Shown here: one piece after another, positions 1 through 64,000 of the stretch
Numbering within the stretch: the first letter of the stretch is position 1
How the letters are laid out: each line of letters opens with the position of its first letter
From: a virus
IMG/VR virus record: IMGVR_UViG_3300012924_000007
Coordinates: 18,574 to 82,573 of that record
DNA: 64,000 bases
Reading direction: 5' to 3' (one strand)
The notes under the pieces: model-generated
Told to the model about the DNA's origin: nothing
The model's database searches: none
Seen by the model: the letters and a program-made list of their open reading frames with translations, nothing else
Program-made: the position numbers and the translations under genes

Positions 1-1
1 T

Positions 2-787
2 TGTTGGAAGTGGAGAAAGACAGAATTTAATTTATGGACCGGATATCAAAATGAAGGCAAGAGTACATTCCTTAGATATATTTCTGCAATCAAAGCGTTA
101 GAAGAGGATTGGAAGATTTTATGTACCTGTCCTGAAGACTTCCCAGCAGTTGAATTTTTTGATGATATTATACATACAGTAGCGGGACAATCAACAGACA
201 GAGATAATCCTAACAGAATAAGCGAATCACTTTATAGGAAGATATACGAGAGATTAAGATATAACTTCATCTTTTACTATTTAGCACCCCCAGAGAATTC
301 AATAAAAACCGTTCTGAAGGAATGGGAGGGACTTATAGAATTATATAACATCGATGCTGGTATTATAGATCCTCTGATAAAGTTCGCACGACCATCGGGT
401 ATGGATAAGGATGACCAATATGCCGTGTATTTAACAACACTATTAACCGATTTTGCCAGGAGAAAACACATCTCCTTACACTTAGTACTTCACCAAGTTA
501 CACCTCCTAGAGTTCCGAATGCAAACTATCCAAAACCCTCAGCATATAGTATAAAAGGTGGAGGAAGCTGGGCGGACGGTTCAGATAATGTTTTAGTAGT
601 ATGGAAGCCCAATCACGCAACTGATAAGACTTCTACAGAAGTAATATTTGCTTCTGATAAAATTAAAAAACAGAAGTTAACAGGTATTCCACAACAGCTC
701 ACTATAAAGTTTGATAGACGAACAAATAGATATGTAGATTTTAAAACAGGTAAAGACCTATATAATTTCGATAAACATTTTAGCTAA
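2..787 (+). CDS. dnaB: DnaB-type replicative helicase, C-terminal part (5' truncated by window)
   Basis: The reading frame is open from the first bases, so the gene starts left of the window; the first internal ATG, at 401, is not the real start. The visible 261 residues look like the RecA-fold ATPase domain of a DnaB/Twinkle-type hexameric helicase. A P-loop (GYQNEGKST) lies near residue 20, a Walker B-like stretch (AGIIDPL) near 122, and a conserved His-Gln followed by a Gly-rich loop (LHQVTPP...KGGGSWADGSDNV) precedes the C-terminal strand. The family unwinds DNA at the phage fork and partners with a DnaG-type primase; one is encoded at 11015. No N-terminal domain can be judged. Family call fairly sure, exact subtype not. 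Confidence 0.8.
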   Translation, partial: CWKWRKTEFNLWTGYQNEGKSTFLRYISAIKALEEDWKILCTCPEDFPAVEFFDDIIHTVAGQSTDRDNPNRISESLYRKIYERLRYNFIFYYLAPPENSIKTVLKEWEGLIELYNIDAGIIDPLIKFARPSGMDKDDQYAVYLTTLLTDFARRKHISLHLVLHQVTPPRVPNANYPKPSAYSIKGGGSWADGSDNVLVVWKPNHATDKTSTEVIFASDKIKKQKLTGIPQQLTIKFDRRTNRYVDFKTGKDLYNFDKHFS

Positions 788-907
788 TATCTTATTGAAA
801 ATCGCCGCACATCCTTTGCGTAGTAACCCTCTATTTTTACATTTTGACCTTACTTTTATAGAACCCTCAAGTAAAGACAACCTATACTATTTCCAAAACC
901 ACAACGC

Positions 908-1159
908 ATGATATCTTACCGGGAACTGGCAAATAAGATATACGAAGACAATACACAATTTATTACAGGTTATTATTATGAGGAAACTCCTAACTACCCT
1001 CATAAATTTCACATATTCCCTGATAAAATATGCTCAGAGGAGGCATACGACATAGTTGCGCATGATTTACATGAACTGGATGTACCTGGAAGTCATTTAG
1101 ACATTTCAGCATGGACAGATGTAGATAGTTTTTTAGATTATTTAAATAGAAATAAATGA
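908..1159 (+). CDS. Small hypothetical early protein (83 aa)
   Basis: I do not recognise this protein. It is acidic and aromatic-rich, with no signal peptide or membrane segment. It follows about 120 bases without a gene (788-907) in which I see no clear promoter or hairpin. It starts the run of small same-strand genes that reaches to 4396 and is followed three bases later by the next start. Probably an accessory early protein. Confidence 0.65.
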   Translation: MISYRELANKIYEDNTQFITGYYYEETPNYPHKFHIFPDKICSEEAYDIVAHDLHELDVPGSHLDISAWTDVDSFLDYLNRNK

Positions 1160-1162
1160 AAT

Positions 1163-1363
1163 ATGAAAAATAAAAAAGTTGCCACAATAATGATAACAAA
1201 CAGGGTGAATGGTATGTATTATTATACTCTAAACGCACCTAACGGACAAATACTTATGACATCAGGAGAGTATTATAATTTGATGGCAATAAACAACGCA
1301 ATTGCAAGTGTGAGGAAATGGATAGCTGATGCTGAAATTATTGAACTAAAAAATGAAGAATGA
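1163..1363 (+). CDS. Small hypothetical protein (66 aa)
   Basis: Unrecognised. The N-terminus is basic (MKNKKVATIMITNRVNG) and the rest could form a small alpha/beta fold. Its stop overlaps the start of the secreted protein at 1360 by four bases (ATGA type), which suggests translational coupling. Confidence 0.6.
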   Translation: MKNKKVATIMITNRVNGMYYYTLNAPNGQILMTSGEYYNLMAINNAIASVRKWIADAEIIELKNEE

Positions 1364-1830
1364 AAAAATTAATATTATTAATAACACTTATCATATCTAG
1401 TTACTTATCATTTGCACAGGACGCAAGTGTATTTATGTGGACTTCTAATAGAATGGACTCAATAGTAAAGAAGAATAATCCAGTACTAGCTAGATCCGTG
1501 GTGAATGGGAGACGTGGGGTTGTGAATGTTAAATACCTATTTAAACCCATAAACAATTTAGTAGGGTTGGTATGTACATACCAGAATAATAAATTGATAT
1601 GTATGACTACTGTATTTACTTCCAACCAGGAGTTTATTAATCTGGTACAGCATAATATCAATAACGATAAAGCAGTAAAAAAGTTATCAATAAGTGAAAC
1701 AGAAATGGTAATATATAATACTCATCGCATGATTTATACTATCCTCACTATTGATACTGAAAAGAAGTTGTTGTATATGACACATATGTTAAGGAATCCT
1801 ACTACTACATCTGAGATAAAAACTATTTAA
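1360..1830 (+). CDS. Predicted exported protein with signal peptide (156 aa)
   Basis: The N-terminus is a textbook Sec signal: MKK, a hydrophobic stretch (LILLITLIISSYLSF), then AQ as a likely signal peptidase I site near residue 20. The mature part is about 135 residues with no recognised domain. There is no Cys after the signal, so it is not a lipoprotein. Early phage proteins exported to the periplasm often alter the cell envelope or block superinfection, but nothing in the sequence proves that role. It overlaps the gene before it. Confidence 0.7.
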   Translation: MKKLILLITLIISSYLSFAQDASVFMWTSNRMDSIVKKNNPVLARSVVNGRRGVVNVKYLFKPINNLVGLVCTYQNNKLICMTTVFTSNQEFINLVQHNINNDKAVKKLSISETEMVIYNTHRMIYTILTIDTEKKLLYMTHMLRNPTTTSEIKTI

Positions 1831-1847
1831 AATTGAAACCAATAAAA

Positions 1848-2015
1848 ATGTATCGTTTGCTACAAAAAATTACGGGAATTCATAGAATACATCATGTGAA
1901 GTATTCATATGGATGGAAATTACCCTATGGGCAATGGGCATATTTCAAGAAATGTGGATTCAAAAAGGTCCATATAATATATTATCATGATTGTACTAAT
2001 ACAAATATTTATTAA
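1848..2015 (+). CDS. Small basic hypothetical protein (55 aa)
   Basis: Unrecognised small protein rich in Lys, His, Tyr and Trp. I chose the ATG at 1848; a TTG at 1833, three bases after the previous stop, would add five residues. The composition would suit nucleic-acid binding, but no motif supports it. Confidence 0.5.
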   Translation: MYRLLQKITGIHRIHHVKYSYGWKLPYGQWAYFKKCGFKKVHIIYYHDCTNTNIY

Positions 2016-2017
2016 TA

Positions 2018-2329
2018 ATGAACCAATCATACAACGAACGAGTGCAGGCCATAGCTGAAGGTATGTACAATAAAATTAGAAAACAACTCGATGTAGTTGA
2101 ACCAGAGCAGCCAGAGAATAAACAAGAGATAATGAATATCTTACTTATTCCACTTGCTCATGATACAGTAAAGCAGATGACCGAAGCTGTAACAGACGCA
2201 TTAAGTGAGCTTTTACCGATCGATGGTGAAGATTATGAAGACGGGGATAATAAATATGTCATACCAGGGTATCTATCAGCTAACGGTTTAATCCCTGACA
2301 GCGGACAGGAGGACAGTGAAGATGTTTAA
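2018..2329 (+). CDS. Acidic hypothetical protein (103 aa)
   Basis: Unrecognised. The first two thirds is helical and the C-terminus is strongly acidic (clusters of Glu and Asp around DGEDYEDGDN and GQEDSEDV). Its last codons overlap the start of the next gene and contain that gene's ribosome-binding site. Confidence 0.6.
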   Translation: MNQSYNERVQAIAEGMYNKIRKQLDVVEPEQPENKQEIMNILLIPLAHDTVKQMTEAVTDALSELLPIDGEDYEDGDNKYVIPGYLSANGLIPDSGQEDSEDV

Positions 2330-2684
2330 ATGTACTTGTATAAACATTGAAGTAGGGAGTTATGACAACCAAACATTCGTTCATTCTCCTGCTCATATGC
2401 CCAAAGAAAACGGTTATTGCTTGGATAGGTGTATAGCGGAAGAGGTAATGATCTTGTGGCAATTGGGTATAACGACTACCGGATGTTGTTGTGGTCATGG
2501 GAAGTTACCTGCATTTATTGGAGTAGAGTTTCAAGATATTAATGTTATGAAGTCATTCGGATACAATGTACATCATAATTCTTTAAGGCCCGAAGATGAA
2601 GATTCTTTTACACCTATGGGCAAAGACTTTGCAATGTCTGTTCTCTTAAATAAAATTAATATTAATAAAGATGAAACTATCTAA
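2322..2684 (+). CDS. Conserved phage Cys/His protein, CCGHGK type (120 aa)
   Basis: The central signature, CLDRCIAEEVMILWQLGI followed by TTGCCCGHGK and a hydrophobic strand, is a pattern I recognise from small phage proteins of unknown function. The clustered Cys and His could bind zinc. I chose the ATG at 2322 over a GTG at 2316 because AGGAGG at 2307-2312 sits nine bases before the ATG; such a strong Shine-Dalgarno is rare in this window. The start overlaps the previous stop (ATGTTTAA). Function unknown. Confidence 0.65.
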   Translation: MFKCTCINIEVGSYDNQTFVHSPAHMPKENGYCLDRCIAEEVMILWQLGITTTGCCCGHGKLPAFIGVEFQDINVMKSFGYNVHHNSLRPEDEDSFTPMGKDFAMSVLLNKININKDETI

Positions 2685-2889
2685 AGCACAACAAGAAATC
2701 GTGGATAAGATGAGGGAGGGATGGACATTATATAGCACCCATATTTCTTGGAAAGTTGATCCAATATGTTTCAAAAGTATAAACATTAAAACATTAAATT
2801 TTTTATTAGTAAATGGGATTATTGAATATAAATCAATGTATCCACATATTTACCAACTCACCGAAAAATATCTGAACAATGAAGGATAA
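2671..2889 (+). CDS. Small hypothetical protein, possible winged-helix-like (72 aa)
   Basis: The order of elements (helical KAQQEIVDKMREGWTL, then NIKTLNFLLVNGIIEYK and a short strand) resembles a compact winged helix, but similarity is too weak to name a family. Overlaps both neighbours; its last codons AAT GAA GGA TAA contain the start of the next gene. Confidence 0.6.
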   Translation: MKLSKAQQEIVDKMREGWTLYSTHISWKVDPICFKSINIKTLNFLLVNGIIEYKSMYPHIYQLTEKYLNNEG

Positions 2890-3061
2890 ATTAACAGCCA
2901 GAGAAATCATAAAACATCATTTTCAATCAATTTGGTCACACTCTCAATATGAATCTTGGATAGACACATTAGAGGTTGCAATGAATGAATATGTCCATCA
3001 ACAGACTAAAGAATTGAGCCAAATTTTCTTTAACCAATTAAACAAAGACAATGAAGGATAA
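2879..3061 (+). CDS. Small hypothetical protein (60 aa)
   Basis: Mostly helical, unrecognised. Its ATG lies inside the previous gene's last codons, and it ends the same way (AAT GAA GGA TAA), so both its borders share the string ATGAAGGATAA. Confidence 0.6.
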   Translation: MKDKLTAREIIKHHFQSIWSHSQYESWIDTLEVAMNEYVHQQTKELSQIFFNQLNKDNEG

Positions 3062-3335
3062 GATACTTAAAATAATTAACAATAACATATCAATATCTCA
3101 ATCCGGATACATGAACGGTCAAGCAGATATTGAGGGTGTTGAATACACGGTCAGTGAATTAACCGCGCTCATGTGCTACCGGGAAGTAAGGGCATATTAT
3201 CAAGCATATCGTGATTTTGATGATAATGAATCCGATGAAAGTATAAAACAGGAAATCCTTGGAACCTTTAGTGATGATTATCCCGAAGAAACCATTCTAC
3301 AAGCCATTGAACAAGTTAAAAACGAACTGAAATGA
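3051..3335 (+). CDS. Hypothetical acidic protein (94 aa)
   Basis: Unrecognised. It begins MKDK like its left neighbour, through the same start/stop junction. The C-terminal half is acidic and helical. Its stop overlaps the next start by four bases. Confidence 0.6.
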   Translation: MKDKILKIINNNISISQSGYMNGQADIEGVEYTVSELTALMCYREVRAYYQAYRDFDDNESDESIKQEILGTFSDDYPEETILQAIEQVKNELK

Positions 3336-3565
3336 GTAGATATATGTCTGATAAATACAACCCAAAGAAAGGAGATTGGATACCTACTGTTATTGTAGAA
3401 TTTCACGGTATGGCTGATTTATGGATGACAAAAAAGCAATATGATGATGAGGGTAAATTTAAAGGATTTTTAAAATCGTTTAGTGTATCTATAAAAGATA
3501 TTGCAAAGGTGTGGCATGTTTTAAAATATTCATCAAGCTACCCTACAACTGATTGGGAAGGATAA
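3332..3565 (+). CDS. Hypothetical protein (77 aa)
   Basis: Unrecognised; a likely beta-rich domain. It is coupled to the upstream gene by an ATGA overlap and ends in Glu-Gly-stop, as the genes ending at 2889 and 3061 do. Confidence 0.6.
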   Translation: MSRYMSDKYNPKKGDWIPTVIVEFHGMADLWMTKKQYDDEGKFKGFLKSFSVSIKDIAKVWHVLKYSSSYPTTDWEG

Positions 3566-3576
3566 AATAATAAATT

Positions 3577-3864
3577 ATGAAAGAGAGATTAGAAGAATTT
3601 TTAGGAGGAATTTTCAATAGTTTTGAATCCTCCCTTACTTGGAATATTGATTGTAACAATGAAAGAATAGAAGTTTCGTTCCAAGGGTTGTATGATGAAA
3701 TCCCTCAGTATTATTCCCTTGCTTATAAGTTTGAGAATAATAAAATACATTATGAAACAGTAGAAGGTCATTGGAATGACATTGATGCGTGGAGTGCTAA
3801 AACAGATTTATTGATGTATTTGTTTTTGACAGTTTGTTGGAATTTTGATTATTCAAAAAGTTGA
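3577..3864 (+). CDS. Hypothetical protein (95 aa)
   Basis: Unrecognised. Aromatic-rich, no signal or membrane segment. Separated from its neighbours by short gaps without overlap. Confidence 0.6.
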   Translation: MKERLEEFLGGIFNSFESSLTWNIDCNNERIEVSFQGLYDEIPQYYSLAYKFENNKIHYETVEGHWNDIDAWSAKTDLLMYLFLTVCWNFDYSKS

Positions 3865-3867
3865 AAT

Positions 3868-4143
3868 ATGAAAGATTCAAATTATTTAGAATTTCTGAAA
3901 AATAAATGTGAGAATAAATGTGGGTGGTGTGCTTATTGTCAAGGAATGGATGTGGGAGATACTGTAACTAGATGTGGAGATGATGGAATACAGTATGATT
4001 ATGAGATTGATAGTATTGATCCAGATGGAAAATGCATAGACATTACCAATGATGAAGCATTCCCAAATTACGTTTACATAATGGCAGATGATTGTGTTTA
4101 TAATGAAAATAAAGAAGACTTAGATGATTCAGAAGAAGTTTAA
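3868..4143 (+). CDS. Cys-rich hypothetical protein, possible zinc knuckle (91 aa)
   Basis: Four closely spaced cysteines near residues 14-25 (KCENKCGWCAYC) could form a zinc site. The rest is strongly acidic. Unrecognised family; the 3' end overlaps the next gene. Confidence 0.6.
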   Translation: MKDSNYLEFLKNKCENKCGWCAYCQGMDVGDTVTRCGDDGIQYDYEIDSIDPDGKCIDITNDEAFPNYVYIMADDCVYNENKEDLDDSEEV

Positions 4144-4396
4144 AGAATTGAAAGTAAAGAAAGGACAGTATGTTAGCCTCAGATACACTTCACACGGATA
4201 TGAGTTCCAGGATAATTGGGTGAAATTTTGTTGGTACAATAAAGGGAATATTTACCTGGAGTCAGAAGACTACAGAACGGGGACTAATGTATTAAATATA
4301 AACCAAGTTAAACACATAAATATTCACAATGGGTTATATTCCAAGATGGTATCAAAATCAAGCCGTGGAGAAGGGTTTGAGGGCATTGAGAGGTAA
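4124..4396 (+). CDS. Hypothetical small beta-rich protein (90 aa)
   Basis: The N-terminal part (VKKGQYVSLRYTSHGYEF) resembles a small SH3-like beta barrel, but this is weak. It overlaps the previous gene by 20 bases and the SF2 helicase gene by 68 bases, an unusually long overlap. Either the helicase starts later or this protein's C-terminus is spurious. Confidence 0.5.
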   Translation: MIQKKFKELKVKKGQYVSLRYTSHGYEFQDNWVKFCWYNKGNIYLESEDYRTGTNVLNINQVKHINIHNGLYSKMVSKSSRGEGFEGIER

Positions 4397-5585
4397 ATCA
4401 AACGATGTAATTGTTGCGCCTTGTGGATCAGGTAAGTCATTAATAATTAGTATGTTAGCACAAGAGTTAAATGAGCCAACTTTAATACTACAGCCGTCTA
4501 AAGAAATACTAAAACAAAATTACGAAAAGTTATTGTCCTATGGAGTGAATGATGTTGCAATGTATTCTGCTTCAGTTAAGAAAAAAGAAATAGATAAATT
4601 CACTTACGCCACAATAGGATCTATTTACACTAAACCTGAGCTTTTCAAACATTTCAATTATGTATTAATTGATGAAGCACATCTTTACAACGCAAAGAAT
4701 AAGGACGCAATGTATAATTCATTTTTCAGAGCGATAGGTAATCCTAAAGTATTGGGGTTAACTGCATCTCCATATAGGATGGTTCAGAAATACTATAAAG
4801 ACGGAGAGGATATGTATTACACATCGATGCTTCAGGTTCTAAACAGAATCCATCCCTTTTTCTTCAAAAAATTCTGCTACAATATTCAAATTGATCAATT
4901 ATTCAAAGAAGGTTGGTTGTGTCCTATAGAATATATTAGTCACAAGGATACAAATATTGATATTTCTAAAATAAAAGAGAATACAACCGGAGCAGATTTT
5001 GATGAAACGGCATTAGAAAATTATATGATGTCTGCTGAAAATGTAGAGAAGGTTATTAGTGCTATTGTTGAGCATGATACTATAATCAAACGAAATCTTA
5101 TATTTTGTAGCTCAAGACTTCATGCCAAAAGGGTATCCGAAAAGCTATGTAGTCTTGGATATACTTCTGAACTTATCACATCTGAAATGACCGATAAAGA
5201 GAAAGAAACCATTACAAAAAACTTTACTACTGGTATTACTAAACACGTTTGTGCGGTAGGAATGTGGACTACTGGGGTTGATATGCCATGGTTGGATACA
5301 GTTACAATGGCTCGACCTACAATGTCTCTAGGTCTATGGTATCAAATGTGTGCGAGAGCAATTAGGATTGACCCCAATAATCCAAACAAAAAAGCAAAGA
5401 TCATTGATACTACAAACAATATGGAACGCCTGGGTAGAATTGAGACGATTAGAATTGAAAAAGAAGAAGACGGATTTAGAGATAAGATTGTAACGGAAAG
5501 AGGTACTATTTCAGGAGTTCCCTTATATACTTTTAAAATGACCAATCAAGACAAAATAAGCGAAATATCAAAGCACATGAATTAA
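4329..5585 (+). CDS. SF2 DEAH-box DNA helicase (RadD/UvsW-like)
   Basis: A 418-residue ATP-dependent helicase or translocase. Motif I is APCGSGKS (residues 30-37), motif II DEAH (115-118) and motif III TAS (145-147); a C-terminal RecA-like domain carries a motif VI-like stretch, MCARAIRIDP, near 340. The opening IPRWYQNQAVEK is a Q-motif-like region typical of this group. Relatives unwind branched DNA in recombination-dependent replication, which suits the nearby ERF, SSB and RecA genes. It ends one base before a free-standing homing endonuclease. The start at 4329 gives a complete Q-motif, so I keep it despite the overlap upstream. Confidence 0.85.
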   Translation: MGYIPRWYQNQAVEKGLRALRGKSNDVIVAPCGSGKSLIISMLAQELNEPTLILQPSKEILKQNYEKLLSYGVNDVAMYSASVKKKEIDKFTYATIGSIYTKPELFKHFNYVLIDEAHLYNAKNKDAMYNSFFRAIGNPKVLGLTASPYRMVQKYYKDGEDMYYTSMLQVLNRIHPFFFKKFCYNIQIDQLFKEGWLCPIEYISHKDTNIDISKIKENTTGADFDETALENYMMSAENVEKVISAIVEHDTIIKRNLIFCSSRLHAKRVSEKLCSLGYTSELITSEMTDKEKETITKNFTTGITKHVCAVGMWTTGVDMPWLDTVTMARPTMSLGLWYQMCARAIRIDPNNPNKKAKIIDTTNNMERLGRIETIRIEKEEDGFRDKIVTERGTISGVPLYTFKMTNQDKISEISKHMN

Positions 5586-6215
5586 ATGATCATAAACCTA
5601 GAAAATGAAGTTTGGAGTAATATTCCTAACAGTACCTATGCCGTGTCAACCTATGCAAGAGTAAAAAGAATTCCTTTTTGGAGAGTTCATAACATTAATA
5701 AAATATCGTATTTAACAAAAGAAAGGTTATTAAAACCCAATAATTGTAATACCAAAAAATATTGGAGAATTTTAATTAAATATTTAGATGATAAAAGTAT
5801 ACATGAATCTGTGCATAGACTTGTGGCGAAAGCGTTTGTCCCCAATCCAGATATACTACCTCAAGTAAATCATATTGACGGGAATAGAAATAATAATTAC
5901 TATCTGAATCTGGAATGGATTACAAATTTAGAAAATACTAGACATGCTTTTAAAATAGGCCTTCGAGTTAATAGTTTTATAAACATGCAGGGTGAGAAAT
6001 GCCATTTAAATAAATATTCTGAATCTATCATTACCCAAATACCAAGTTTCATAAACTCAGGATTAAATTATGCGCAAACTGCAAAAAAATTAGGAATACC
6101 AATTACTTTAATTACTGAAATAAAAGCAGGAAGGACATGGAAGCACTTGAAGTTAGTAATTCCCGATAGTCCTTGGGGACTTTGCAGAACAAAGAAGAAA
6201 CCAAACAAAAATTAA
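5586..6215 (+). CDS. NUMOD4/HNH homing-type endonuclease (209 aa)
   Basis: The N-terminus (residues 8-60, VWSNIPNSTYAVSTYARVKR) matches the NUMOD4 DNA-binding module. The HNH_3-type core follows, with HRLVAKAFVPNP and QVNHIDGNRNNN, where the His-Asn pair is catalytic in the family. The C-terminal third (AQTAKKLGIPITLITEIKAG) looks like a small helix-turn-helix. Such enzymes are usually selfish free-standing endonucleases that cut a site in related phages. It begins at the base after the helicase stop, so a relative lacking it may show the insertion point. Confidence 0.85.
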   Translation: MIINLENEVWSNIPNSTYAVSTYARVKRIPFWRVHNINKISYLTKERLLKPNNCNTKKYWRILIKYLDDKSIHESVHRLVAKAFVPNPDILPQVNHIDGNRNNNYYLNLEWITNLENTRHAFKIGLRVNSFINMQGEKCHLNKYSESIITQIPSFINSGLNYAQTAKKLGIPITLITEIKAGRTWKHLKLVIPDSPWGLCRTKKKPNKN

Positions 6216-6230
6216 GTAAAACTTTATAAT

Positions 6231-6383
6231 ATGCCATTTAATGTCGATGCTGTTTTTATAGGTGCTGCGTTAAAAGCGCTCAAACAAGCCAACCTTACTG
6301 AAGATCAACAAAAACGATTATGTGATGAACTTGTCAAATTATGTGATGAGTTTGTTCCTGGAACCTTTAAAACTAAACAATGA
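6231..6383 (+). CDS. Very small helical protein (50 aa)
   Basis: Start ATG 6231, stop TGA 6381, product beginning MPFNVDAVFIGAALKAL and ending in KTKQ. Unrecognised. It fills the gap after the endonuclease, and its stop overlaps the ATG of the lipoprotein gene (ATGA), the same coupling style as neighbouring genes, which supports it being real. Confidence 0.5.
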   Translation: MPFNVDAVFIGAALKALKQANLTEDQQKRLCDELVKLCDEFVPGTFKTKQ

Positions 6384-6616
6384 GATATTTATTATTACTA
6401 CTGATATTGATTACTGCATGTAATGAAGACAACTCTCCTAAATATATACAGGGTAATAGTCAGGCTTGGAAAAAAGAAATTCGATATTTTCAAGACTTGA
6501 GAACAGGTTTATGTTTTGCTGAAAGAGGATATTCTGATGTAAATAGTTTTACATGCATACCATGTGACTCTCTTAAAAGACTTGAAAAATTCAATGTTCA
6601 TCATGAAGAAAAGTAA
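6380..6616 (+). CDS. Predicted outer-surface lipoprotein (78 aa)
   Basis: MRYLLLLLILITAC is a lipoprotein signal with lipobox ITAC; Cys14 would be lipidated after signal peptidase II cleavage. The mature part has RTGLCFA followed by a later CIPC, a pattern I recall from short Bacteroidota phage and plasmid proteins of unknown function. A surface lipoprotein made early could block adsorption or protect against superinfection, but that is inference from location. Confidence 0.7.
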   Translation: MRYLLLLLILITACNEDNSPKYIQGNSQAWKKEIRYFQDLRTGLCFAERGYSDVNSFTCIPCDSLKRLEKFNVHHEEK

Positions 6617-6758
6617 ACCTAAGAAACTCCCACCAAAACCTCCAATATCAGTACGTCTAGAATCAGTCAGTGATTACTTCTTAGGGTATAGGAGAGTTAA
6701 AGGATCTTATAATCAATTATTCAAATTAAATGAGAATGGAAGTAATAATAAAGCATGA
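6603..6758 (+). CDS. Small basic hypothetical protein (51 aa)
   Basis: I chose the ATG at 6603 (MKKSKPKKLPPKPP), which overlaps the lipoprotein stop; ATG codons at 6564 and 6594 are in frame but deeper in the upstream gene. Lys/Pro-rich N-terminus, otherwise unrecognised. Confidence 0.5.
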   Translation: MKKSKPKKLPPKPPISVRLESVSDYFLGYRRVKGSYNQLFKLNENGSNNKA

Positions 6759-6957
6759 GGACAATCCCCCATATCGTACTTATGTATTCTCTGTAAGGGA
6801 TGCACCTGAAAATAAATTATGGTTCGGTGGAGAATTTAACTTCAAGGGATATATAAATGAAGATTTATTTGTAATGAGTCATTTGGAGCAACGGGAAGAA
6901 TTAATCAGGGAAAAATTACAAGAGATTGCTGATATAATTTATAAAGATATCATATGA
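6730..6957 (+). CDS. Small hypothetical protein (75 aa)
   Basis: Unrecognised; beta strands then a charged C-terminal helix (LEQREELIREKLQEIAD). Two in-frame ATGs lie two codons apart (6730, 6736). It overlaps both neighbours. Confidence 0.6.
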   Translation: MRMEVIIKHEDNPPYRTYVFSVRDAPENKLWFGGEFNFKGYINEDLFVMSHLEQREELIREKLQEIADIIYKDII

Positions 6958-7637
6958 ATTATGAAATTGTTAAAGATGAAGCAATATTAAAGGACTTTAT
7001 TGAATGGCTTCCTGAATTAGAAGAATATGAACAATATTATTTATGCTTATTTGCTAGGAGTAAATACTGTAAGGATGGGTTAGTTCATATAAAATCTGAC
7101 AAACAGCAACTAAAGCGTTTCACATCCAAAAAGAAGAATATGTTTGATAAGATCAAGCAACTGGAATGTGAAATGGGGTATTATAAGCAGAAAGAAACTT
7201 GTATTCCACAAGAGGCACTTGCTCTTTATATTAATATCAACCCCAGGGATCTTTGGAAAGCCTCCTTCAATTCGTTGGTTCACTTAGCTAAATGTCTCCA
7301 GTTAAATAATAAAACGATGAATCCGCATCAAGAGGTAATGAGTGAAATCCAAAAAACAAAGGGTAAGACTAGGTATGTCATATTTGATTGGGATGAAAAA
7401 TTACCTAATGATGATTTATATTATGAATTAGCAGATAAAATAAATATAGACGCAGTTAAAATTATTGAAACAAGAGGAGGTTATCATTTATTAATCGATC
7501 CTGAAAAAATCGAAGCTATGTATAAGAACACATGGTATAATAGAATTTCTAATTACATTTCTGTGGATCAAAAAGGTGATTTAATGTCTCCTGTACTAGG
7601 ATGCACGCAAGGAAACTTTATCCCTAAATTTGTTTGA
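6954..7637 (+). CDS. Phage protein with AEP primase-like motifs (227 aa)
   Basis: No confident family. The C-terminal half carries a pattern like the archaeo-eukaryotic primase fold: a strand ending in an Asp-x-Asp motif (VIFDWD, D145 and D147) and, about 30 residues on, a strand-turn His motif (RGGYHLLI, H178). In AEP enzymes these correspond to metal-binding motif I and nucleotide-binding motif II. It ends in a Gly-rich stretch (GCTQGNFIPKF). If correct, this would be a second priming or short-repair enzyme beside the DnaG-like primase. The order of motifs is seen; the fold is inferred. Confidence 0.5.
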   Translation: MNYEIVKDEAILKDFIEWLPELEEYEQYYLCLFARSKYCKDGLVHIKSDKQQLKRFTSKKKNMFDKIKQLECEMGYYKQKETCIPQEALALYININPRDLWKASFNSLVHLAKCLQLNNKTMNPHQEVMSEIQKTKGKTRYVIFDWDEKLPNDDLYYELADKINIDAVKIIETRGGYHLLIDPEKIEAMYKNTWYNRISNYISVDQKGDLMSPVLGCTQGNFIPKFV

Positions 7638-7638
7638 T

Positions 7639-8280
7639 ATGAAAAAGTATTTTGCTAAATATCTTCCTGTAGAAGGAGAGATAAAAGAAGGCGATGTCTA
7701 TTTGTGTATATACGACAATTCAAGATTTGTAGGAGTGGCTGGAAAAGAGGATTTAAAAATAGTCAATACGGATAGGTATACTAAAGTAAAACGGGTTCTC
7801 TGTAGTAGAGATATACAAGTAGGTGATGAGATCAGAGCCATGTGGAAGTTCGATGATGGTAGTCTTAGCTCTCAATGGGGTATTGTTACTGGAGATGGAG
7901 CTGAGGATCAATTAATTAAGACACCAAATTATTGGAATGTAAAAATGCCAACTAAAATCGAGAGGAGAGTTTATGGGAAGGGCAATTTTGGTATATATGG
8001 TAGGGCAACTGGAGAAATAATGGACTTCTTCTATGTTATACGGTTACCTAAAGAACATTCATTTAAAATCCTTGCGGAAATTAGTTCTGAAGCTACGTGG
8101 ATAAAGGATGGAGATGAATTTAATGAGAATGAGGTAAAACTTTATTGGCAACCTGGAGGACACGGAAGCGAAACATGGAATTTGGTTTCTATTGATCATT
8201 TACCTATTGATTTCATTAAGGAAACTAAACCAGATTTAGTAGCTAAAATTATTTGTCCACATTGTAAACACTTTCACTAA
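7639..8280 (+). CDS. Hypothetical protein with C-terminal zinc-knuckle-like motif (213 aa)
   Basis: Unrecognised. The N-terminal 60 residues are beta-rich (EGDVYLCIYDNSRFVGVAG); the C-terminus CPHCKHFH could hold a metal. I start it at ATG 7639, just after the previous TGA; a TTG three codons earlier is possible. Its TAA overlaps the next ATG (TAATG). Confidence 0.6.
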   Translation: MKKYFAKYLPVEGEIKEGDVYLCIYDNSRFVGVAGKEDLKIVNTDRYTKVKRVLCSRDIQVGDEIRAMWKFDDGSLSSQWGIVTGDGAEDQLIKTPNYWNVKMPTKIERRVYGKGNFGIYGRATGEIMDFFYVIRLPKEHSFKILAEISSEATWIKDGDEFNENEVKLYWQPGGHGSETWNLVSIDHLPIDFIKETKPDLVAKIICPHCKHFH

Positions 8281-8780
8281 TGGAAATAATTAAAGGGAAT
8301 CTAATATCCCTAGCACTAGAAGGGAGATTTGATGTAATAGGACATGGCTGTAATTGTTTTTGCAAAATGAAGCGTGGTATAGCTCCTCAAATGGTAAAGG
8401 CTTTTGGATGTGATAGTTTCGAGCTAGAGCATAAAAACAGAGTAGGAGATATCAATAAGTTAGGAGGCATAGATTACGTAGGGTTTCATCTGAAAAATGG
8501 GGTAGCCACAGAAACATTGTATGTTGAACATGGTGAATTGATCGTTGTCAATATGTATACTCAATATCATTGGGTAGAACCAAGTAGATTTGACATTCCT
8601 TTAGACTATGCCGCTTTAGAGCTGTGTCTTCTTAAAATGAACCATGTGTTCAAAGGAAAGCATATCGGCCTTCCTCGGATTGGGTGTGGATTAGCAGGAG
8701 GCAACTGGACTCAGGTTCTAGTGATGATCTATGGTATATTAACAGACTGTAAAGTAACAATAGTAGAATACGAAAACTAA
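8280..8780 (+). CDS. Macro-domain protein (ADP-ribose-binding or -hydrolysing)
   Basis: At 166 residues this is a single macro domain. It begins MEIIKGNLISLALEGRFDVI and has the HGCNC loop after strand 2, a Gly-Gly turn (INKLGGID), and the late phosphate-binding loop LPRIGCGLAGGNW. Macro domains bind or hydrolyse ADP-ribose, ADP-ribose-1''-phosphate or O-acetyl-ADP-ribose. In phages they are suspected to clear ADP-ribosyl signals or defence products. It overlaps its upstream neighbour and is the last gene before promoter P8.9. The fold call is firm; the substrate is not visible. Confidence 0.85.
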   Translation: MEIIKGNLISLALEGRFDVIGHGCNCFCKMKRGIAPQMVKAFGCDSFELEHKNRVGDINKLGGIDYVGFHLKNGVATETLYVEHGELIVVNMYTQYHWVEPSRFDIPLDYAALELCLLKMNHVFKGKHIGLPRIGCGLAGGNWTQVLVMIYGILTDCKVTIVEYEN

Positions 8781-8855
8781 TTTATATGAAATATGTATTT
8801 ATGTCAATCTGGTTTGATATTCCTAGACAATTAATTGACAAATTATAAAATTATT

Positions 8856-8885
8856 TTGCAAAACTAATAAATATTATTATCTTTG
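8856..8885 (+). promoter_or_regulatory. Promoter P8.9 (Bacteroidota type, with AAACTAAT box)
   Basis: TTG at 8856-8858, 19 bases, then TATCTTTG at 8878-8885, an exact match to the TAnnTTTG -7 box. The AAACTAAT box is at 8861-8868. A partial inverted half (ATTAGACA, 8894-8901) touches the start codon. The leader before the ERF gene would be about 10-15 bases. The rest of the 8781-8901 gap holds only a 20-codon ATG frame. Confidence 0.8.
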
Positions 8886-8901
8886 ATGAAATTATTAGAC
8901 A

Positions 8902-9537
8902 ATGGAAGATTTTAAGAGATCGGAAAGTATAAAAAATATTGCCACTTCCTTGGTTGAGTTCAAGAAAAAAGTTAGCGATATTAAAAAAACAAAGGAAAAT
9001 CCATTTTTCCATGCCAAATACGCTGATCTATCAGATGTATTGGATGCTATAGACCCTGCATTGATTGAGAGTCAATTATCGCTTGTTTCTTTGCCTTATG
9101 GTAAAAATGAATTAATTGTCATATTAAGTCATACAAGTGGGGAGTTTATTCAAACTAAGTTTAATACCTGTGCAATCCCTGAATACTTGAAAGAGAAAGA
9201 TAAGACAGGGAAAGTCGAATGGAGGGCATCAGAACCACATACCACTCCTCAATCTTTTGGTTCTGCCCTTACTTATGCTAGGAGATATGCTATTTTGGCT
9301 GTATTAAACTTGGCCGTAGTAGATGACGACGGAAATGCTGGAAGTGGTAAAGGTAAGCAAGATGAAGACACAAGACCTTATTTGAATAAGACGAAATTAG
9401 GTAGTTCAGACGTGTTACCAGAATTCAAGGAAGCAGTAGAGATTGCAAAGAAGGAAGGAAACCTGGATAGCTTGATTGCTAAGTATAGAATAGCAAAAGC
9501 TGTTCAAGAAGCAATTGCTACAGAAGCAGATATTTAA
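8902..9537 (+). CDS. erf: ERF-family single-strand annealing recombinase
   Basis: At 211 residues the length is normal for ERF. The N-terminal core has NPFFHAKYADLSDV and the late signature QSFGSALTYARRYAI with a following acidic VVDDDGNA, both hallmarks of the ERF (essential recombination function) superfamily. These proteins coat and anneal complementary single strands in phage recombination. It is the first gene after promoter P8.9, followed by an SSB-like gene; an exonuclease that could supply 3' ends is at 16164. The C-terminal 55 residues are a charged linker of the kind used for partner binding. Confidence 0.9.
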   Translation: MEDFKRSESIKNIATSLVEFKKKVSDIKKTKENPFFHAKYADLSDVLDAIDPALIESQLSLVSLPYGKNELIVILSHTSGEFIQTKFNTCAIPEYLKEKDKTGKVEWRASEPHTTPQSFGSALTYARRYAILAVLNLAVVDDDGNAGSGKGKQDEDTRPYLNKTKLGSSDVLPEFKEAVEIAKKEGNLDSLIAKYRIAKAVQEAIATEADI

Positions 9538-9560
9538 AACAATATAAATCAAATAATTAC

Positions 9561-10436
9561 ATGGCGATTAAAGGGAATAGTACGATTCAAAATACAGAAG
9601 GGGGTTTTAAGAAATATGTTGGTGTTGCAGCAGTAGAAGTAGTTGCAATCAATCCATCTTCTGAGAAGATCGAAGAGTTAATTGGCAAGAAACCAGAAGA
9701 AGATCCTTCATATACAGATGTAGATAAGAATGGTAATGACAAGGTGAATTTTGTATTCTGGTTGAAAGAGAATTCCACTGGTAGGATTTTCAATAATTTA
9801 AAGCTCAGTATTACAGATAAAGAACGCCCAATAAGTAAGAAGGGACAGTATCAATATATAAACAATATTGGTTTTACTGCCTGGGCGAAAACTGAAAATG
9901 AATTAAAATCGAGTTTTGCAAAAAGACCCTACAGAGCTGCTAAAATAGGGGAAGATAATTTTTATGAATTCATGGGGAGATGGCTCTGTTTAGATTCAAG
10001 GGAAAATGATGCAGAATTGGATTTTAACCTTACAAAACTGCTACGTGGTAACTTTAGAGAGTTAGATGAAACGGTTAAGAATTTTGTAGGTCAAAAAGTA
10101 ATCATATTATTTACAATTAATACTGGAAAAAACAAAGAAGGGGATACTGTAGAATATCAAAATATTTATCCATTCGCATTTCTTCCTTATGAAACCAACT
10201 CCGGTAAAACGCTTGACTTCTTCAAAGTAGCTGATAGTAGGAAACCTTCTTATGTAGAATACTTTATTAAGAACGTAACCAATGAGACATTTGGTTGTAA
10301 GGATTTCTTCAAATTGACTCCGCTTGAAGAATATAACCCCCATGAGAACTTCTTGACTACTGACCAACCCATTAAGAAAGAAGTTGAACCTACTTATAAT
10401 CCTTCAGGGGATACTGAGGAAGATTTACCTTTTTAG
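9561..10436 (+). CDS. Single-stranded DNA-binding protein (SSB-like)
   Basis: At 291 residues it is longer than bacterial SSB. There is no easily read OB-fold signature, but the last residues are acidic and end DLPF, nearly identical to the C-terminal SSB tip that recruits partner proteins. It sits right after the ERF gene and before a terminator, the usual place of phage SSB genes, and the ATG at 9561 follows a short gap. The SSB role is inferred from the tail and location. The stop is TAG immediately after DLPF, which shows TAG is read as stop here. Confidence 0.75.
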   Translation: MAIKGNSTIQNTEGGFKKYVGVAAVEVVAINPSSEKIEELIGKKPEEDPSYTDVDKNGNDKVNFVFWLKENSTGRIFNNLKLSITDKERPISKKGQYQYINNIGFTAWAKTENELKSSFAKRPYRAAKIGEDNFYEFMGRWLCLDSRENDAELDFNLTKLLRGNFRELDETVKNFVGQKVIILFTINTGKNKEGDTVEYQNIYPFAFLPYETNSGKTLDFFKVADSRKPSYVEYFIKNVTNETFGCKDFFKLTPLEEYNPHENFLTTDQPIKKEVEPTYNPSGDTEEDLPF

Positions 10437-10461
10437 TTTTTCATGACTTATGTGTATAATC

Positions 10462-10491
10462 TTACCGCTATTTTTATGGCGGTAATTTTTT
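10462..10491 (+). terminator. Rho-independent terminator after the ERF-SSB operon
   Basis: A seven-pair stem, TTACCGC (10462-10468) with GCGGTAA (10479-10485), followed directly by six T. It lies 25 bases after the SSB stop and ends the P8.9 transcript. Confidence 0.8.
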
Positions 10492-10510
10492 ATCCTTTAA
10501 ATAAATAAAA

Positions 10511-11005
10511 ATGGAGAAAATTGAAAATGTTCAACATCCAATTGTTGGTGAGAAGTATTTAGTGAAATGTGTGCAAAGTAGAAGAGATTTCCATATTGAT
10601 GGGTATAAAGGATGGACTCCTGTATTCGGTGAATTTCATCATGATAAAGAATTGTATTTACAAGAAATGCACTATCATTTAGATTGGAGATTTATACCTA
10701 CTCATTATATTGTTGAACATGAAAGAGAAATCATGCATCATTTATATAGTCCTCACACTGAAAGTGCATGGGGATCTTTTTTAAAAGTGAGATATTTAGA
10801 CTTACCCTATCTAAGGCATTTTGATAAATTACCAGAACACTCTTTTGATGAATTAGTTGAGATGTATAAAGATGTAAAAATGCATGATATGATTTGTCCT
10901 CATAAAAAGGCAAATTTAAAAAGCTGTCAAGTAATAAATGATACTGTAGAATGTCCATGTCATGGATTAAAATGGAATGTAAAGACAGGTAGTTTAGTTT
11001 GCTAA
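10511..11005 (+). CDS. Rieske-motif [2Fe-2S] protein (164 aa)
   Basis: The C-terminal 40 residues contain a full Rieske cluster motif, Cys129-Pro-His131 then 16 residues then Cys148-x-x-His151, in the form ICPH...VECPCHGLKWNVKTG. Rieske domains hold a 2Fe-2S cluster by two Cys and two His and move single electrons. The first 125 residues are His- and Tyr-rich and unrecognised, and no oxygenase catalytic domain is visible, so it resembles a ferredoxin-like partner. It has no signal peptide, so it should act in the cytoplasm. The role in a phage is unknown; it lies between SSB and primase. Confidence 0.75.
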   Translation: MEKIENVQHPIVGEKYLVKCVQSRRDFHIDGYKGWTPVFGEFHHDKELYLQEMHYHLDWRFIPTHYIVEHEREIMHHLYSPHTESAWGSFLKVRYLDLPYLRHFDKLPEHSFDELVEMYKDVKMHDMICPHKKANLKSCQVINDTVECPCHGLKWNVKTGSLVC

Positions 11006-11014
11006 GTTTTTATA

Positions 11015-12016
11015 ATGATCAAAGGTTCACCTAAGAAGCCAATTAGATTTGAGAGTATTCTTGAGAAGATAGAGCAATATGATATTTACAGGTATTATTT
11101 AGGGGTAGATTTTAATACTCATAAGAACGTCTCTTCCCCTTTCCATGTAGACAAGCATCCCTCCTTCAGAGTTAGGGCCACTGTTGATGGCTTCCTGTAT
11201 CATAAAGATTACGCCGATGCAACTAAGGCCGGTAACTGTGTTAATTTGGTACAACAGTTATATGGACTATCTTATAATGCAGCTATTGTTAAAATAGATC
11301 AGGATTTTGGTTTGGGTATTTATAGTAATGATAAAAAGAACTATCAGTTATTAATTTCAGATTATAAGAAGCCAGATAAACTAAAATATAAAAAGCCTGA
11401 TTTAATTCAAATAAAAGTAAGAAAGTTTACCAAAGAAGAACTACTGTATTGGGAACAATATGAGGTATCCGAGGAAATGCTAAATGATAACGATGTATAT
11501 GGAATAAAGGAATTAATCATTAATAAGGTAGTTGTTACTGATTGGGAGAGCAGTTTAAAGTTTGGATATTTCTACAACCCACATTGGAAAGTATACCGTC
11601 CTTTAGTTGAAAAGAAAAAGAAATGGATATGGAATAATACCCCCAATGACAGAATGTATGGATTGGGAGAAGTAAAAGGTAAGGATACAGTCATTGTAAC
11701 TAAATCCCATAAAGATTACCTCTGTTTAAAATCCGTATTTCCGAATATTGTTCTTTGTCAAAATGAATCCGAAGTAGCTGTAAATCAATCTAATATAGAA
11801 TTCCTTCAAAATAACTGTGGTGAGGTTTATTTCTTTTTTGACTGTGATGATACAGGTAAAAGGAGTTGTAAATTTTATAACCAATACGGTTTCAAATGGG
11901 TCAACGTACCCAATAAATACTATCAAGAAACCAAAACTAAAGATCCCAGTGATCTTGTGAAAAACTATGGGAAGCAAGAACTTATTAATCTATTAAAATC
12001 AAAAAATATAATATAA
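11015..12016 (+). CDS. dnaG: DnaG-type TOPRIM DNA primase
   Basis: At 333 residues it is a short primase. The N-terminal 90 residues resemble a CHC2-like region (SPFHVDKHPSFRV, then KAGNCVNLVQQLYG), but the four zinc ligands of bacterial DnaG are not all present. The TOPRIM domain follows: GKDTVIVTKSHKDYLCL (about 227-243, with Lys in place of the usual Glu), then FFFDCDDTGKRSC (about 278-290) and KDPSDLV (about 311-317). It makes RNA primers for the phage fork, probably with the DnaB-type helicase at the window's left edge. Confidence 0.85.
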   Translation: MIKGSPKKPIRFESILEKIEQYDIYRYYLGVDFNTHKNVSSPFHVDKHPSFRVRATVDGFLYHKDYADATKAGNCVNLVQQLYGLSYNAAIVKIDQDFGLGIYSNDKKNYQLLISDYKKPDKLKYKKPDLIQIKVRKFTKEELLYWEQYEVSEEMLNDNDVYGIKELIINKVVVTDWESSLKFGYFYNPHWKVYRPLVEKKKKWIWNNTPNDRMYGLGEVKGKDTVIVTKSHKDYLCLKSVFPNIVLCQNESEVAVNQSNIEFLQNNCGEVYFFFDCDDTGKRSCKFYNQYGFKWVNVPNKYYQETKTKDPSDLVKNYGKQELINLLKSKNII

Positions 12017-12017
12017 A

Positions 12018-12236
12018 ATGGATACAACAAAATATAGGGTAGTGCAGCATTCAGAAACAAACTTCGAGGTACAAGAGTATGTACGATGTACACCAGTAGG
12101 TGTGACAGTTGAATTTGTCGGGTGGAAGGTATTAGATTTTTATGATAATCTTTTTTCCGCGAAGAAATATATAGATAGATTATCCGAAAAGGAGCATTTC
12201 CCAAAAGTAGTTTACGAAAAAGAAGTAGAATATTAA
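12018..12236 (+). CDS. Small hypothetical protein (72 aa)
   Basis: Unrecognised; beta-rich first half and a Lys-rich end. Starts one base after the primase stop. Confidence 0.6.
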   Translation: MDTTKYRVVQHSETNFEVQEYVRCTPVGVTVEFVGWKVLDFYDNLFSAKKYIDRLSEKEHFPKVVYEKEVEY

Positions 12237-12248
12237 AAATAGCAAAAT

Positions 12249-12458
12249 ATGATGACACAAAAGAAAGAAACAAGGGCTTATAAGTTTTATAATAAGTTTG
12301 GTAAGGAAGAATATATGTATGTCTCTTACGATTTAGTATTTAAAGATGGATTTTTAGAGAAAGTCTATAATTCAGCGCATGGAGATTGGGGACATGCAGT
12401 GGAACACAATTCAGAATGCTTTCACTTTTTTAATGAAAAATACAATATTGTATGCTAA
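12249..12458 (+). CDS. Small hypothetical protein (69 aa)
   Basis: Unrecognised. The first two codons are both ATG. Its end overlaps the start of the HigA-like gene by seven bases. Confidence 0.55.
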   Translation: MMTQKKETRAYKFYNKFGKEEYMYVSYDLVFKDGFLEKVYNSAHGDWGHAVEHNSECFHFFNEKYNIVC

Positions 12459-12613
12459 TTACATCCCACGAAGAATATACCATAGTAATGAAAGAAATTG
12501 AATCTCTTTTTGATAAAGGATTTTCTAAATTGTCACAGGAGGAGGATGATAGACTTGAAGATTTATCAAATGCTGCTGAAAAATGGGAAATAGCTCATTA
12601 TAACTTTGATTAA
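12452..12613 (+). CDS. Mini-protein resembling the N-terminus of HigA-type antitoxins (53 aa)
   Basis: The product begins MLITSHEEYTIVMKEIESLF and continues with an Asp/Glu-rich helix (SQEEDDRLEDLSNAAEKW). This pattern of Ile-Thr-Ser, acidic helix and second acidic helix is the N-terminal arm of HigA-like antitoxins, but the helix-turn-helix that normally follows is missing. No toxin gene is adjacent. It might neutralise a host toxin or be a leftover domain; the similarity is by eye. Confidence 0.5.
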   Translation: MLITSHEEYTIVMKEIESLFDKGFSKLSQEEDDRLEDLSNAAEKWEIAHYNFD

Positions 12614-12624
12614 TACTATAAACA

Positions 12625-12840
12625 ATGGAAGATCAATACATAGTTAAATACGGAGATAGTCCTAATCATTATTGCGATGATCAGGATTTTCAAGAAATAG
12701 GTAACTGGGAAGCAGTTGAAAAATGGTTGGAAAATAGATCTTTAGAACATGGGGACGAAATTTATAAAATTGAACTGGTTGCTAAAGTAAAATCAGAGAC
12801 AACATTAAAATTACAAATTGATTTAAAAGAGAAATTATGA
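12625..12840 (+). CDS. Small hypothetical protein (71 aa)
   Basis: Unrecognised, acidic. Its TGA overlaps the next ATG by two bases. Confidence 0.55.
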   Translation: MEDQYIVKYGDSPNHYCDDQDFQEIGNWEAVEKWLENRSLEHGDEIYKIELVAKVKSETTLKLQIDLKEKL

Positions 12841-12998
12841 CCAAAGGAGAATTTGTTAAGTTACTTGATAAATATGATGACAATAAAGAGTTTTCTATTT
12901 TTGTTGAGGGTGTGGCTGAAGACACATTTGTAAATTTGATGAGTATCCAGGAAATATGTGAAGATTCAACCGATTTAATTCTTAATGTAAGTATATAA
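12837..12998 (+). CDS. Very small hypothetical protein (53 aa)
   Basis: ATG 12837 to TAA 12996-12998, starting MTKGEFVKLLDKYDD. It overlaps the previous stop and ends two bases before the UDG start, so it fits the operon tightly. No recognised domain. Confidence 0.5.
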   Translation: MTKGEFVKLLDKYDDNKEFSIFVEGVAEDTFVNLMSIQEICEDSTDLILNVSI

Positions 12999-13000
12999 AG

Positions 13001-13726
13001 ATGAATATCGATAAAATAAATTGCTCAGAAAGCTGGAAACCTTATTTGGAACCATTTGTATCTACGAAAGAGTTTGATGATATTTTCCTACAGCTACAAA
13101 CTATTGGGAAGAGTAAGAAGATTTCCCCTGCCGCGTTCAATTTATTTCGTCCATTTCGTGAATGTAACTATGAGGATCTAAAAGTAGTCATATTAGCAGA
13201 TGGTCCTTACAACAATATCAGGAGTAATAAAATAGTAGCAGATGGGTTGGCCTTTTCGTGTGCAGAAACTGGGGTATTAGAGAAAGAGTTGGAAGTATGG
13301 TATGATGGGGTAGAAAGGGACTTATTTGACGGTTTAAAGCTGGATATAGATATTTCATCTGATCTTACAGGTTTGGCCTCACAGGGGGTATTATTACTGA
13401 ATACCGCCCTCAGTACTACAGCAGGAGATAAATACCCTCACTTTGATATCTGGCGACCGTTTATAACCTACCTCCTTAAATCAGTTATCAACCCTTATCC
13501 AGCTCCTTTGGTGGTTATTTGTATGGGGGATTTAGTGAAAGTAGATATTGAATCAGTTTCTTCAGAACATGAGCTTCTTATGTGTGATCACCCAAAGACA
13601 GCTATTAGTGGATTTAGGAGATGGAACCATAGGGATGTTTTCTCTAAAACTAACGAATTCCTGTTAAAAACCAGAAATGAGTCTATTGAATGGGTGGAAA
13701 CAATTAAATTTTGTGAAACTAATTAA
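13001..13726 (+). CDS. ung: Uracil-DNA glycosylase family 1 homologue with altered catalytic motif
   Basis: At 241 residues it has the Ung fold pattern: motif A region ILADGPYNN followed by ADGLAFSC, the LNTALS strand, and a late HP motif (H197-P198) followed by a WNHRDVFSKTNEFL stretch that closely mirrors Ung. The usual GQDPYH is changed: aligned by the Pro-Tyr, the catalytic Asp is Gly68 and the Gln before it is Asp67; the HPSPLS loop reads HPKTAI. It may be inactive, use a shifted Asp, or act as a DNA-binding protein as some viral UDGs do. It ends just before promoter P13.7. Confidence 0.8.
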   Translation: MNIDKINCSESWKPYLEPFVSTKEFDDIFLQLQTIGKSKKISPAAFNLFRPFRECNYEDLKVVILADGPYNNIRSNKIVADGLAFSCAETGVLEKELEVWYDGVERDLFDGLKLDIDISSDLTGLASQGVLLLNTALSTTAGDKYPHFDIWRPFITYLLKSVINPYPAPLVVICMGDLVKVDIESVSSEHELLMCDHPKTAISGFRRWNHRDVFSKTNEFLLKTRNESIEWVETIKFCETN

Positions 13727-13740
13727 AATAATTATCTTTA
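13711..13740 (+). promoter_or_regulatory. Promoter P13.7
   Basis: TTG 13711-13713, 19 bases, then TATCTTTA 13733-13740 (one mismatch to TAnnTTTG). The AAACTAAT box is at 13716-13723. A perfect inverted copy, ATTAGTTT, lies at 13751-13758, 27 bases beyond, directly against the ATG at 13759. The promoter overlaps the end of the UDG gene. Confidence 0.8.
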
Positions 13741-13758
13741 CGTCATAATTATTAGTTT

Positions 13759-14001
13759 ATGACTGATGAAGAATTGAAGATTACTAAAGGAAAGTTACGA
13801 TTATTACGTAATAAATACTTTTGGCAAGTATTAAAAGATTTTAAAGAAGTAAACCTCAACAACACCCTGTCTCCTTGGTTACAGTTAGAATGTATATATG
13901 GAAAAGCTGTTGCAGATGAGAAGAAGCCCAAATACCGCCAGAAATCGTTATTAGAACAGATAGAAGAACAGAAGAACGAAAACCCTACCATTGAAGAATA
14001 A
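13759..14001 (+). CDS. Small hypothetical protein (80 aa)
   Basis: First gene of the P13.7 operon. Charged and helical with a WLQLECIYGKA core; unrecognised. The end overlaps the nuclease gene that follows by 11 bases, implying coupled translation. It may be a partner of that nuclease. Confidence 0.65.
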   Translation: MTDEELKITKGKLRLLRNKYFWQVLKDFKEVNLNNTLSPWLQLECIYGKAVADEKKPKYRQKSLLEQIEEQKNENPTIEE

Positions 14002-14650
14002 GAAAACACCTACGAGAAGCGATACTAGTCCTAAAGCAAGATTTCAAAGAAAAGTTAAAGCTAAACCTGTATCTAAAGAAGGTTATTTAGATGGTATATT
14101 CTATGAAAGCCTTACTGAGATGTACTCCCTTTCCTGGTTATTAGAATTAAAGAAAGCCGGTTATGTGAAAGAGATTACCCGTAGTGAGTCTTTCCTTCTA
14201 TCTGATAGTATTACTAATGACTTTGTTATCCAGATGAAGCGGGGCAGTAAACCAGCAGCCCAGACATTAGTACATGGTCATAGTTACACAGCTGATTACA
14301 ATGCTATTTTCACAAAGAAAGCTATTGGAGTATTCTGTTGGGTACTTGGAAGTGGAACTAAATGGGAGAAACACTGGTTGGTGTGTCATGATCATAAGAA
14401 AGATGAGTATTACTGTCATATTGAAGTTAAACCAGATTTTACTGACTGGAAAGGGAAGACATCTAAAGCAGTTAATGATTGTAAATGGGTGTACCAGAAA
14501 TACGGGAAATTCATTAACATTTTTAAGCCCGAAAATAGATTTGAACCAACTTTTACTCCTAGTACTTATTTACTAACAGGTACAGGAAAGAATAGAAAGA
14601 TTTCATACGAGACAAGGACATTAAATGAGTATTTAACTCAATTTAAATGA
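13991..14650 (+). CDS. PD-(D/E)XK nuclease-like protein (219 aa)
   Basis: The core has Asp102 in TADYNAIF and, 43 residues later, Glu145-Val-Lys147 in HIEVKPDF, then a helix with WVYQKYG. This spacing fits the PD-(D/E)XK fold that cuts DNA with two metals. The Lys-rich N-terminus (first 35 residues) could bind DNA. The start is a TTG at 13991 inside the previous gene; the next ATG would remove the N-terminal domain. Its stop overlaps the AAA+ gene. It is related in style to nucleases found in crAss-like phage replication blocks. Confidence 0.7.
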   Translation: MKNKKTPTRSDTSPKARFQRKVKAKPVSKEGYLDGIFYESLTEMYSLSWLLELKKAGYVKEITRSESFLLSDSITNDFVIQMKRGSKPAAQTLVHGHSYTADYNAIFTKKAIGVFCWVLGSGTKWEKHWLVCHDHKKDEYYCHIEVKPDFTDWKGKTSKAVNDCKWVYQKYGKFINIFKPENRFEPTFTPSTYLLTGTGKNRKISYETRTLNEYLTQFK

Positions 14651-15717
14651 ATCAAGACTGGCAAGATGACCTTGAGGAATTAGGAGATGAAGACTATATA
14701 CCAGAGTCAGAAGATGATGTTGATACATCTAACTTAATTGACGGATTTACATTAACAGAAATTTTAGAATCATATTTTAACAATAAGAAAAAAATGGCTG
14801 AAGATAAAAAAGAAGAAAAAGTACAATATAGTCAGTGGTTGAAAAGGGGTACAAGTACTTTCATCCCCGCTGACAATTCTAATACACAAAAGGAATTAGA
14901 TGCTGGAGTTTATAACATAAGATTCGCAGATGGAGTTGGATTTTACCTCTTTAAGAAAAATCTTAACCTTGATGAACTAGTGGATCTTCCGATGAAGGAA
15001 GGAGACGCTGTTGTAACTGGTATTAAAACATTCTGGGAACGTGAAGAGAAATTTAAAGAGTATGGATATACATATAAACGAGGTGTGTTACTTTATGGTG
15101 AGGCTGGTATGGGGAAATCTTGTTTGATTAATAAACTATGTAAACACTTAGTTGAAAAATTAAACGGTATAGTTATTTATATTTCTCAATCTGGAGAATT
15201 GGACAGTTATTATAAATTTTCCAGCGAAATATTAAGGGTCATTGAACCTAACAGGCGGCTGGTCGTGTGCATAGAAGATATTGATGGCCTATGTGCTTAT
15301 AAAGAAAATGAAACTACTCTATTGAACATTTTAGACGGTGTTAATCAGATCAATAATGTAGTGTACATTGGTACTACAAATTTCCCAGAAAATCTTACGG
15401 CCAGGATTTTGAATAGACCTTCCAGGTTTGATTTAAGAATTGAAGTTAAAGCTCCAAATGCCGAATGTAGAGAAATATATTTCAAGGCTAAGTTAAAAGA
15501 TAGTGATTTAAATATTATAGATCTTAAAAGCTGGGTAGACCAAACTGAAGGAATGAGCATGGCTCATTTGGGAGAATTGATCAAATCTGTAATCATTATT
15601 GGAAATACTTTTGAAGAGACTATTCAGAGATTAGTAGAAATGAAAAAACTTCCATCCAGTCATGAATTTGGTAAAGAGACAAAGAGTATAGGATATTTTG
15701 GTAAAAAAACAGGATGA
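14647..15717 (+). CDS. AAA+ ATPase (356 aa)
   Basis: Classical AAA+ signature: Walker A GEAGMGKS (151-158), Walker B VVCIEDID (about 207-214), sensor 1 TTN (244-246) and arginine-finger region NRPSRFD (257-263). The N-terminal 90 residues are acidic and Lys-rich, probably a flexible adaptor. The closest style is the BCS1/FtsH-like classic clade that remodels protein or nucleoprotein complexes; no protease domain follows. It sits between two nuclease genes, so it may drive or unload one of them. Confidence 0.8.
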   Translation: MNQDWQDDLEELGDEDYIPESEDDVDTSNLIDGFTLTEILESYFNNKKKMAEDKKEEKVQYSQWLKRGTSTFIPADNSNTQKELDAGVYNIRFADGVGFYLFKKNLNLDELVDLPMKEGDAVVTGIKTFWEREEKFKEYGYTYKRGVLLYGEAGMGKSCLINKLCKHLVEKLNGIVIYISQSGELDSYYKFSSEILRVIEPNRRLVVCIEDIDGLCAYKENETTLLNILDGVNQINNVVYIGTTNFPENLTARILNRPSRFDLRIEVKAPNAECREIYFKAKLKDSDLNIIDLKSWVDQTEGMSMAHLGELIKSVIIIGNTFEETIQRLVEMKKLPSSHEFGKETKSIGYFGKKTG

Positions 15718-16170
15718 TTGTTCACAAAAGGCATCTGTTTACGAAAACGCAAACACACAAATAAAATGTACGCAAATTTTAATCGATATGACAATAAGGG
15801 ACGTCGTCTTTCCCTCTTTGCTGAAGAAGAGAATAATAAACTAAAGATCTATGTAATCACCTGCTCTAAATCAGATCAGTTTTGTAAGAAAGATGGATGG
15901 TGGTATCTGGAACTTCATCAGAGATATTTAGCTGGGGATATTCAAGAAAACGATTTGGAAGAATTATTTGTACCACATCCTCAAGTATTTGAAATAGCTG
16001 TTATTGATAATAAACCCAAGAAAACTTTTATCAATTGGTGTAATGAAAACTTCTATTTCTTAAAAGAAAAACAAGTACGATACAATAGGTGGTGGGTTGA
16101 AAATAAGGATGGAATTAGAGTTCATGTAAAAGACAGTCCATTATGTTCAAATAAATTATCTAAATGGTAA
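15718..16170 (+). CDS. Hypothetical protein (150 aa)
   Basis: Unrecognised; Lys- and Trp-rich. The TTG at 15718 directly abuts the previous TGA; an ATG at 15766 would give a 134-residue protein starting MYANFNRYDNKGRR. Either start is possible. The 3' end overlaps the exonuclease gene. Confidence 0.6.
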   Translation: MFTKGICLRKRKHTNKMYANFNRYDNKGRRLSLFAEEENNKLKIYVITCSKSDQFCKKDGWWYLELHQRYLAGDIQENDLEELFVPHPQVFEIAVIDNKPKKTFINWCNENFYFLKEKQVRYNRWWVENKDGIRVHVKDSPLCSNKLSKW

Positions 16171-17225
16171 TGGTTACTCAAAATGTACAACAACCTCAAA
16201 CACAGATTAAATATCTCAGCTATAGCGCTATAAAAATGTTCCTGGATAATAGAATGAAGTTCAGGAAGAAGTATATCCTCAAAGAAAAAGTCAAGGAAGA
16301 AAATGATGCAATAAGGTTAGGTAATTTAGTGGATTTCTACCTTACTTGTGATGAGGATACTTTCGATGAGAAATTTGTACTTACATCTGCTGAGAAACCA
16401 AGTGGACAGATGTTGGATTTCGTCGATGCTTTGAAGAAAAGGACCATAGCAGCTGTAGACTCAAATGATGTCATCACTAAAGAAATGGAAGTCCTTATTG
16501 GGGAAGCATTCAATGATGTTAAGTACAATGCAGCTGGTGAGGAAGTGAAGTTTAAGAAGAAAGATATTGACTACGTGTTAAATGAATTCTTGACTAAGAA
16601 AATAGGGTACGACTATTACATAGAGTTCAGGAATTCCATGGATAAAACTGTAGTAACTCCAGATGAAGTTGAGAAGGCTGAGATTATAGTTAGGCAATTG
16701 AAAAACGATCCTAATACATATGCTATCTTCAATCCAGAAGAAGATGGAGATGTAGAATGGTTTAATCAGTTCCCATTTGAAATAGAATTGGAGGGTTATA
16801 CAATCAAAGGTATGATAGATCGTTTGAAGGTAGATCATAAGAACAAGATTATCAAGCCACTAGACATAAAAATCACATTTCAAGTCGAGTCGTTTGAGTG
16901 GGCATACTTAGATGATATGTACTATCTCCAAAATGGAGTATATCATTATGCTCTGGAAGAAATGTTCCCTGATTATGTAGTTGAACCAGTATCCTTTATT
17001 GCAGGTGACAGCAATGCCTTTTTAAGGCCCTTAGTGTGGCATACAACATTAGCACATGCTAGACAAGGTGTAGATGGGTTTGATTACAGAGGAAGGCACT
17101 GGAAGGGGATAAAAGAGGCTCTGAAAGAGATCCGCTGGCATACTGAAGTCTCTAACGATTGGAGAATATCATTTGATAATTATAGGAATTCGGGTAATTT
17201 ATCAATAAAGCAATTTGCATTATGA
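16164..17225 (+). CDS. RecB/Cas4-like PD-(D/E)XK exonuclease
   Basis: At 353 residues it matches the phage exonuclease/Cas4-like group. The N-terminal signature LSYSAIKMFLDN resembles the start of PDDEXK_1 domains. The active site reads GMIDRL (Asp219) ... LDIK (Asp234-Ile-Lys236), followed by the family's Gln/Tyr helix (YYLQNGVYHYAL). With the ERF annealing protein it would form a two-part recombination system: one resects, the other anneals. Two ATGs (16164, 16170) are possible. Confidence 0.8.
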   Translation: MVMVTQNVQQPQTQIKYLSYSAIKMFLDNRMKFRKKYILKEKVKEENDAIRLGNLVDFYLTCDEDTFDEKFVLTSAEKPSGQMLDFVDALKKRTIAAVDSNDVITKEMEVLIGEAFNDVKYNAAGEEVKFKKKDIDYVLNEFLTKKIGYDYYIEFRNSMDKTVVTPDEVEKAEIIVRQLKNDPNTYAIFNPEEDGDVEWFNQFPFEIELEGYTIKGMIDRLKVDHKNKIIKPLDIKITFQVESFEWAYLDDMYYLQNGVYHYALEEMFPDYVVEPVSFIAGDSNAFLRPLVWHTTLAHARQGVDGFDYRGRHWKGIKEALKEIRWHTEVSNDWRISFDNYRNSGNLSIKQFAL

Positions 17226-17569
17226 AAGGAATATTATTAGGGGAGTTGGAGTTTAATAAAGAACGTTATCATTGTGACGGATCAGGTCCAAGTTATTTAT
17301 GGGTAGGTAGGTATGAAACAGGGCAATTGTGGTATGAAGAAAGTCCTAGCAATTTACGAACTGGATGGGGAAATATAACATTTATGGATAAGGATAGGGA
17401 TCTATTCCAATATCTAAAAGAAGTTACTATTGGGATGGATGTAGATTGTGGTAGACTTTCTGATGGAGGGCATCTGATCCAGTCTTTCAAAGGTGCTAAA
17501 GTGAGATTGAAAGGGATGACTGAATGGATCTCTAATGATCAAATACCAGAGAATGAAGCCAAACAATAG
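17222..17569 (+). CDS. Hypothetical protein (115 aa)
   Basis: Unrecognised beta-rich protein with several Gly-Trp turns. It overlaps the exonuclease stop by four bases and the following gene by 17 bases. Confidence 0.6.
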   Translation: MKGILLGELEFNKERYHCDGSGPSYLWVGRYETGQLWYEESPSNLRTGWGNITFMDKDRDLFQYLKEVTIGMDVDCGRLSDGGHLIQSFKGAKVRLKGMTEWISNDQIPENEAKQ

Positions 17570-18062
17570 TACCATCTTTTTACTCCCAGGATTAGGTTTG
17601 AATCGTAAAGAACTAACTGAGAAATACGGGTTTGTAAATGCTTTTATTGGAGATGTCAATAGAACAATACGTATCAAAGGAGTCTATTTATTATTTACAG
17701 GTATGAATGGGCATTTCTTTGAGGACTATCCTGAATTTACTAACATATTTGAAGATTTGTATGAACCAGTTAGGGGTTCTAATTATATGGTGCTAGTTAT
17801 CCCATTTCCTAAACATTTTATTAAAGATTACAAGACCATATTAAAAGGAGAGTACTCCAAACTGTCAAAGAAATACAAAGAGTTATTCCCAGATACCATG
17901 AACGATAAACCCAGTCTTTATCATCATATCTTTAATAAAACAGATGGGTTGAAGAAGTATTGGGAGGAAAATCTTGATTCTGAGTTAAATACTGATCTTG
18001 ACTTTTGGGACAAATTCGATAGCGAAACTGAGACATTAGACATTAATAAAATAAAACTATAA
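17553..18062 (+). CDS. Conserved-looking phage protein of unknown function (169 aa)
   Basis: Begins MKPNNSTIFLLPGLGLNR. I prefer ATG 17553 because it keeps a short overlap with the previous TAG; ATG 17535 would add six residues. An alpha/beta pattern is seen with a basic mid-region (KHFIKDYKTILKGEYSKLSK), but no motif identifies an enzyme. Confidence 0.6.
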   Translation: MKPNNSTIFLLPGLGLNRKELTEKYGFVNAFIGDVNRTIRIKGVYLLFTGMNGHFFEDYPEFTNIFEDLYEPVRGSNYMVLVIPFPKHFIKDYKTILKGEYSKLSKKYKELFPDTMNDKPSLYHHIFNKTDGLKKYWEENLDSELNTDLDFWDKFDSETETLDINKIKL

Positions 18063-18065
18063 AAA

Positions 18066-18269
18066 ATGAAAAATCAAATTAAAATTCAATCAGTAAATTC
18101 TGGAATAGTTTCATCAAGCATGACTGTTTTAGGCAGAAGTTTTTTTGAAGTTACAGACATAGATAATAATGTTCTAGGTCATGTAACCGGAGATAATTTA
18201 AATAATCAATTAAAACAAATGGGATTTACAGTGGTAGAATATGTAAATTCTAATAATAAACCAGTATGA
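18066..18269 (+). CDS. Small hypothetical protein (67 aa)
   Basis: Unrecognised, Asn- and Val-rich. Coupled to the next gene by a four-base overlap. Confidence 0.55.
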   Translation: MKNQIKIQSVNSGIVSSSMTVLGRSFFEVTDIDNNVLGHVTGDNLNNQLKQMGFTVVEYVNSNNKPV

Positions 18270-18619
18270 GAAAACTACTTAACCCAGTAGAGATTAAAAA
18301 TTCCTATCCGAAAGCATACGCAAAGCTGGAAGAATGGGTAAAGCAAGATTATAATGATTCTGCTCTACCCAAGGAAATTAAAGAAGCATTTACTCTTGAT
18401 AATTTAGTTACTGGAGCTTTAACTGCTGGATATAGATCTTTATGGGGATTTTTTGATGAGAATGAAATATATCTATTTGTAGCTAGAGATGGTGATTCAT
18501 TTGGATATGGTATTGGACCATCTAAAAACGGAATGATGGCAAATGGATTCGATGAAAGAATGGAAGCAGAAATAGAAGGATTTTTTATAGCATTTAACCT
18601 GTTAGAAAAAACGTTATGA
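18266..18619 (+). CDS. Hypothetical protein (117 aa)
   Basis: Unrecognised; helical N-terminus then beta hairpins (IYLFVARDGDSFGYGIG). ATGA overlap at both ends ties it to the NMAD1-like gene. Confidence 0.6.
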   Translation: MRKLLNPVEIKNSYPKAYAKLEEWVKQDYNDSALPKEIKEAFTLDNLVTGALTAGYRSLWGFFDENEIYLFVARDGDSFGYGIGPSKNGMMANGFDERMEAEIEGFFIAFNLLEKTL

Positions 18620-18996
18620 CAAAAACAGAATACTTCGAGTATGCAAAAGACTTTTTTAACCAATGTATAGAAACATCAAAGGCAAAAAATGCAGATTATA
18701 CTGGTGGTAGTCCTGATCCATTTTCTAACTTTACTTCTGTAGAGGTTTTAGGTATTAAAACGGAGGTTGGATTTATCACGAGAATGTTTGATAAGATGAA
18801 ACGAATTTCCTCTTTCGTACAAAACGGAGAATTGCAAGTAAAAGATGAATCTGTGATTGATACATTACAAGATCTTGCTAATTATAGTGCTTTGTTGGCT
18901 GGTTATATCCAAAGTCAGAAGAGAAAAAATTTTCCTGATTTTCCATCGATCATATGTACATCAAGTACGCCACCATATAATAGTATATTAAAATGA
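18616..18996 (+). CDS. NMAD1-like protein (nucleotide-modification-associated domain)
   Basis: The pattern KNADYTGGSPDPFSNF, GFITRMFDKMKRI and ESVIDTLQDLANYSALLAG matches the NMAD1 (DUF1599) family, a helical protein found in phages alongside DNA base-modification genes. Its biochemical role is not settled. At 126 residues the length is normal. No obvious base-modifying enzyme such as a thymidylate synthase homologue is in this window, so any partner lies outside. Both ends overlap neighbours. Confidence 0.75.
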   Translation: MTKTEYFEYAKDFFNQCIETSKAKNADYTGGSPDPFSNFTSVEVLGIKTEVGFITRMFDKMKRISSFVQNGELQVKDESVIDTLQDLANYSALLAGYIQSQKRKNFPDFPSIICTSSTPPYNSILK

Positions 18997-19253
18997 ATAA
19001 AGAATCCCTTAAGCTACTATTGACAGGTTTTGTGCAAGTGGCGTTAGTTAGCTGTAATACCTATCAAATAGCACATAAACAATGGGTGGGGATATTTGTA
19101 GTGGGATTTCTTATTTCGTTGGTGTGGTCGTGGAACATTAGACGTGTCTGTTTTGGATCATTTATGGATAGACTACTCTACTGTTCTGGAGCTGCGATTG
19201 GATCTGTTATGGGTTGTTTAGCGGCAGATTTGTGGTATACTCATTTAAAATAA
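18993..19253 (+). CDS. Small integral membrane protein (86 aa)
   Basis: Three hydrophobic segments: LLLTGFVQVALVSCNTY, WVGIFVVGFLISLVWSW and LLYCSGAAIGSVMGCLAADL. A pattern like this recurs in other phages as a conserved inner-membrane protein of unknown role. It could be holin-like, but it lies in the early operon. Confidence 0.7.
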   Translation: MNKESLKLLLTGFVQVALVSCNTYQIAHKQWVGIFVVGFLISLVWSWNIRRVCFGSFMDRLLYCSGAAIGSVMGCLAADLWYTHLK

Positions 19254-19257
19254 TATT

Positions 19258-19551
19258 ATGTGTACATGTGTTTCTGTAGTATCAGATGAAATTATAAGAT
19301 CAGCAAGAAAAGATCATTATTGTTCTTCTTGTGAATTTGTTCAAGATCATATTGGTAAGTGGGATATAGGATTTTTCTCTTTCACTGATCTAAGACTAAT
19401 AGTAAAAGCCCGACAAGATAATTGGAAAATCCTAAAAGGTACTTCCTATCAAAAGCAAGTAAATGTAATGGATGGAAGAATTTATACTTTTAAATGTCGT
19501 CCTGAAATGCATAAACTTTGCATAAAATATGACTTATATCCTGAGTGTTAA
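19258..19551 (+). CDS. Cys-rich putative zinc-binding protein (97 aa)
   Basis: Several Cys and His (MCTCVSV, HYCSSC, a final HKLCIKYDLYPEC) suggest a zinc site. The middle (FFSFTDLRLIVKARQ, then a basic stretch) resembles a small phage family I have seen without known function. Confidence 0.6.
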   Translation: MCTCVSVVSDEIIRSARKDHYCSSCEFVQDHIGKWDIGFFSFTDLRLIVKARQDNWKILKGTSYQKQVNVMDGRIYTFKCRPEMHKLCIKYDLYPEC

Positions 19552-19568
19552 AAACAGTAAATAAATAT

Positions 19569-20003
19569 ATGAACGAACTATCAATAACAGAGAAGACCTT
19601 AATAGATGGGTATAATAATGATTTCTACTTTAAGACTGGAAAGAAGATTGAATTTAAAGTATTAAGTAAATGGGAAACTCTTTGTAGACTGGGGGATAAA
19701 ATTCCAACAGATGAATTATTCTCCCTTATTTTAGAAGGGGGTGGTTGGACAAAAGAGGAAGTATTTGAAAATACTAAAAGAGTCAACACTGTTTTAAAAC
19801 GGAGAATTGTGTTTTTTATCTTACACTGCAATAACGTCTCATATAAAGAGATTGGCAGACTCTCTGGAAATGACCATACTACTGCTATAGATGCAATTAA
19901 GAAACTTGAGATTGAGATAGAGACTAATTATCCCATGCAAAAATTATTGAGAGAAATAATGATATTTGTAACTGGTACTGTAAACTCTGTAACTATTAAT
20001 TAA
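19569..20003 (+). CDS. DnaA domain IV-like DNA-binding protein (144 aa)
   Basis: The C-terminal half contains VSYKEIGRLSGNDHTTAIDAIKKLE, split by the turn at Asn-Asp: the helix-turn-helix and DHTT signature of DnaA domain IV, which reads DnaA boxes. No AAA+ ATPase domain is present. I start at ATG 19569; a GTG at 19545 would add eight residues. It is the last gene before the terminator at 20075. It could bind the phage origin or a promoter site, or compete with host DnaA. Confidence 0.7.
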   Translation: MNELSITEKTLIDGYNNDFYFKTGKKIEFKVLSKWETLCRLGDKIPTDELFSLILEGGGWTKEEVFENTKRVNTVLKRRIVFFILHCNNVSYKEIGRLSGNDHTTAIDAIKKLEIEIETNYPMQKLLREIMIFVTGTVNSVTIN

Positions 20004-20074
20004 CACTTAAACGCTCTTAAAGGAAGGGTTGTAAATGTTAAACACTATAGTTTTTGTAACGCGAAGAACATACT

Positions 20075-20102
20075 CCCTGGCATTCTTGCTGGGGATTTTT
20101 AT
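20075..20102 (+). terminator. Rho-independent terminator ending the P13.7 operon
   Basis: An eight-pair stem with two G-T pairs (20075-20082 with 20087-20094, loop TTCT), then ATTTTTAT. The 20004-20185 gap also holds promoter P20.1; the stretch 20004-20070 shows nothing clear. Confidence 0.6.
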
Positions 20103-20135
20103 GCACTAAAGTAATGAATAAAATCAGTAATTCAC

Positions 20136-20166
20136 TTGTTAAAACTAATTAAAATCATTATCTTTG
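20136..20166 (+). promoter_or_regulatory. Promoter P20.1
   Basis: TTG 20136-20138, 20 bases, then TATCTTTG 20159-20166. The AAACTAAT box is at 20142-20149, with a perfect inverted copy ATTAGTTT at 20177-20184, again 27 bases beyond and two bases before the recA ATG. Confidence 0.8.
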
Positions 20167-20185
20167 TAGATAAATAATTAGTTTA

Positions 20186-21220
20186 ATGGCGAAAGTTAAA
20201 GACGAAAAAGTCAAAGGTTTGTTAGCTGATTTTGAAGAGAAGTATGGAAAGGGGGTAATGGTAAAAGCAAGTGATGAGAAATTTGAAGAAGTTAAGGAGT
20301 TCACATCTACAGGATCTTTAACGTTAGATTTAGCCACTAAAATTGGGGGAATCCCCAAAGACGGGAAGATCACTATCATATTAGGAAAGGAATCCTCTTC
20401 TAAGACTACATTAAGTTTACACATAATCGCCGAAGAACAAAAGAAGATGCTTCCTTGTGCTTTTTTAGATGTTGAAGGTACTTTCGATAGGGAATACGCA
20501 AAAAACTTAGGGGTAGATTTAGATAATCTCTATCTATTAGATGCAGGGGCATTATTGAAATCTTTGAAAATTAAAGACCGGGAGGCAGTTGCTGGAGAAG
20601 AGTGGTTGGAGGTATTAGTGGATTTATTAAAAACTAATTCCTTTGGAGTAATTGTATTGGATTCTATTGCTACTCTAACTCCAATGTCTGAATTACAGAA
20701 AGGTATTGCAGGAGGGGGACAGATTGCCAGAGTGGGCGCTATGTTGAGTCAAGCCATGCGTAGTGTAAATGCTCATCTTATACGTACTAATACAGGGTTG
20801 GTACTTTTAAATCAATACAGAATATCTCCTGGTGCTTACGGGAATCCTTTTATAGAAGTGGGTGGGGAGGCATTAAAATATTACACTTCCCTCAAAATTG
20901 AGCTATCCAAATCTTTAGATAAAGATACTGATGGTGTTTACGGTATTCAAGTAAAGGCCAAAATAACGAAATCTAAAGTAGGTATTCCTTATGGTGAAGC
21001 ATCTTACTATGTGGAGTTTGGTAAAGGGATTCAAAGAATACAGGAGATAATTGATTTAGGAGTTGAATATGGATTCATTGAAAAGGGTGGAGCATGGTTC
21101 AATTTCTTAGATCAGGAAACTAAATTCCAAGGAGAGGAAAAAGTTAAACAATTTTTATTAGATAACCCAGAATTTTCTGCGGAATTAGAATCTAAAATAC
21201 TAGAAAAATTAAAATCATGA
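20186..21220 (+). CDS. recA: RecA/UvsX-type strand-exchange recombinase with unusual P-loop
   Basis: At 344 residues it has the RecA core: KYGKGVMVKASD near 20, Walker A GKESSSKTT (67-75), Walker B VIVLDSIATLTP (about 151-162), and an L2-like loop (NQYRISPGAYGNP) followed by GGEALKYYTSLK. It should form filaments on single-stranded DNA and drive recombination. The P-loop has Ser72 where nearly all RecA proteins have Gly (GPESSGKTT). It is the first gene after P20.1 and starts a coupled operon. Confidence 0.9.
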   Translation: MAKVKDEKVKGLLADFEEKYGKGVMVKASDEKFEEVKEFTSTGSLTLDLATKIGGIPKDGKITIILGKESSSKTTLSLHIIAEEQKKMLPCAFLDVEGTFDREYAKNLGVDLDNLYLLDAGALLKSLKIKDREAVAGEEWLEVLVDLLKTNSFGVIVLDSIATLTPMSELQKGIAGGGQIARVGAMLSQAMRSVNAHLIRTNTGLVLLNQYRISPGAYGNPFIEVGGEALKYYTSLKIELSKSLDKDTDGVYGIQVKAKITKSKVGIPYGEASYYVEFGKGIQRIQEIIDLGVEYGFIEKGGAWFNFLDQETKFQGEEKVKQFLLDNPEFSAELESKILEKLKS

Positions 21221-21702
21221 GTGTAAATTTTAGCTGGGATACTCCACCACCAAATCCTGTAGGATATATAGTAGGAATTGATCCTTTCAAAGAGCCGACT
21301 ACTAAATATGTACCTTCTCATGCAGTTGCTTCAAACATTCTGTATGCTTTAGGATTTAATTACGGAGATGGGATGCTAGAATCAACATTCGTTAAAATAG
21401 AGGAATTATTTCTAGGGGAAGATTGTACATTATTGATTGAAGTAACATGTGGGCTTGTATTTAATGCATATCCTAGACTCTGGGTAGAATGTAAAATAAA
21501 AAATAATGAGTTATTACAAAACATATTACCAAATTTATCCAGTGGATGTGGTATAGAACATACTCTCGAAATAAAAGGCGATACAGAACTACATTCTGAA
21601 GCAATTCGTTATATCAACAAAGCTCTCCAAATAATGAAAGACAGAATCTGGCCTTATAGAGAGCAATTAATTGAATTCATTAAAATGGAAGATCAAGCAT
21701 GA
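21217..21702 (+). CDS. recA-operon paralogue family member A (161 aa)
   Basis: Unrecognised. Longest of four adjacent genes that share layout: a beta-rich body and a helical tail ending in the form ...REQLIEFIK. The N-terminal 60 residues are extra. Overlaps recA and its right neighbour by four bases each. Confidence 0.65.
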   Translation: MSVNFSWDTPPPNPVGYIVGIDPFKEPTTKYVPSHAVASNILYALGFNYGDGMLESTFVKIEELFLGEDCTLLIEVTCGLVFNAYPRLWVECKIKNNELLQNILPNLSSGCGIEHTLEIKGDTELHSEAIRYINKALQIMKDRIWPYREQLIEFIKMEDQA

Positions 21703-21998
21703 AGGGGAATGATACATATTACTTAGAGGAGGGAATAAATTTACATGTTTTTTGGATCTCGATTTCTGGAGTTATTGAATCTAAAACCACTGAAAGAACA
21801 TTAACATTTATGACCAATGCTTGGATAGGGTTAGAAAATAAAGTACTCATACTTAATGGAGTATATTTTATTGAATCTACGGTAAACTCTATTTCAAGTG
21901 AAATTGCTCTTAGAGATGCTAAATCAAAGTTAGAAATCCTCATCAAAGACAATAGAGAACTTTTACTAGAATACTTTAAAAATGACTCCATTCGATAG
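21699..21998 (+). CDS. recA-operon paralogue family member B (99 aa)
   Basis: Unrecognised; ends with RDAKSKLEILIKDNRELLLE, nearly the same as member D, so duplication is likely. It starts inside the stop of member A and ends in TAG inside the start of member C. Confidence 0.65.
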   Translation: MKGNDTYYLEEGINLHVFWISISGVIESKTTERTLTFMTNAWIGLENKVLILNGVYFIESTVNSISSEIALRDAKSKLEILIKDNRELLLEYFKNDSIR

Positions 21999-22314
21999 AA
22001 AAGATGTAATAGACATTGGTGATGGATATTATGTGAATTATACTATAGAGTACAAATCCATTATAACACCTGATAGAGAAGAAGGGGAAATTATAATGTA
22101 TGTCGGTAAATCATATGATGAAGCTACATTGGGGTTATGTAATTATCATATGTTTACTATGAAGGATATAACACTAACTTCTTGGGGAGTACCAGTTAAT
22201 AGCAACTGGTACAAAACATATGAAAGTGCGGGAGAGGAATCCGAAACGAGCTTCAGAAAAGCAGTAATATCAAAGAGAGAACAATTAATAGAAATTATAA
22301 AACAAAACTCATGA
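21982..22314 (+). CDS. recA-operon paralogue family member C (110 aa)
   Basis: Unrecognised; the tail SFRKAVISKREQLIEIIK follows the family form but is the most diverged. Overlaps member B by 17 bases and member D by four. Confidence 0.65.
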   Translation: MTPFDRKDVIDIGDGYYVNYTIEYKSIITPDREEGEIIMYVGKSYDEATLGLCNYHMFTMKDITLTSWGVPVNSNWYKTYESAGEESETSFRKAVISKREQLIEIIKQNS

Positions 22315-22616
22315 ATACTGATAGTTTTTACTTAGGTGAAGATTGTTATGTATATGTGAATACTCGGACGTTTCCTGATGCTAGACGCTTTCTTGAAGAT
22401 GATTCGGGTATTTCTGGAATTATCACATACGCCTATATTGGAGAAAATTTTACAAATCCTTTAAAAATATCTGGAATAAAATTCTCAGCTGATGGGGAGG
22501 ACTTTTCTAAATCCCCAAACAAAGTAGATACTGTACATAGCGCAAAATCAAAATTAGCAGATCTTATATTACAACATAAAGAATTATTAATTGAATATGT
22601 TAAAAGTCAACTTTAA
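22311..22616 (+). CDS. recA-operon paralogue family member D (101 aa)
   Basis: Unrecognised; the N-terminal DSFYLGEDCYVYV resembles member B's DTYYLEEGINLHV in position, and the tail HSAKSKLADLILQHKELLIE aligns with B. The last 20 bases overlap the dUTPase start. Confidence 0.65.
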   Translation: MNTDSFYLGEDCYVYVNTRTFPDARRFLEDDSGISGIITYAYIGENFTNPLKISGIKFSADGEDFSKSPNKVDTVHSAKSKLADLILQHKELLIEYVKSQL

Positions 22617-23037
22617 AAAACTAAACTCTAACGCAGCAAAGCCAATTAAAGCTCATAAAAATGATGCTGGATTTGATTTAACTGCTATATCCAGTGTATA
22701 TGATAAGTCAGCTAAAACCCTTACTTGTGGTACAGGGGTGGCTATTCAGATACCTGTAGGATATGTAGGGAATATCTATCCAAGGAGTAGTATTTATAAG
22801 CGTGGGTTAGTATTAGCTAATTCGGTAGGAAGGATTAATGCTGAAGATTCTAGTGAAATAAAAGCCGTATTCTATTCAATGGTAGATAAACCAAATTTAT
22901 ATGCTCCTGGAGATAGAATTATGCAAATTATTATTGAGAAATTGGAAGATATTGAATTTGAGGAAACACATGAATTAGAAGAAACTGGACGCGGTGCAAA
23001 TGGCTTCGGTAGTTCGGATAACACTTGGAGACTATAA
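22597..23037 (+). CDS. dut: dUTPase (trimeric type) with Asp-to-Asn change in motif III
   Basis: All five trimeric dUTPase motifs are recognisable: DAGFDL (I), PRSS (II), SVGRINAEDSSE (III), GDRIMQI (IV) and GRGANGFGSS (V). The enzyme splits dUTP to dUMP and pyrophosphate. In motif III the family has Ile-Asp with the Asp as water-activating base; here it is Asn81 (codon AAT at 22837), and the next Asp-Tyr is Glu-Asp. Activity may be lost or changed. I start at ATG 22597, not the TTG two codons earlier. 146 residues, normal length. Confidence 0.85.
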   Translation: MLKVNFKKLNSNAAKPIKAHKNDAGFDLTAISSVYDKSAKTLTCGTGVAIQIPVGYVGNIYPRSSIYKRGLVLANSVGRINAEDSSEIKAVFYSMVDKPNLYAPGDRIMQIIIEKLEDIEFEETHELEETGRGANGFGSSDNTWRL

Positions 23038-23047
23038 AAACTAAATA

Positions 23048-23353
23048 ATGAAATATCCTGGATTGGTTTCAAGATTAACTACTTATTGTGATGGGTGGAT
23101 TGTAGGTAGTGCGGCGTGCCCTGAAAATATAGAGCCAAGAGATTATGATATCTGGATACCAATAGCAAATTGGGGTACTGCAATATCCATGCTCCCTGAT
23201 CAAATTGACATTAATAGAATGCGTGGATATAAAGTAATAGATGAAGAAAAGGAGATAGACATTTTTACATGTGAAATGTCATCTTTATTTAATACTGCAT
23301 ATTTTAAATATGCATACCATCCACGAACCGGAATCAGAATTGCTAAAGTATAA
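23048..23353 (+). CDS. Minimal nucleotidyltransferase-fold protein (101 aa)
   Basis: Residues 19-35 (VGSAACPENIEPRDYDI) fit the nucleotidyltransferase signature hG[GS] - ten residues - DhDh, with Asp32 and Asp34 as metal ligands and Asp71 (EIDIF) as the likely third carboxylate. At 101 residues only the core would be present. Families with this fold transfer nucleotides to RNA, protein or antibiotics, or serve as MNT antitoxins. No HEPN partner is adjacent. It lies just before the two tRNA genes, so RNA-end repair is a possible but unproven role. Confidence 0.6.
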   Translation: MKYPGLVSRLTTYCDGWIVGSAACPENIEPRDYDIWIPIANWGTAISMLPDQIDINRMRGYKVIDEEKEIDIFTCEMSSLFNTAYFKYAYHPRTGIRIAKV

Positions 23354-23365
23354 AAACCAATAAAT

Positions 23366-23518
23366 ATGAATAATTTTCAACAGAACACTGTAGCACCTGG
23401 AGTGCAGATAGTAAACAGTAAAAAGAACAAGTATCGTGCAAGAAAGACAGTGAACGGTAAGCGCGTTACGTTTTACACTAATAGGAAAACAGAAGCTGTA
23501 AGCTGGGTAAACAACTAA
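23366..23518 (+). CDS. Small basic DNA-binding-like protein (50 aa)
   Basis: ATG 23366, TAA 23516-23518. The sequence KYRARKTVNGKRVTFYTNRK followed by TEAVSWVN resembles the three-strand AP2/integrase arm-binding fold. Strongly basic. Too short to say more; the tRNA-Gln gene follows after 12 bases. Confidence 0.55.
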   Translation: MNNFQQNTVAPGVQIVNSKKNKYRARKTVNGKRVTFYTNRKTEAVSWVNN

Positions 23519-23530
23519 TTTTGCTTATCT

Positions 23531-23601
23531 ACCAGTATAGTATAATGGCAATACGTCAGATTTTGACTCTGAATATCCTCGATCATTACGAGGTGCTGGT
23601 T
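23531..23601 (+). tRNA. tRNA-Gln (anticodon TTG)
   Basis: Full cloverleaf: acceptor stem ACCAGTA (23531-23537) with TGCTGGT (23594-23600), anticodon stem TCAGA/TCTGA with loop TTTTGAC giving anticodon TTG, and T stem CCTCG/CGAGG. The T loop is ATCATTA, lacking the usual TTC. CCA is not encoded. It would help read CAA/CAG codons. Confidence 0.85.
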
Positions 23602-23611
23602 CAACTAATAT

Positions 23612-23682
23612 ACGGGTATAGTTTAATGGTAGAACAAATCTCTCCAAAAGATTTAGTCGAGGTCCGATTCCTTGTATCCGTG
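23612..23682 (+). tRNA. tRNA-Trp (anticodon CCA)
   Basis: Acceptor ACGGGTA (23612-23618) with TATCCGT (23675-23681), anticodon stem AATCT/AGATT with loop CTCCAAA giving anticodon CCA, T stem CGAGG/CCTTG with loop TCCGATT, discriminator G. It lies ten bases after tRNA-Gln, so both are probably processed from the recA-operon transcript. Confidence 0.85.
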
Positions 23683-23687
23683 CTTAA

Positions 23688-23876
23688 ATGTATAAAATGA
23701 ATATAAGTTTTGAACAATACAGTACAAAAGTAAATTGCACCATTGATGAAGATTCTACTACAAATGATGTTCTTCGTTCTGTTATAGGGTTGATGATTAC
23801 TCTAGGATATAGACAAGAGGGCATACTTTCCGCTATGGAAGAATTAGTATACGAATTAAAACCCATTGAAAAATAA
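23688..23876 (+). CDS. Small acidic hypothetical protein (62 aa)
   Basis: Starts six bases after tRNA-Trp (a second ATG lies at 23697). The pattern resembles short phage proteins with an acidic helix after a beta hairpin, but no function is known. Overlaps the next gene. Confidence 0.55.
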   Translation: MYKMNISFEQYSTKVNCTIDEDSTTNDVLRSVIGLMITLGYRQEGILSAMEELVYELKPIEK

Positions 23877-24285
23877 TAAAAAGTGTGCCTTAGATGGCTG
23901 TAATAACCCCTCTTTTGGTAAATTCTGCAAATATCATACCTTAAAGAAACCATTAAAATCTGGGGGGAAACTATCTCCAAGGAAGAAATCCAAGGAAGAA
24001 ATCGAGGAGAATAAACAAGCAATAGAACGAATGTGGAATATGTTCCTGGAGATCTGGGAGGAAAGACCACACTATTGTGAAGAAACTGGTTTATATCTCG
24101 GACAAGTACCTCTAAGTACAATGATGCACCATATACTGGCAAAGTCAAAATATCCTCAATACAAGTATGAAAAATGGAACATTGCCCTATTACACCCTGA
24201 TGTACATTCTCAAGTTGAAACTGATATAACTAAGACCCCTAAAACCCATGAAAGATACTTATCCCTGTTAAAATCCTCTCCATGA
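23866..24285 (+). CDS. HNH/NinG-like putative nuclease (139 aa)
   Basis: The N-terminus holds CALDGCNNPSFGKFCKYH, a zinc-ribbon-like Cys/His set. After a Lys-rich linker come ERPHYCEETG, MMHHILAKSKYPQYK and LLHPDVHSQVE, which together resemble the HNH-type core of NinG/Rap proteins that process recombination junctions. The start is TTG at 23866 inside the previous gene; no ATG precedes the zinc set. The two adjacent His in HHILAK suggest the ββα-metal centre. The role is inferred. Confidence 0.65.
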   Translation: MKNNKKCALDGCNNPSFGKFCKYHTLKKPLKSGGKLSPRKKSKEEIEENKQAIERMWNMFLEIWEERPHYCEETGLYLGQVPLSTMMHHILAKSKYPQYKYEKWNIALLHPDVHSQVETDITKTPKTHERYLSLLKSSP

Positions 24286-24470
24286 TATTGTTCTTATACA
24301 TTCTCGCAGCTATCATTACAATGATAGAAAGTCCCCAATTAGTAGCTGAACACTACAAGAATTTCTTCTCTTTAAAACACCTTATTGCTACTTCACTATT
24401 TATCTTCGTTTTTGGTATGGTTATGTGTACTTCTGATATAAAGGAAGTATTTGAAAGTTGGTACAAATAA
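24282..24470 (+). CDS. Small membrane protein (62 aa)
   Basis: Two hydrophobic segments (ILFLYILAAIITMI and HLIATSLFIFVFGMVM). Last gene of the + strand block; a holin-like or envelope role is possible, without direct support. Confidence 0.6.
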   Translation: MILFLYILAAIITMIESPQLVAEHYKNFFSLKHLIATSLFIFVFGMVMCTSDIKEVFESWYK

Positions 24471-24493
24471 AAAAGGTAGCCATTACGGCTACC
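24466..24493. terminator. Terminator between converging transcription blocks
   Basis: Perfect stem GGTAGCC (24475-24481) with GGCTACC (24487-24493) and a five-base loop. Read on the - strand it is followed by a run of T (the A run at 24466-24474), a strong terminator for the late block. For the + strand the trailing sequence is only mildly T-rich. Confidence 0.8.
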
Positions 24494-24519
24494 CTTCAGA
24501 TTTTCATAAGGACAGGGAA

Positions 24520-24831
24520 TTAATCTTCTTCTGTGGTGGGGAGTTCTATTGGAATATCATTCTGTACTTCTGTTACAACACCTTCAGCAATGCCATTTAT
24601 AAACGCATCTTGAAGTACTTTAAAAGCATCCACTACTCGTAAGGTATTCACTACTTCCGGAGTATTTACAAATGCAGCTAACCCATTATAGAGAATTGCA
24701 AATTCATTGCCATTAAATGTCCATTGAGATTTATCTCCTTCTCCCCAGCTGTACTGCTTTCCAGGCTGGAAACTTGGTTTTACTACTTCTGGTACTGGTT
24801 GGTTTTCTTCCATTTTTTTAACTATTGCCAT
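24520..24831 (-). CDS. Hypothetical late protein (103 aa)
   Basis: Unrecognised; acidic, with a Pro-rich start and a helical centre. It has its own promoter (P24.8) and lies directly before the shared terminator, so it can be expressed alone. A separately transcribed small acidic gene at the end of a late block could be regulatory or a lysis factor; nothing in the sequence decides this. Confidence 0.65.
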   Translation of the reverse strand: MAIVKKMEENQPVPEVVKPSFQPGKQYSWGEGDKSQWTFNGNEFAILYNGLAAFVNTPEVVNTLRVVDAFKVLQDAFINGIAEGVVTEVQNDIPIELPTTEED

Positions 24832-24856
24832 ATTGTGGTTTTACTATTTTATACTG

Positions 24857-24887
24857 CAAAACTAATAAATATCATTAGATTTACCAA
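24857..24887 (-). promoter_or_regulatory. Promoter P24.8 (- strand)
   Basis: On the - strand, TTG (24887-24885), 20 bases, then TAGTTTTG (24864-24857), a TAnnTTTG match. The box after the TTG is the variant AATCTAAT. It overlaps the stop region of the gene upstream. Confidence 0.75.
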
Positions 24888-25174
24888 ATCTCATCGAACT
24901 TAATTGAAAAAATAATTTGCTTCTGAATTGATAAAGATGAACTGAATTTTATCTTCAGAAAAAGTCTACTGTGGGAACGTAAGAGATTATCAATTAAAGG
25001 CTGTTTAGTGGATTCCAGGGACGGTTGGATAGAGAACACCAAACCTTCAAGATTCTGCCTTATAAACAGGTTTGCACTGGGGTCAGCATGATTAATAGAA
25101 TCTTCTATAAAGTGAAGGTAAGAACTATCGTTTTCCCTTAGTATGGGGGGAAGATCTTTGGTTTCTATTTTCAT
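24881..25174 (-). CDS. Hypothetical protein, possible downstream half of a split gene (97 aa)
   Basis: Starts MKIETKDLPPILREND. It overlaps the upstream gene by 50 bases in another frame, and its first six residues repeat that gene's KIETK because of a local 22-base duplication. Collapsing the duplication joins both genes into one frame. Otherwise unrecognised; the C-terminus is hydrophobic and basic. It may be a separate coupled gene or the broken half of a longer protein. Confidence 0.5.
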   Translation of the reverse strand: MKIETKDLPPILRENDSSYLHFIEDSINHADPSANLFIRQNLEGLVFSIQPSLESTKQPLIDNLLRSHSRLFLKIKFSSSLSIQKQIIFSIKFDEIW

Positions 25175-25409
25175 TTATCTTGGTTTCTATTTTGTTGATT
25201 GAATCGTTTAATTGATCAACTTTTTTCAGGTTTTTGACTGTAAAGGAGTCAATCGGCTTTTTAAATTCTCTACTTATTGTGATAGAATCTTTTTGAGAGA
25301 GATATGCGTCACATCCGTCACACTTCCCTGATAACGACTTAGGGGAGGTAAACCCCACCATAATAAATAAGAATGTGATACAGCCTAGTCCGGCTTTTAT
25401 TATTTCCAT
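25125..25409 (-). CDS. Membrane-anchored or secreted small protein, spanin-like context (94 aa)
   Basis: The N-terminus has a hydrophobic segment (AGLGCITFLFIMVGF), then Cys pairs (GKCDGCDAYL) and a coiled-coil-like stretch (KKVDQLNDSINKIETK). There is no strict lipobox. Placed right after a one-segment coiled-coil membrane protein, it looks like part of a lysis pair (i-spanin/o-spanin), but that is position-based. The last 17 residues are read through a duplicated 22-base unit and may be a frameshifted end. Confidence 0.55.
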   Translation of the reverse strand: MEIIKAGLGCITFLFIMVGFTSPKSLSGKCDGCDAYLSQKDSITISREFKKPIDSFTVKNLKKVDQLNDSINKIETKINENRNQRSSPHTKGKR

Positions 25410-25672
25410 TATTTCTTATTTATTTTGTTATCTAGGCTGTCTACTTTCTTCTGTGTATTATCTATTTTAGCACTTACTCTCTCTTCAGCGAATTTAAGCT
25501 CTCTATCTAAAATTGATTTCATTTCTTGATACATTTTATCTTTACATTTTTTATTTTCAACGTATTGAATAACATTAAAAGTAATTAGGCCAGTAAGTAT
25601 TGATCCATATAGATATTTACGCATCCATACAGGTATACCGAATGATTTAAATTCTTGCAGTTGATTTGCCAT
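25409..25672 (-). CDS. Single-pass membrane protein with coiled coil (87 aa)
   Basis: MANQLQEFKSFGIP precedes one membrane segment (YGSILTGLITFNVIQYV), then a long charged coiled coil to the end. This is the layout of an inner-membrane spanin, or of a pinholin-associated protein. I start at ATG 25672; a TTG 13 codons upstream is also open. Its stop overlaps the next gene by one base. Confidence 0.6.
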   Translation of the reverse strand: MANQLQEFKSFGIPVWMRKYLYGSILTGLITFNVIQYVENKKCKDKMYQEMKSILDRELKFAEERVSAKIDNTQKKVDSLDNKINKK

Positions 25673-25729
25673 TGCATTAGTTAGGTTTGAGGGTGGGTAA
25701 TTGGCTAACAAACAATTTCCTAACTGATA

Positions 25730-26113
25730 TTATGGGATGGTAGTTGTTGTGGTAGTTGTGGATGAAGTAGTAGAGGTTGAGGTACTGGTGGAAGTAGTTG
25801 TGGTGCTCGTGGTGGAATACTCGCAGCAGAGATGTATTGGCAATTCTACCCAGCGACCTTGAGAGGGCTTCTTAGATCGTAAAATAGTAGAACTAGAGAT
25901 TACATATCCATCTTTAGCATACTTTATATAGCCCTTTAAGGGACCATGTGACCTGAAAAATCCTGGAATTGTTACATCTGAGCAACATCTTGCAGGTACC
26001 TCTGACCAATTATTACCAGTAGGTTTCTTTGTTCTTAATACCAGTACTCCGGGGACCAGCTTGTCATTTTTATACAAGACATAAGCCTTTAGATTGTGTC
26101 TAGCGCTCGGCAT
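25730..26113 (-). CDS. Protein with two related repeats and a Thr/Ser-only tail (127 aa)
   Basis: Two copies of a segment: LVLRTKKPTGNNWSEVPARC and TILRSKKPSQGRWVELPIHL, each followed by a Cys pair. After residue 100 the chain is almost pure Thr and Ser, ending TTTTIP. Low-complexity Thr/Ser tails occur in Bacteroidota phage surface proteins and may be glycosylated; glycosyltransferase genes lie next door. Function unknown, likely a virion decoration. Confidence 0.6.
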   Translation of the reverse strand: MPSARHNLKAYVLYKNDKLVPGVLVLRTKKPTGNNWSEVPARCCSDVTIPGFFRSHGPLKGYIKYAKDGYVISSSTILRSKKPSQGRWVELPIHLCCEYSTTSTTTTSTSTSTSTTSSTTTTTTTIP

Positions 26114-26131
26114 TCTTTAAAATTTAAGGGG

Positions 26132-27169
26132 TTATTTATAATATTTGTTTCTAACTTCTTTAATCTCCTGTACATAATTGTATGTGCAAAAATCAGGAGA
26201 GGTTGCATCTAAATAGGGTTGTTCTTTATCATCAAATGGGGATTTTTGATTTGATGCGTAGTGACCTTTAAAAAATATCTGATGATCTACATCCCCCACT
26301 CTCATTGGCTGCGGACCTGCTCCAGCATTATGAAAAATTGAAGAGGAATCCCATTTAGATATGTGATCAGTAGCCCAAACAAAAGAAAGTTCTGGAACTA
26401 TTTTTGTTTCAGTTCCTCTAAGCCAAGTATTCCACAAGCAACTCCACATATCTGAGCAAAATCCTTGTAATCCTCTGTCTTCAGACTCAAAATACTTTGA
26501 ATTAATACCAGATAAATAGATCCTAATCTTTATACAATCTTCTTCAACTTTCTTCCAGTAGTTCGCATCAATATTTTTAAAGAGGGTTTGAGCGCCGCCC
26601 GAATGCTCATTATTTTTAACTGCAATTTCTCTCGTTATTCCTACTAATTTGCAAGCCTCATCTAACACATCTACTTTTTTATACTCTTCCAATTTTGAAG
26701 GAAGTACATCATTTACTTTAGAGTCCCAGTATGATGCATTTATATAACTATTTGTATTACTCATGTAACAAATGTCGTCATCTAACCATTTTTCAAATGG
26801 GATAGTGGAATGTATCGTTATATCACTATCATGATAGAATATAGCTTTTTCAGATAATTCTGTATATTTTTCAAAATGCTGCCAGATAATATGAGGTCTT
26901 AATATAGGGAGGTAAACATTTCTTAGAATATTGAATATCCCCCTATCTTCATATCTAAAGAACTTTACTTCTGGGTATCTCTGTTCTAAAATTTCCCATT
27001 CTTTATTCCATTCGGGTCTATCCGGCGCACGATAAAGAAGGATGTGCATTTTTTCACTATACCCAAATTTTTGAAATGAATTAATTTGAGTTTCTACCTG
27101 AAAAATGAAGTAGTGATCATCAGGAATTGCTGATAAAAATATAAGGTCTTTCATAGGTTGGTTTTTCAA
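26132..27169 (-). CDS. Glycosyltransferase-like protein, GT-A type (345 aa)
   Basis: A nucleotide-sugar binding pattern: an N-terminal strand (DLIFLSAIPDD), then YHDSDITIH near residue 115, where Asp-Ser-Asp is the metal-binding DxD motif of GT-A enzymes. A later SGGAQTLFKNI and a Trp-rich acceptor region resemble GT8/GT32-like folds. It could add sugars to virion proteins or host glycans. It follows the methyltransferase gene in the same operon. Two starts are possible (27169 or 27154). Confidence 0.65.
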   Translation of the reverse strand: MKNQPMKDLIFLSAIPDDHYFIFQVETQINSFQKFGYSEKMHILLYRAPDRPEWNKEWEILEQRYPEVKFFRYEDRGIFNILRNVYLPILRPHIIWQHFEKYTELSEKAIFYHDSDITIHSTIPFEKWLDDDICYMSNTNSYINASYWDSKVNDVLPSKLEEYKKVDVLDEACKLVGITREIAVKNNEHSGGAQTLFKNIDANYWKKVEEDCIKIRIYLSGINSKYFESEDRGLQGFCSDMWSCLWNTWLRGTETKIVPELSFVWATDHISKWDSSSIFHNAGAGPQPMRVGDVDHQIFFKGHYASNQKSPFDDKEQPYLDATSPDFCTYNYVQEIKEVRNKYYK

Positions 27170-27187
27170 TATGTAGTTGGGGATATT

Positions 27188-27817
27188 TTAGCTATAAAGT
27201 TGATAAAACTCTTCTGGGGTTATAATGTTGAATAGCTTTTCTTTATTCTCTAAGAAGTAATTGAAGTCTTCAATGGCTTTATCATACATTTCAAAATCAA
27301 TATTCTTTTCCAGGGGGATTTCATTTCGTTCAATTATAGTACAGCCATAATCTGTATTCACTGTTCTTACTGTATAACTTCCGAAAATATCATCTCGCAT
27401 GAACCTAAGAATTGCTTTATAAACTGTACCATTCCATTCTGGTTCTAGCCATTGCTCTTGTGCATGTTCCCACTTACTTGGAAGGCAGTCATGGAGAATT
27501 ATTTTACCATTGTCTGATAAATATCTTAAACAATTAGATATATCCCTTAAAACGTATTCTTCTAAATGCATACCGTCCACAAAAAAGAGGTCAAATTTGT
27601 GAGAGTACTTTTCCTCATCCAATTGTTTGAAATAATCATCTGAAGTTTTACTCTTTATGATACAATTACCTCTGTAATGTTCAGGTGAAGGATCAACTCC
27701 TACTTTGTGTATACAGAGTACACTATCAAGTGTGTACCCCGTGAAAACACCCAAATTGCAATAACTTGTATAATTATTATTTTTAATCAAATAATTGATT
27801 ATACTTAATCTATCCAT
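27188..27817 (-). CDS. Class I SAM-dependent methyltransferase (209 aa)
   Basis: A Rossmann-type pattern: the SAM loop region YCNLGVFTGYTLDSVL (motif I, degenerate Gly-rich turn), an acidic strand end (VGVDPSPEH), and DLFFVDGMHLEEYVLRDI, typical of the Methyltransf_24 group that acts on sugars or small molecules. With three glycosyltransferases in the same operon it may cap or alter a glycan. Confidence 0.75.
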   Translation of the reverse strand: MDRLSIINYLIKNNNYTSYCNLGVFTGYTLDSVLCIHKVGVDPSPEHYRGNCIIKSKTSDDYFKQLDEEKYSHKFDLFFVDGMHLEEYVLRDISNCLRYLSDNGKIILHDCLPSKWEHAQEQWLEPEWNGTVYKAILRFMRDDIFGSYTVRTVNTDYGCTIIERNEIPLEKNIDFEMYDKAIEDFNYFLENKEKLFNIITPEEFYQLYS

Positions 27818-27845
27818 ATGTATTTATTTTTGGTTTTTAATTCTA

Positions 27846-28436
27846 TTAGATAAGTACTTCCTGTTGATTTAGTATAGTAAGTATTGCCAATCCTGTAGTT
27901 CTAAGTCGGGTATAATATGATTTTGGTACAAAACCATGAACACACCCCATTGTAGTTAATGTAAGACCTGCTCCTACTCCGAATTGTGATACAGTTTGCC
28001 AAGTACTATTATCTGGAGATATTTCAAAGAATACTGTGCCTGCTGTTAACAGTGAGTTAACACTAAAAGAATAAGTTGCAATACAATTTTTAATAGTAGA
28101 TATTACATATGAACCATTTACTGCTCTAGAGGCCGTTGACTGCGTGATAGTAAGTGGGGTATGTGGTATATCATAATTATTTATTCGTTCAAATCTGCAA
28201 TTAGGAAATACTGGATTACCAGCAATAATGTTATAACCCAATGGATAAGTAACTGAAGAATCTGGAACTGGGGGAGTACTAAATTCATATTTCTTCCACT
28301 TAAAAAATCCACCTCCACCATCACCAACGGTACTGTAACCCATAAGGAATACAGCCGGTCCTTCCTCGATATTAAATAATGTATACTGCAAATCTCCAGC
28401 TACAATTGCTACTGCTCCGAATTGATAGAATGCCAT
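27846..28436 (-). CDS. Short tail fibre/tailspike-type protein (196 aa)
   Basis: The N-terminus has GYSTVGDGGGGFFKW, the same capping motif seen at the start of the two large tailspike-like proteins at 57210 and 60115. The C-terminal 100 residues are beta-rich with no catalytic motif. It appears to be a small receptor-binding or cap protein sharing the attachment domain of the spikes. Confidence 0.65.
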   Translation of the reverse strand: MAFYQFGAVAIVAGDLQYTLFNIEEGPAVFLMGYSTVGDGGGGFFKWKKYEFSTPPVPDSSVTYPLGYNIIAGNPVFPNCRFERINNYDIPHTPLTITQSTASRAVNGSYVISTIKNCIATYSFSVNSLLTAGTVFFEISPDNSTWQTVSQFGVGAGLTLTTMGCVHGFVPKSYYTRLRTTGLAILTILNQQEVLI

Positions 28437-28463
28437 AATTTATTTTTTGTATTTATAATTCAA

Positions 28464-31274
28464 TTAACTAACACTAGCTGAAGCGGGAATCCATGATACA
28501 GTCCCTAACTTTGCTGTGATATCATTTGTAGCGGCTCCTGCACCTGCTGCGGTTCCGGTTATTTTCAAAATATTAGTTCCTGAGAGCGTAAGTCCCGTAA
28601 GTAATGTTGTAGTTGTATAAACAGCAGTTGATGCTCCAGGGGTATTAAATGTAACAACAGCCCTTGCTGTGGTAGTACCAGTCCTAATAATTAACACGTC
28701 CATTTCCCAATCTCCTGCTAGAGACATTGTTAATCCTCCACTATCGAATATGAGAGTTCCACCAAAGTATGTTCTCATTTGTCTACTAGCTGTAGCTGAA
28801 CCAACAAAAGATCCACCATAACTAGCCTTTAATTTTTCACCATTAGCGTTTAATCTGTTGGCAGCTGTAGTATCAGTGTAAAGATCTGTTTCACTAGTAC
28901 CTGTATTACCTACTGTACTTATATGATCAAACAGGGGAATGTTTGCAGTGGGGGTGCTCCATACAGCTGATCCACTACCATCTGAATCAGTCAGTACTTT
29001 ACCAGTACCAGGAGTTCCTGCTGATAATCTAACTTGCTGACTAAAGATGAAAATTGGAGAAGTACCTGTTAAAGCAAAAGTAGTTGTACCATTACTTGCT
29101 GTAGTAAGTAATATATAATTGGATGCATCATACGCGCCTTTATACTGTGGTAATGAAGTACTAATAGAATAGAGGTTTGCACTTGTGGGGACAGTCGTAC
29201 CAGTACCGATACCCAATTTTCCTGACATTGCGATACCAGGAACATTCAAATCACTCGCAAAGGTTTTTACACCAGTAAGCGTTTGAGCACCTGTAGTAAC
29301 TACTCCTCTAGCAGTAGCACTTGCACTTGGAATGTTGATTGTAACAGTCGTACTAGCCGCACTTACAGCCACGTCAGTACCAGATGTACCAACGGCTATA
29401 GTCAAAGCTCCAGTTAACGCATTCACTGAAGGTACATTCGTTTGCCATGTCCAATTACCTGCGGTATCTGTACCTGTGGGGACAGAACCTACAGCTGGAG
29501 TACCATTTGAAGCAAATACTGTATTTCCACCAAAATAAGATGCACCTGCTGCAACATAAGAGGCCCAGTTATTAGTAGCACCTGTTGGAGCAGCATCAAT
29601 ATATAATGAAGCAAAATTTGTGACGGCAGCGCCTCCTGATGTAAAAGTAGGGGCTGTTACTACAAGATTTGCTAAAACTGCATGAGTTCCTGTTGCAGCA
29701 GTTGTAATATCTACTTTCCCCATCACCACATTAGCTGAACTAGTATTGGCTGTAAGAGTTGTAGATGTTGAACCTCTAAATCCGGCCCTCAAAAATATAG
29801 TAGAGGCTCCACCGAAAAGGTATTGTGTTGCAGCAGTAATAGTTTGAGCTGTATTAGCAAGAGGTACGTATAAATTAGAGCTGGTTGAGGTAATTTGAAT
29901 AGAAGTGGTCGCTGTAATTGCGCTAAATGTTTTACTACCTCCAAATGTCTGCGTACCCGTTGTTACTACTCCTCTGTTTGCAGCTGAGGCATCGGGAATG
30001 TTAAATGTATGGGTAGTACCTGTAGATGAAATTGCAAAGTCAGTTCCTGCCGAACCCACTGCGAAGGTTTGGGTGGCTCCGGTGAGTGTATTTAATGTAC
30101 CAAGTTTGCCATTGAATGTTGTCCAGTCAGCAGACGCTAAAGCACCTCTATTAGAAGCACTGGCTGTGGGTAAGTTAAAAGTGTGAGTACTAGTTGCTGA
30201 AGATATAGTAAAATCCGTACCAGTAGTACTTACAGCGAATGTTTGAGTTGATGCTGTAAGGGCATTCAGCGAAATCAACATTCCGGTTGTTGTCCATGTA
30301 CCATCCCCTCGTAAAAATACTGTGTTGTCTGCTGTACCAGATCCTAAACGAGCAGTACCTAATGTACCTGTTGTTATTTTAGCAGCATCTAAAACCGGGA
30401 TATCTGCTGTAACTAAAGCACGTAAACTTACTGCGCCACTACTACCATTTGGAGAAGCGAGTACTAAGTTTTGAGTTTGTCCGGTTGCAAATGTAACGGC
30501 TAGGGTTCCAGTAGTTGTAACCGGAGATCCAGATACTGTAAACACTGACGGAGCTGTAAGGGATACAGATGAAACTGTACCTGTTCCAGTAGCAGCTAAA
30601 GCATCAATTTGAGCTTGATATTTCCCCAAAGCGTCAGATAAAGTATCAGTATCAGCAACGGGGGTATTAGTGGTAGGAACGAACCCCGTAAGTGTAGCAC
30701 CAAGAGCCAAAGTGGGTACTTGACTTTTGATCGTAAACTCTCCAGCATTTGTAGCAGCTGTACCTGAAACTCTACCATCAGTAAAGAAAGTATTAGTAAC
30801 TGTGTTTGTTCCTCTTACAAAAGTTAAATCTCTTCCAGTATTGCCAGCAGCATTGTTAATTTTTATACTAGAACCTGAATCCCCATTAAGGATTATCAGT
30901 GAACTATTTGCATCATTATTTATTGATGCTGAATTTGAATTTGTTGATGTAGTTAGGACTAAGCTAGATCCTGATCCAGTACTCTCCACTCTCATTTGAG
31001 GAACAGCACTGTTAATAGTCATATTTTGATTAGTGGTAGATCCTACTGTAGTTACTTGTTGAAGTGTTGGGGTAGTTCCTCCGGCAGCAGTGGCTACAAG
31101 CGGATTAGCTTGTGTACCATCTCCAGTCCAGGTAACAGTAGCTGAATTCGTTCTATATACTTGAGTAAGGCCGCCAGATGAGGTACATCCAGAGGCTTGA
31201 CGGCAAAGCTCTGAACGGGTAGCATTATAAAATGCTTTTGGGGTTAACAGGAGGAAATCCTTAATTAATTTCAT
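28464..31274 (-). CDS. Repetitive tail fibre protein (936 aa)
   Basis: A long Thr/Ser/Ala/Gly-rich fibre. Three diverged repeats of the type LT-x-TQTFAV-x-GTDF-x-ISS with HTFN-x-P-x-ASA-x-RG start near residues 335, 395 and 618. Near 240-310 there is TVSGSPVTTTGTLAV and LASPNGSSG, shared with the truncated fibre at the right edge. It also shares a 43-base identical stretch with the 752-residue spike. The N-terminus (ELCRQASGCTSSGG) may dock to the tail. Probably trimeric and host-binding. Confidence 0.75.
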   Translation of the reverse strand: MKLIKDFLLLTPKAFYNATRSELCRQASGCTSSGGLTQVYRTNSATVTWTGDGTQANPLVATAAGGTTPTLQQVTTVGSTTNQNMTINSAVPQMRVESTGSGSSLVLTTSTNSNSASINNDANSSLIILNGDSGSSIKINNAAGNTGRDLTFVRGTNTVTNTFFTDGRVSGTAATNAGEFTIKSQVPTLALGATLTGFVPTTNTPVADTDTLSDALGKYQAQIDALAATGTGTVSSVSLTAPSVFTVSGSPVTTTGTLAVTFATGQTQNLVLASPNGSSGAVSLRALVTADIPVLDAAKITTGTLGTARLGSGTADNTVFLRGDGTWTTTGMLISLNALTASTQTFAVSTTGTDFTISSATSTHTFNLPTASASNRGALASADWTTFNGKLGTLNTLTGATQTFAVGSAGTDFAISSTGTTHTFNIPDASAANRGVVTTGTQTFGGSKTFSAITATTSIQITSTSSNLYVPLANTAQTITAATQYLFGGASTIFLRAGFRGSTSTTLTANTSSANVVMGKVDITTAATGTHAVLANLVVTAPTFTSGGAAVTNFASLYIDAAPTGATNNWASYVAAGASYFGGNTVFASNGTPAVGSVPTGTDTAGNWTWQTNVPSVNALTGALTIAVGTSGTDVAVSAASTTVTINIPSASATARGVVTTGAQTLTGVKTFASDLNVPGIAMSGKLGIGTGTTVPTSANLYSISTSLPQYKGAYDASNYILLTTASNGTTTFALTGTSPIFIFSQQVRLSAGTPGTGKVLTDSDGSGSAVWSTPTANIPLFDHISTVGNTGTSETDLYTDTTAANRLNANGEKLKASYGGSFVGSATASRQMRTYFGGTLIFDSGGLTMSLAGDWEMDVLIIRTGTTTARAVVTFNTPGASTAVYTTTTLLTGLTLSGTNILKITGTAAGAGAATNDITAKLGTVSWIPASASVS
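29438..29480. repeat. 43-bp exact repeat shared by two tail-fibre genes (copy 1)
   Basis: Identical to 60588-60630, both inside - strand genes and in the same frame (peptide PTGTDTAGNWTWQT). One base beyond each end differs. Likely the mark of exchange or duplication between fibre genes. Confidence 0.85.
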
Positions 31275-31933
31275 TACTTATTCTTATGGGTGTAGTAGTA
31301 TCGTTTATAGGTAGAATAGTCGAGGGATTTTTCTATATAGTGAAGTTCTTCTTCATCCAAATTGTCAAAATCTACGTACCAGGGACGGTGAATACAGGTT
31401 AAATCTCCAGCTACTCTTAACGCTCTATAGTCGAATCTAAGAGATGGTTTTATTATACAAAATGTAGTATCAACCTGCGCATCAAATACATTCTCTTCTA
31501 ATGGATGTTCCCAGTATTTTCTTTCCCAAATTCTATATTCATTTGCAAAATTAGTATCTGGGAGATCATCAATACGAATGGATAGGCCAGCTTTAGGGTA
31601 ATCGTATTTCTCAGCTTTCTCAATAAGAGTATTTACAAAATCAGCTGGAGTATTTGGGTTAAGTTCAATATCTGAATCTGTATAGGCTACCCAAGGGAGG
31701 TCTTTAAATTCTTTTATAATGCCACAGTCATACACAGCTAAACTCTGAAAATTCCTCTCTAAATGTTCTACTCTACAGGGATTTGTTTTATACCATTCAA
31801 GAAGTGGGGTATATGTAGATTGATTATCTAAAATGATAACGTTTGTATATCCTAAGTTTTGTAAATCACTTACTAATTTCTTAGTGGTTGTGACTCTATT
31901 AAAATTGTTTATAATAACAGGGATATCAAACAC
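31274..31933 (-). CDS. Glycosyltransferase family 2-like protein (219 aa)
   Basis: GT2-type start (IPVIINNFNRVTTTKKLV), a nucleotide-binding strand NVIILDNQSTY, and the DxD motif in VAYTDSDIELN near residue 90. Only the catalytic GT-A domain is present. It shares an operon with the second GT2-like gene (overlap of eight bases) and the fibre gene just downstream, so the fibre is a natural substrate candidate. Confidence 0.75.
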   Translation of the reverse strand: MFDIPVIINNFNRVTTTKKLVSDLQNLGYTNVIILDNQSTYTPLLEWYKTNPCRVEHLERNFQSLAVYDCGIIKEFKDLPWVAYTDSDIELNPNTPADFVNTLIEKAEKYDYPKAGLSIRIDDLPDTNFANEYRIWERKYWEHPLEENVFDAQVDTTFCIIKPSLRFDYRALRVAGDLTCIHRPWYVDFDNLDEEELHYIEKSLDYSTYKRYYYTHKNK

Positions 31934-32687
31934 CTCTGGATTTTTTGTACTCTTCTATTTCCTTGTAATATTTGTCAACATTCATTCTGGAGATTACTCC
32001 ATCACCATGATCTTGTGAAAATCTATGATAATTTGCAAAATTATTCCAAGTTTCACCAGCACCAGAAGTTTTGTAAACGGGGACTTCTTCTTCTCCCCAG
32101 CAGTACACATAATCGGGTTCTGAAAAATCATCAGATAAAAAATCTTGAGCAGCTATTAAACCATTACACCAACCGTGATGGTGGCTAACATTTACTCCTG
32201 AAATAAATTTCGATTCTTTAATGTATTTTGCACTCACAAACCAAGATCCCTCTAAGATATTTTGTACTGGCTCCATCTTTCCCATACTCCTAAAAATGCA
32301 AGTGCGGGGTTTAAATGCCTTTTTACCGGCTTCTACTGCTCTCTTGTACCCCTGTATACCTTCATATATAAAATATTTTGCATTTATGTCGTCGTCATCG
32401 AAGAAGTTCACTACATCAGCATCTTCAGGGATATGTTTTATCGCATCGTTATGAATATCTCCTAAATTTGTATATGGTTCTCCAGTTTCACTAAAAATAT
32501 TATTATTTATCAGAGTTACTAAAGATGTATCTATAGAGTCATCCAGCTTTTGAGGTACTGATGAGTTTTGATATATAATTAGGTGCTTGTTTGGGTAGTC
32601 TTGATCTAAGAAAAATGATACAGATCTTTCTAAACAAAAATGTCTACCTGCCGAAAGACAAAGGCACACTATTTTCAAATCTGACAT
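31926..32687 (-). CDS. Glycosyltransferase family 2-like protein (253 aa)
   Basis: The N-terminus KIVCLCLSAGR and QDYPNKHLIIYQNSS match GT2 openings; VVNFFDDDDINAKYF near residue 95 is the DxD region. The C-terminal part (SHHHGWCNGLIAAQDF) may bind acceptor. First gene after promoter P32.7. It could act on virion glycans or on host surface sugars. Confidence 0.75.
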   Translation of the reverse strand: MSDLKIVCLCLSAGRHFCLERSVSFFLDQDYPNKHLIIYQNSSVPQKLDDSIDTSLVTLINNNIFSETGEPYTNLGDIHNDAIKHIPEDADVVNFFDDDDINAKYFIYEGIQGYKRAVEAGKKAFKPRTCIFRSMGKMEPVQNILEGSWFVSAKYIKESKFISGVNVSHHHGWCNGLIAAQDFLSDDFSEPDYVYCWGEEEVPVYKTSGAGETWNNFANYHRFSQDHGDGVISRMNVDKYYKEIEEYKKSRGV

Positions 32688-32704
32688 AGGTTGGTTTTAT
32701 TATA

Positions 32705-32735
32705 CAAAACTAATGAAAATAATTAGTTTATGAAA
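32705..32735 (-). promoter_or_regulatory. Promoter P32.7 with perfect palindrome (- strand)
   Basis: On the - strand TAGTTTTG (32712-32705) matches TAnnTTTG; the -33 position reads TTT, so that part is weak. AAACTAAT (+ strand 32707-32714) and ATTAGTTT (32722-32729) form a perfect 8-bp inverted repeat with a 7-base spacer. The leader to the ATG at 32687 would be about 12 bases. Confidence 0.65.
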
Positions 32736-32780
32736 GCATTAGGGGAGTTATTATCTTACGGAGTTCTCATTATATAGCTA

Positions 32781-35700
32781 CTATCTACCTCCTGAACTGG
32801 ACTGTATTTTTATACCTAATTCAGTGGCTAAATCGGAGTTAAATAAAGCCATGTAATAGATAGCTTGGTTAACACCAGGGATATTTTTAAACAGGTATTT
32901 TGCAACTTTCTTATCACCAGCATCTTCATCACCGTTTAACCATAAAAATGTATTCATAGTGGAATTCCATATTACATTTTTTATGTCTGTTAATACAGCT
33001 ATGGATGGGAATATTTTACCACCAATTACATCTTGCCAAGATAGGGGATTATAGAAAAACCCTACTTCATCCTGTAGTTTATCCAGCATTCTCAACCCAT
33101 GTCTAAAATATCCTTTAGTTTGAGGATCTTCTTCATCCTTATCTGGAGCATACACTCGCATGGATATTAGAATACCAGCCATACTCAGCCATACTAACAT
33201 ATCTTTAACAGCAGCATCGAACCCCTTTAAGTACATATCCACAAATTCAGCCTCTGTCATTTTAGTCTCGAATGCTGTCAGATTTTCACCTGTAGATGGA
33301 TCAGTAATCAATTGTCCAGTAACATCAGTTACAAATGCACCTTGTTTCCTGAATGCTTCTACTTTCTGCTGATATATGCGTTTAGCAGTATCAATGAGGT
33401 TATCCTGACCTTGAGAAGCTGTTCCACTAGTATAGTAGGAGAGAAGGGTACTAATGGATTTTAGACCATGATCACGAATAACAGTCCCCATTATCCTCAT
33501 TCTACCATAATCATAAGCATCTTTACCTGAAACATACCTCAAACCTCCAAAACGGGTTGTAACCAATGGAGGAATCCAAGACTTAAACATCATGAGGGAT
33601 TGTCCTACTATAGTCCTATTAATTTGTGAAATATTCTCTGGGGTAGAATTACCAATTGCTTCCCTAGTAAATTGCTGTATTTTATCCCTGAAATCTTTAA
33701 CTGTTTCTGAATTCCTTTCTACACCTTCAAATGAAATATCTTCCCCATCAACCTTTACCAGTTGAATAAGAGATTTAGTACGTTTCCTTTCTGCTATCTT
33801 TGTATTGATATCTTTTTGCAGGGCTTTTCGTTCCTGAGAAGGGACAGATGTATCAAGTACTCTATCGTAGATGTTCTGCTCTTTCACATACTGCTGAATC
33901 CCCACAATTTTACCATCTACTATAGTATGGTTTTCTGCAAAAAATACCATATTGGTATATTGTACTATTTTATCGGCAGTTTTAAGGAATACCATCAATG
34001 AGCCAGAAGTGAGGTATTTTTGAGCTTTATTTATACTCATTTCTCTGGCTTTCTCTCCGGAGATATTATCCACCAATGGCATGAAATACTGTATATTAGC
34101 AGCATACCTCTTCCCTTCATTCCCACCAAATTTACCAGCAGCAAGACGAAATTGAGCTGCTAAATAATTATTTTTTGAGCCGTATGTACCTGCATTAAGA
34201 GCCGCATTTGCAGTACCCCCAAACCAAGCAGAGATACCGGACAGAGGATTTACCCCCATGGCTTTCAACCTGAACCAACGATTCATAGCATCTACAAATT
34301 TCACTACTGAAACCTGTGTCTTCTGTTGATCTGGCATAGGGAGTATTTCAGCCCCCAATACTTTATTAATTGCTTTTGCTATCTTTCCAACTCCAACGGT
34401 CAACCCCATATCTGGCTGATCTGTAGAAAACCTTTTACCATAAATAGTAGCATCAATAAATTCCTTCAGATATTTAGCATTGTTTTGATTGCCAGCTGCA
34501 ATAGCCTCTTCAATAGTTTCTGCCTTAATATTGCCGAACTTATCTGTTTCCAAGTGGTTTTTATTGGACTCTACTAAATGGAGTAGTTTAACCTGGTTCT
34601 CTACCTGAGAAAGATATTTATACTTAATCAGTTCATGATTCCACAGAGTCAATACTCTGAAAATATCATAAGATTTTTCATCAGCGCTTATTTGTGAAGT
34701 GTAATATGCAAATATCTTATCTTTAGGCTGGTGAGTGATGGGGTCAATGTACCCATAAACATCATCTTCTGGATTAAGTTTGAAATTGAAGATATTTTCT
34801 ATCTGGTTCCTAATAGCTGAAGTACCGTCTTCAGTTAAACCAAATGTTAAATTTTCCAAAAATGACTTCCTTACATTAGCAAAGAATGTAGCATGGTAAG
34901 TTTTAAACAAACCAGTTTCATATGCTTCATCATTTTTTGACTTCATGTAGTCGTATAAAGCAAGGATTGGTTCATTCCCTTTCTGTATAAGTTGACTATA
35001 TTGATCACTGTACCAAAGATCTCCTTTAGGGAATCTAAGAAATCTATTGTTTTGATCATTTAAAGCAGTCTCTGGGTGATTCTTAAAGTCATACTCTTTG
35101 GCGAACTTCTCAAGAGGAGTACTTATTAATTCCTCTTTTTCATCACCTTCATAGTCTGCATACTGTTGTTCCAGATATTCTTTAAATGAAGTATAAGATT
35201 TTTCATACTCTTCATTGTACTTAGAAATATCTACATTTTCTTCAACCCATGCCTTATTCCCTGTAGTTAAAGCCTCATTCAAATTTTGATAGAATTCTTT
35301 CTTATACTTGGGAGTAAGTAATCCAGTCTTTTTACCATCTTGTTTCTCAAACAGTAAATCCTGAGCTTTGTCTGTTAAATTTGACTTGTTTAAGTTATCC
35401 TGTAGCTTCTTCAATTTTTTAATCTCTCCCTCAAATTCAAACTCCCTATCCTGCCTAGCTCTGTTTACTATCTTATTTAAGGTTTGGGTAGACGCTGTAC
35501 GAGCATCAGATAAGCTCATGAAGTTCTTCGCTAACCAACGTACATTCTTCTCTTCAAATAATACTCCCTGTACTCCATACCTATTAGCAATAGAGTTAAC
35601 CTGTAGTTTGGAGATATCCACCAAATCTTCTTGGATATTTCTTGCTTTAGCGGAGAGGTTACGTAATTTCTTGTATTCTACAGTATCTGCTGAATATACA

Positions 35701-38700
35701 TCTTTGAATGCTACTCCAAGAGTAGTATACACAGTAAGATCAGTATAAGAATCTACTAATTGTTTGGATACTTCCTCAGTGTTTATTTCTGCTATTGAAT
35801 CAGTATTTCCAGATTGGTATATTGAATTATAACGATCTATTGTTTTTCTGATATTATCTACCTGATTTGAAACAGTTTTTATTAAAGGATTTACGTTACC
35901 CTGTACTTGCAGTACCCTAATGGCAGAAGTAATACTGTTTATCTGTTTCTGTACTTCATATTTTGTACTACTTTCTGTATTATTTTTCTCTAATTCTGAA
36001 AGTATTTCATTTAGTTTATCTATCAAAGTTTTTACTCCTTTTGTAACAGGAGGTTCGACTTCAGAAGGTACTGGAAGTAAGTAACGTTTATTAATTCTTT
36101 CCACGGTAGTATCTCCGATCTCCATATCCTGGAGGGTAAGATCGTTATCTGTACCTCTAGTATATTTAGGGACAATAGGAATTGCTCTACTTAGACCTTG
36201 TTTCTTTAAACCATACTTATCTGAGAGAGTCTTTGATAACCTGGATAACTCTAAATTATATGCCCTTTTGTCATAGTAAGGGACATCAAATCTTTTTTCA
36301 GTATCTACATTCAGAAATTTAAAGTTCAAATCATCATGTGTTCCATCAGGTTTGATTGCTACAAAATCAAGTGTCCCAGCTTCATCATTTTGTTCATCAT
36401 ATACAGTTTGATTAAATAGGAACTGAGTACCTTCAGGATATGATTCAATAGTCTCCTTTAAATACTCCTCTATGGTATCATAGTATTCACTATTGGTAGG
36501 ATCAAGCTGAGAGATGTTTGTTTTATCCAAAGGGGTTATTTCTCCTCCTTCATTTCTCCTAACCCAACCTGTATTACTGTCAATATACCTATCTAAAATA
36601 TCGTAAATATCCTGATGTGCTGCATTGTCATCTGCTAACCTTTTCTTAGAATCCTTTAACTGAGTATCTGAAATTTCCTTATTTGCATGTTTCTCTTTAT
36701 AATAATCATCTACTCTTTGCTGTAAAGTTTTACTTACCGGAGAGCTATCTTTTTTAATGTAGCTAACTTTACCATTCTCTTTAATTACCTTAGTGATACT
36801 ATCAGCTACGGATTTTAATTTATCAAACAGTTTTGTAGACTCCTGGGAAGATGGGATTTTGTAATATAACCCACCATCCTCTATAGTACTACCAGAAAAA
36901 TCCTCTGTACCTTTTAATATTTTAGTAGCTACATTTTCAAAAGGATTGAAGTTTGCAATACTAAAGATAGACTTTATAAATTCCAAAGCTCGTTTCCACC
37001 AAGATTGTGCTTCCGCAATCAATTCTGGCTTTTCAGTACTTTCATTTTTGTAGATTACATATTCAGTAAGGATCTTTGCAACTGCTTCTTTTTGTAGATT
37101 ACTGGGGTTATCGTAAGCAGCTTGATACTCTGGAGATTTTACAACATCATCATAAAGTTTATACTTCTTTGCTTCAGATTTTAATTGATTATAAAGTTCT
37201 GGATTATTGGTAGCAATTAAATCTACTGCAATATGCATCGCTTCTTCAGTCAAAGCTACATTTTCCTTTCCATCAACTACTTGTATCAGATTGTTCACTG
37301 TATCAGCAACTCCTACAGCAGACAGTGAAGTTCCATTTATTTTAATGGACTCCACATGCTCAATTGTTGTACCAACTCTTTTTAAGAATTCTTTAACTTT
37401 GTTTAAAGTATCTTCAGATGAAGTTAATTCTGTATCATATCCTTCAATTTCATACCATAGATTATTTTCTCTAAGAATTTTCTCCTGATCCTTCAATTTC
37501 ATCCCTACAATCTGAGTCTCTGTGTAACCTAATGGTTTCATCCGGTTCATAGTATCTATAAAAGATACATACATAACAGGCTTTTCTTCAGGTTCGTTTA
37601 TTACCTGTACATCTTCTTCAGCAGGTAATTCTTCAGGAATTGATTCATCTAGAGGAGGTGTAACTGGTTCTTCTGATACTTCAGGTTGATCAGTGGTATC
37701 TACAGGTTCAGCTGGAGTGTTGGGAGTAGCTTGTGTACTTATATCTCCAACTATAGTTACGTACTTACTAATAAGAGGTGCTTCCTGGATACCATCTACC
37801 ATTTGAGGAACAATCGTATTAGTAGTTAGGATAGCATTTCTGGTAGTACCATTTACCTTACTCTTTCCCTGGAGATCATAAATAGGGGAGAGGAGGTAAT
37901 GCTGATATGATTTCCATTTTACTGTTTCATATGTATCTCCATTTACAGAAGTAATTTCTGTAAATATACCATCATTATTAACCTGATATGGATTTACATT
38001 TTGCTGTTTTCCGTTAAAGAAATCAATAATATCTTGTTTATTAGCTTCTATATTTTCCTGTACTGGTTGAACTACTAAAGATGTACCTAAATGCAGTTTG
38101 CCAGCCTTATCAAACCATACTTGCTGAGGACGTGGGGCTTTACCTCTTGGGAAGTCAAAATAGATAATCCTTGAAAGATATTTACGCAAAGTAGGATCTA
38201 CTGAAACTGCTCCGGTTGAAGCAAAACTATCCTGGATCTGTTTGGACATTATCCTCAACAGTTCGTACACTTTAGTAGCTTCTTGCTCAGTAAATTTATG
38301 GGAATTTAATTTATAGAAACTCTCTCCAAGTTTTAAATAGGTATCCGAGAGAGGAAATCTGGAAGATAATAGTTTTTTATCAGACAAATCAGACTGTGCA
38401 ATAATCTGAGAATCAACAACGGAATTATTTAAAGGTCTTACACTACCACTTTCATCTCTAATGATATTAGGTATACCAGCACTAACAGTAAAAGAATAAG
38501 GTTGTGCATCCTTTAAAGACAAAAGGTACTTCCTATCCTCTCTAGCTTTCTTTTGAATCTCTTTAATTTGAGCATCAGAAATCTTATTTGGATTGGAAAA
38601 GTTGACTTTGCCTGTATAATCTTTATTCTCACCACCAGTATAAGAAAAATCAGTTGTGGCAAGATAAGTATACACATAAGAGGTGGGATCATTTTCTTCT

Positions 38701-41700
38701 CCTATTTTATTTAATAAATTTCCTTCTTTATCTACTAGACGTAATCCATCAGAGGTTTCATAAGCATAAACAAGGGCTATGGCTGCACGATCTATATTTT
38801 TGTTATTATTTATTTCCTTGCCGTTTACCTCATAGGTTTCTGGTATAAGATGTTTAAGACCTATAGTGTCTTGGTTATTAATTGTTACAGGTATAATACG
38901 CAACTTATCTCTATCTAGTGGGAATGAAGATAGATTTATACGATTAAGAAATTCCTGTTCTCTTTTATGATACTGATTATTTTCTTCTTTTAAAGGAGCG
39001 TAGTAAGAAGCAGGACGAGAAGACTTAAAGTTAATTTCAATAGGCTTACGTGGCTCCTTTGTTACATCTTCAGGTACAGGGAGATCTTCAGGTTTATCAG
39101 TTTCTGACTCTCCACTTATTTCATCCTGTGTTTTGGAAAGTTCGTCAGCTAATTTATCCAATCTCTCCTGTTCTAAACGTTCCTCTTCTAAGAATTGATC
39201 TAACGTTTTACGAAGCTCAACTTGGAGATCGTTTAATAAATTAAGATTATTGGGGAGATCATTTACAGCTTGTACTTTTTCTTCCAAAGTAGAAGTAGGA
39301 TCAGTTAATGTAGGGTTTTGTTGAGGTTGTTTAATGAAGAAATCTTCAATAGTTTTATTTAACCTATTATTTAATTCTGTTTGATTCCTGGTTAAAGGTT
39401 GATCTATGAAATCTTGAGATTGAACCTGTGATAAAGGTACGCTTCTTACACCATTACCTGTAGTGATAGATATTTCATCAAGATAATTTCTACCGAGGAT
39501 TTGTGTACGTGGAGATAATTCAAGTTGATTATTTACTATCTGTATGGGATTACTAGGAGTGTAAGAACGACCTATTTTCAACTCTCTATCCCCAATCTGA
39601 ATAGACTCAACGGGTTCTGAATCTTTCAATTCATTCTTATCCTGGTAGTTAACTGGGTTCTCTCTGATATCTTTGTATTCATCCAGAAATTGCTTTCTCC
39701 TAACTGACATCTCAATAATATCAGCTAAGTTTTGCCTTATTTCATCCTTCGCATCTTGCAGTATAGGGAGAGATTCAATATGAGAAACTGCTTGTTTTAT
39801 TAACTCATCCTTATCTTCCGTGTTATTTACTACAGCTTCTACAATTGGTTGTGTGAGTACACCAGCTGCTAAAACAGTTTGAGAGGCTTGGGGGATACGT
39901 CTGTTATAATCATCTACTTTACCAGATGCATAAATCATCTTATTAATGACATCATCTGTGTAGACCCTATCTCCTCCCTTATTTTTTAATCCAGCATACT
40001 TTATATTCAATGCTTCATACTGGGCCTTGATAGTATTACCAAACTGCTGTAATCTATCTAAATGAGACAATACTTGCGTTTGAGTAGCGTCTTGAGAAAT
40101 TAACCCTTGTGCTTGTAACTGCTTTAAACCCTCATCTGTAGAAGCTATTTGTTTAAATTGACCTATATCATTTAAGAATAATTCATATTTCCCATACTGA
40201 ATACGTGGAGTAAGATAGTTTATTAATTCGTCTGTCTCCAAGTCTTTTGACTGAAGTATATCTCCACCTTTTATAGCCTCTACTCTCTGTTGTTCTAAAT
40301 TATCATGCCTATTTACTGAATCATTTGCAGATTTAAGGAAAGATCCTAAATATGTAGAGTTGAAAGCCTGTACAGCTGATTCAGTATTTGCAGCGCGTTC
40401 TTTACGAGATTTGAAATTACCTCTTATCTCAGAGATAGCTCCAGACAATCCACCTATCAATATTTGTTCAATACCATCCTTAGTAGTGAGTGTCTGTTTT
40501 GTACCATATCCAAATAAGTCATTTAAAACATCAGCACTCCCTTCTTTATTCTTTTTATTCCAATAATTTTCAGTACCTACAGAAATGACATTTTGAGCAC
40601 CTTCTTCAAATGCTTCAGATGGAGAAAAGAAGTATTCTCCCAAAGATGAAATTCTACCAAATTTAGTAGTTGCTTTTGCACTTTTGTAAAATTGATCTTT
40701 TGCTGTCCTCCCTAAAGTATTTAAAGTTTCACCAGCCTCATTTTTCAATGAAATGTCTTCTATATTATTTATAGCGTTTACAAACTCCCTTTTCTCAAGG
40801 TTGTATGAAGAACCCATTATTTTAGGGAGCTGTACATAGTTTGTAAGGGAGAGGAGGGCTGTATTTAATAGGAATGTAGTATTTCCAACTTGATCAACTT
40901 GCTTGTTAATGGCATCTAAATCGATTCCTGTGGGGAGTTGACCATTTGTGTTGTAATAATTATCTATTAATTTCTGCCTGAACTGATTTGCATTTTGAAG
41001 TGCTTCCATACCAGCTTCTCCGGTAGTCATCAGACCAGCATACATTGCTCTCTGAGTAGTATTCAGAAGATTATAGTTAGCTGCAAACTTGTTACCTATA
41101 TTTGCAAATGCTCCTTCTAAAGCCCCTATTTTATTTGTATTCGCAACTGAGGCAATAGCATTTTCTGACGCAATTGAAGCATCAACTAACGCACCTGCGG
41201 CTGATAATTTTGATACACTTCCTAATAAAGTGAAAGCCTTCGCCCATCCAGCACCTGAAATATAAGCACCTGCTGCATACCCTAAATTCTTTATTACTTT
41301 ATCGAACAAAAAATTAGCAGAAAGGAAATTTGTAGGGGAATACCAATTGGCAGATTGTTCAGCATGAGTATAATAGTTAGGGAACTGGTTCTCCATTTGC
41401 TGATTCCACTTATCTAATCCTTGACTGAATTCATTATTGTAGAATGATGAGAATTTCCCATCTTCCAGCCATTTACCTACACCATATACTGCCCCTACAG
41501 TTCCCTGTAATGCTGTAGAAGTCGCTAAACCAAGACCTTTAGTAATAGCATTGCCAGCCTTGAAATACCAGGGCTGTGACTGAGCTGCTAATTCTTCATT
41601 GCTTAAGAAAGGAGAATAGGTAGGAAATCTACCATTTGTGGGGAGTTCTGAATATGAAACTCTGGGACCATTGGTAGGAGATAGTTTACTGGCTGATTTA

Positions 41701-41876
41701 TTAGCTTGGTTTATTAATTGAGCACCTAAACTTGATGACTGTTGTGGCCTCGTAGGATCATTCTCATTTGTAGGGATAGGTGTAAATGCAGTTGGTTGAC
41801 TTCCTATTTGAGGGAAATCACTTAAAGTATCTTCTGGTGTGCTACTCTGTTGTAATAATTGCTTATCTACCAGCAT
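32781..41876 (-). CDS. Giant virion/ejection protein (3031 aa), polyvalent type
   Basis: I know no single family name. The size and place (after muzzle, protease and transglycosylase genes) suit a protein packaged in the capsid and delivered with DNA. Near 1545 a zincin-like motif reads EEAMH, its first His replaced by Glu. Near 1834-1852 a nuclease-like core, GTLDFVAIKPDGTHDDLNFK, has Asn-Phe-Lys instead of Asp/Glu-x-Lys, then a YDKRAYNLELSRL helix; both sites look degenerate. Two Pro/Glu-rich linkers (about 940-985 and 1405-1460) mark domain borders. The C-terminal 550 residues include FKSWIPPLVTTRFGG near 2760 and hydrophobic stretches that could insert in membranes. No DxDxD polymerase motif is seen. 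It overlaps the previous gene by 14 bases. Confidence 0.7.
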   Translation of the reverse strand: MLVDKQLLQQSSTPEDTLSDFPQIGSQPTAFTPIPTNENDPTRPQQSSSLGAQLINQANKSASKLSPTNGPRVSYSELPTNGRFPTYSPFLSNEELAAQSQPWYFKAGNAITKGLGLATSTALQGTVGAVYGVGKWLEDGKFSSFYNNEFSQGLDKWNQQMENQFPNYYTHAEQSANWYSPTNFLSANFLFDKVIKNLGYAAGAYISGAGWAKAFTLLGSVSKLSAAGALVDASIASENAIASVANTNKIGALEGAFANIGNKFAANYNLLNTTQRAMYAGLMTTGEAGMEALQNANQFRQKLIDNYYNTNGQLPTGIDLDAINKQVDQVGNTTFLLNTALLSLTNYVQLPKIMGSSYNLEKREFVNAINNIEDISLKNEAGETLNTLGRTAKDQFYKSAKATTKFGRISSLGEYFFSPSEAFEEGAQNVISVGTENYWNKKNKEGSADVLNDLFGYGTKQTLTTKDGIEQILIGGLSGAISEIRGNFKSRKERAANTESAVQAFNSTYLGSFLKSANDSVNRHDNLEQQRVEAIKGGDILQSKDLETDELINYLTPRIQYGKYELFLNDIGQFKQIASTDEGLKQLQAQGLISQDATQTQVLSHLDRLQQFGNTIKAQYEALNIKYAGLKNKGGDRVYTDDVINKMIYASGKVDDYNRRIPQASQTVLAAGVLTQPIVEAVVNNTEDKDELIKQAVSHIESLPILQDAKDEIRQNLADIIEMSVRRKQFLDEYKDIRENPVNYQDKNELKDSEPVESIQIGDRELKIGRSYTPSNPIQIVNNQLELSPRTQILGRNYLDEISITTGNGVRSVPLSQVQSQDFIDQPLTRNQTELNNRLNKTIEDFFIKQPQQNPTLTDPTSTLEEKVQAVNDLPNNLNLLNDLQVELRKTLDQFLEEERLEQERLDKLADELSKTQDEISGESETDKPEDLPVPEDVTKEPRKPIEINFKSSRPASYYAPLKEENNQYHKREQEFLNRINLSSFPLDRDKLRIIPVTINNQDTIGLKHLIPETYEVNGKEINNNKNIDRAAIALVYAYETSDGLRLVDKEGNLLNKIGEENDPTSYVYTYLATTDFSYTGGENKDYTGKVNFSNPNKISDAQIKEIQKKAREDRKYLLSLKDAQPYSFTVSAGIPNIIRDESGSVRPLNNSVVDSQIIAQSDLSDKKLLSSRFPLSDTYLKLGESFYKLNSHKFTEQEATKVYELLRIMSKQIQDSFASTGAVSVDPTLRKYLSRIIYFDFPRGKAPRPQQVWFDKAGKLHLGTSLVVQPVQENIEANKQDIIDFFNGKQQNVNPYQVNNDGIFTEITSVNGDTYETVKWKSYQHYLLSPIYDLQGKSKVNGTTRNAILTTNTIVPQMVDGIQEAPLISKYVTIVGDISTQATPNTPAEPVDTTDQPEVSEEPVTPPLDESIPEELPAEEDVQVINEPEEKPVMYVSFIDTMNRMKPLGYTETQIVGMKLKDQEKILRENNLWYEIEGYDTELTSSEDTLNKVKEFLKRVGTTIEHVESIKINGTSLSAVGVADTVNNLIQVVDGKENVALTEEAMHIAVDLIATNNPELYNQLKSEAKKYKLYDDVVKSPEYQAAYDNPSNLQKEAVAKILTEYVIYKNESTEKPELIAEAQSWWKRALEFIKSIFSIANFNPFENVATKILKGTEDFSGSTIEDGGLYYKIPSSQESTKLFDKLKSVADSITKVIKENGKVSYIKKDSSPVSKTLQQRVDDYYKEKHANKEISDTQLKDSKKRLADDNAAHQDIYDILDRYIDSNTGWVRRNEGGEITPLDKTNISQLDPTNSEYYDTIEEYLKETIESYPEGTQFLFNQTVYDEQNDEAGTLDFVAIKPDGTHDDLNFKFLNVDTEKRFDVPYYDKRAYNLELSRLSKTLSDKYGLKKQGLSRAIPIVPKYTRGTDNDLTLQDMEIGDTTVERINKRYLLPVPSEVEPPVTKGVKTLIDKLNEILSELEKNNTESSTKYEVQKQINSITSAIRVLQVQGNVNPLIKTVSNQVDNIRKTIDRYNSIYQSGNTDSIAEINTEEVSKQLVDSYTDLTVYTTLGVAFKDVYSADTVEYKKLRNLSAKARNIQEDLVDISKLQVNSIANRYGVQGVLFEEKNVRWLAKNFMSLSDARTASTQTLNKIVNRARQDREFEFEGEIKKLKKLQDNLNKSNLTDKAQDLLFEKQDGKKTGLLTPKYKKEFYQNLNEALTTGNKAWVEENVDISKYNEEYEKSYTSFKEYLEQQYADYEGDEKEELISTPLEKFAKEYDFKNHPETALNDQNNRFLRFPKGDLWYSDQYSQLIQKGNEPILALYDYMKSKNDEAYETGLFKTYHATFFANVRKSFLENLTFGLTEDGTSAIRNQIENIFNFKLNPEDDVYGYIDPITHQPKDKIFAYYTSQISADEKSYDIFRVLTLWNHELIKYKYLSQVENQVKLLHLVESNKNHLETDKFGNIKAETIEEAIAAGNQNNAKYLKEFIDATIYGKRFSTDQPDMGLTVGVGKIAKAINKVLGAEILPMPDQQKTQVSVVKFVDAMNRWFRLKAMGVNPLSGISAWFGGTANAALNAGTYGSKNNYLAAQFRLAAGKFGGNEGKRYAANIQYFMPLVDNISGEKAREMSINKAQKYLTSGSLMVFLKTADKIVQYTNMVFFAENHTIVDGKIVGIQQYVKEQNIYDRVLDTSVPSQERKALQKDINTKIAERKRTKSLIQLVKVDGEDISFEGVERNSETVKDFRDKIQQFTREAIGNSTPENISQINRTIVGQSLMMFKSWIPPLVTTRFGGLRYVSGKDAYDYGRMRIMGTVIRDHGLKSISTLLSYYTSGTASQGQDNLIDTAKRIYQQKVEAFRKQGAFVTDVTGQLITDPSTGENLTAFETKMTEAEFVDMYLKGFDAAVKDMLVWLSMAGILISMRVYAPDKDEEDPQTKGYFRHGLRMLDKLQDEVGFFYNPLSWQDVIGGKIFPSIAVLTDIKNVIWNSTMNTFLWLNGDEDAGDKKVAKYLFKNIPGVNQAIYYMALFNSDLATELGIKIQSSSGGR

Positions 41877-44550
41877 TTACGGGGTTTTGTGGTGTTATTC
41901 CTGCTGCCTGGGCTTGTTGAAAAAATGGATTAGATTGAATAAAAGGATTAGCTGGAGAAGTGCTATTGGATTGAATGCCCAACCTCTTTAATGTTTCTTT
42001 TAAATTTAAGTCAATATACGATTCGGTAGCTGGCTTTCGTAAAAATTCACTTACTGCCTCTAAACTATTTAATCTGCCCCCAAGTACTACAACGGGTTGA
42101 GGTGTTTCCATTTGACCAGGAATAGTAACATACATAGTAGTAGTATAGTTATTCAAATAAGGTTGTACCTCATATTGAACATTGTATTTACCTATATTTC
42201 CAAATTTCAGTTTACCAGTAGTTCTCCCCTCATTTAAAGCAAGCATGTTTTTAGCAAATCCTAAACTATCTTCTTGATATAAACCAAGAGATGTAGCTGT
42301 TGGGATATCGAGTTCTATTGCTTGCCTATCTCCTCCTTTTACATTAGGATTACTGACATATAGAATTGGATTTTCTCCAGTTGAAGGTTGAGAATATGAT
42401 AGCACTACAGAACCAACGTTTTTAGAATTTAACATAGTGTTAATTCTATCCCATTTTGTATCTCCGGCCAATGTGGTTCCTGATCTTTGGTTAGCTATTG
42501 TACCTATAACACTTGCCCATTGCTTTGCTTGTTCTGGTTTTGCAGTATTGATTTGTATTTCAGTGTTCAACCCTAAATCTTGATACGGACGAAGTTGCTG
42601 GTTTATATAATCGTTCTTTGTGTTTATGGAGGGTCTTAAAGTACTGGTTAAGGCATCTATTCTTTGAATGGCTTCTCTATACTGCTGAGGAGCATGTGTA
42701 CTAATAGCATTGTACTCTTCTCTGGTTAAATTGTACTTGCTCAGAGTTACATCTGAATAGGCTTGATACGGGGTAGAGGGAGTTCCTGCTGTACCTCCCG
42801 CTTGCGGGGAAGATGCTTTTTCATTTGCTATTAATGCAGCATAATTTTTCAAATCTCTTCCAGCTATGTTAACATTACCATTTCTAGTAACTGCCGTAAA
42901 GGGAGCAGCACTACCTAATGCTTTTTTAACTCTATCCAGTTCTTCAAATTTTGGTGAGTATTCAGATTGAGTCTTTATATATTTTTCTGCATTTGCTTGT
43001 ACTTTTTGAGAGACATTCTTCATTTTATCAGATAACTGCAACTGGGGCAAATAATTATCAAAAAAGGTCTTCGCCATCGGATCGAGGCCGTCAGCACCCT
43101 GTTCATATAATGTCTTCAACTCCGCACCTTTAGCCATTATCTGTATTAAGGTATTTTTATCTTTAGGTACATATTTAGTTTTCATTGTACCATCAGAATT
43201 GGGAACTGTTTGAGGATCTTTATATAACTCTGGGTTTTTCCTCCAGATCAGCTCCAAGAAAGCATCATTGGCATTACTGTACATACTAATTGCTTTATCA
43301 TTAAACTGATCAATAGTTAATGCTTTATTAGCATTTAAATCAGCCGGAGCTATTGTACCTAAATCACCCAAGTTATCTCCATCCCCTTCCCCCTTTTTAC
43401 CTTTATTTGCTGCCTTTATGGATTCTAAAGCTAATTTCTGTTGATCCAGTTTAAATTTATCCTGATCCAACTGGAATTTATTCCAATCCATGTATTCATC
43501 CCATGCTTGTTTACGTATGGGATTTTCTACTATTTTCTGAGACTGTTCAGTATATCCGATCATTCCTGCCATACTATCTAACCACTTATTTCTGTATAGG
43601 TAGGATTTTACAGCATCTGGATTTTGTATGGAAGCATTTGAGATCTCTAACTTACTTCTTTGTAATGCAGTTAACTTTGTATTTGTTTGTCCAATAGCTA
43701 AATCTATCTCATTAAGTGCATTTGGATCATTGGCTTTACTTAACCTATCTAGTTGAAGTTTTTTAATATAATTATCGTAAGAATCTTCACGTCCTTTATA
43801 TACTGAATCTATTTCAGTTTTTAAATTATCTGAGTTGAAGTTTCTGTAATTGTATTCTGCATTTATATCTAATTGATTTGCTAAATTAGGATCGAGCATT
43901 CCTTCAATCTGTGAACGTACTTGATCGGGGGGAAGTGCTTTCAATCCGGTTTCAGTCATTACATAAGCATAGTAATCTCCATTCGTGGATTGCCTTAAAA
44001 TACTGTCTGGATGAGCATCTTTCCACAGTTCATTTATTCTTTTATTTACATCTATGTATGGAGTATACGAAACGTTTCTGGAAAGTTCTGCACCCGCATT
44101 GGGGTTATTAAACCATTCATTCAATTGCTTCGTTGGTCGGTACTCATTCTGTACAGCGTATGTGTCCCCTTTCTTCTTAGCTTCCTCAATATCAGATTGA
44201 ATTTTAATCAATCTCTGAGTCCCTGCGGTTGCATTTTGCACATTTCTATCGTTACCGATTTGTGCAGCCAACCCACCAACTTGATTTACCAATGCTTGAC
44301 TACCCCATTCAGCGCCTACTACAGAATTAACTTTATTAGTTAACTCTCCCAATCTATTTTGTAGATATTGCTGATCTTGAGGACGCGCAACTTGCATTCC
44401 TGCAACAGAATTAATATACCCTTGCACATTTTGCAAGCCTTGATCGTACTGCTGCTGCTTTATGACGCCTATGTTGGCGTATTGCTCTGGGTTAAATTGA
44501 GTAACATAACCAGGGTATGAGGTGGGATTATTTTCGAGAAAATTCGCCAT
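41863..44550 (-). CDS. Large virion structural/cargo protein (895 aa)
   Basis: Begins MANFLENNPTSYPGYVTQFN. Mostly helical and Gln/Asn-rich with long coiled-coil-like runs (KFQLDQDKFKLDQQKLALES, around 375-400), and no catalytic motif. Such proteins beside transglycosylase and giant proteins are usually internal virion proteins released on DNA entry. I start at the ATG at 44550: the region upstream that could encode 14 more residues is occupied by promoter P44.6. Its stop overlaps the giant gene's start. Confidence 0.7.
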   Translation of the reverse strand: MANFLENNPTSYPGYVTQFNPEQYANIGVIKQQQYDQGLQNVQGYINSVAGMQVARPQDQQYLQNRLGELTNKVNSVVGAEWGSQALVNQVGGLAAQIGNDRNVQNATAGTQRLIKIQSDIEEAKKKGDTYAVQNEYRPTKQLNEWFNNPNAGAELSRNVSYTPYIDVNKRINELWKDAHPDSILRQSTNGDYYAYVMTETGLKALPPDQVRSQIEGMLDPNLANQLDINAEYNYRNFNSDNLKTEIDSVYKGREDSYDNYIKKLQLDRLSKANDPNALNEIDLAIGQTNTKLTALQRSKLEISNASIQNPDAVKSYLYRNKWLDSMAGMIGYTEQSQKIVENPIRKQAWDEYMDWNKFQLDQDKFKLDQQKLALESIKAANKGKKGEGDGDNLGDLGTIAPADLNANKALTIDQFNDKAISMYSNANDAFLELIWRKNPELYKDPQTVPNSDGTMKTKYVPKDKNTLIQIMAKGAELKTLYEQGADGLDPMAKTFFDNYLPQLQLSDKMKNVSQKVQANAEKYIKTQSEYSPKFEELDRVKKALGSAAPFTAVTRNGNVNIAGRDLKNYAALIANEKASSPQAGGTAGTPSTPYQAYSDVTLSKYNLTREEYNAISTHAPQQYREAIQRIDALTSTLRPSINTKNDYINQQLRPYQDLGLNTEIQINTAKPEQAKQWASVIGTIANQRSGTTLAGDTKWDRINTMLNSKNVGSVVLSYSQPSTGENPILYVSNPNVKGGDRQAIELDIPTATSLGLYQEDSLGFAKNMLALNEGRTTGKLKFGNIGKYNVQYEVQPYLNNYTTTMYVTIPGQMETPQPVVVLGGRLNSLEAVSEFLRKPATESYIDLNLKETLKRLGIQSNSTSPANPFIQSNPFFQQAQAAGITPQNPVNAGR

Positions 44551-44561
44551 GATATGATGTA

Positions 44562-44592
44562 CAAAGCTAATTAAAATTATTAACTTTAGCAA
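44562..44592 (-). promoter_or_regulatory. Promoter P44.6 (- strand)
   Basis: On the - strand, TTG (44592-44590), 20 bases, then TAGCTTTG (44569-44562), an exact TAnnTTTG match. The box after TTG is a variant (AAGTTAAT). AAACTAAT on the + strand at 44603-44610 lies just upstream. The mRNA leader would be under 12 bases. Confidence 0.75.
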
Positions 44593-44636
44593 GTTATATA
44601 ACTAAACTAATGAAAATATCTTCACTAAATTAATGA

Positions 44637-46589
44637 TTAACCAAAGGGCTTTCTAGCAGCTCTCCTTTGATTAGTATTATAATTTAGGATATCTTGATTT
44701 GTTTTTAATTGTGAGGGTGTAGTTACTGAAGTTCTAACGGGATTACCGTTCTTATCGTAAGTTGTTTTACTTGTTTGATTACTATTACCAATTGGGAGGC
44801 CGTTAGCTGTGAATACTGCATCTGGACCCATATAATTAAGATTTAAGTTCTCATCTGGTCTGTAATTAAACATATTTTCATACAATCTGATACTGTTGTT
44901 TTCAGCTCTATTTTGTAATGATTTATTTGCTATTGAACCTACTGCTCCTCTGATGTTTGCTCTGGTATTTGCATCAGCCTGGGCTTGTCGTACTGCTTGT
45001 TGATCATCAAATTGAAGATTCTGTAATTCTGCCTGATTTAAGAGAGTTACATTCTTATTGGTAATATCATTGGATATACCCTGATTGGTCCTGAATTGAT
45101 TAGCTAGTACTTCAGAGTCAGCATTATACTTCTGTGCAGCTAAAGTACCAAGAGCTGAAGGATTACTACTACCCGCTTGTCTTGCAACGGCTGAAAATGT
45201 AGCCTGATTTTGATTCAGCTGATCCTGGAATGATACCTGGTATGGAGTGTATAAAGTAGGGGTATAATTTAAGCTGGGTACTGCTTGCCTTCTTTCAGTT
45301 GCTAAAGTAAGTAACTCTGGAGCAATTTGACCAAGGGATAACTTATTCTGATCAGCTAAAGAAGGAAGTCTTTTTTTATTAGGGATATCTAAATCTCCCA
45401 TTGGCGCAGTCGGATAATTGCCCGTTATATCAGGTTGAGATGTATTATTACTAGGAACAGTAGGAAAGGGTAATTTTTCATCTGGAGCAGGGACAGTTGG
45501 CTTTAATCTAGGTGCTGTTACGTCAACAGTTGGAAGAGTATTCCCAATTACTTTACCAATATACTGGTTCAACGTTTCTTGAGCTGTTGGATCTTGAGAT
45601 GTTCCAATTGGGCTATCCCAAGTAATTTGTCGATTTCCTACCTTTGCTTTTCCTGTTTTAATTAACTGATCGGTTGCCCCTTCACCAATTCTATGCGCAG
45701 CAGCTATATAGGTTGGGTTTTCTCCATATTTCTTCTTCAAATCTGAAATGTGGGAATTCATCACATCTTCCTGCAAATTATTTGTATTATTTTTAAAGGC
45801 GCTATCAAATGCTTCAAAAGATTTATACTGGTTTTTAAAATGCTTATTATAAACTCCTTCTCTAGTACCTTTTAAAAATTGATATTTACCATATGCGGAA
45901 GAAAGTAACTTACCTTCTTTGTTTTTAGGAATTGCATTATAATTCCCTCCGGATTCAACTCCAGCTAAACGTTGCTTGATTAATTTAGTAAACGGATCTT
46001 CATCTGAGTTAATATCACCGCCTTCAGCAAAGTTCATCTTCTTCCCCCATTTAGCTTTATCTGAATTCTGTATTGATTGTAACATAACGTTCTGAAGTGC
46101 TGCCAGCTGTTCTTTTTGTGCTGCTAATTCCATTTGCTTATTCTTAGCATGATTCCCCATTACCGTTCCAGAATTAAATGCTAATTGTTCATACCTATTA
46201 TATGGATCATTACTATTAATAAGCGCGGTGGATTTATCTAATATTTTAGAATACTTATCCTCCTCTTTGGCTATGTCCTTTGCAACCGCTTTGAAAGTTT
46301 TATTCATAGTGGGAACACGTAATTTCCCAAAAATCTGCAAAGCTCCTTGTTGATCTGTGAAAAACGGTTCATTTCCTTCCACTTCGGCTTGCTTGTTTCC
46401 ATAGGCTATATCGATCCCGCCTTGATTGTGAGAATTACCCTGGAAAATTCCCATCCCACCATCAATAGGATTATCTGATAAGTTACCTGCAACTCCACCA
46501 TTTAATACCTCTAAACCATTTGCTGCTTTAGGGAGAGATTTTATTCTAACTTGTTTAAGAGGAACTTTATTTATTTTTACTTTTGGCAT
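44637..46589 (-). CDS. Virion protein with lytic transglycosylase domain (650 aa)
   Basis: Residues about 200-330 form a lysozyme-like transglycosylase domain: RLAGVESGGNY with Glu212 as likely catalytic residue, SSAYGKYQFLKGT, then YIAAAHRIGEGA. This cuts peptidoglycan, presumably for DNA entry. The N-terminus has Gly-rich HNQGGIDIAYGNKQAEVEGN, a pattern I associate with Bacteroidota phage virion proteins, and FAEGGDI just before the enzyme domain. The Pro-rich middle (about 350-390) is a linker; the Gln-rich C-terminus is helical. It could also be the only lysis muramidase of this window. Confidence 0.75.
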   Translation of the reverse strand: MPKVKINKVPLKQVRIKSLPKAANGLEVLNGGVAGNLSDNPIDGGMGIFQGNSHNQGGIDIAYGNKQAEVEGNEPFFTDQQGALQIFGKLRVPTMNKTFKAVAKDIAKEEDKYSKILDKSTALINSNDPYNRYEQLAFNSGTVMGNHAKNKQMELAAQKEQLAALQNVMLQSIQNSDKAKWGKKMNFAEGGDINSDEDPFTKLIKQRLAGVESGGNYNAIPKNKEGKLLSSAYGKYQFLKGTREGVYNKHFKNQYKSFEAFDSAFKNNTNNLQEDVMNSHISDLKKKYGENPTYIAAAHRIGEGATDQLIKTGKAKVGNRQITWDSPIGTSQDPTAQETLNQYIGKVIGNTLPTVDVTAPRLKPTVPAPDEKLPFPTVPSNNTSQPDITGNYPTAPMGDLDIPNKKRLPSLADQNKLSLGQIAPELLTLATERRQAVPSLNYTPTLYTPYQVSFQDQLNQNQATFSAVARQAGSSNPSALGTLAAQKYNADSEVLANQFRTNQGISNDITNKNVTLLNQAELQNLQFDDQQAVRQAQADANTRANIRGAVGSIANKSLQNRAENNSIRLYENMFNYRPDENLNLNYMGPDAVFTANGLPIGNSNQTSKTTYDKNGNPVRTSVTTPSQLKTNQDILNYNTNQRRAARKPFG

Positions 46590-46590
46590 A

Positions 46591-48921
46591 TTAACTAATT
46601 ATATCAAAGCTGTAACCGGATTCTGAAAGTAAATTAATTTCTTCCGGGGTTAAATTGTAAGTCTCCCCTAACATATATCCACCATTAGCCATTTTACTCT
46701 CTTTTGAAGAAACTTTACCACCGTTCTTGTATATTGCACTACTGCCTGTCCCATAGGGATTTGGATTATAAGTTTCCCGATTGAACTGCCTATTTATTCT
46801 CCTTGCTTGATTATCATTGAAATTCTTCTGTTGCGCCATTTGTCCAGTTAAACCTGCTAATGCTAATATTGGTCCAGCTGTGTTAAATTTTATTCTAGGT
46901 AAACTTCCTTTAATTGCTTTTGCTACATTTAATCCTTTACTTGAGCCTTTTTCTGAACTTTGTGGTTCATAATTACTTTGAGATACTTGATCTGTATTTG
47001 CATCTAATAAATACTCCGGCTGATCGAAGGCCGGACCATCCAAAGAAGCATCATTGGGGATCATATTACTTTGCTCTGTGGCAAAATAATTGTTAACATT
47101 TGCTGATGCTTGATTCAATGGAGATCCTACGGGTTTATATGGTAAATACGGAGTATCATTCTGTAGCTCACTTGATACTGCATATGGATTATAACCTTGA
47201 ATATTTGAATCAATTGGTCCACCATAAGCATGTTTTACCTTATGAGAATTTCCATTGATAGAAATCTTTTGATTACCGGGAGTAGATTCAGCTAAACCTT
47301 TTGCGTGTATATATCCAATCCATCGGTTATAGGCTGGTTTTGAAGAGAAATTTAAAGATCCTCCATTTTTGGCAATCATAGTAGTATTATTATTTTCATT
47401 ATTGTAAGCAATATTGTTCATTATATCAATGATATCTTTATCAGAAAAGTTCTTCAGTAGCCTTTGTGAATTATAAGTATTTTTAATATTCTTATTACCT
47501 CTTGCCTTTTCTAATAATTTTGGTGTAAGATCTTGGTTACCGGAATCATATATCCCCTCTTTTTTAAGTATGTATCTAAATGCATCAACATCACTTTTAT
47601 TTTCAGATGGTGATAAATTATGATCAAGTAGACCTAATATATGACTTACGGATTGTCCTTGTTCAGAGGCTAACCTTTGAGCTTTTAATAACAACCCTTC
47701 ATCAACTCCTTTATTTCTACTTCCTATATATTTTTCTTCATCTTTACTGAGTCTTAAATTAGCAGGGGCTGTTATTATTCCTTTATTGGGGTCATTTTCA
47801 TTTCTTATATATTCATTAGTATAATTAACAGCATGACCCAATTCATGTGAAAGAATATCATCTCTTGTTGTTGATAACTTTTTAACTTGTTTGTTATCTA
47901 TAAATACCATATTGTCCCCAGGATCATAATAAGATCCTATCTCTCCCTTAGAATCCGGATGTGTAATAACTGTATTCTGTATCCTTTGTCTCCTATCTCT
48001 AATAGTTCCATTCACATCATTGTATCCAGATTTTCCTAGCCTTTCTTTATACTTTGGAGAGTTTATATAATCCGTATACCAGTTTCTTACGGCTTCGTCG
48101 GGGTTATATAGTCTTGAAAGTTCATCATTTGAAAATGAAGGATTTTTAAGGCTATTTTTATTAGGAGATACATATTTTGAAATTTTTCCTCCATCAGCTG
48201 CATAAGTTGTTTCTGCTGATTGTTGATTTGATGCAACCTTATTCATTACATCAATTAAATTATTATCTTGATAATTATCAAACAATCTTTTTGTAGAGAG
48301 GGACTTATTGATTACTGGATTTTGTTTTGCTTTTTGAAGTATTTCTGGTGTGATATCTTGTGTACCAGCATCATATATCCCTTGCTGATTTAATAAATAT
48401 CTGAATGTATCTATATCACTCTTATTTTCAGTAGGATAGAAGTCATGAAGGGAGGGTCTGATTTTCATATACCTTGAAATCCCCATCTCTTCTCTTTGTG
48501 CATCTCCGGTTATATCCTTCTTTGTGCCAGGATCAAGATTTGATCTATTAAATATGAAAGACTCTTCTTTGGGAGATAAACCCAAGGCTGGATTAGTTTC
48601 ATTTGAGTTAATAGCATGACCTAGTTCGTGTGCAACTACCTCTTGTCTATTAAGCGCTTTTAAGGCTATTTCAGTTGGAGATATATTTAAAGTGTTATCT
48701 TCTGAAGAATATTGAAGAGTACTCCCTGGTACTTCTTGAACCTGTGTTCCTTCAATACGTTTGGAACGTTGACCTTGAACATAATCTGGATACTGGTAGA
48801 AGTTGGATAGTCTTTCCTTATACTTTGGGGATTGGACATACCCCTGCATCCATTTTTTAACAGCTGCATCTTTAGGATTAATCTTTCCTCCATCTGGCAT
48901 TTTCTTTTTACTTGTTGCCAT
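46591..48921 (-). CDS. Virion protein with two tandem zinc metallopeptidase domains (776 aa)
   Basis: Two copies of an approximately 240-residue unit: each has SPKYKERL near its start, a HELGHA zinc motif (His98-Glu-Leu-Gly-His102 and His359-Glu-Leu-Gly-His363), then ENKSD with a likely third ligand, a TFRYLL/AFRYIL helix, GIYD, and an LIDVMN/IIDIMN end. Both HExxH sites are intact, so both may be active. The C-terminal third is Asn-rich with NGG motifs. The gene lies between the muzzle-like and transglycosylase genes. It may mature virion proteins or act on the host envelope during entry; the unit family is not one I can name. Confidence 0.75.
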   Translation of the reverse strand: MATSKKKMPDGGKINPKDAAVKKWMQGYVQSPKYKERLSNFYQYPDYVQGQRSKRIEGTQVQEVPGSTLQYSSEDNTLNISPTEIALKALNRQEVVAHELGHAINSNETNPALGLSPKEESFIFNRSNLDPGTKKDITGDAQREEMGISRYMKIRPSLHDFYPTENKSDIDTFRYLLNQQGIYDAGTQDITPEILQKAKQNPVINKSLSTKRLFDNYQDNNLIDVMNKVASNQQSAETTYAADGGKISKYVSPNKNSLKNPSFSNDELSRLYNPDEAVRNWYTDYINSPKYKERLGKSGYNDVNGTIRDRRQRIQNTVITHPDSKGEIGSYYDPGDNMVFIDNKQVKKLSTTRDDILSHELGHAVNYTNEYIRNENDPNKGIITAPANLRLSKDEEKYIGSRNKGVDEGLLLKAQRLASEQGQSVSHILGLLDHNLSPSENKSDVDAFRYILKKEGIYDSGNQDLTPKLLEKARGNKNIKNTYNSQRLLKNFSDKDIIDIMNNIAYNNENNNTTMIAKNGGSLNFSSKPAYNRWIGYIHAKGLAESTPGNQKISINGNSHKVKHAYGGPIDSNIQGYNPYAVSSELQNDTPYLPYKPVGSPLNQASANVNNYFATEQSNMIPNDASLDGPAFDQPEYLLDANTDQVSQSNYEPQSSEKGSSKGLNVAKAIKGSLPRIKFNTAGPILALAGLTGQMAQQKNFNDNQARRINRQFNRETYNPNPYGTGSSAIYKNGGKVSSKESKMANGGYMLGETYNLTPEEINLLSESGYSFDIIS

Positions 48922-51900
48922 TATGTAAATGAGGTTTGGGTTTGTACCAAATTAAAATGTGTAATTAATTTGTAGTTATCTTGATTATCAAGAATATGAC
49001 GAACTTTTAAATCTTTCCCCATTATCTTAGCTTTTGCAAAATCCTTCTTACCATAATCCAGATTTGAGGAATTCAATTCCTTATTTGTAAGTGAGAAGTC
49101 GCAAGATTTTAAATAGATAGGTTGATCATTGTTTTTCACTATATCCCAGAATGTATTATAGTTAAAATAATTCTTCACTTTTGTAACCAAAATATCTTTT
49201 GATATGGAGTTATATTTGGGGTACTTCAATTTTTGAGAGAGGTTATTCCTATCATTAGGTACAAGATTCAATAATCCAGTACACTGTTGCCCATTATCAA
49301 TAATGGCTTTATTAAAATAGATAGTTTTATCAGGTTCTGTATAAGTATAAAAATCTGTATACTTTAAAGCCGTAGTGTAATCCTTCACATACTGCAATAT
49401 TTGATCATTAGGATTCTCAAAGAAGTAAGGGTGTTCTATAATGTATGGGTATATTTTACCATAGAAATTATTGAACTTATTGTAAACCGTGTTATGACTC
49501 CAAATACTACCATCTGAATTTAATCCGGATTGGAAATAGGTAGGTTGGGAAATATAATAATTGGGTTGATATGAATGGAAACTTACCCAGTTGTTTATCC
49601 CTGGGATAAATGAATAAGAAAGCGTCCAAGATCGGTTGCAGAAAAGAGTTGAATCTTGCAATGAAACTTCTGTACCATCAAGAGTGAACTTAGAATCAAT
49701 ATATTTAATTTCAGTATTAAGTGGTTCATAATCTAGTTTGGTTATTAATATTCGTTTATACTTGGCATCATAGGTTCCATGTAAACCCAACCCTTTGAAA
49801 TTGTTATCAATATCTACAGTTGGAAAATAGTTTGTAATTTTGAAGGGGAGATATTCTTGAAACCAGTTATCCGTATACTGATTTGATAAGGTATCTATTG
49901 TATTCCCTTTTAATATAAATATTTGACCTCTTTTTGCATCAATAGTGATATGACCAAATTCGGTTTTAATAAAGAACTTATGCTGAGATCCTGCAAATCC
50001 TAAATCTGTTTCTGCAAAATCCAATGGAGGAGAGGATTTAAAGAACTGGTCATTACCTAAATATGCTGTTAATGTAGATGTATTAACAGTAGAGAGTGCA
50101 TTATATATAAGGGATTTATTCTCAAACCTTGCGAGTACTTGTCTATTCTCAAATCCATTTAAGGCTGCCAGAGGACCATACTCTTTGGGGAAATCAAAAA
50201 AAGAAACTGGTCTATAAACTAACCAATTGTTTTTCGTTTCTTCCAGGGTTGATTTATCAGAGTAAATAGCCCTATTAGGAAATTCAAACAAGCAAGTTTT
50301 AGAAGGATCATAATCTTCTCTGAGATGTGTGAAAACATTTTCTTTATTCTGCTTTGAATATGTTTGGTTATAAGTATAACTATTATCAAGTAATATAGGG
50401 ACATTTACTTCTTGTAACCAATCATCGGGGATATCAGTAGCGACATTTGGGAAGAAATTACCTTCTTTTGAGTTGGTGGCTTGCCTGTAATCAACATTCA
50501 CTTCAGACTCACAGAAAAAATATGGAATCCCATATGCAAACAAATATACCTTCCCTTCTTCAGTTAAATTCTTAGGAGAAGCTGGACAATCGAGATTTAC
50601 ATTTGCTACACCTAATGATTCTACGTATGCTTTTAATATTGTTGTGAATATCATCAGTCCGGAAGTAAGAGGTCTTACTCCACCACTTAGAATATTTATT
50701 ATAATAGTCCCAGCACTTGTATCGATAATATTATTTATATATCCCTGAAGATTACTAAAATCAACATCGGTGTCAATTTTACTAGTGCTGTAGTAAAACG
50801 TTGGATAGCCTACGGTTGGAATTTGATCCAGACTTATATCGTATTCATTATCTTTTTTAACAGTACTCGCCAGAAAAAAGGAATGCTTTCTTTTTAACCC
50901 GATTCTATTTATAAAACAATCTCCACCAAATATAGTAGGAACTGATTTTAGTTTTGCTCCTTTTTCATCATAAAGAGGAGTTAGGAAACCAGTATCTACA
51001 ACTTCGTATGAAAATATCCTTCCGTATTGGTCTGGCACATATCTCTTAATTGCTCCATAAAATGAACTAATATTCCTTTCTATAACTGTTTCGGGAGAAT
51101 CACAAGTTGATGAATCAGATAATATATATCTTGAGTTATCTTCAGGAATTAGATAGGTATCAACTTCATGTGGGAAAGGGAACGTTTCTGATGTTTTTAA
51201 GTAGACAGAACTTTCTCTGAATTTATTGTTTACTTGGTAAATATCATTTACTGATTGTACTCCTTCAATTAAATATCTTCCAGTTTCTATTGGTCTATTC
51301 TTTATACCTTGCTCATTGGGTACTGGTAGAGAATTATTATAATTCCCTATTGAATTGTACTGATATCCATAATTTTTAGCCTGTGCTATATCTTTAAGTA
51401 TCTGAAGACTGGCTGTAAAAACTGATGCTATGGGACCAATATCCACAGTAACCGATGGTGCTATTCCTAAAAAACCCCCACCTGAATCCAGGTTTAACGC
51501 AGACGACAAACCAAGTGCATAAGCAATAAATAATGATTGAGAAGTTAAGAACTTGTATTTTGCATTATCCTGTACTTCTATAAAATGAGATCTGGTTTTG
51601 CCATATTCAACTGTCTCTAATTTCAAATATCCTGAATCAACAAAATTAGGTTGATAGAAATGGGTATCTGGACTATGGAAAGTAAATCGTTGTTTACTAT
51701 CTTCAGTATTAAATCCATCTAATCGTTTATCGCTGTTATTACCACTATGATTTGATACTTTGGTATTAGATATAAAAACATCCGGATTTAAATCATTGTA
51801 TGGGTAGTTGGGGTAGAGGTAGGTTTGTTCGTTTTTTTCATATTTACCCACATTATATAACAATCCTTTCGCTACTACAGATTTATTATTAGCTCTGTTT

Positions 51901-53591
51901 GCTCTAACAATTTTAAACCCTGCAATCCTTCCTCTTTGTTCTTCGGTCAAATCCGACTCTTCTATTGCTCTATATAAGGAAGGAAGGTCTATTTTTATAC
52001 CTATTGGATATATAGAATGTATAAAATTAGGATCATTATTTATGTTATTGTCATGTATAGGAGATACTGCACAGTCCGGGAATTTAAAGTGTCTGATTGG
52101 TTTTCCGGCCAATGCTCCCCATATTAAAGGATTATTAGGATAGGGGTCTTGGGATTCCCAGTAAGCAAATTCTCCATATTCATATGGACCAACGTAACAA
52201 TCATTACCTTGACCTGATAAAAGGTATTGCTCTGAATACCCTGTACGAGATGCGGTATTGTAAACCTTCCATCTAACAGTTGGTTGGGGATCTTCGCAGG
52301 GGTTTCTTTTTATTGCTGCTGCATCTAGGTTCTGTATGGAGATAATCTCTGTATCATAAGAAGTGGATTTTCTTCCTACGAGAGGAAATGACATACTTTC
52401 ACTTCCATCAGTGTGAGTAATAATTGCCTCTAATGCATATACTTCATCTCTAAAATGTCCTTTTATATTAGCAGTATTGACTCCGTTATTGTACGCTTCA
52501 AACTCATTATATGGTATTTTCCAAGTCTCCCAGACAAATTTTACTTTACTCCAGATTGACTGATAAATATCTTTTTTTCTAGAGGTCAGCCCATAAAAAA
52601 TAAGAGAATTATCTGCGGAAGTAACACCAGCTGCAATATCGTAGTAAGGGAATTTCTCAAATAAATCTGCTATTGCGAGGTTGATTTGTGTTTTGGTATT
52701 CCCAGTATAGTTATATGAAAAAGTTCTTGCAGTAATGGGGAAGGTTCCAACTAGCTTTGGTGTGGGGATTAAATTTATTGTTTCAAGAACTACTAAATTG
52801 AAATGATCATACAGACCAGAAGTATCTATATTATCAATATTAACATTAATAGATTTACTAGTAGTTTCATTAAAATTTGGAGTGATTTTATTATCTTTAA
52901 TAGATACTCCATTAGTATTTGAATAAAATGAAGTGGCTCCTTCCCCCAAAGCATTTGAATATTGGAAGAAGAATTGATAAGTTCCATAAATCAAGGAACC
53001 ACCAATATCTACAGAAATTGGTTTTATTACAGGAACTGTGAACTTAGGTTGTACAAGTAATTTATTACAATCTACTACACCTTCAATTTTAATTCTTTTG
53101 AAATCATTATTAGGGTCAATTTCTTCTTTCCAGGGAAGATCGTTCAAGTCTATGAATCTCCTATCATTATTTGCATCTGTCCAATATACTTGAGTAGAAC
53201 AATTTGTAGTCTTTACTTCAATGGTCTTTATTGGAAAGTTTCTATCAAATCCTAAACACGGAGAGGAAATGTATGTATTATAAGTACACATTCCGTCATT
53301 TACATAACCTATTTCACAAGCTCCTGTTAATGGATTGACAACCCAATATAATGTTTGCTTTATTTCATAAATGGGTTTTACACCAATGACTTTAAATCCT
53401 GCTGGCAGATAAGCACAGATTACATTAGCTCCTTCATTTTGAATAGCTACTTGTTTCCCATCAAAATTCTCAATCACGGAATTTAATGAGAATGAAGTAA
53501 ACCCTTTCTTAATCTGAGAAGGTATTGAAACAAGGTCCATCCCACCTACAGGTTGAGATATACTATTATTTATATTTTGCTCTTGGGCCAT
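48921..53591 (-). CDS. Tail muzzle/stabilisation-like protein (1556 aa)
   Basis: A very long beta-rich protein. The start (GGMDLVSIPSQIKKGFTSFS then LNSVIENFDGKQVAIQNEGA) resembles the opening of crAss-like muzzle (P22 gp10-type stabilisation) proteins that close the tail tip. The body is rich in Tyr, Asn and Pro with repeated beta-propeller-like strands (about 1180-1300). No enzymatic motif. It follows the ring-protein gene, whose TAA overlaps its ATG (TAATG), as in crAss-like genomes. Assignment is by order and N-terminal resemblance. Confidence 0.65.
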   Translation of the reverse strand: MAQEQNINNSISQPVGGMDLVSIPSQIKKGFTSFSLNSVIENFDGKQVAIQNEGANVICAYLPAGFKVIGVKPIYEIKQTLYWVVNPLTGACEIGYVNDGMCTYNTYISSPCLGFDRNFPIKTIEVKTTNCSTQVYWTDANNDRRFIDLNDLPWKEEIDPNNDFKRIKIEGVVDCNKLLVQPKFTVPVIKPISVDIGGSLIYGTYQFFFQYSNALGEGATSFYSNTNGVSIKDNKITPNFNETTSKSINVNIDNIDTSGLYDHFNLVVLETINLIPTPKLVGTFPITARTFSYNYTGNTKTQINLAIADLFEKFPYYDIAAGVTSADNSLIFYGLTSRKKDIYQSIWSKVKFVWETWKIPYNEFEAYNNGVNTANIKGHFRDEVYALEAIITHTDGSESMSFPLVGRKSTSYDTEIISIQNLDAAAIKRNPCEDPQPTVRWKVYNTASRTGYSEQYLLSGQGNDCYVGPYEYGEFAYWESQDPYPNNPLIWGALAGKPIRHFKFPDCAVSPIHDNNINNDPNFIHSIYPIGIKIDLPSLYRAIEESDLTEEQRGRIAGFKIVRANRANNKSVVAKGLLYNVGKYEKNEQTYLYPNYPYNDLNPDVFISNTKVSNHSGNNSDKRLDGFNTEDSKQRFTFHSPDTHFYQPNFVDSGYLKLETVEYGKTRSHFIEVQDNAKYKFLTSQSLFIAYALGLSSALNLDSGGGFLGIAPSVTVDIGPIASVFTASLQILKDIAQAKNYGYQYNSIGNYNNSLPVPNEQGIKNRPIETGRYLIEGVQSVNDIYQVNNKFRESSVYLKTSETFPFPHEVDTYLIPEDNSRYILSDSSTCDSPETVIERNISSFYGAIKRYVPDQYGRIFSYEVVDTGFLTPLYDEKGAKLKSVPTIFGGDCFINRIGLKRKHSFFLASTVKKDNEYDISLDQIPTVGYPTFYYSTSKIDTDVDFSNLQGYINNIIDTSAGTIIINILSGGVRPLTSGLMIFTTILKAYVESLGVANVNLDCPASPKNLTEEGKVYLFAYGIPYFFCESEVNVDYRQATNSKEGNFFPNVATDIPDDWLQEVNVPILLDNSYTYNQTYSKQNKENVFTHLREDYDPSKTCLFEFPNRAIYSDKSTLEETKNNWLVYRPVSFFDFPKEYGPLAALNGFENRQVLARFENKSLIYNALSTVNTSTLTAYLGNDQFFKSSPPLDFAETDLGFAGSQHKFFIKTEFGHITIDAKRGQIFILKGNTIDTLSNQYTDNWFQEYLPFKITNYFPTVDIDNNFKGLGLHGTYDAKYKRILITKLDYEPLNTEIKYIDSKFTLDGTEVSLQDSTLFCNRSWTLSYSFIPGINNWVSFHSYQPNYYISQPTYFQSGLNSDGSIWSHNTVYNKFNNFYGKIYPYIIEHPYFFENPNDQILQYVKDYTTALKYTDFYTYTEPDKTIYFNKAIIDNGQQCTGLLNLVPNDRNNLSQKLKYPKYNSISKDILVTKVKNYFNYNTFWDIVKNNDQPIYLKSCDFSLTNKELNSSNLDYGKKDFAKAKIMGKDLKVRHILDNQDNYKLITHFNLVQTQTSFT

Positions 53592-54502
53592 TAACGAATG
53601 TTAAACCTTCTAAACCTTTTATAAGACTTTTTGATCTCACGAACCTTTTTATCCAGTGTAGATTTCTTTGTTTCTATATCTGCTAGTATAAAGGCTTCAT
53701 CGTATTTTTGACCATATTGTAACCACATATCTTTACGTTGAGCATAATTCTCAGTTGAAGACTGCTTGTATAATTGATCAAAAACCATATATGTTATATA
53801 TGACTTTACGTATTCCTTTATTCTAAAATTATCAGGGACTAATTGATATCCGGTATCATCAAATCCTTCAGCATAGTATAATAGGTGGACTACTCCCGTA
53901 GAAAAGTTTGTCCTAAATACACAGTCGGCAACATCAAATGTATCCTTAGCAGTTGATCCAAAATTCCTACAATGAAGATTGCAATCTTTTAACTTACTGA
54001 TGTTCCCTGGCTTGAGTAGAAAATGCCTCTGAAATGAAAATACCGTTTCCCCAGTTACTTTATGTGTAACCCTGAACTTTTCAGGAATACCACAAGTATC
54101 GCAGGGGTCACAAGAATTGTATACAGGAACAGTAGTACAACATGGATCTTGTGGAGTAAAACACTCATTACAACTATCATCTATCCTGGTTACTCTACAA
54201 TCTCGTTGATAATAAAAAGAAGATTGATCTGGGTATCTTACATGACCATCGCTAGTACACAACCATGCTTCTCTTACGGCTTTGAAATCATCAGGAAGAT
54301 CTGCCTCAAAATCCTTTAGATGTAGGATAGTTTCATCTATCTTATAAGCACTTTTGCTTAGTTTACTCAAGCAATGACTTAGATATGTTTCAAATAATAA
54401 GTCATCCACTACACCTGTATCAAAGTAAGAACGTAATTCTTCTTTAACTTGAGCGAAAATGGGTTCTGGGGAAACAAACTCGTAATTATAGTAAGCAGAC
54501 AT
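53591..54502 (-). CDS. Tail ring/tubular protein, P22 gp4-like (303 aa)
   Basis: Starts MSAYYNYEFVSPEPIFAQVK at ATG 54502, just after the upstream TAA; another ATG nine codons earlier is less likely. The first 110 residues are helical and the middle has an unusual Cys-rich block (about 105-135, TPQDPCCTTVPVYNSCDPCD) that may bind metal. Size and place suit the ring protein below the portal in crAss-like and P22-like podoviruses. Assignment by context. Confidence 0.6.
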   Translation of the reverse strand: MSAYYNYEFVSPEPIFAQVKEELRSYFDTGVVDDLLFETYLSHCLSKLSKSAYKIDETILHLKDFEADLPDDFKAVREAWLCTSDGHVRYPDQSSFYYQRDCRVTRIDDSCNECFTPQDPCCTTVPVYNSCDPCDTCGIPEKFRVTHKVTGETVFSFQRHFLLKPGNISKLKDCNLHCRNFGSTAKDTFDVADCVFRTNFSTGVVHLLYYAEGFDDTGYQLVPDNFRIKEYVKSYITYMVFDQLYKQSSTENYAQRKDMWLQYGQKYDEAFILADIETKKSTLDKKVREIKKSYKRFRRFNIR

Positions 54503-54504
54503 TA

Positions 54505-55017
54505 TTAAAGGAATGAATTGGCTCCCCATTCTCGATATCTATCAATATAAGGGGAGTTTTCTTGTTTGAGGAGTTGTGCTACTTTCCTGGAATTAACTCT
54601 TGTAGCATTGAATTGCCAGATATATGTGAGATTTAGAAATGCTTCATGTTTAAACCACAGCCATTTAAATCTGTAACCATTTGTGTGAAGATTTGCGTGG
54701 TATACTTTTTTACCTTTCTTTTTAGATTCGACCCAGTTTACTGCTAAGGATATTTTTTCTACACCGCCAACTGTAAATTTATGAACTTGTTTTTTCTTAC
54801 TAATAGCTAATGAGCCGAATCCTTGGGGAAGTTTTACTTTCTCACCTTCTAAAATATAATGAGCATAAATAGAATTGGAGGTGTGGGATATCTTTTTAAA
54901 GTCTGCAAATGAGACTACTTCTTTGGGGTTTTCTCTGCAAAATTCTTCGTATACTGATTTTGCAGTAGTGAAGTATTCAGGGGCGATTCTATTTCTTTTT
55001 CCCGTACTTACTTTCAT
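54505..55017 (-). CDS. Small basic tail-module protein (170 aa)
   Basis: Unrecognised. Basic, with Lys-rich N-terminus (MKVSTGKRNRI), a Trp/His-rich centre (FKWLWFKHEAFLNLTYIW) and a loop ISKKKQVHKFTVGG. It overlaps the upstream gene's TAA (AATGA style) and lies between the two proposed ring genes; a gene of similar size is found here in crAss-like phages. May bind DNA or fill the tail channel. Confidence 0.6.
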   Translation of the reverse strand: MKVSTGKRNRIAPEYFTTAKSVYEEFCRENPKEVVSFADFKKISHTSNSIYAHYILEGEKVKLPQGFGSLAISKKKQVHKFTVGGVEKISLAVNWVESKKKGKKVYHANLHTNGYRFKWLWFKHEAFLNLTYIWQFNATRVNSRKVAQLLKQENSPYIDRYREWGANSFL

Positions 55018-55694
55018 TATCTACTTTGTTCGTCTATGTTGTTCGTGGATTTGTCTACAGGTATCTGATAGTAACGCTCTAAAATCTTTTGTGTAGTGTA
55101 AGTAACTACATCGTCCTCTAATCCTTTAAGTGTTTTAAATTCTAAATCAAGAGGGTTAATAGGACATTTTGATTTATCTGCATCACAGGAATATAAAGAT
55201 GGGTCAACAAACTGCTCTGTAAAAGCTGACATGCTTGCAAGTTCTATTCCTGATTTAGATAGGTACAAATAATCATTTAATATCCAAAAAGACTTATGCT
55301 CCTTTTTATTATTTAATTTTACAGAATTGGCATATCTGTTGGGATTGCTTTCTATAAACCTACTCTTCCTATTAATGCCCCAAACTCCTTGTACTGCTAA
55401 GTTAAATTTCGTACCTACTATTTTAGGTAGTTTGTTTACGGATCTACTTATTTTACAATCTAATTCCACATCACAACATTCAGCAATCGGAACATCTTTC
55501 AATGGTATACAAGAAAATAAACTAAAAAGATTTGGATCTGTCCATCCTTGTCTAGTATCGAGTCGTTGAACTACGAATTTAATATTTCCGGTCCTAAGTA
55601 AATCTAGGATGACCCTGTCCGATATTATCGTATCGGCAGATATTAATTTTGGAGAACTTCTAACTTGAGACACTAAATTTCTGACAGTTGACAT
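55017..55694 (-). CDS. Tail ring or adaptor protein (225 aa)
   Basis: Unrecognised by motif. The helical start (STVRNLVSQVRSSPKLIS) and mixed beta core resemble the small adaptor/ring proteins of podovirus tails, and three or four Cys (ECCDVELDCKIS, CDADKSKCP) are present. Its position between the metallophosphoesterase and the ring protein fits. Role inferred. Confidence 0.6.
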   Translation of the reverse strand: MSTVRNLVSQVRSSPKLISADTIISDRVILDLLRTGNIKFVVQRLDTRQGWTDPNLFSLFSCIPLKDVPIAECCDVELDCKISRSVNKLPKIVGTKFNLAVQGVWGINRKSRFIESNPNRYANSVKLNNKKEHKSFWILNDYLYLSKSGIELASMSAFTEQFVDPSLYSCDADKSKCPINPLDLEFKTLKGLEDDVVTYTTQKILERYYQIPVDKSTNNIDEQSR

Positions 55695-55700
55695 GTTATT

Positions 55701-57068
55701 TTATATTCTTTCTTCAAACTCAGTAACTTTTCCTGCTTTATAATCGTATATTACACAAATACCCGCCTGTAGAGCGCCGCAAAATAAATTATCATCATGC
55801 CACAAATCCGTTTCACTTATAGCTGGAAGTTGTCTCATTCTAACCCCATTCGCTTCATTTTGATTCCACTTAAATGAGATTTCCTTGTTATAATGTTTGT
55901 CACCCAGTATAATTTCTTTATATTTTGATTTACCCCATTCCTCTCCAAATTCTGTGGCAAACACTAATGGTAATTTTACATCCTTACAATTGCCATGATG
56001 GAAAAATAATACGGTGGAACCATAAACATGGGACTTGCGGGACTTTGGTGATCTGTCAAATTTTATATTTGACTCAGAACTGAAATAAGTTTCTAACGCA
56101 TGTGCCAGATAATATTCCTTAGTTCTGGCATGATTTCCTTGAATCAAAATTACATGAAGGGTATTACAAAATTGTTTCAATTTATTTATAGATTCTACCA
56201 TTAAATCATACCCAATTTCATATTCTTGATCCCAAGTGGATGAGGATGTTAAAGGAGTTCCTGCTGTAGTTTTAATATCAATAGTATCTGAATGATAATA
56301 ATCCCCTCCAATGACAAATACTATTTCATCTATATAGTGGGATTTGTAAGCCTTATATAACAATCCTTCCAAAACCTTTTTATAATCTTCTACATGCTTA
56401 TGAATATTCTTATTGTTTAAAGCTAACTTTCCAAGATGGACATCAGTAAGTGAAATCAATGCAGAACAAGGTCTAGCATAGACATCATTAACTAAAATGT
56501 CTGCTTTTCTAAGTGGGGTGTATTTAGAGGTGTAGTTTTCCAGGAAGGATTCAAATCTATTTAATTTTTCCTCAACTGAATTTTGTTCAATTAACTTAAA
56601 GTTGGCAGAATAAACAAATCCATTACTACGCTTCTTTTGCCATATCTGTACAAGTTTCCAGTTGCTTTTATCAATTTTACATTCTTTATAAATTTCCTCG
56701 TCTGAGAGAACTTCCAGTGTATGTGTAAAACTAACTTTAGCTGTTCCTTTTTCTTTATCTTGGATATGCTCTACAATCTCATTTTCAAGATCCGCTATGT
56801 AGTTTCCAGTTTCAGCTATAGTTCCAGGCCAGGGATTATCTTTAGTTAACTTGTAATTTGGATCATTTTTTGATAAAAATCCCCAAGAAGTTTGCACTGA
56901 TGTTTTTAATGTAGGATATTTGCTAACTTGTTTTTTATAATCTCTCCAGGTATGTCTTGCTACTTCTGCACTCTTTAAACTAAACCCAGTTGCCAAATCT
57001 GCCCATGACATTGTCTCACTTTTCCCATTCTGAAGTAAGTAGTTAATCAGATTCTGTTTGTTACTCAT
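55701..57068 (-). CDS. Calcineurin-like metallophosphoesterase with N-terminal HTH (455 aa)
   Basis: The metallophosphoesterase motifs are complete: D-x-H in LTDVHLG (Asp209, His211), GGDYYHSD, GNHAR with the catalytic His, and FHHGN. Two metals in this fold split phosphomono- or diesters. Residues 1-45 (LINYLLQNGKSETMSWADLA ... VARHTWRDYKK) look like a helix-turn-helix. It is first in the P57.1 operon, before structural genes. Similar enzymes occur at this place in crAss-like phages; the target (DNA, RNA or nucleotide signals) is unknown. Confidence 0.85.
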   Translation of the reverse strand: MSNKQNLINYLLQNGKSETMSWADLATGFSLKSAEVARHTWRDYKKQVSKYPTLKTSVQTSWGFLSKNDPNYKLTKDNPWPGTIAETGNYIADLENEIVEHIQDKEKGTAKVSFTHTLEVLSDEEIYKECKIDKSNWKLVQIWQKKRSNGFVYSANFKLIEQNSVEEKLNRFESFLENYTSKYTPLRKADILVNDVYARPCSALISLTDVHLGKLALNNKNIHKHVEDYKKVLEGLLYKAYKSHYIDEIVFVIGGDYYHSDTIDIKTTAGTPLTSSSTWDQEYEIGYDLMVESINKLKQFCNTLHVILIQGNHARTKEYYLAHALETYFSSESNIKFDRSPKSRKSHVYGSTVLFFHHGNCKDVKLPLVFATEFGEEWGKSKYKEIILGDKHYNKEISFKWNQNEANGVRMRQLPAISETDLWHDDNLFCGALQAGICVIYDYKAGKVTEFEERI

Positions 57069-57105
57069 TCATAGATATTTCTATTACAGTATGCTATCTG
57101 GGGAG

Positions 57106-57136
57106 TAAAGATACATATAAAACTAATAAATTCCAA
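57106..57136 (-). promoter_or_regulatory. Promoter P57.1 (- strand) with upstream boxes
   Basis: On the - strand, TTG (57136-57134), 20 bases, TATCTTTA (57113-57106). Two ATTAGTTT boxes (- strand; + strand AAACTAAT at 57120-57127 and 57140-57147) lie exactly 20 bases apart, one inside the spacer. The remainder of 57137-57209 is AT-rich without a clear hairpin. Confidence 0.7.
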
Positions 57137-57209
57137 ACGAAACTAATTAAATTAATTAGAATTGTTCATTAAAATGATTAAAATTAACTAATTACGTGAT
57201 GTAAATATT

Positions 57210-60095
57210 CTACACTTTTGTAAATGCTGGCGTACTTGGAGAAGTCCATGTTATAAACACCAAGGACTGGGCTGGGTATACCACACTACTTATTTGAAAT
57301 GTAAAATTAGTGGGATTTATAATAGTTACAACCCTACCTGTGTATCCTCCTGGATAGTTTGCAAGACTTGTAAAACCAAGGTTGCTGGTGTGGTTTAATA
57401 TTACTGTAACCCAATCTGCTGGTATTGCTGAAAGATTTCCATTGCCTTGAATAGTTGCTGGTGCAGGAGTAACATTCCCCCAAGATGCTAAGCCATCAGC
57501 ATCACTTACTAACACTTTATTGACCCCTGGCGATCCCCCAGTTATTTTTATTTGCCCGGCTACTTCTAGTTTTGAGCTGGGTATCGCTACTCCTATACCT
57601 ACATTTAAGTTCGGAAGTATTGAAACAGCTTTTGACATGGTTCTATTAGCACCTCCAGCAGAAGGCCCAAGTATTAAAGCGTTATTAGCATCTATCCCTA
57701 TTGAATGAGCAACTTGCCCTGATCTTGTTAATGCAATATAAGAATTATCGTTAGCGTTTGCAATTCTTGTTACCCCTAATGGTCCATATGATATAGTATC
57801 TGGGGCGGCGCCATCTGTACATTCTAGATCTACCGTCCTGATAGTACCCGATACTTCTAATTTAGTGTTTGGGGTGGATGTACCAATACCTACTGAACCA
57901 GTATTTGCAATAAATAACCTACTTAATGCATTTGTTCTGATATCAATGGGATAATTCTGTTCCATATTAATTATGGCTCCAGATGAATTATTATTAAATT
58001 GAATATACCCCGTTCTCGTAATATTTGCAGTGTTGTAAAAAGAGAAATAGCCGCTGTCATTTATTGCTCTAAATGTTTCGACGTTATTGACAACCAAATA
58101 AGTACCACCGTTAGTTAATATATTTCCACTCACTTCTAATTTTTGAGTGGGGTTCGTTGTTCCAATACCTACATTTCCTCCTATTATGGCTGTACCGCTA
58201 ATGTTGTAACTGGCTGATTGGGGAGATAGTGCTTGATTTTGTAAATAATTTACAGATCCTACTGAAGGAGCATAATTTAATGTTTCCCATGTTCCTGGTG
58301 AACCGGCAGTAGTGCACCTCCATGCGAATAGAGCACCTGTAGAAGGTGTATCGCTAAGTATTACTGTACCTTGGGACCACGTACCTGTTGTAGGAGCCTG
58401 GGTAGCAAACAACCCTTTTTTGTCCTTCACCTTTATTACAGACCCGTGCCCATCAATACATTGAACTTCAAAAGACTTCAATTTAACTGGATTCGTACCT
58501 CCTCCGCATATAAGAACATCTACATAAGCGACACTTGAAGTTACAGTAAAATAGATGGGTATGGGGGTATCTGAGCCAATTACATATGAACCGCCAAAAC
58601 CTGTACTTGGAGATAACGTAAAAGAAGGGAGATAGGTAACATAAGCTGGTGAACTTCCAGACAATATTGCTCCAGTTGAATCAAAACATCTTATTCTTAC
58701 TCTTCCGGAAAACCCAGATACCGATTCTGTCTTTACTACAAAACGTTTTCTTAAAGAAGTATCTATTCGTACCCCAATAGCTCTGGAATTTGGACATTGT
58801 ATATCTCCACTATTTAAAGTAATGCTTGTTGTATGAGAATACACATTTCCATCCGTAGTTATTGCAAAAAATAAATCATCCCCTATATAGGCTTCCGTAC
58901 TATTATATGGACATACTTTACTAGTTAAAGCGCCACTTTGATAAACTGGCTGATATACATCCGAAGTGATTTGAGACAATCTTGCCTTGGCTATACTAGA
59001 AGGTACTGTCCCTTGATCATCTGCCACTGCATTATTAGTCCCTACACCAACTTCAACAATATTCCCCCAACTTCCATTCTGTGTCCTTATTTGAATAGGG
59101 CTATTATCCTCACTTCTACAATTCATGATTCGATTGCCGACACCATGTTCTACCAAAACTGGAATAGCTTCTCCTGGTGATGCATGAGGAGCATCTAATT
59201 CAAACGCGGGACTATAAAAGTTGTTGTTATTATTTCCGGTATATATTCCGTCTTGTGAGGTTATCCTTATTCCATACCGGGTCAATCCATTTTTACTACC
59301 CGTAATACCTGCAAATCTCCCTCCGTAGAATATATTTTCATTACACCAACCATTTGCTTTATTCGTTAAATCAGCCCCTATTTTTCCATTGATGAGAAAG
59401 TTTACTTTAATTTGATTATATGAAAAACCTTTTGTATCACCAATAAATTGAGTTAATATAGTAAAACTTTCCACCCTTACAATTTCTATAGTGCAAAATT
59501 GTAAGTTTATAAATTTTATTCCAATATATGTCTCAATATTCCAATCTGCTAATGTAGAATTTATTACACTTAGTTTGTAATCTGTTCTGTTTGAAATTGT
59601 ATTGGTTTCTCCACAAATTATTGCAGGGGTAGTATTTACACCTGTATAACGTATTATACTATCACATATAACACCAATATTTGCAGGGATGGTTAAAGTT
59701 TCCCCAATAACAAACCCCTTTGAATTAGGAAAATATATTGAAACAGTATTTCCAGATGCTTGTAATGACTGGGCTGCTGTTATTGTTCTTATTATTCCAT
59801 TATTTCCAGATGAAGAATGCACCGTTAGGTCATCTCCAACTGCACCAAACCATAGCACGTTAAGACTTGTACCACTAACACTCCTTTTCCACCTACCCGT
59901 AGTTACTCCTGTAACTTGAAAAATTGTTCCTGCATTATCAGCAGATGTTGATGTAGTATCCCAATAGAATTGACCCCCGCCGCCGTCCCCAGGAGTAGCG
60001 TAACCCAATACGTTTACTCTGGCATTTGAATTGCCAATCTGTACTTTAAGGTCAGAGATAGTGTCGAATGTATATGTACTTCCGTTAAAAGACAT
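57210..60095 (-). CDS. Tailspike/tail fibre with repeated LEVSG stalk (961 aa)
   Basis: Residues 30-55 hold the GYATPGDGGGGQFYWD cap motif. The next 450 residues show strand-rich, Asn-rich sequence typical of a right-handed beta-helix (pectate-lyase-like) spike that binds or cleaves surface polysaccharide. The C-terminal third has three NVGIG-x-x-x-P-x-x-KLEVSG units, a stalk repeat common in Bacteroidota surface and phage proteins. No clear catalytic residues can be assigned by eye. Next to a related 752-residue spike. Confidence 0.75.
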   Translation of the reverse strand: MSFNGSTYTFDTISDLKVQIGNSNARVNVLGYATPGDGGGGQFYWDTTSTSADNAGTIFQVTGVTTGRWKRSVSGTSLNVLWFGAVGDDLTVHSSSGNNGIIRTITAAQSLQASGNTVSIYFPNSKGFVIGETLTIPANIGVICDSIIRYTGVNTTPAIICGETNTISNRTDYKLSVINSTLADWNIETYIGIKFINLQFCTIEIVRVESFTILTQFIGDTKGFSYNQIKVNFLINGKIGADLTNKANGWCNENIFYGGRFAGITGSKNGLTRYGIRITSQDGIYTGNNNNNFYSPAFELDAPHASPGEAIPVLVEHGVGNRIMNCRSEDNSPIQIRTQNGSWGNIVEVGVGTNNAVADDQGTVPSSIAKARLSQITSDVYQPVYQSGALTSKVCPYNSTEAYIGDDLFFAITTDGNVYSHTTSITLNSGDIQCPNSRAIGVRIDTSLRKRFVVKTESVSGFSGRVRIRCFDSTGAILSGSSPAYVTYLPSFTLSPSTGFGGSYVIGSDTPIPIYFTVTSSVAYVDVLICGGGTNPVKLKSFEVQCIDGHGSVIKVKDKKGLFATQAPTTGTWSQGTVILSDTPSTGALFAWRCTTAGSPGTWETLNYAPSVGSVNYLQNQALSPQSASYNISGTAIIGGNVGIGTTNPTQKLEVSGNILTNGGTYLVVNNVETFRAINDSGYFSFYNTANITRTGYIQFNNNSSGAIINMEQNYPIDIRTNALSRLFIANTGSVGIGTSTPNTKLEVSGTIRTVDLECTDGAAPDTISYGPLGVTRIANANDNSYIALTRSGQVAHSIGIDANNALILGPSAGGANRTMSKAVSILPNLNVGIGVAIPSSKLEVAGQIKITGGSPGVNKVLVSDADGLASWGNVTPAPATIQGNGNLSAIPADWVTVILNHTSNLGFTSLANYPGGYTGRVVTIINPTNFTFQISSVVYPAQSLVFITWTSPSTPAFTKV

Positions 60096-60114
60096 TTAAA
60101 TAATATTATTGGTT

Positions 60115-62373
60115 TTAACTAACTGGAGAAATAGTATATGTAATGTGTACAGGAATTACTACTCTATTTACACTACTAACGCTTATGTTTGAAGTGGTTG
60201 TGCCTTTATATACCAAAATTGTTCCGGCTGGGGTTATCGTGACGCTCAAAAATGATATTGTCTGTGTGCCTGTTAATGAAGAACCACTTAAACAATAATC
60301 ATTCCCAACGACTAATTGACAAGCACTGAAATTAATATAATTTTGTGGACGAAATCCTACAGGAACAGTTGCAATTGCTTGTCTGCTGTTATCTGCGAAG
60401 TTACTTGTATTATTTATTATCAATGAGGCCTCAATTGTAACAATTGAACTGTTATTAGAAGTAACTGCATACACTCGATTAATAGGATCTGGGCTAACAC
60501 ACGTACTTGAGTTATTATCCCAAGATGTTAAAAATCCCCAATTTGTTCCCGCACTCAATACTCCAGTAATAAATGATGTTGGACTACTCGTTTGCCATGT
60601 CCAATTACCTGCGGTATCTGTACCTGTGGGAACTTTTGATATTCCTGGAGTGCCGTTTGCTGCGAAAGTAGCATTCCCTCTAATCGTAGCTGTACCATTT
60701 ACATCGAGTAAGGTTGCTGGAGAATTAGTACCAATACCAAATTTATTAATAATAAAACTATCACTTAGAGGATCTATTCTTATTTTCTCTGTAACAGTAT
60801 TATCGAACGATCTAAGTAATACTCTATTTGTAGTAGTACCTGCATTTACAAATTCCCAATAACCATATGCTGGTTCTCCTGCTCTAAACTGAATAGCTGT
60901 TACGCCGTTTCCGGCTCCAACTCTACTTGTTCCATTAACATTTAATGCTGTAGTGGAAATATCAGTCGCTCCATTTATATTAACTCTTCCCTTTAAATCA
61001 AATCTTTCTCCTCCTATCCCCATTGTAGAAGCAACCCCTGCTCCTGAACTTCCCCAAGTAGAACTTGTACCAACCATATTTAGTATAGAGGGTGAAGTGT
61101 AATTACCAAATATTCTATTATTTGAATAATTATTTCCACCTGGAGGGAATCCTGCTGTACTCTTCTCTTCTATTGCATACCCTTTATTACTTCTAGCAAA
61201 TTGCATGTAAAAGGAGTTCCCAGTGGCTGTAATTTGACCGGGAGAAAACGAATTACCTTGTACTGTAATATCAGAGAAGAAGTTATTAGCTCTATTATTG
61301 TTAAGGAAAGTATTTGCAGATATAGAAATCAGAGTTCCGTCAGTTATATGAATAGCACCTTTTGCAATATTCCAAAATGTATTTCCTGTTATTGTATGAT
61401 TGGTACTACCATTTACAACTACTCCATATCCAGTTGTAATAGTATCATAACTACCATCAAAAAAACAATCAACTATTCTACAGTTTGCCGTATTACTACC
61501 TAGCAATACACCATCATGAGTACTATTGGGAACTATATCACAATTTGTAACTGAAACATTTCCAGTTTGTATATCTACAGTCGGTGTCCCTATTGCATAC
61601 CCCCATATATAAGAAGAACTAATTTTTGAATCACTTGTTTCCATTCTTACAGAACCACCTTCTATAATACAATTTTCAACTGTATTTACAAAAGATGTTA
61701 CAGTCCCGGTCTTTTCAAATCGTATACCTCCTCTATTGACAGTGTTGTAAATAGTATTTGGGAAAGCAGTTGTGAACCATACTTTATTGACAGAACAATA
61801 AGTCGGATCAACAAAATGAATATGATAGCTTGTACATCCGGCAGTAGCAGTTACGGGAAAAGTATTTTGTAACCTTAAATTTTCTATTTTAACACTCTGT
61901 AAGAACTGAAAAGATATTGGGGTGTTTTTAAATATGGGGATATCTAAAGCCGTTCTTATGAGTGTATTCCAAGATTCGCCTGTTACATTGTATCCACTAA
62001 ATAGGTTTAGAGTACGTATAATCTGATAAACTCCATTGGGTACAAAAACACTCCTTTGCACTGCAATTGCTTTTTCAAACCCTGTTGTATCCATTTCTCC
62101 ATTTGTACCATTCGATACTGCTCCAAACCACCTTACATTGAGTGCAGCACCGTGATATATCCTTTTCCATCTACCAGTTGAAAGACCAGTTACCTGGATA
62201 ATTGTACCGGCATTGTCTGACTGAGTTGAAACATCATCCCAATAAAACTCACCTCCACCGCCATCTCCTGGTGTGTTATAACCTAATACATTTATATTTG
62301 CACTGGGGGAACCCTTCTGCAACTTTATTTCTGCTATAGTGTCGAATGTTCTTATTGAACCGTTATATGCCAT
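60115..62373 (-). CDS. Tailspike with right-handed beta-helix (752 aa)
   Basis: The N-terminus has GYNTPGDGGGGEFYWDD, the same cap as the neighbours. Residues about 150-380 show repeating short strands with NCxxxG and NTFxxN turns (VSVTNCDIVPN, HTITGNTFWN), strongly suggesting a parallel beta-helix used to bind or degrade glycans. The C-terminal region (FGIGTNSPATLLDVNG) and the peptide with a shared 43-base DNA stretch link it to the other fibres. The last 130 residues form a beta-sandwich-like receptor or trimer tip. Confidence 0.75.
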   Translation of the reverse strand: MAYNGSIRTFDTIAEIKLQKGSPSANINVLGYNTPGDGGGGEFYWDDVSTQSDNAGTIIQVTGLSTGRWKRIYHGAALNVRWFGAVSNGTNGEMDTTGFEKAIAVQRSVFVPNGVYQIIRTLNLFSGYNVTGESWNTLIRTALDIPIFKNTPISFQFLQSVKIENLRLQNTFPVTATAGCTSYHIHFVDPTYCSVNKVWFTTAFPNTIYNTVNRGGIRFEKTGTVTSFVNTVENCIIEGGSVRMETSDSKISSSYIWGYAIGTPTVDIQTGNVSVTNCDIVPNSTHDGVLLGSNTANCRIVDCFFDGSYDTITTGYGVVVNGSTNHTITGNTFWNIAKGAIHITDGTLISISANTFLNNNRANNFFSDITVQGNSFSPGQITATGNSFYMQFARSNKGYAIEEKSTAGFPPGGNNYSNNRIFGNYTSPSILNMVGTSSTWGSSGAGVASTMGIGGERFDLKGRVNINGATDISTTALNVNGTSRVGAGNGVTAIQFRAGEPAYGYWEFVNAGTTTNRVLLRSFDNTVTEKIRIDPLSDSFIINKFGIGTNSPATLLDVNGTATIRGNATFAANGTPGISKVPTGTDTAGNWTWQTSSPTSFITGVLSAGTNWGFLTSWDNNSSTCVSPDPINRVYAVTSNNSSIVTIEASLIINNTSNFADNSRQAIATVPVGFRPQNYINFSACQLVVGNDYCLSGSSLTGTQTISFLSVTITPAGTILVYKGTTTSNISVSSVNRVVIPVHITYTISPVS
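60588..60630. repeat. 43-bp exact repeat shared by two tail-fibre genes (copy 2)
   Basis: Same 43 bases as 29438-29480, about 31 kb away, within the 752-residue spike gene. A possible homology block for fibre gene recombination. Confidence 0.85.
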
Positions 62374-62379
62374 AGTTTC

Positions 62380-63999
62380 TTATAATCTAGCTGCCCATTT
62401 TAATATACCATTGCTTGATCCTGTAGTAGGTCCAATATCATAATAGACTCTTATTACATCGTTGGTTCCATTATTCAATGCTTGGATGTAGGAAATACCC
62501 CTAGCATCCGGAGATGCTGCTTGTACATTTATATATGAAGGTGTGCCTGTTAATGTATGAATAATATCAAAAGTTAAAGTAGTCCCAGTACCAGAGAAAG
62601 TAAATGATCCGGTTTTCAATCCACCATCTATAGGAATGGTTATATCTCCAGCATTACCATTCACTGTTGTTACACCAGTGTTAGTAATTGTCCAAGATCT
62701 GTTAGCAGAAAGGTCTTGTGTACCTGTAGGACTTACTGATATTCCTGTACTAGCTATTATTGAGATTGTACGTGTAGGTAATACATAAGTAGTATTACTC
62801 GCAGAAGTAACTACCCCTTTACTATTTACTGTTAGTGTGTTATAAGAGCCTCCTGTAACACCAGAATCTGGTAAGTCATTGTTTAAGATTCCCCTGAACG
62901 TTGGTGTACCCGATGATCCGTTAGGTGATGCAAAAAATAAGTTTGCACTCTGACTTGCTAGTGTGCCTGTTAATGTACCGGAAGTTGTAACAGGACTACC
63001 ACTTACTGTAAAAATACTTGGAAGTGCTAAACCTACGGAGGTTACAGTACCTGTACCAGAAGCAGTTGCAGTCAATATCCCAGTTGAACTGTCTAAAGAC
63101 AAACCACTACCTAAAGTAATTTCCTGAGCATCTCCATTTGTAGCAGCATACCTTCCCAATAACCTACTGGCAGTTACATCTTGAATCTTTGCATACGTTA
63201 CTGCATTATTTGCAATAGTAGTGGTAATTGCTGTGGTTCCACTTCCTGTAACATCACCTGATAAAGTGATTGTTTGATTAGACGTAAGATAGGTAGGAGT
63301 GAAATACTCAAGTGCTGTTGCACCAGAATTTACTCTAATTAACTGTAATGCTGTACCTAAAGCAGATAAACCCGTACCTCCTCTTGCAATAGGGAGTGTG
63401 CCGGTTGTAATCTTAGAGGTATCCAGAGAAGGGATATCTGTAGTAGTTAATGCCCTGAAAGTTGGAGTGGCTGCTGATCCAGAAGATGGGCCAGCAAAAA
63501 TAAGATTTGCGTTTTGAGTAGTTAAACTTACCCCTATAGTCCCTGAAAGATTGGTAATTGGAGAACTGGAGACAGAGAAGATAGAAGGCATTGTTACCCC
63601 TATCGAAGTCGTGAAAGGAATCCAGTTGCTTCCATCATACAATAATATCTGATTTGATGTAGGAGCAGTAGAGGATACAGTTACCCCTCTTATTTGAGCT
63701 GCATTCCATAGAGCCGTAGTAGTCTGAGCTGAAAACTGACTACCAGTTAAAGTTAACCCTGTACCAGCTGTGTATGAATTTGCACCTGCATACTGAATAA
63801 ACAATAACGCAGTGGTCCCAATAGTATATGGTTCAGGAGAAGATAAGGACCATCCAGTTTTAGCATTCAGTGTCCCCTCTTGTACAAATATTTGAGAACC
63901 TTGAGATACTTCATCAGCAGTCGCTTGATCAAAATCTGTAGCTCTAGTCCAAGCTCCACCACTATTGTATATGTAAATACCATTCTCTGCACCAGCAGT
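62380..63999 (-). CDS. Tail fibre protein, 5' truncated at the window edge
   Basis: The frame stays open to the window's right edge (residues such as AENGIYIYNSGG precede the internal TTG near 63804), so the true start is outside. The visible 539 residues are Thr/Ser/Gly-rich fibre sequence, with TVSGSPVTTSGTLTG and FASPNGSSG closely matching parts of the 936-residue fibre. The C-terminal 100 residues (NGTNDVIRVYYDIGPTTGSS) form a likely beta-sandwich tip. Probably the first tail fibre gene of a cluster with the two spikes. Confidence 0.75.
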   Translation of the reverse strand, partial: TAGAENGIYIYNSGGAWTRATDFDQATADEVSQGSQIFVQEGTLNAKTGWSLSSPEPYTIGTTALLFIQYAGANSYTAGTGLTLTGSQFSAQTTTALWNAAQIRGVTVSSTAPTSNQILLYDGSNWIPFTTSIGVTMPSIFSVSSSPITNLSGTIGVSLTTQNANLIFAGPSSGSAATPTFRALTTTDIPSLDTSKITTGTLPIARGGTGLSALGTALQLIRVNSGATALEYFTPTYLTSNQTITLSGDVTGSGTTAITTTIANNAVTYAKIQDVTASRLLGRYAATNGDAQEITLGSGLSLDSSTGILTATASGTGTVTSVGLALPSIFTVSGSPVTTSGTLTGTLASQSANLFFASPNGSSGTPTFRGILNNDLPDSGVTGGSYNTLTVNSKGVVTSASNTTYVLPTRTISIIASTGISVSPTGTQDLSANRSWTITNTGVTTVNGNAGDITIPIDGGLKTGSFTFSGTGTTLTFDIIHTLTGTPSYINVQAASPDARGISYIQALNNGTNDVIRVYYDIGPTTGSSNGILKWAARL

Positions 64000-64000
64000 C

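Follow-up and report, generated by a model that had tools for sequence, protein, structure and literature searches.

The window analyzed here is a stretch of 64,000 nt that forms part of an 82.6-kb IMG/VR record of an uncultured phage, a relative of the large podoviruses of Bacteroidota. One open reading frame on its minus strand, at 46591-48921, encodes a 776-aa protein with two zincin units, flanked by a muzzle-like gene and a cargo-like gene. The features of the locus are listed below, with the evidence for each in parentheses.

48921..53591, minus strand: muzzle-like virion protein of 1556 aa, directly upstream in reading direction (PHROG 37948, E 1e-141)
46591..48921, minus strand: two-zincin protein whose linkers and C-terminal tail are predicted to be disordered (open reading frame, self-alignment, full-length AlphaFold model)
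48202..48882, minus strand: zincin unit 1, aa 14-240 (self-alignment, 17-unit alignment)
48616..48630, minus strand: HELGH of unit 1, aa 98-102 (HExxH invariant in 17 units)
48415..48429, minus strand: ENKSD of unit 1, aa 165-169, with Glu as the predicted third zinc ligand (Glu invariant in 17 units)
48106..48231, minus strand: predicted disordered linker between the units, containing AADGGKI at aa 241-247 (motif counts, AlphaFold)
47386..48108, minus strand: zincin unit 2, aa 272-512 (self-alignment, 17-unit alignment, AlphaFold pLDDT 85.4 and pTM 0.86)
47833..47847, minus strand: HELGH of unit 2, aa 359-363 (motif, 17-unit alignment)
47590..47604, minus strand: ENKSD of unit 2, aa 440-444, with Glu as the predicted third zinc ligand (motif, 17-unit alignment)
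46681..47406, minus strand: predicted disordered C-terminal region, aa 506-747, with more A-x-GG motifs (motif counts, AlphaFold)
44637..46589, minus strand: cargo-like protein of 650 aa, directly downstream in reading direction (C-terminal half conserved in loci L007, L013, L014, and L015)
45555..46007, minus strand: transglycosylase-family match, aa 195-345 of the 650-aa protein (PHROG 4067, E 7.3e-9; Pfam SLT only 0.049)

A sequence-only reading of this DNA had described one protein with two similar units, each possessing an intact HELGH, ENKSD, and GIYD. All of these motifs were located, with GIYD at aa 181 in unit 1 and aa 456 in unit 2. In a self-alignment, the two units are 34-36% identical over ~250 residues (E about 1e-41 to 1e-43), a similarity that is far beyond chance. 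The span given in that reading, 47820-48640, covers both HELGH motifs but misses the ENKSD and GIYD of unit 2; the two units jointly occupy about 47386-48882.

Across 17 aligned units from the window and from viral contigs, with members down to 19% identity to the query, the HExxH motif, the downstream Glu (the E of ENKSD), one Arg, and one Asn are invariant, and both copies in the 776-aa protein therefore look catalytic. Each unit carries the gluzincin signature of HExxH plus a downstream Glu as the predicted third zinc ligand. AlphaFold predicts a matching fold for unit 2 from the 17-unit alignment, with three short strands, an HExxH helix (88-99, numbering of the model), and a later Glu helix (173-189), which ENKSD starts. 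Foldseek against the PDB returned zinc peptidases or metal-dependent hydrolases as the first 15 matches to this model, led by M13 PepO and neprilysin, and zinc-peptidase folds as the first 22 matches to the full-length model. The predicted structure supports a zincin fold, though by matches that are individually weak, with none under E 0.001 for either model. Against predicted viral structures, the best matches are structural proteins of phages phi4:1 (2.5e-12) and phi14:2 (6e-8), followed by crAss-like proteins. In the full-length model, aa 16-228 and 273-505 are folded and aa 231-272 and 506-747 are disordered, resembling beads on a string. The pTM of this model is 0.41, so the placement of the two units relative to one another is meaningless.

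The Pfam family Zn_peptidase_2 (PF04298) scores 40.8 bits, above its cut-off of 27, but the match covers only profile positions 47-108 of 218. Because the alignment is confined to the surroundings of HELGH, the protein was kept out of this family. Matches to Pfam M4, M12B, M78, SprT, and eCIS_core fall under their cut-offs. Searches of Pfam, PHROG, and NCBIfam found no further domain in the chain, and a search by sequence gave no solved structure.

The sequence-only reading had called the units tandem duplicated. They are homologous, but a recent duplication in place is rejected. In a tree of 12 units from which long branches were left out, unit 1 groups with the stand-alone units of L004, L005, and L006 (support 100/98). 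A sister relationship of units 1 and 2 fails the AU test even in its best tree (p-AU 0.0008). Judged from these sequences, the two units have different closest kin; either the second unit was accreted, or an old duplication was followed by losses. The proteins of phi14:2 and phi4:1 are 80% identical in unit 1 and 50% identical over the whole shared region, an unevenness that also points to module exchange.

Scanning viral contigs with the full-length protein found no relative, and searching them with the zincin profile A1 found 18 loci. In bacterial and archaeal genomes, two scans for exact peptide patterns turned up no relative. The slot just behind the muzzle gene is common to this family in many uncultured phages. 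It is occupied by a zincin protein in L007, L013, L014, L015, phi17:2, and phi14:2, and in L004 a single stand-alone unit follows a muzzle-like gene. Between phages, the protein differs in having one, two, or three units. In L015, one unit is clear and a second is weaker (1.5e-4). Three candidates are seen in L014, among them one with HExxxH, a zincin variant described by Iyer et al. 2017 (PMC5512222); L014 also gives an NlpC/P60 match below threshold (0.012). In very long chains, some relatives contain other domains as well. With the zincin profile, three phages that have related muzzles gave no match, nor did the crAss001 genome; the profile matched 9 of 10 records in the search that covered crAss001. 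In cr114_1 (Suoliviridae), a zincin-like gene lies between the portal and the major capsid protein (L045:6413-7315); its HExxH is complete only if an in-frame TAG is decoded as an amino acid. A repeated domain close to G.W.P.NWG..V.I.S..ITM.GV....GISDTGDTK.M.PG is found beside the zincin units in L007, L009, L013, L014, and L015.

The protein had been placed between a muzzle and a transglycosylase, and this arrangement holds. The muzzle-like protein matches virion proteins of phi4:1 and phi17:2 and the annotated muzzle of csAssE-Sib, and the gene that follows the zincin gene encodes the transglycosylase-like domain. By BLAST, the order muzzle, zincin protein, cargo-like protein, 909-aa-like protein, and giant protein is kept in L007, L013, L014, and L015, and phi17:2 matches the same block except for the 650-aa protein. 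When the 650-aa protein was compared with the cargo protein C1 of PhicrAss001, the hhalign probability was a non-significant 8%. A 3031-aa protein in the same block (32781-41876) has the look of giant cargo, and conservation of its N-terminal part extends to L007, L009, L014, L015, and phi17:2.

The closest described relatives come from Cellulophaga phages: phi4:1 gp041 and phi17:2 gp042 (PHROG 24249, 'tail protein') and phi14:2 g070 (Crassvirales, Steigviridae). Like the window protein, those of phi4:1 and phi17:2 follow a homologous muzzle and possess two zincin units, and g070, also with two units, adjoins the muzzle gene of a classified crassvirus. Both gp041 and g070, which belong to cultured phages, are annotated from virion MS/MS; the earlier statement that the window protein is a virion protein stands for these homologues and would extend to the window phage by homology.

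The relatives differ from the window protein in what their units are fused to. The phi4:1/phi17:2 protein has an N-terminal Phage_lysozyme2 domain (E 9e-32), which a Pfam search did not find in the window protein, and its unit 1 is of a distant subtype (HEFTH ... ELYPR). A phmmer search of the PDB with phi17:2 gp042 gave no match. L009 joins Phage_lysozyme2 (4e-27) to one zincin unit, and its lysozyme matches phi29 gp13 at 3.6e-6. The phi14:2 g070 protein, which has no zincin family annotation, possesses the motifs HEFTH and HEFIH and an N-terminal domain of the C1 portal-bound type. C1 (gp45) of PhicrAss001 has residues 425-552 bound at the portal and residues 214-245 inside the tail barrel, and ejection with the N terminus first is expected by the authors (PMC10172136). 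Residues 419-552 of gp45 match residues 216-352 of the L011 protein at 1.7e-10, and residues 11-220 of the latter are a zincin unit. The N-terminal domain of g070 matches the C1 homologue of cr108_1 (1e-12), which the gp45 domain also matches (9e-32). Two lineages thus carry zincin units on C1-type proteins, as the portal-bound domain is fused in both L011 and g070. The window protein resembles gp45 in its slot after the muzzle and in its A-x-GG motif. It differs in that gp45 has no HExxH and the window protein has no match to the portal-bound domain.

The A-x-GG motif is a feature of the linkers. The form A.{1,2}GG, chosen after inspection, is found 5 times in the 776-aa protein against 0.48 expected, 12 times in gp45 against 2.7, and 8 times in the L011 protein against 1.2. 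Muzzles and C2 lack it. For plain GG dipeptides, the 776-aa protein shows no enrichment (6 against 3.8 expected, p 0.14). Its GG motifs fall within stretches predicted to be disordered or on their borders, and in the phi4:1/phi17:2 protein such motifs separate the two zincin units. The motif thus recurs in linkers of zincin cargo and C1-type proteins (gp45, L041:17988-20516; L011:7935-11051) and could mark a site of processing, mediate binding, or reflect a habit of such linkers.

With moderate confidence, the 776-aa protein is considered an ejected virion cargo or tail-lumen protein whose two zinc-peptidase units would act in the host envelope. Packaged in the virion, it would be ejected when infection starts, into the envelope and ahead of the DNA. 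There, the zincin units would act next to a co-travelling lysozyme or transglycosylase and open a peptide or protein barrier, either the cross-links of peptidoglycan or a protein of the periplasm or outer membrane. Because the sister proteins are virion parts and have as fusion partners domains that cut walls or belong to ejected cargo, the protein most likely enters the envelope before the DNA and helps to cut the way in. The computed homology of the units, the conserved zincin motifs, the slot after the muzzle, the fusion partners, and the MS/MS annotation of two homologues support such an entry role, as do the transglycosylase domain of the next gene, the likeness of the L009 lysozyme to phi29 gp13, and the C1 domain of relatives, C1 being partly in the tail barrel of PhicrAss001 and expected to leave first. 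The accessory distribution of the zincin, with no profile match in crAss001 or in three phages whose muzzles are related, would fit a host-specific entry factor. Against this stand the window protein itself, which lacks both the lysozyme and the C1 domain, the PDB fold matches, none of which reaches E 0.001, and the enriched linker motif, which is also compatible with processing.

The main rival, possible but doubtful, is that the zincin units process cargo in cis or in trans, cutting A-x-GG linkers between modules before packaging, in the head, or after ejection. Enrichment of the motif in three cargo proteins, its absence from muzzles and C2, and its position in or bordering predicted disorder would fit such cutting, as would the related cr114_1 gene between portal and major capsid protein. 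Autoprocessing has been proposed for domains of this kind, with phage P1 DdrB as a precedent (Iyer et al. 2017, PMC5512222), but the N4 virion RNA polymerase, which bears such a domain, is packaged uncut (PMC5512222). Moreover, crAss001 gp45 has the motif in a genome with no zincin-profile match, phages with related muzzles gave no match to that profile either, and the form of the motif was picked after inspection. The sequence-only reading had suggested either a maturation protease or an entry enzyme acting on the Bacteroidota envelope; with no zincin of this family found in crAss001 and these phages, maturation is the weaker half, and entry is the likely one.

It is improbable that the units are injected effectors directed against host or defence proteins in the host cytoplasm. 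This role was proposed for the zincins of polyvalent proteins (Iyer et al. 2017, PMC5512222), and some relatives do carry other domains in very long chains, but where profiles identified a fusion partner, the domain was wall-cutting or portal-bound, not nucleic-acid or defence-related. That the units are structural beads with no catalytic role is very improbable, since spacers would lose the HExxH and Glu that are invariant in 17 units down to 19% identity, even if the predicted beads-on-a-string layout with long disordered linkers and the variation from one to three units would suit them.

The zincin-like metallopeptidase (MPTase) domains of polyvalent proteins, among them P1 DdrB and the N4 virion RNA polymerase (PMC5512222), are a precedent for such an arrangement. 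They too possess HExxH and a downstream Glu in one to several copies. Between one and five zincin domains are present in about 36% of polyvalent proteins, of which about 8% have more than one (Iyer et al. 2017, PMC5512222). Several proteases in one virion protein had been called unusual; tandem zincins are indeed unusual, but they have this precedent. Polyvalent proteins are delivered with the genome, and for the window family the corresponding evidence is the virion MS/MS annotation of the homologues gp041 and g070. Unlike polyvalent proteins, the 776-aa chain has no unrelated enzymatic domain, which is found only in the lysozyme-bearing relatives, and its family is linked to the muzzle, C1, and lysozyme.

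In layout, the relatives resemble phi29 gp13, a tail-knob enzyme composed of a lysozyme and an M23 zinc endopeptidase, in that the same lysozyme type and a zinc peptidase are joined in one virion protein. However, the gp13 peptidase is M23 and not an HExxH zincin, and the window protein has no lysozyme. A broader proposal, offered tentatively and at low confidence, is that this gluzincin family, specific to viruses, serves large Bacteroidota podoviruses as an exchangeable entry module. Its units would be shuffled as ones, twos, and threes into muzzle-adjacent cargo, paired diverged sites would cut two different envelope substrates, and their role would be that of the M23 endopeptidase in phi29 gp13.

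What is new is a zincin family in the muzzle slot that is tied to C1 and to a tail lysozyme; tandem zincins themselves have precedent. The text of the PhicrAss001 structural paper does not mention a protease or peptidase (PMC10172136), and a literature search, with subscription journals mostly outside its coverage, found no report of zincins in crassvirus cargo. For the passage of protein and DNA of crassvirus-type phages through the Bacteroidota envelope, this family is a concrete enzyme candidate.

Among named phages, the muzzle closest to that of the window (36% identity) belongs to Leptolyngbya phage Lbo-JY46 (L047). Its 674-aa protein (L047:15365-17389) has no zincin, and the C terminus of that protein, GGYNLGEEIDLSPEEVAKLIELGYDFEVV, resembles that of the 776-aa protein (46591-46690), GGYMLGETYNLTPEEINLLSESGYSFDIIS. 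The G.W.P.NWG-type domain adjoins a transglycosylase-like stretch in Lbo-JY46 (L047:13878-15365). This phage was deposited as infecting the cyanobacterium Leptolyngbya; the real host may be a Bacteroidota companion.
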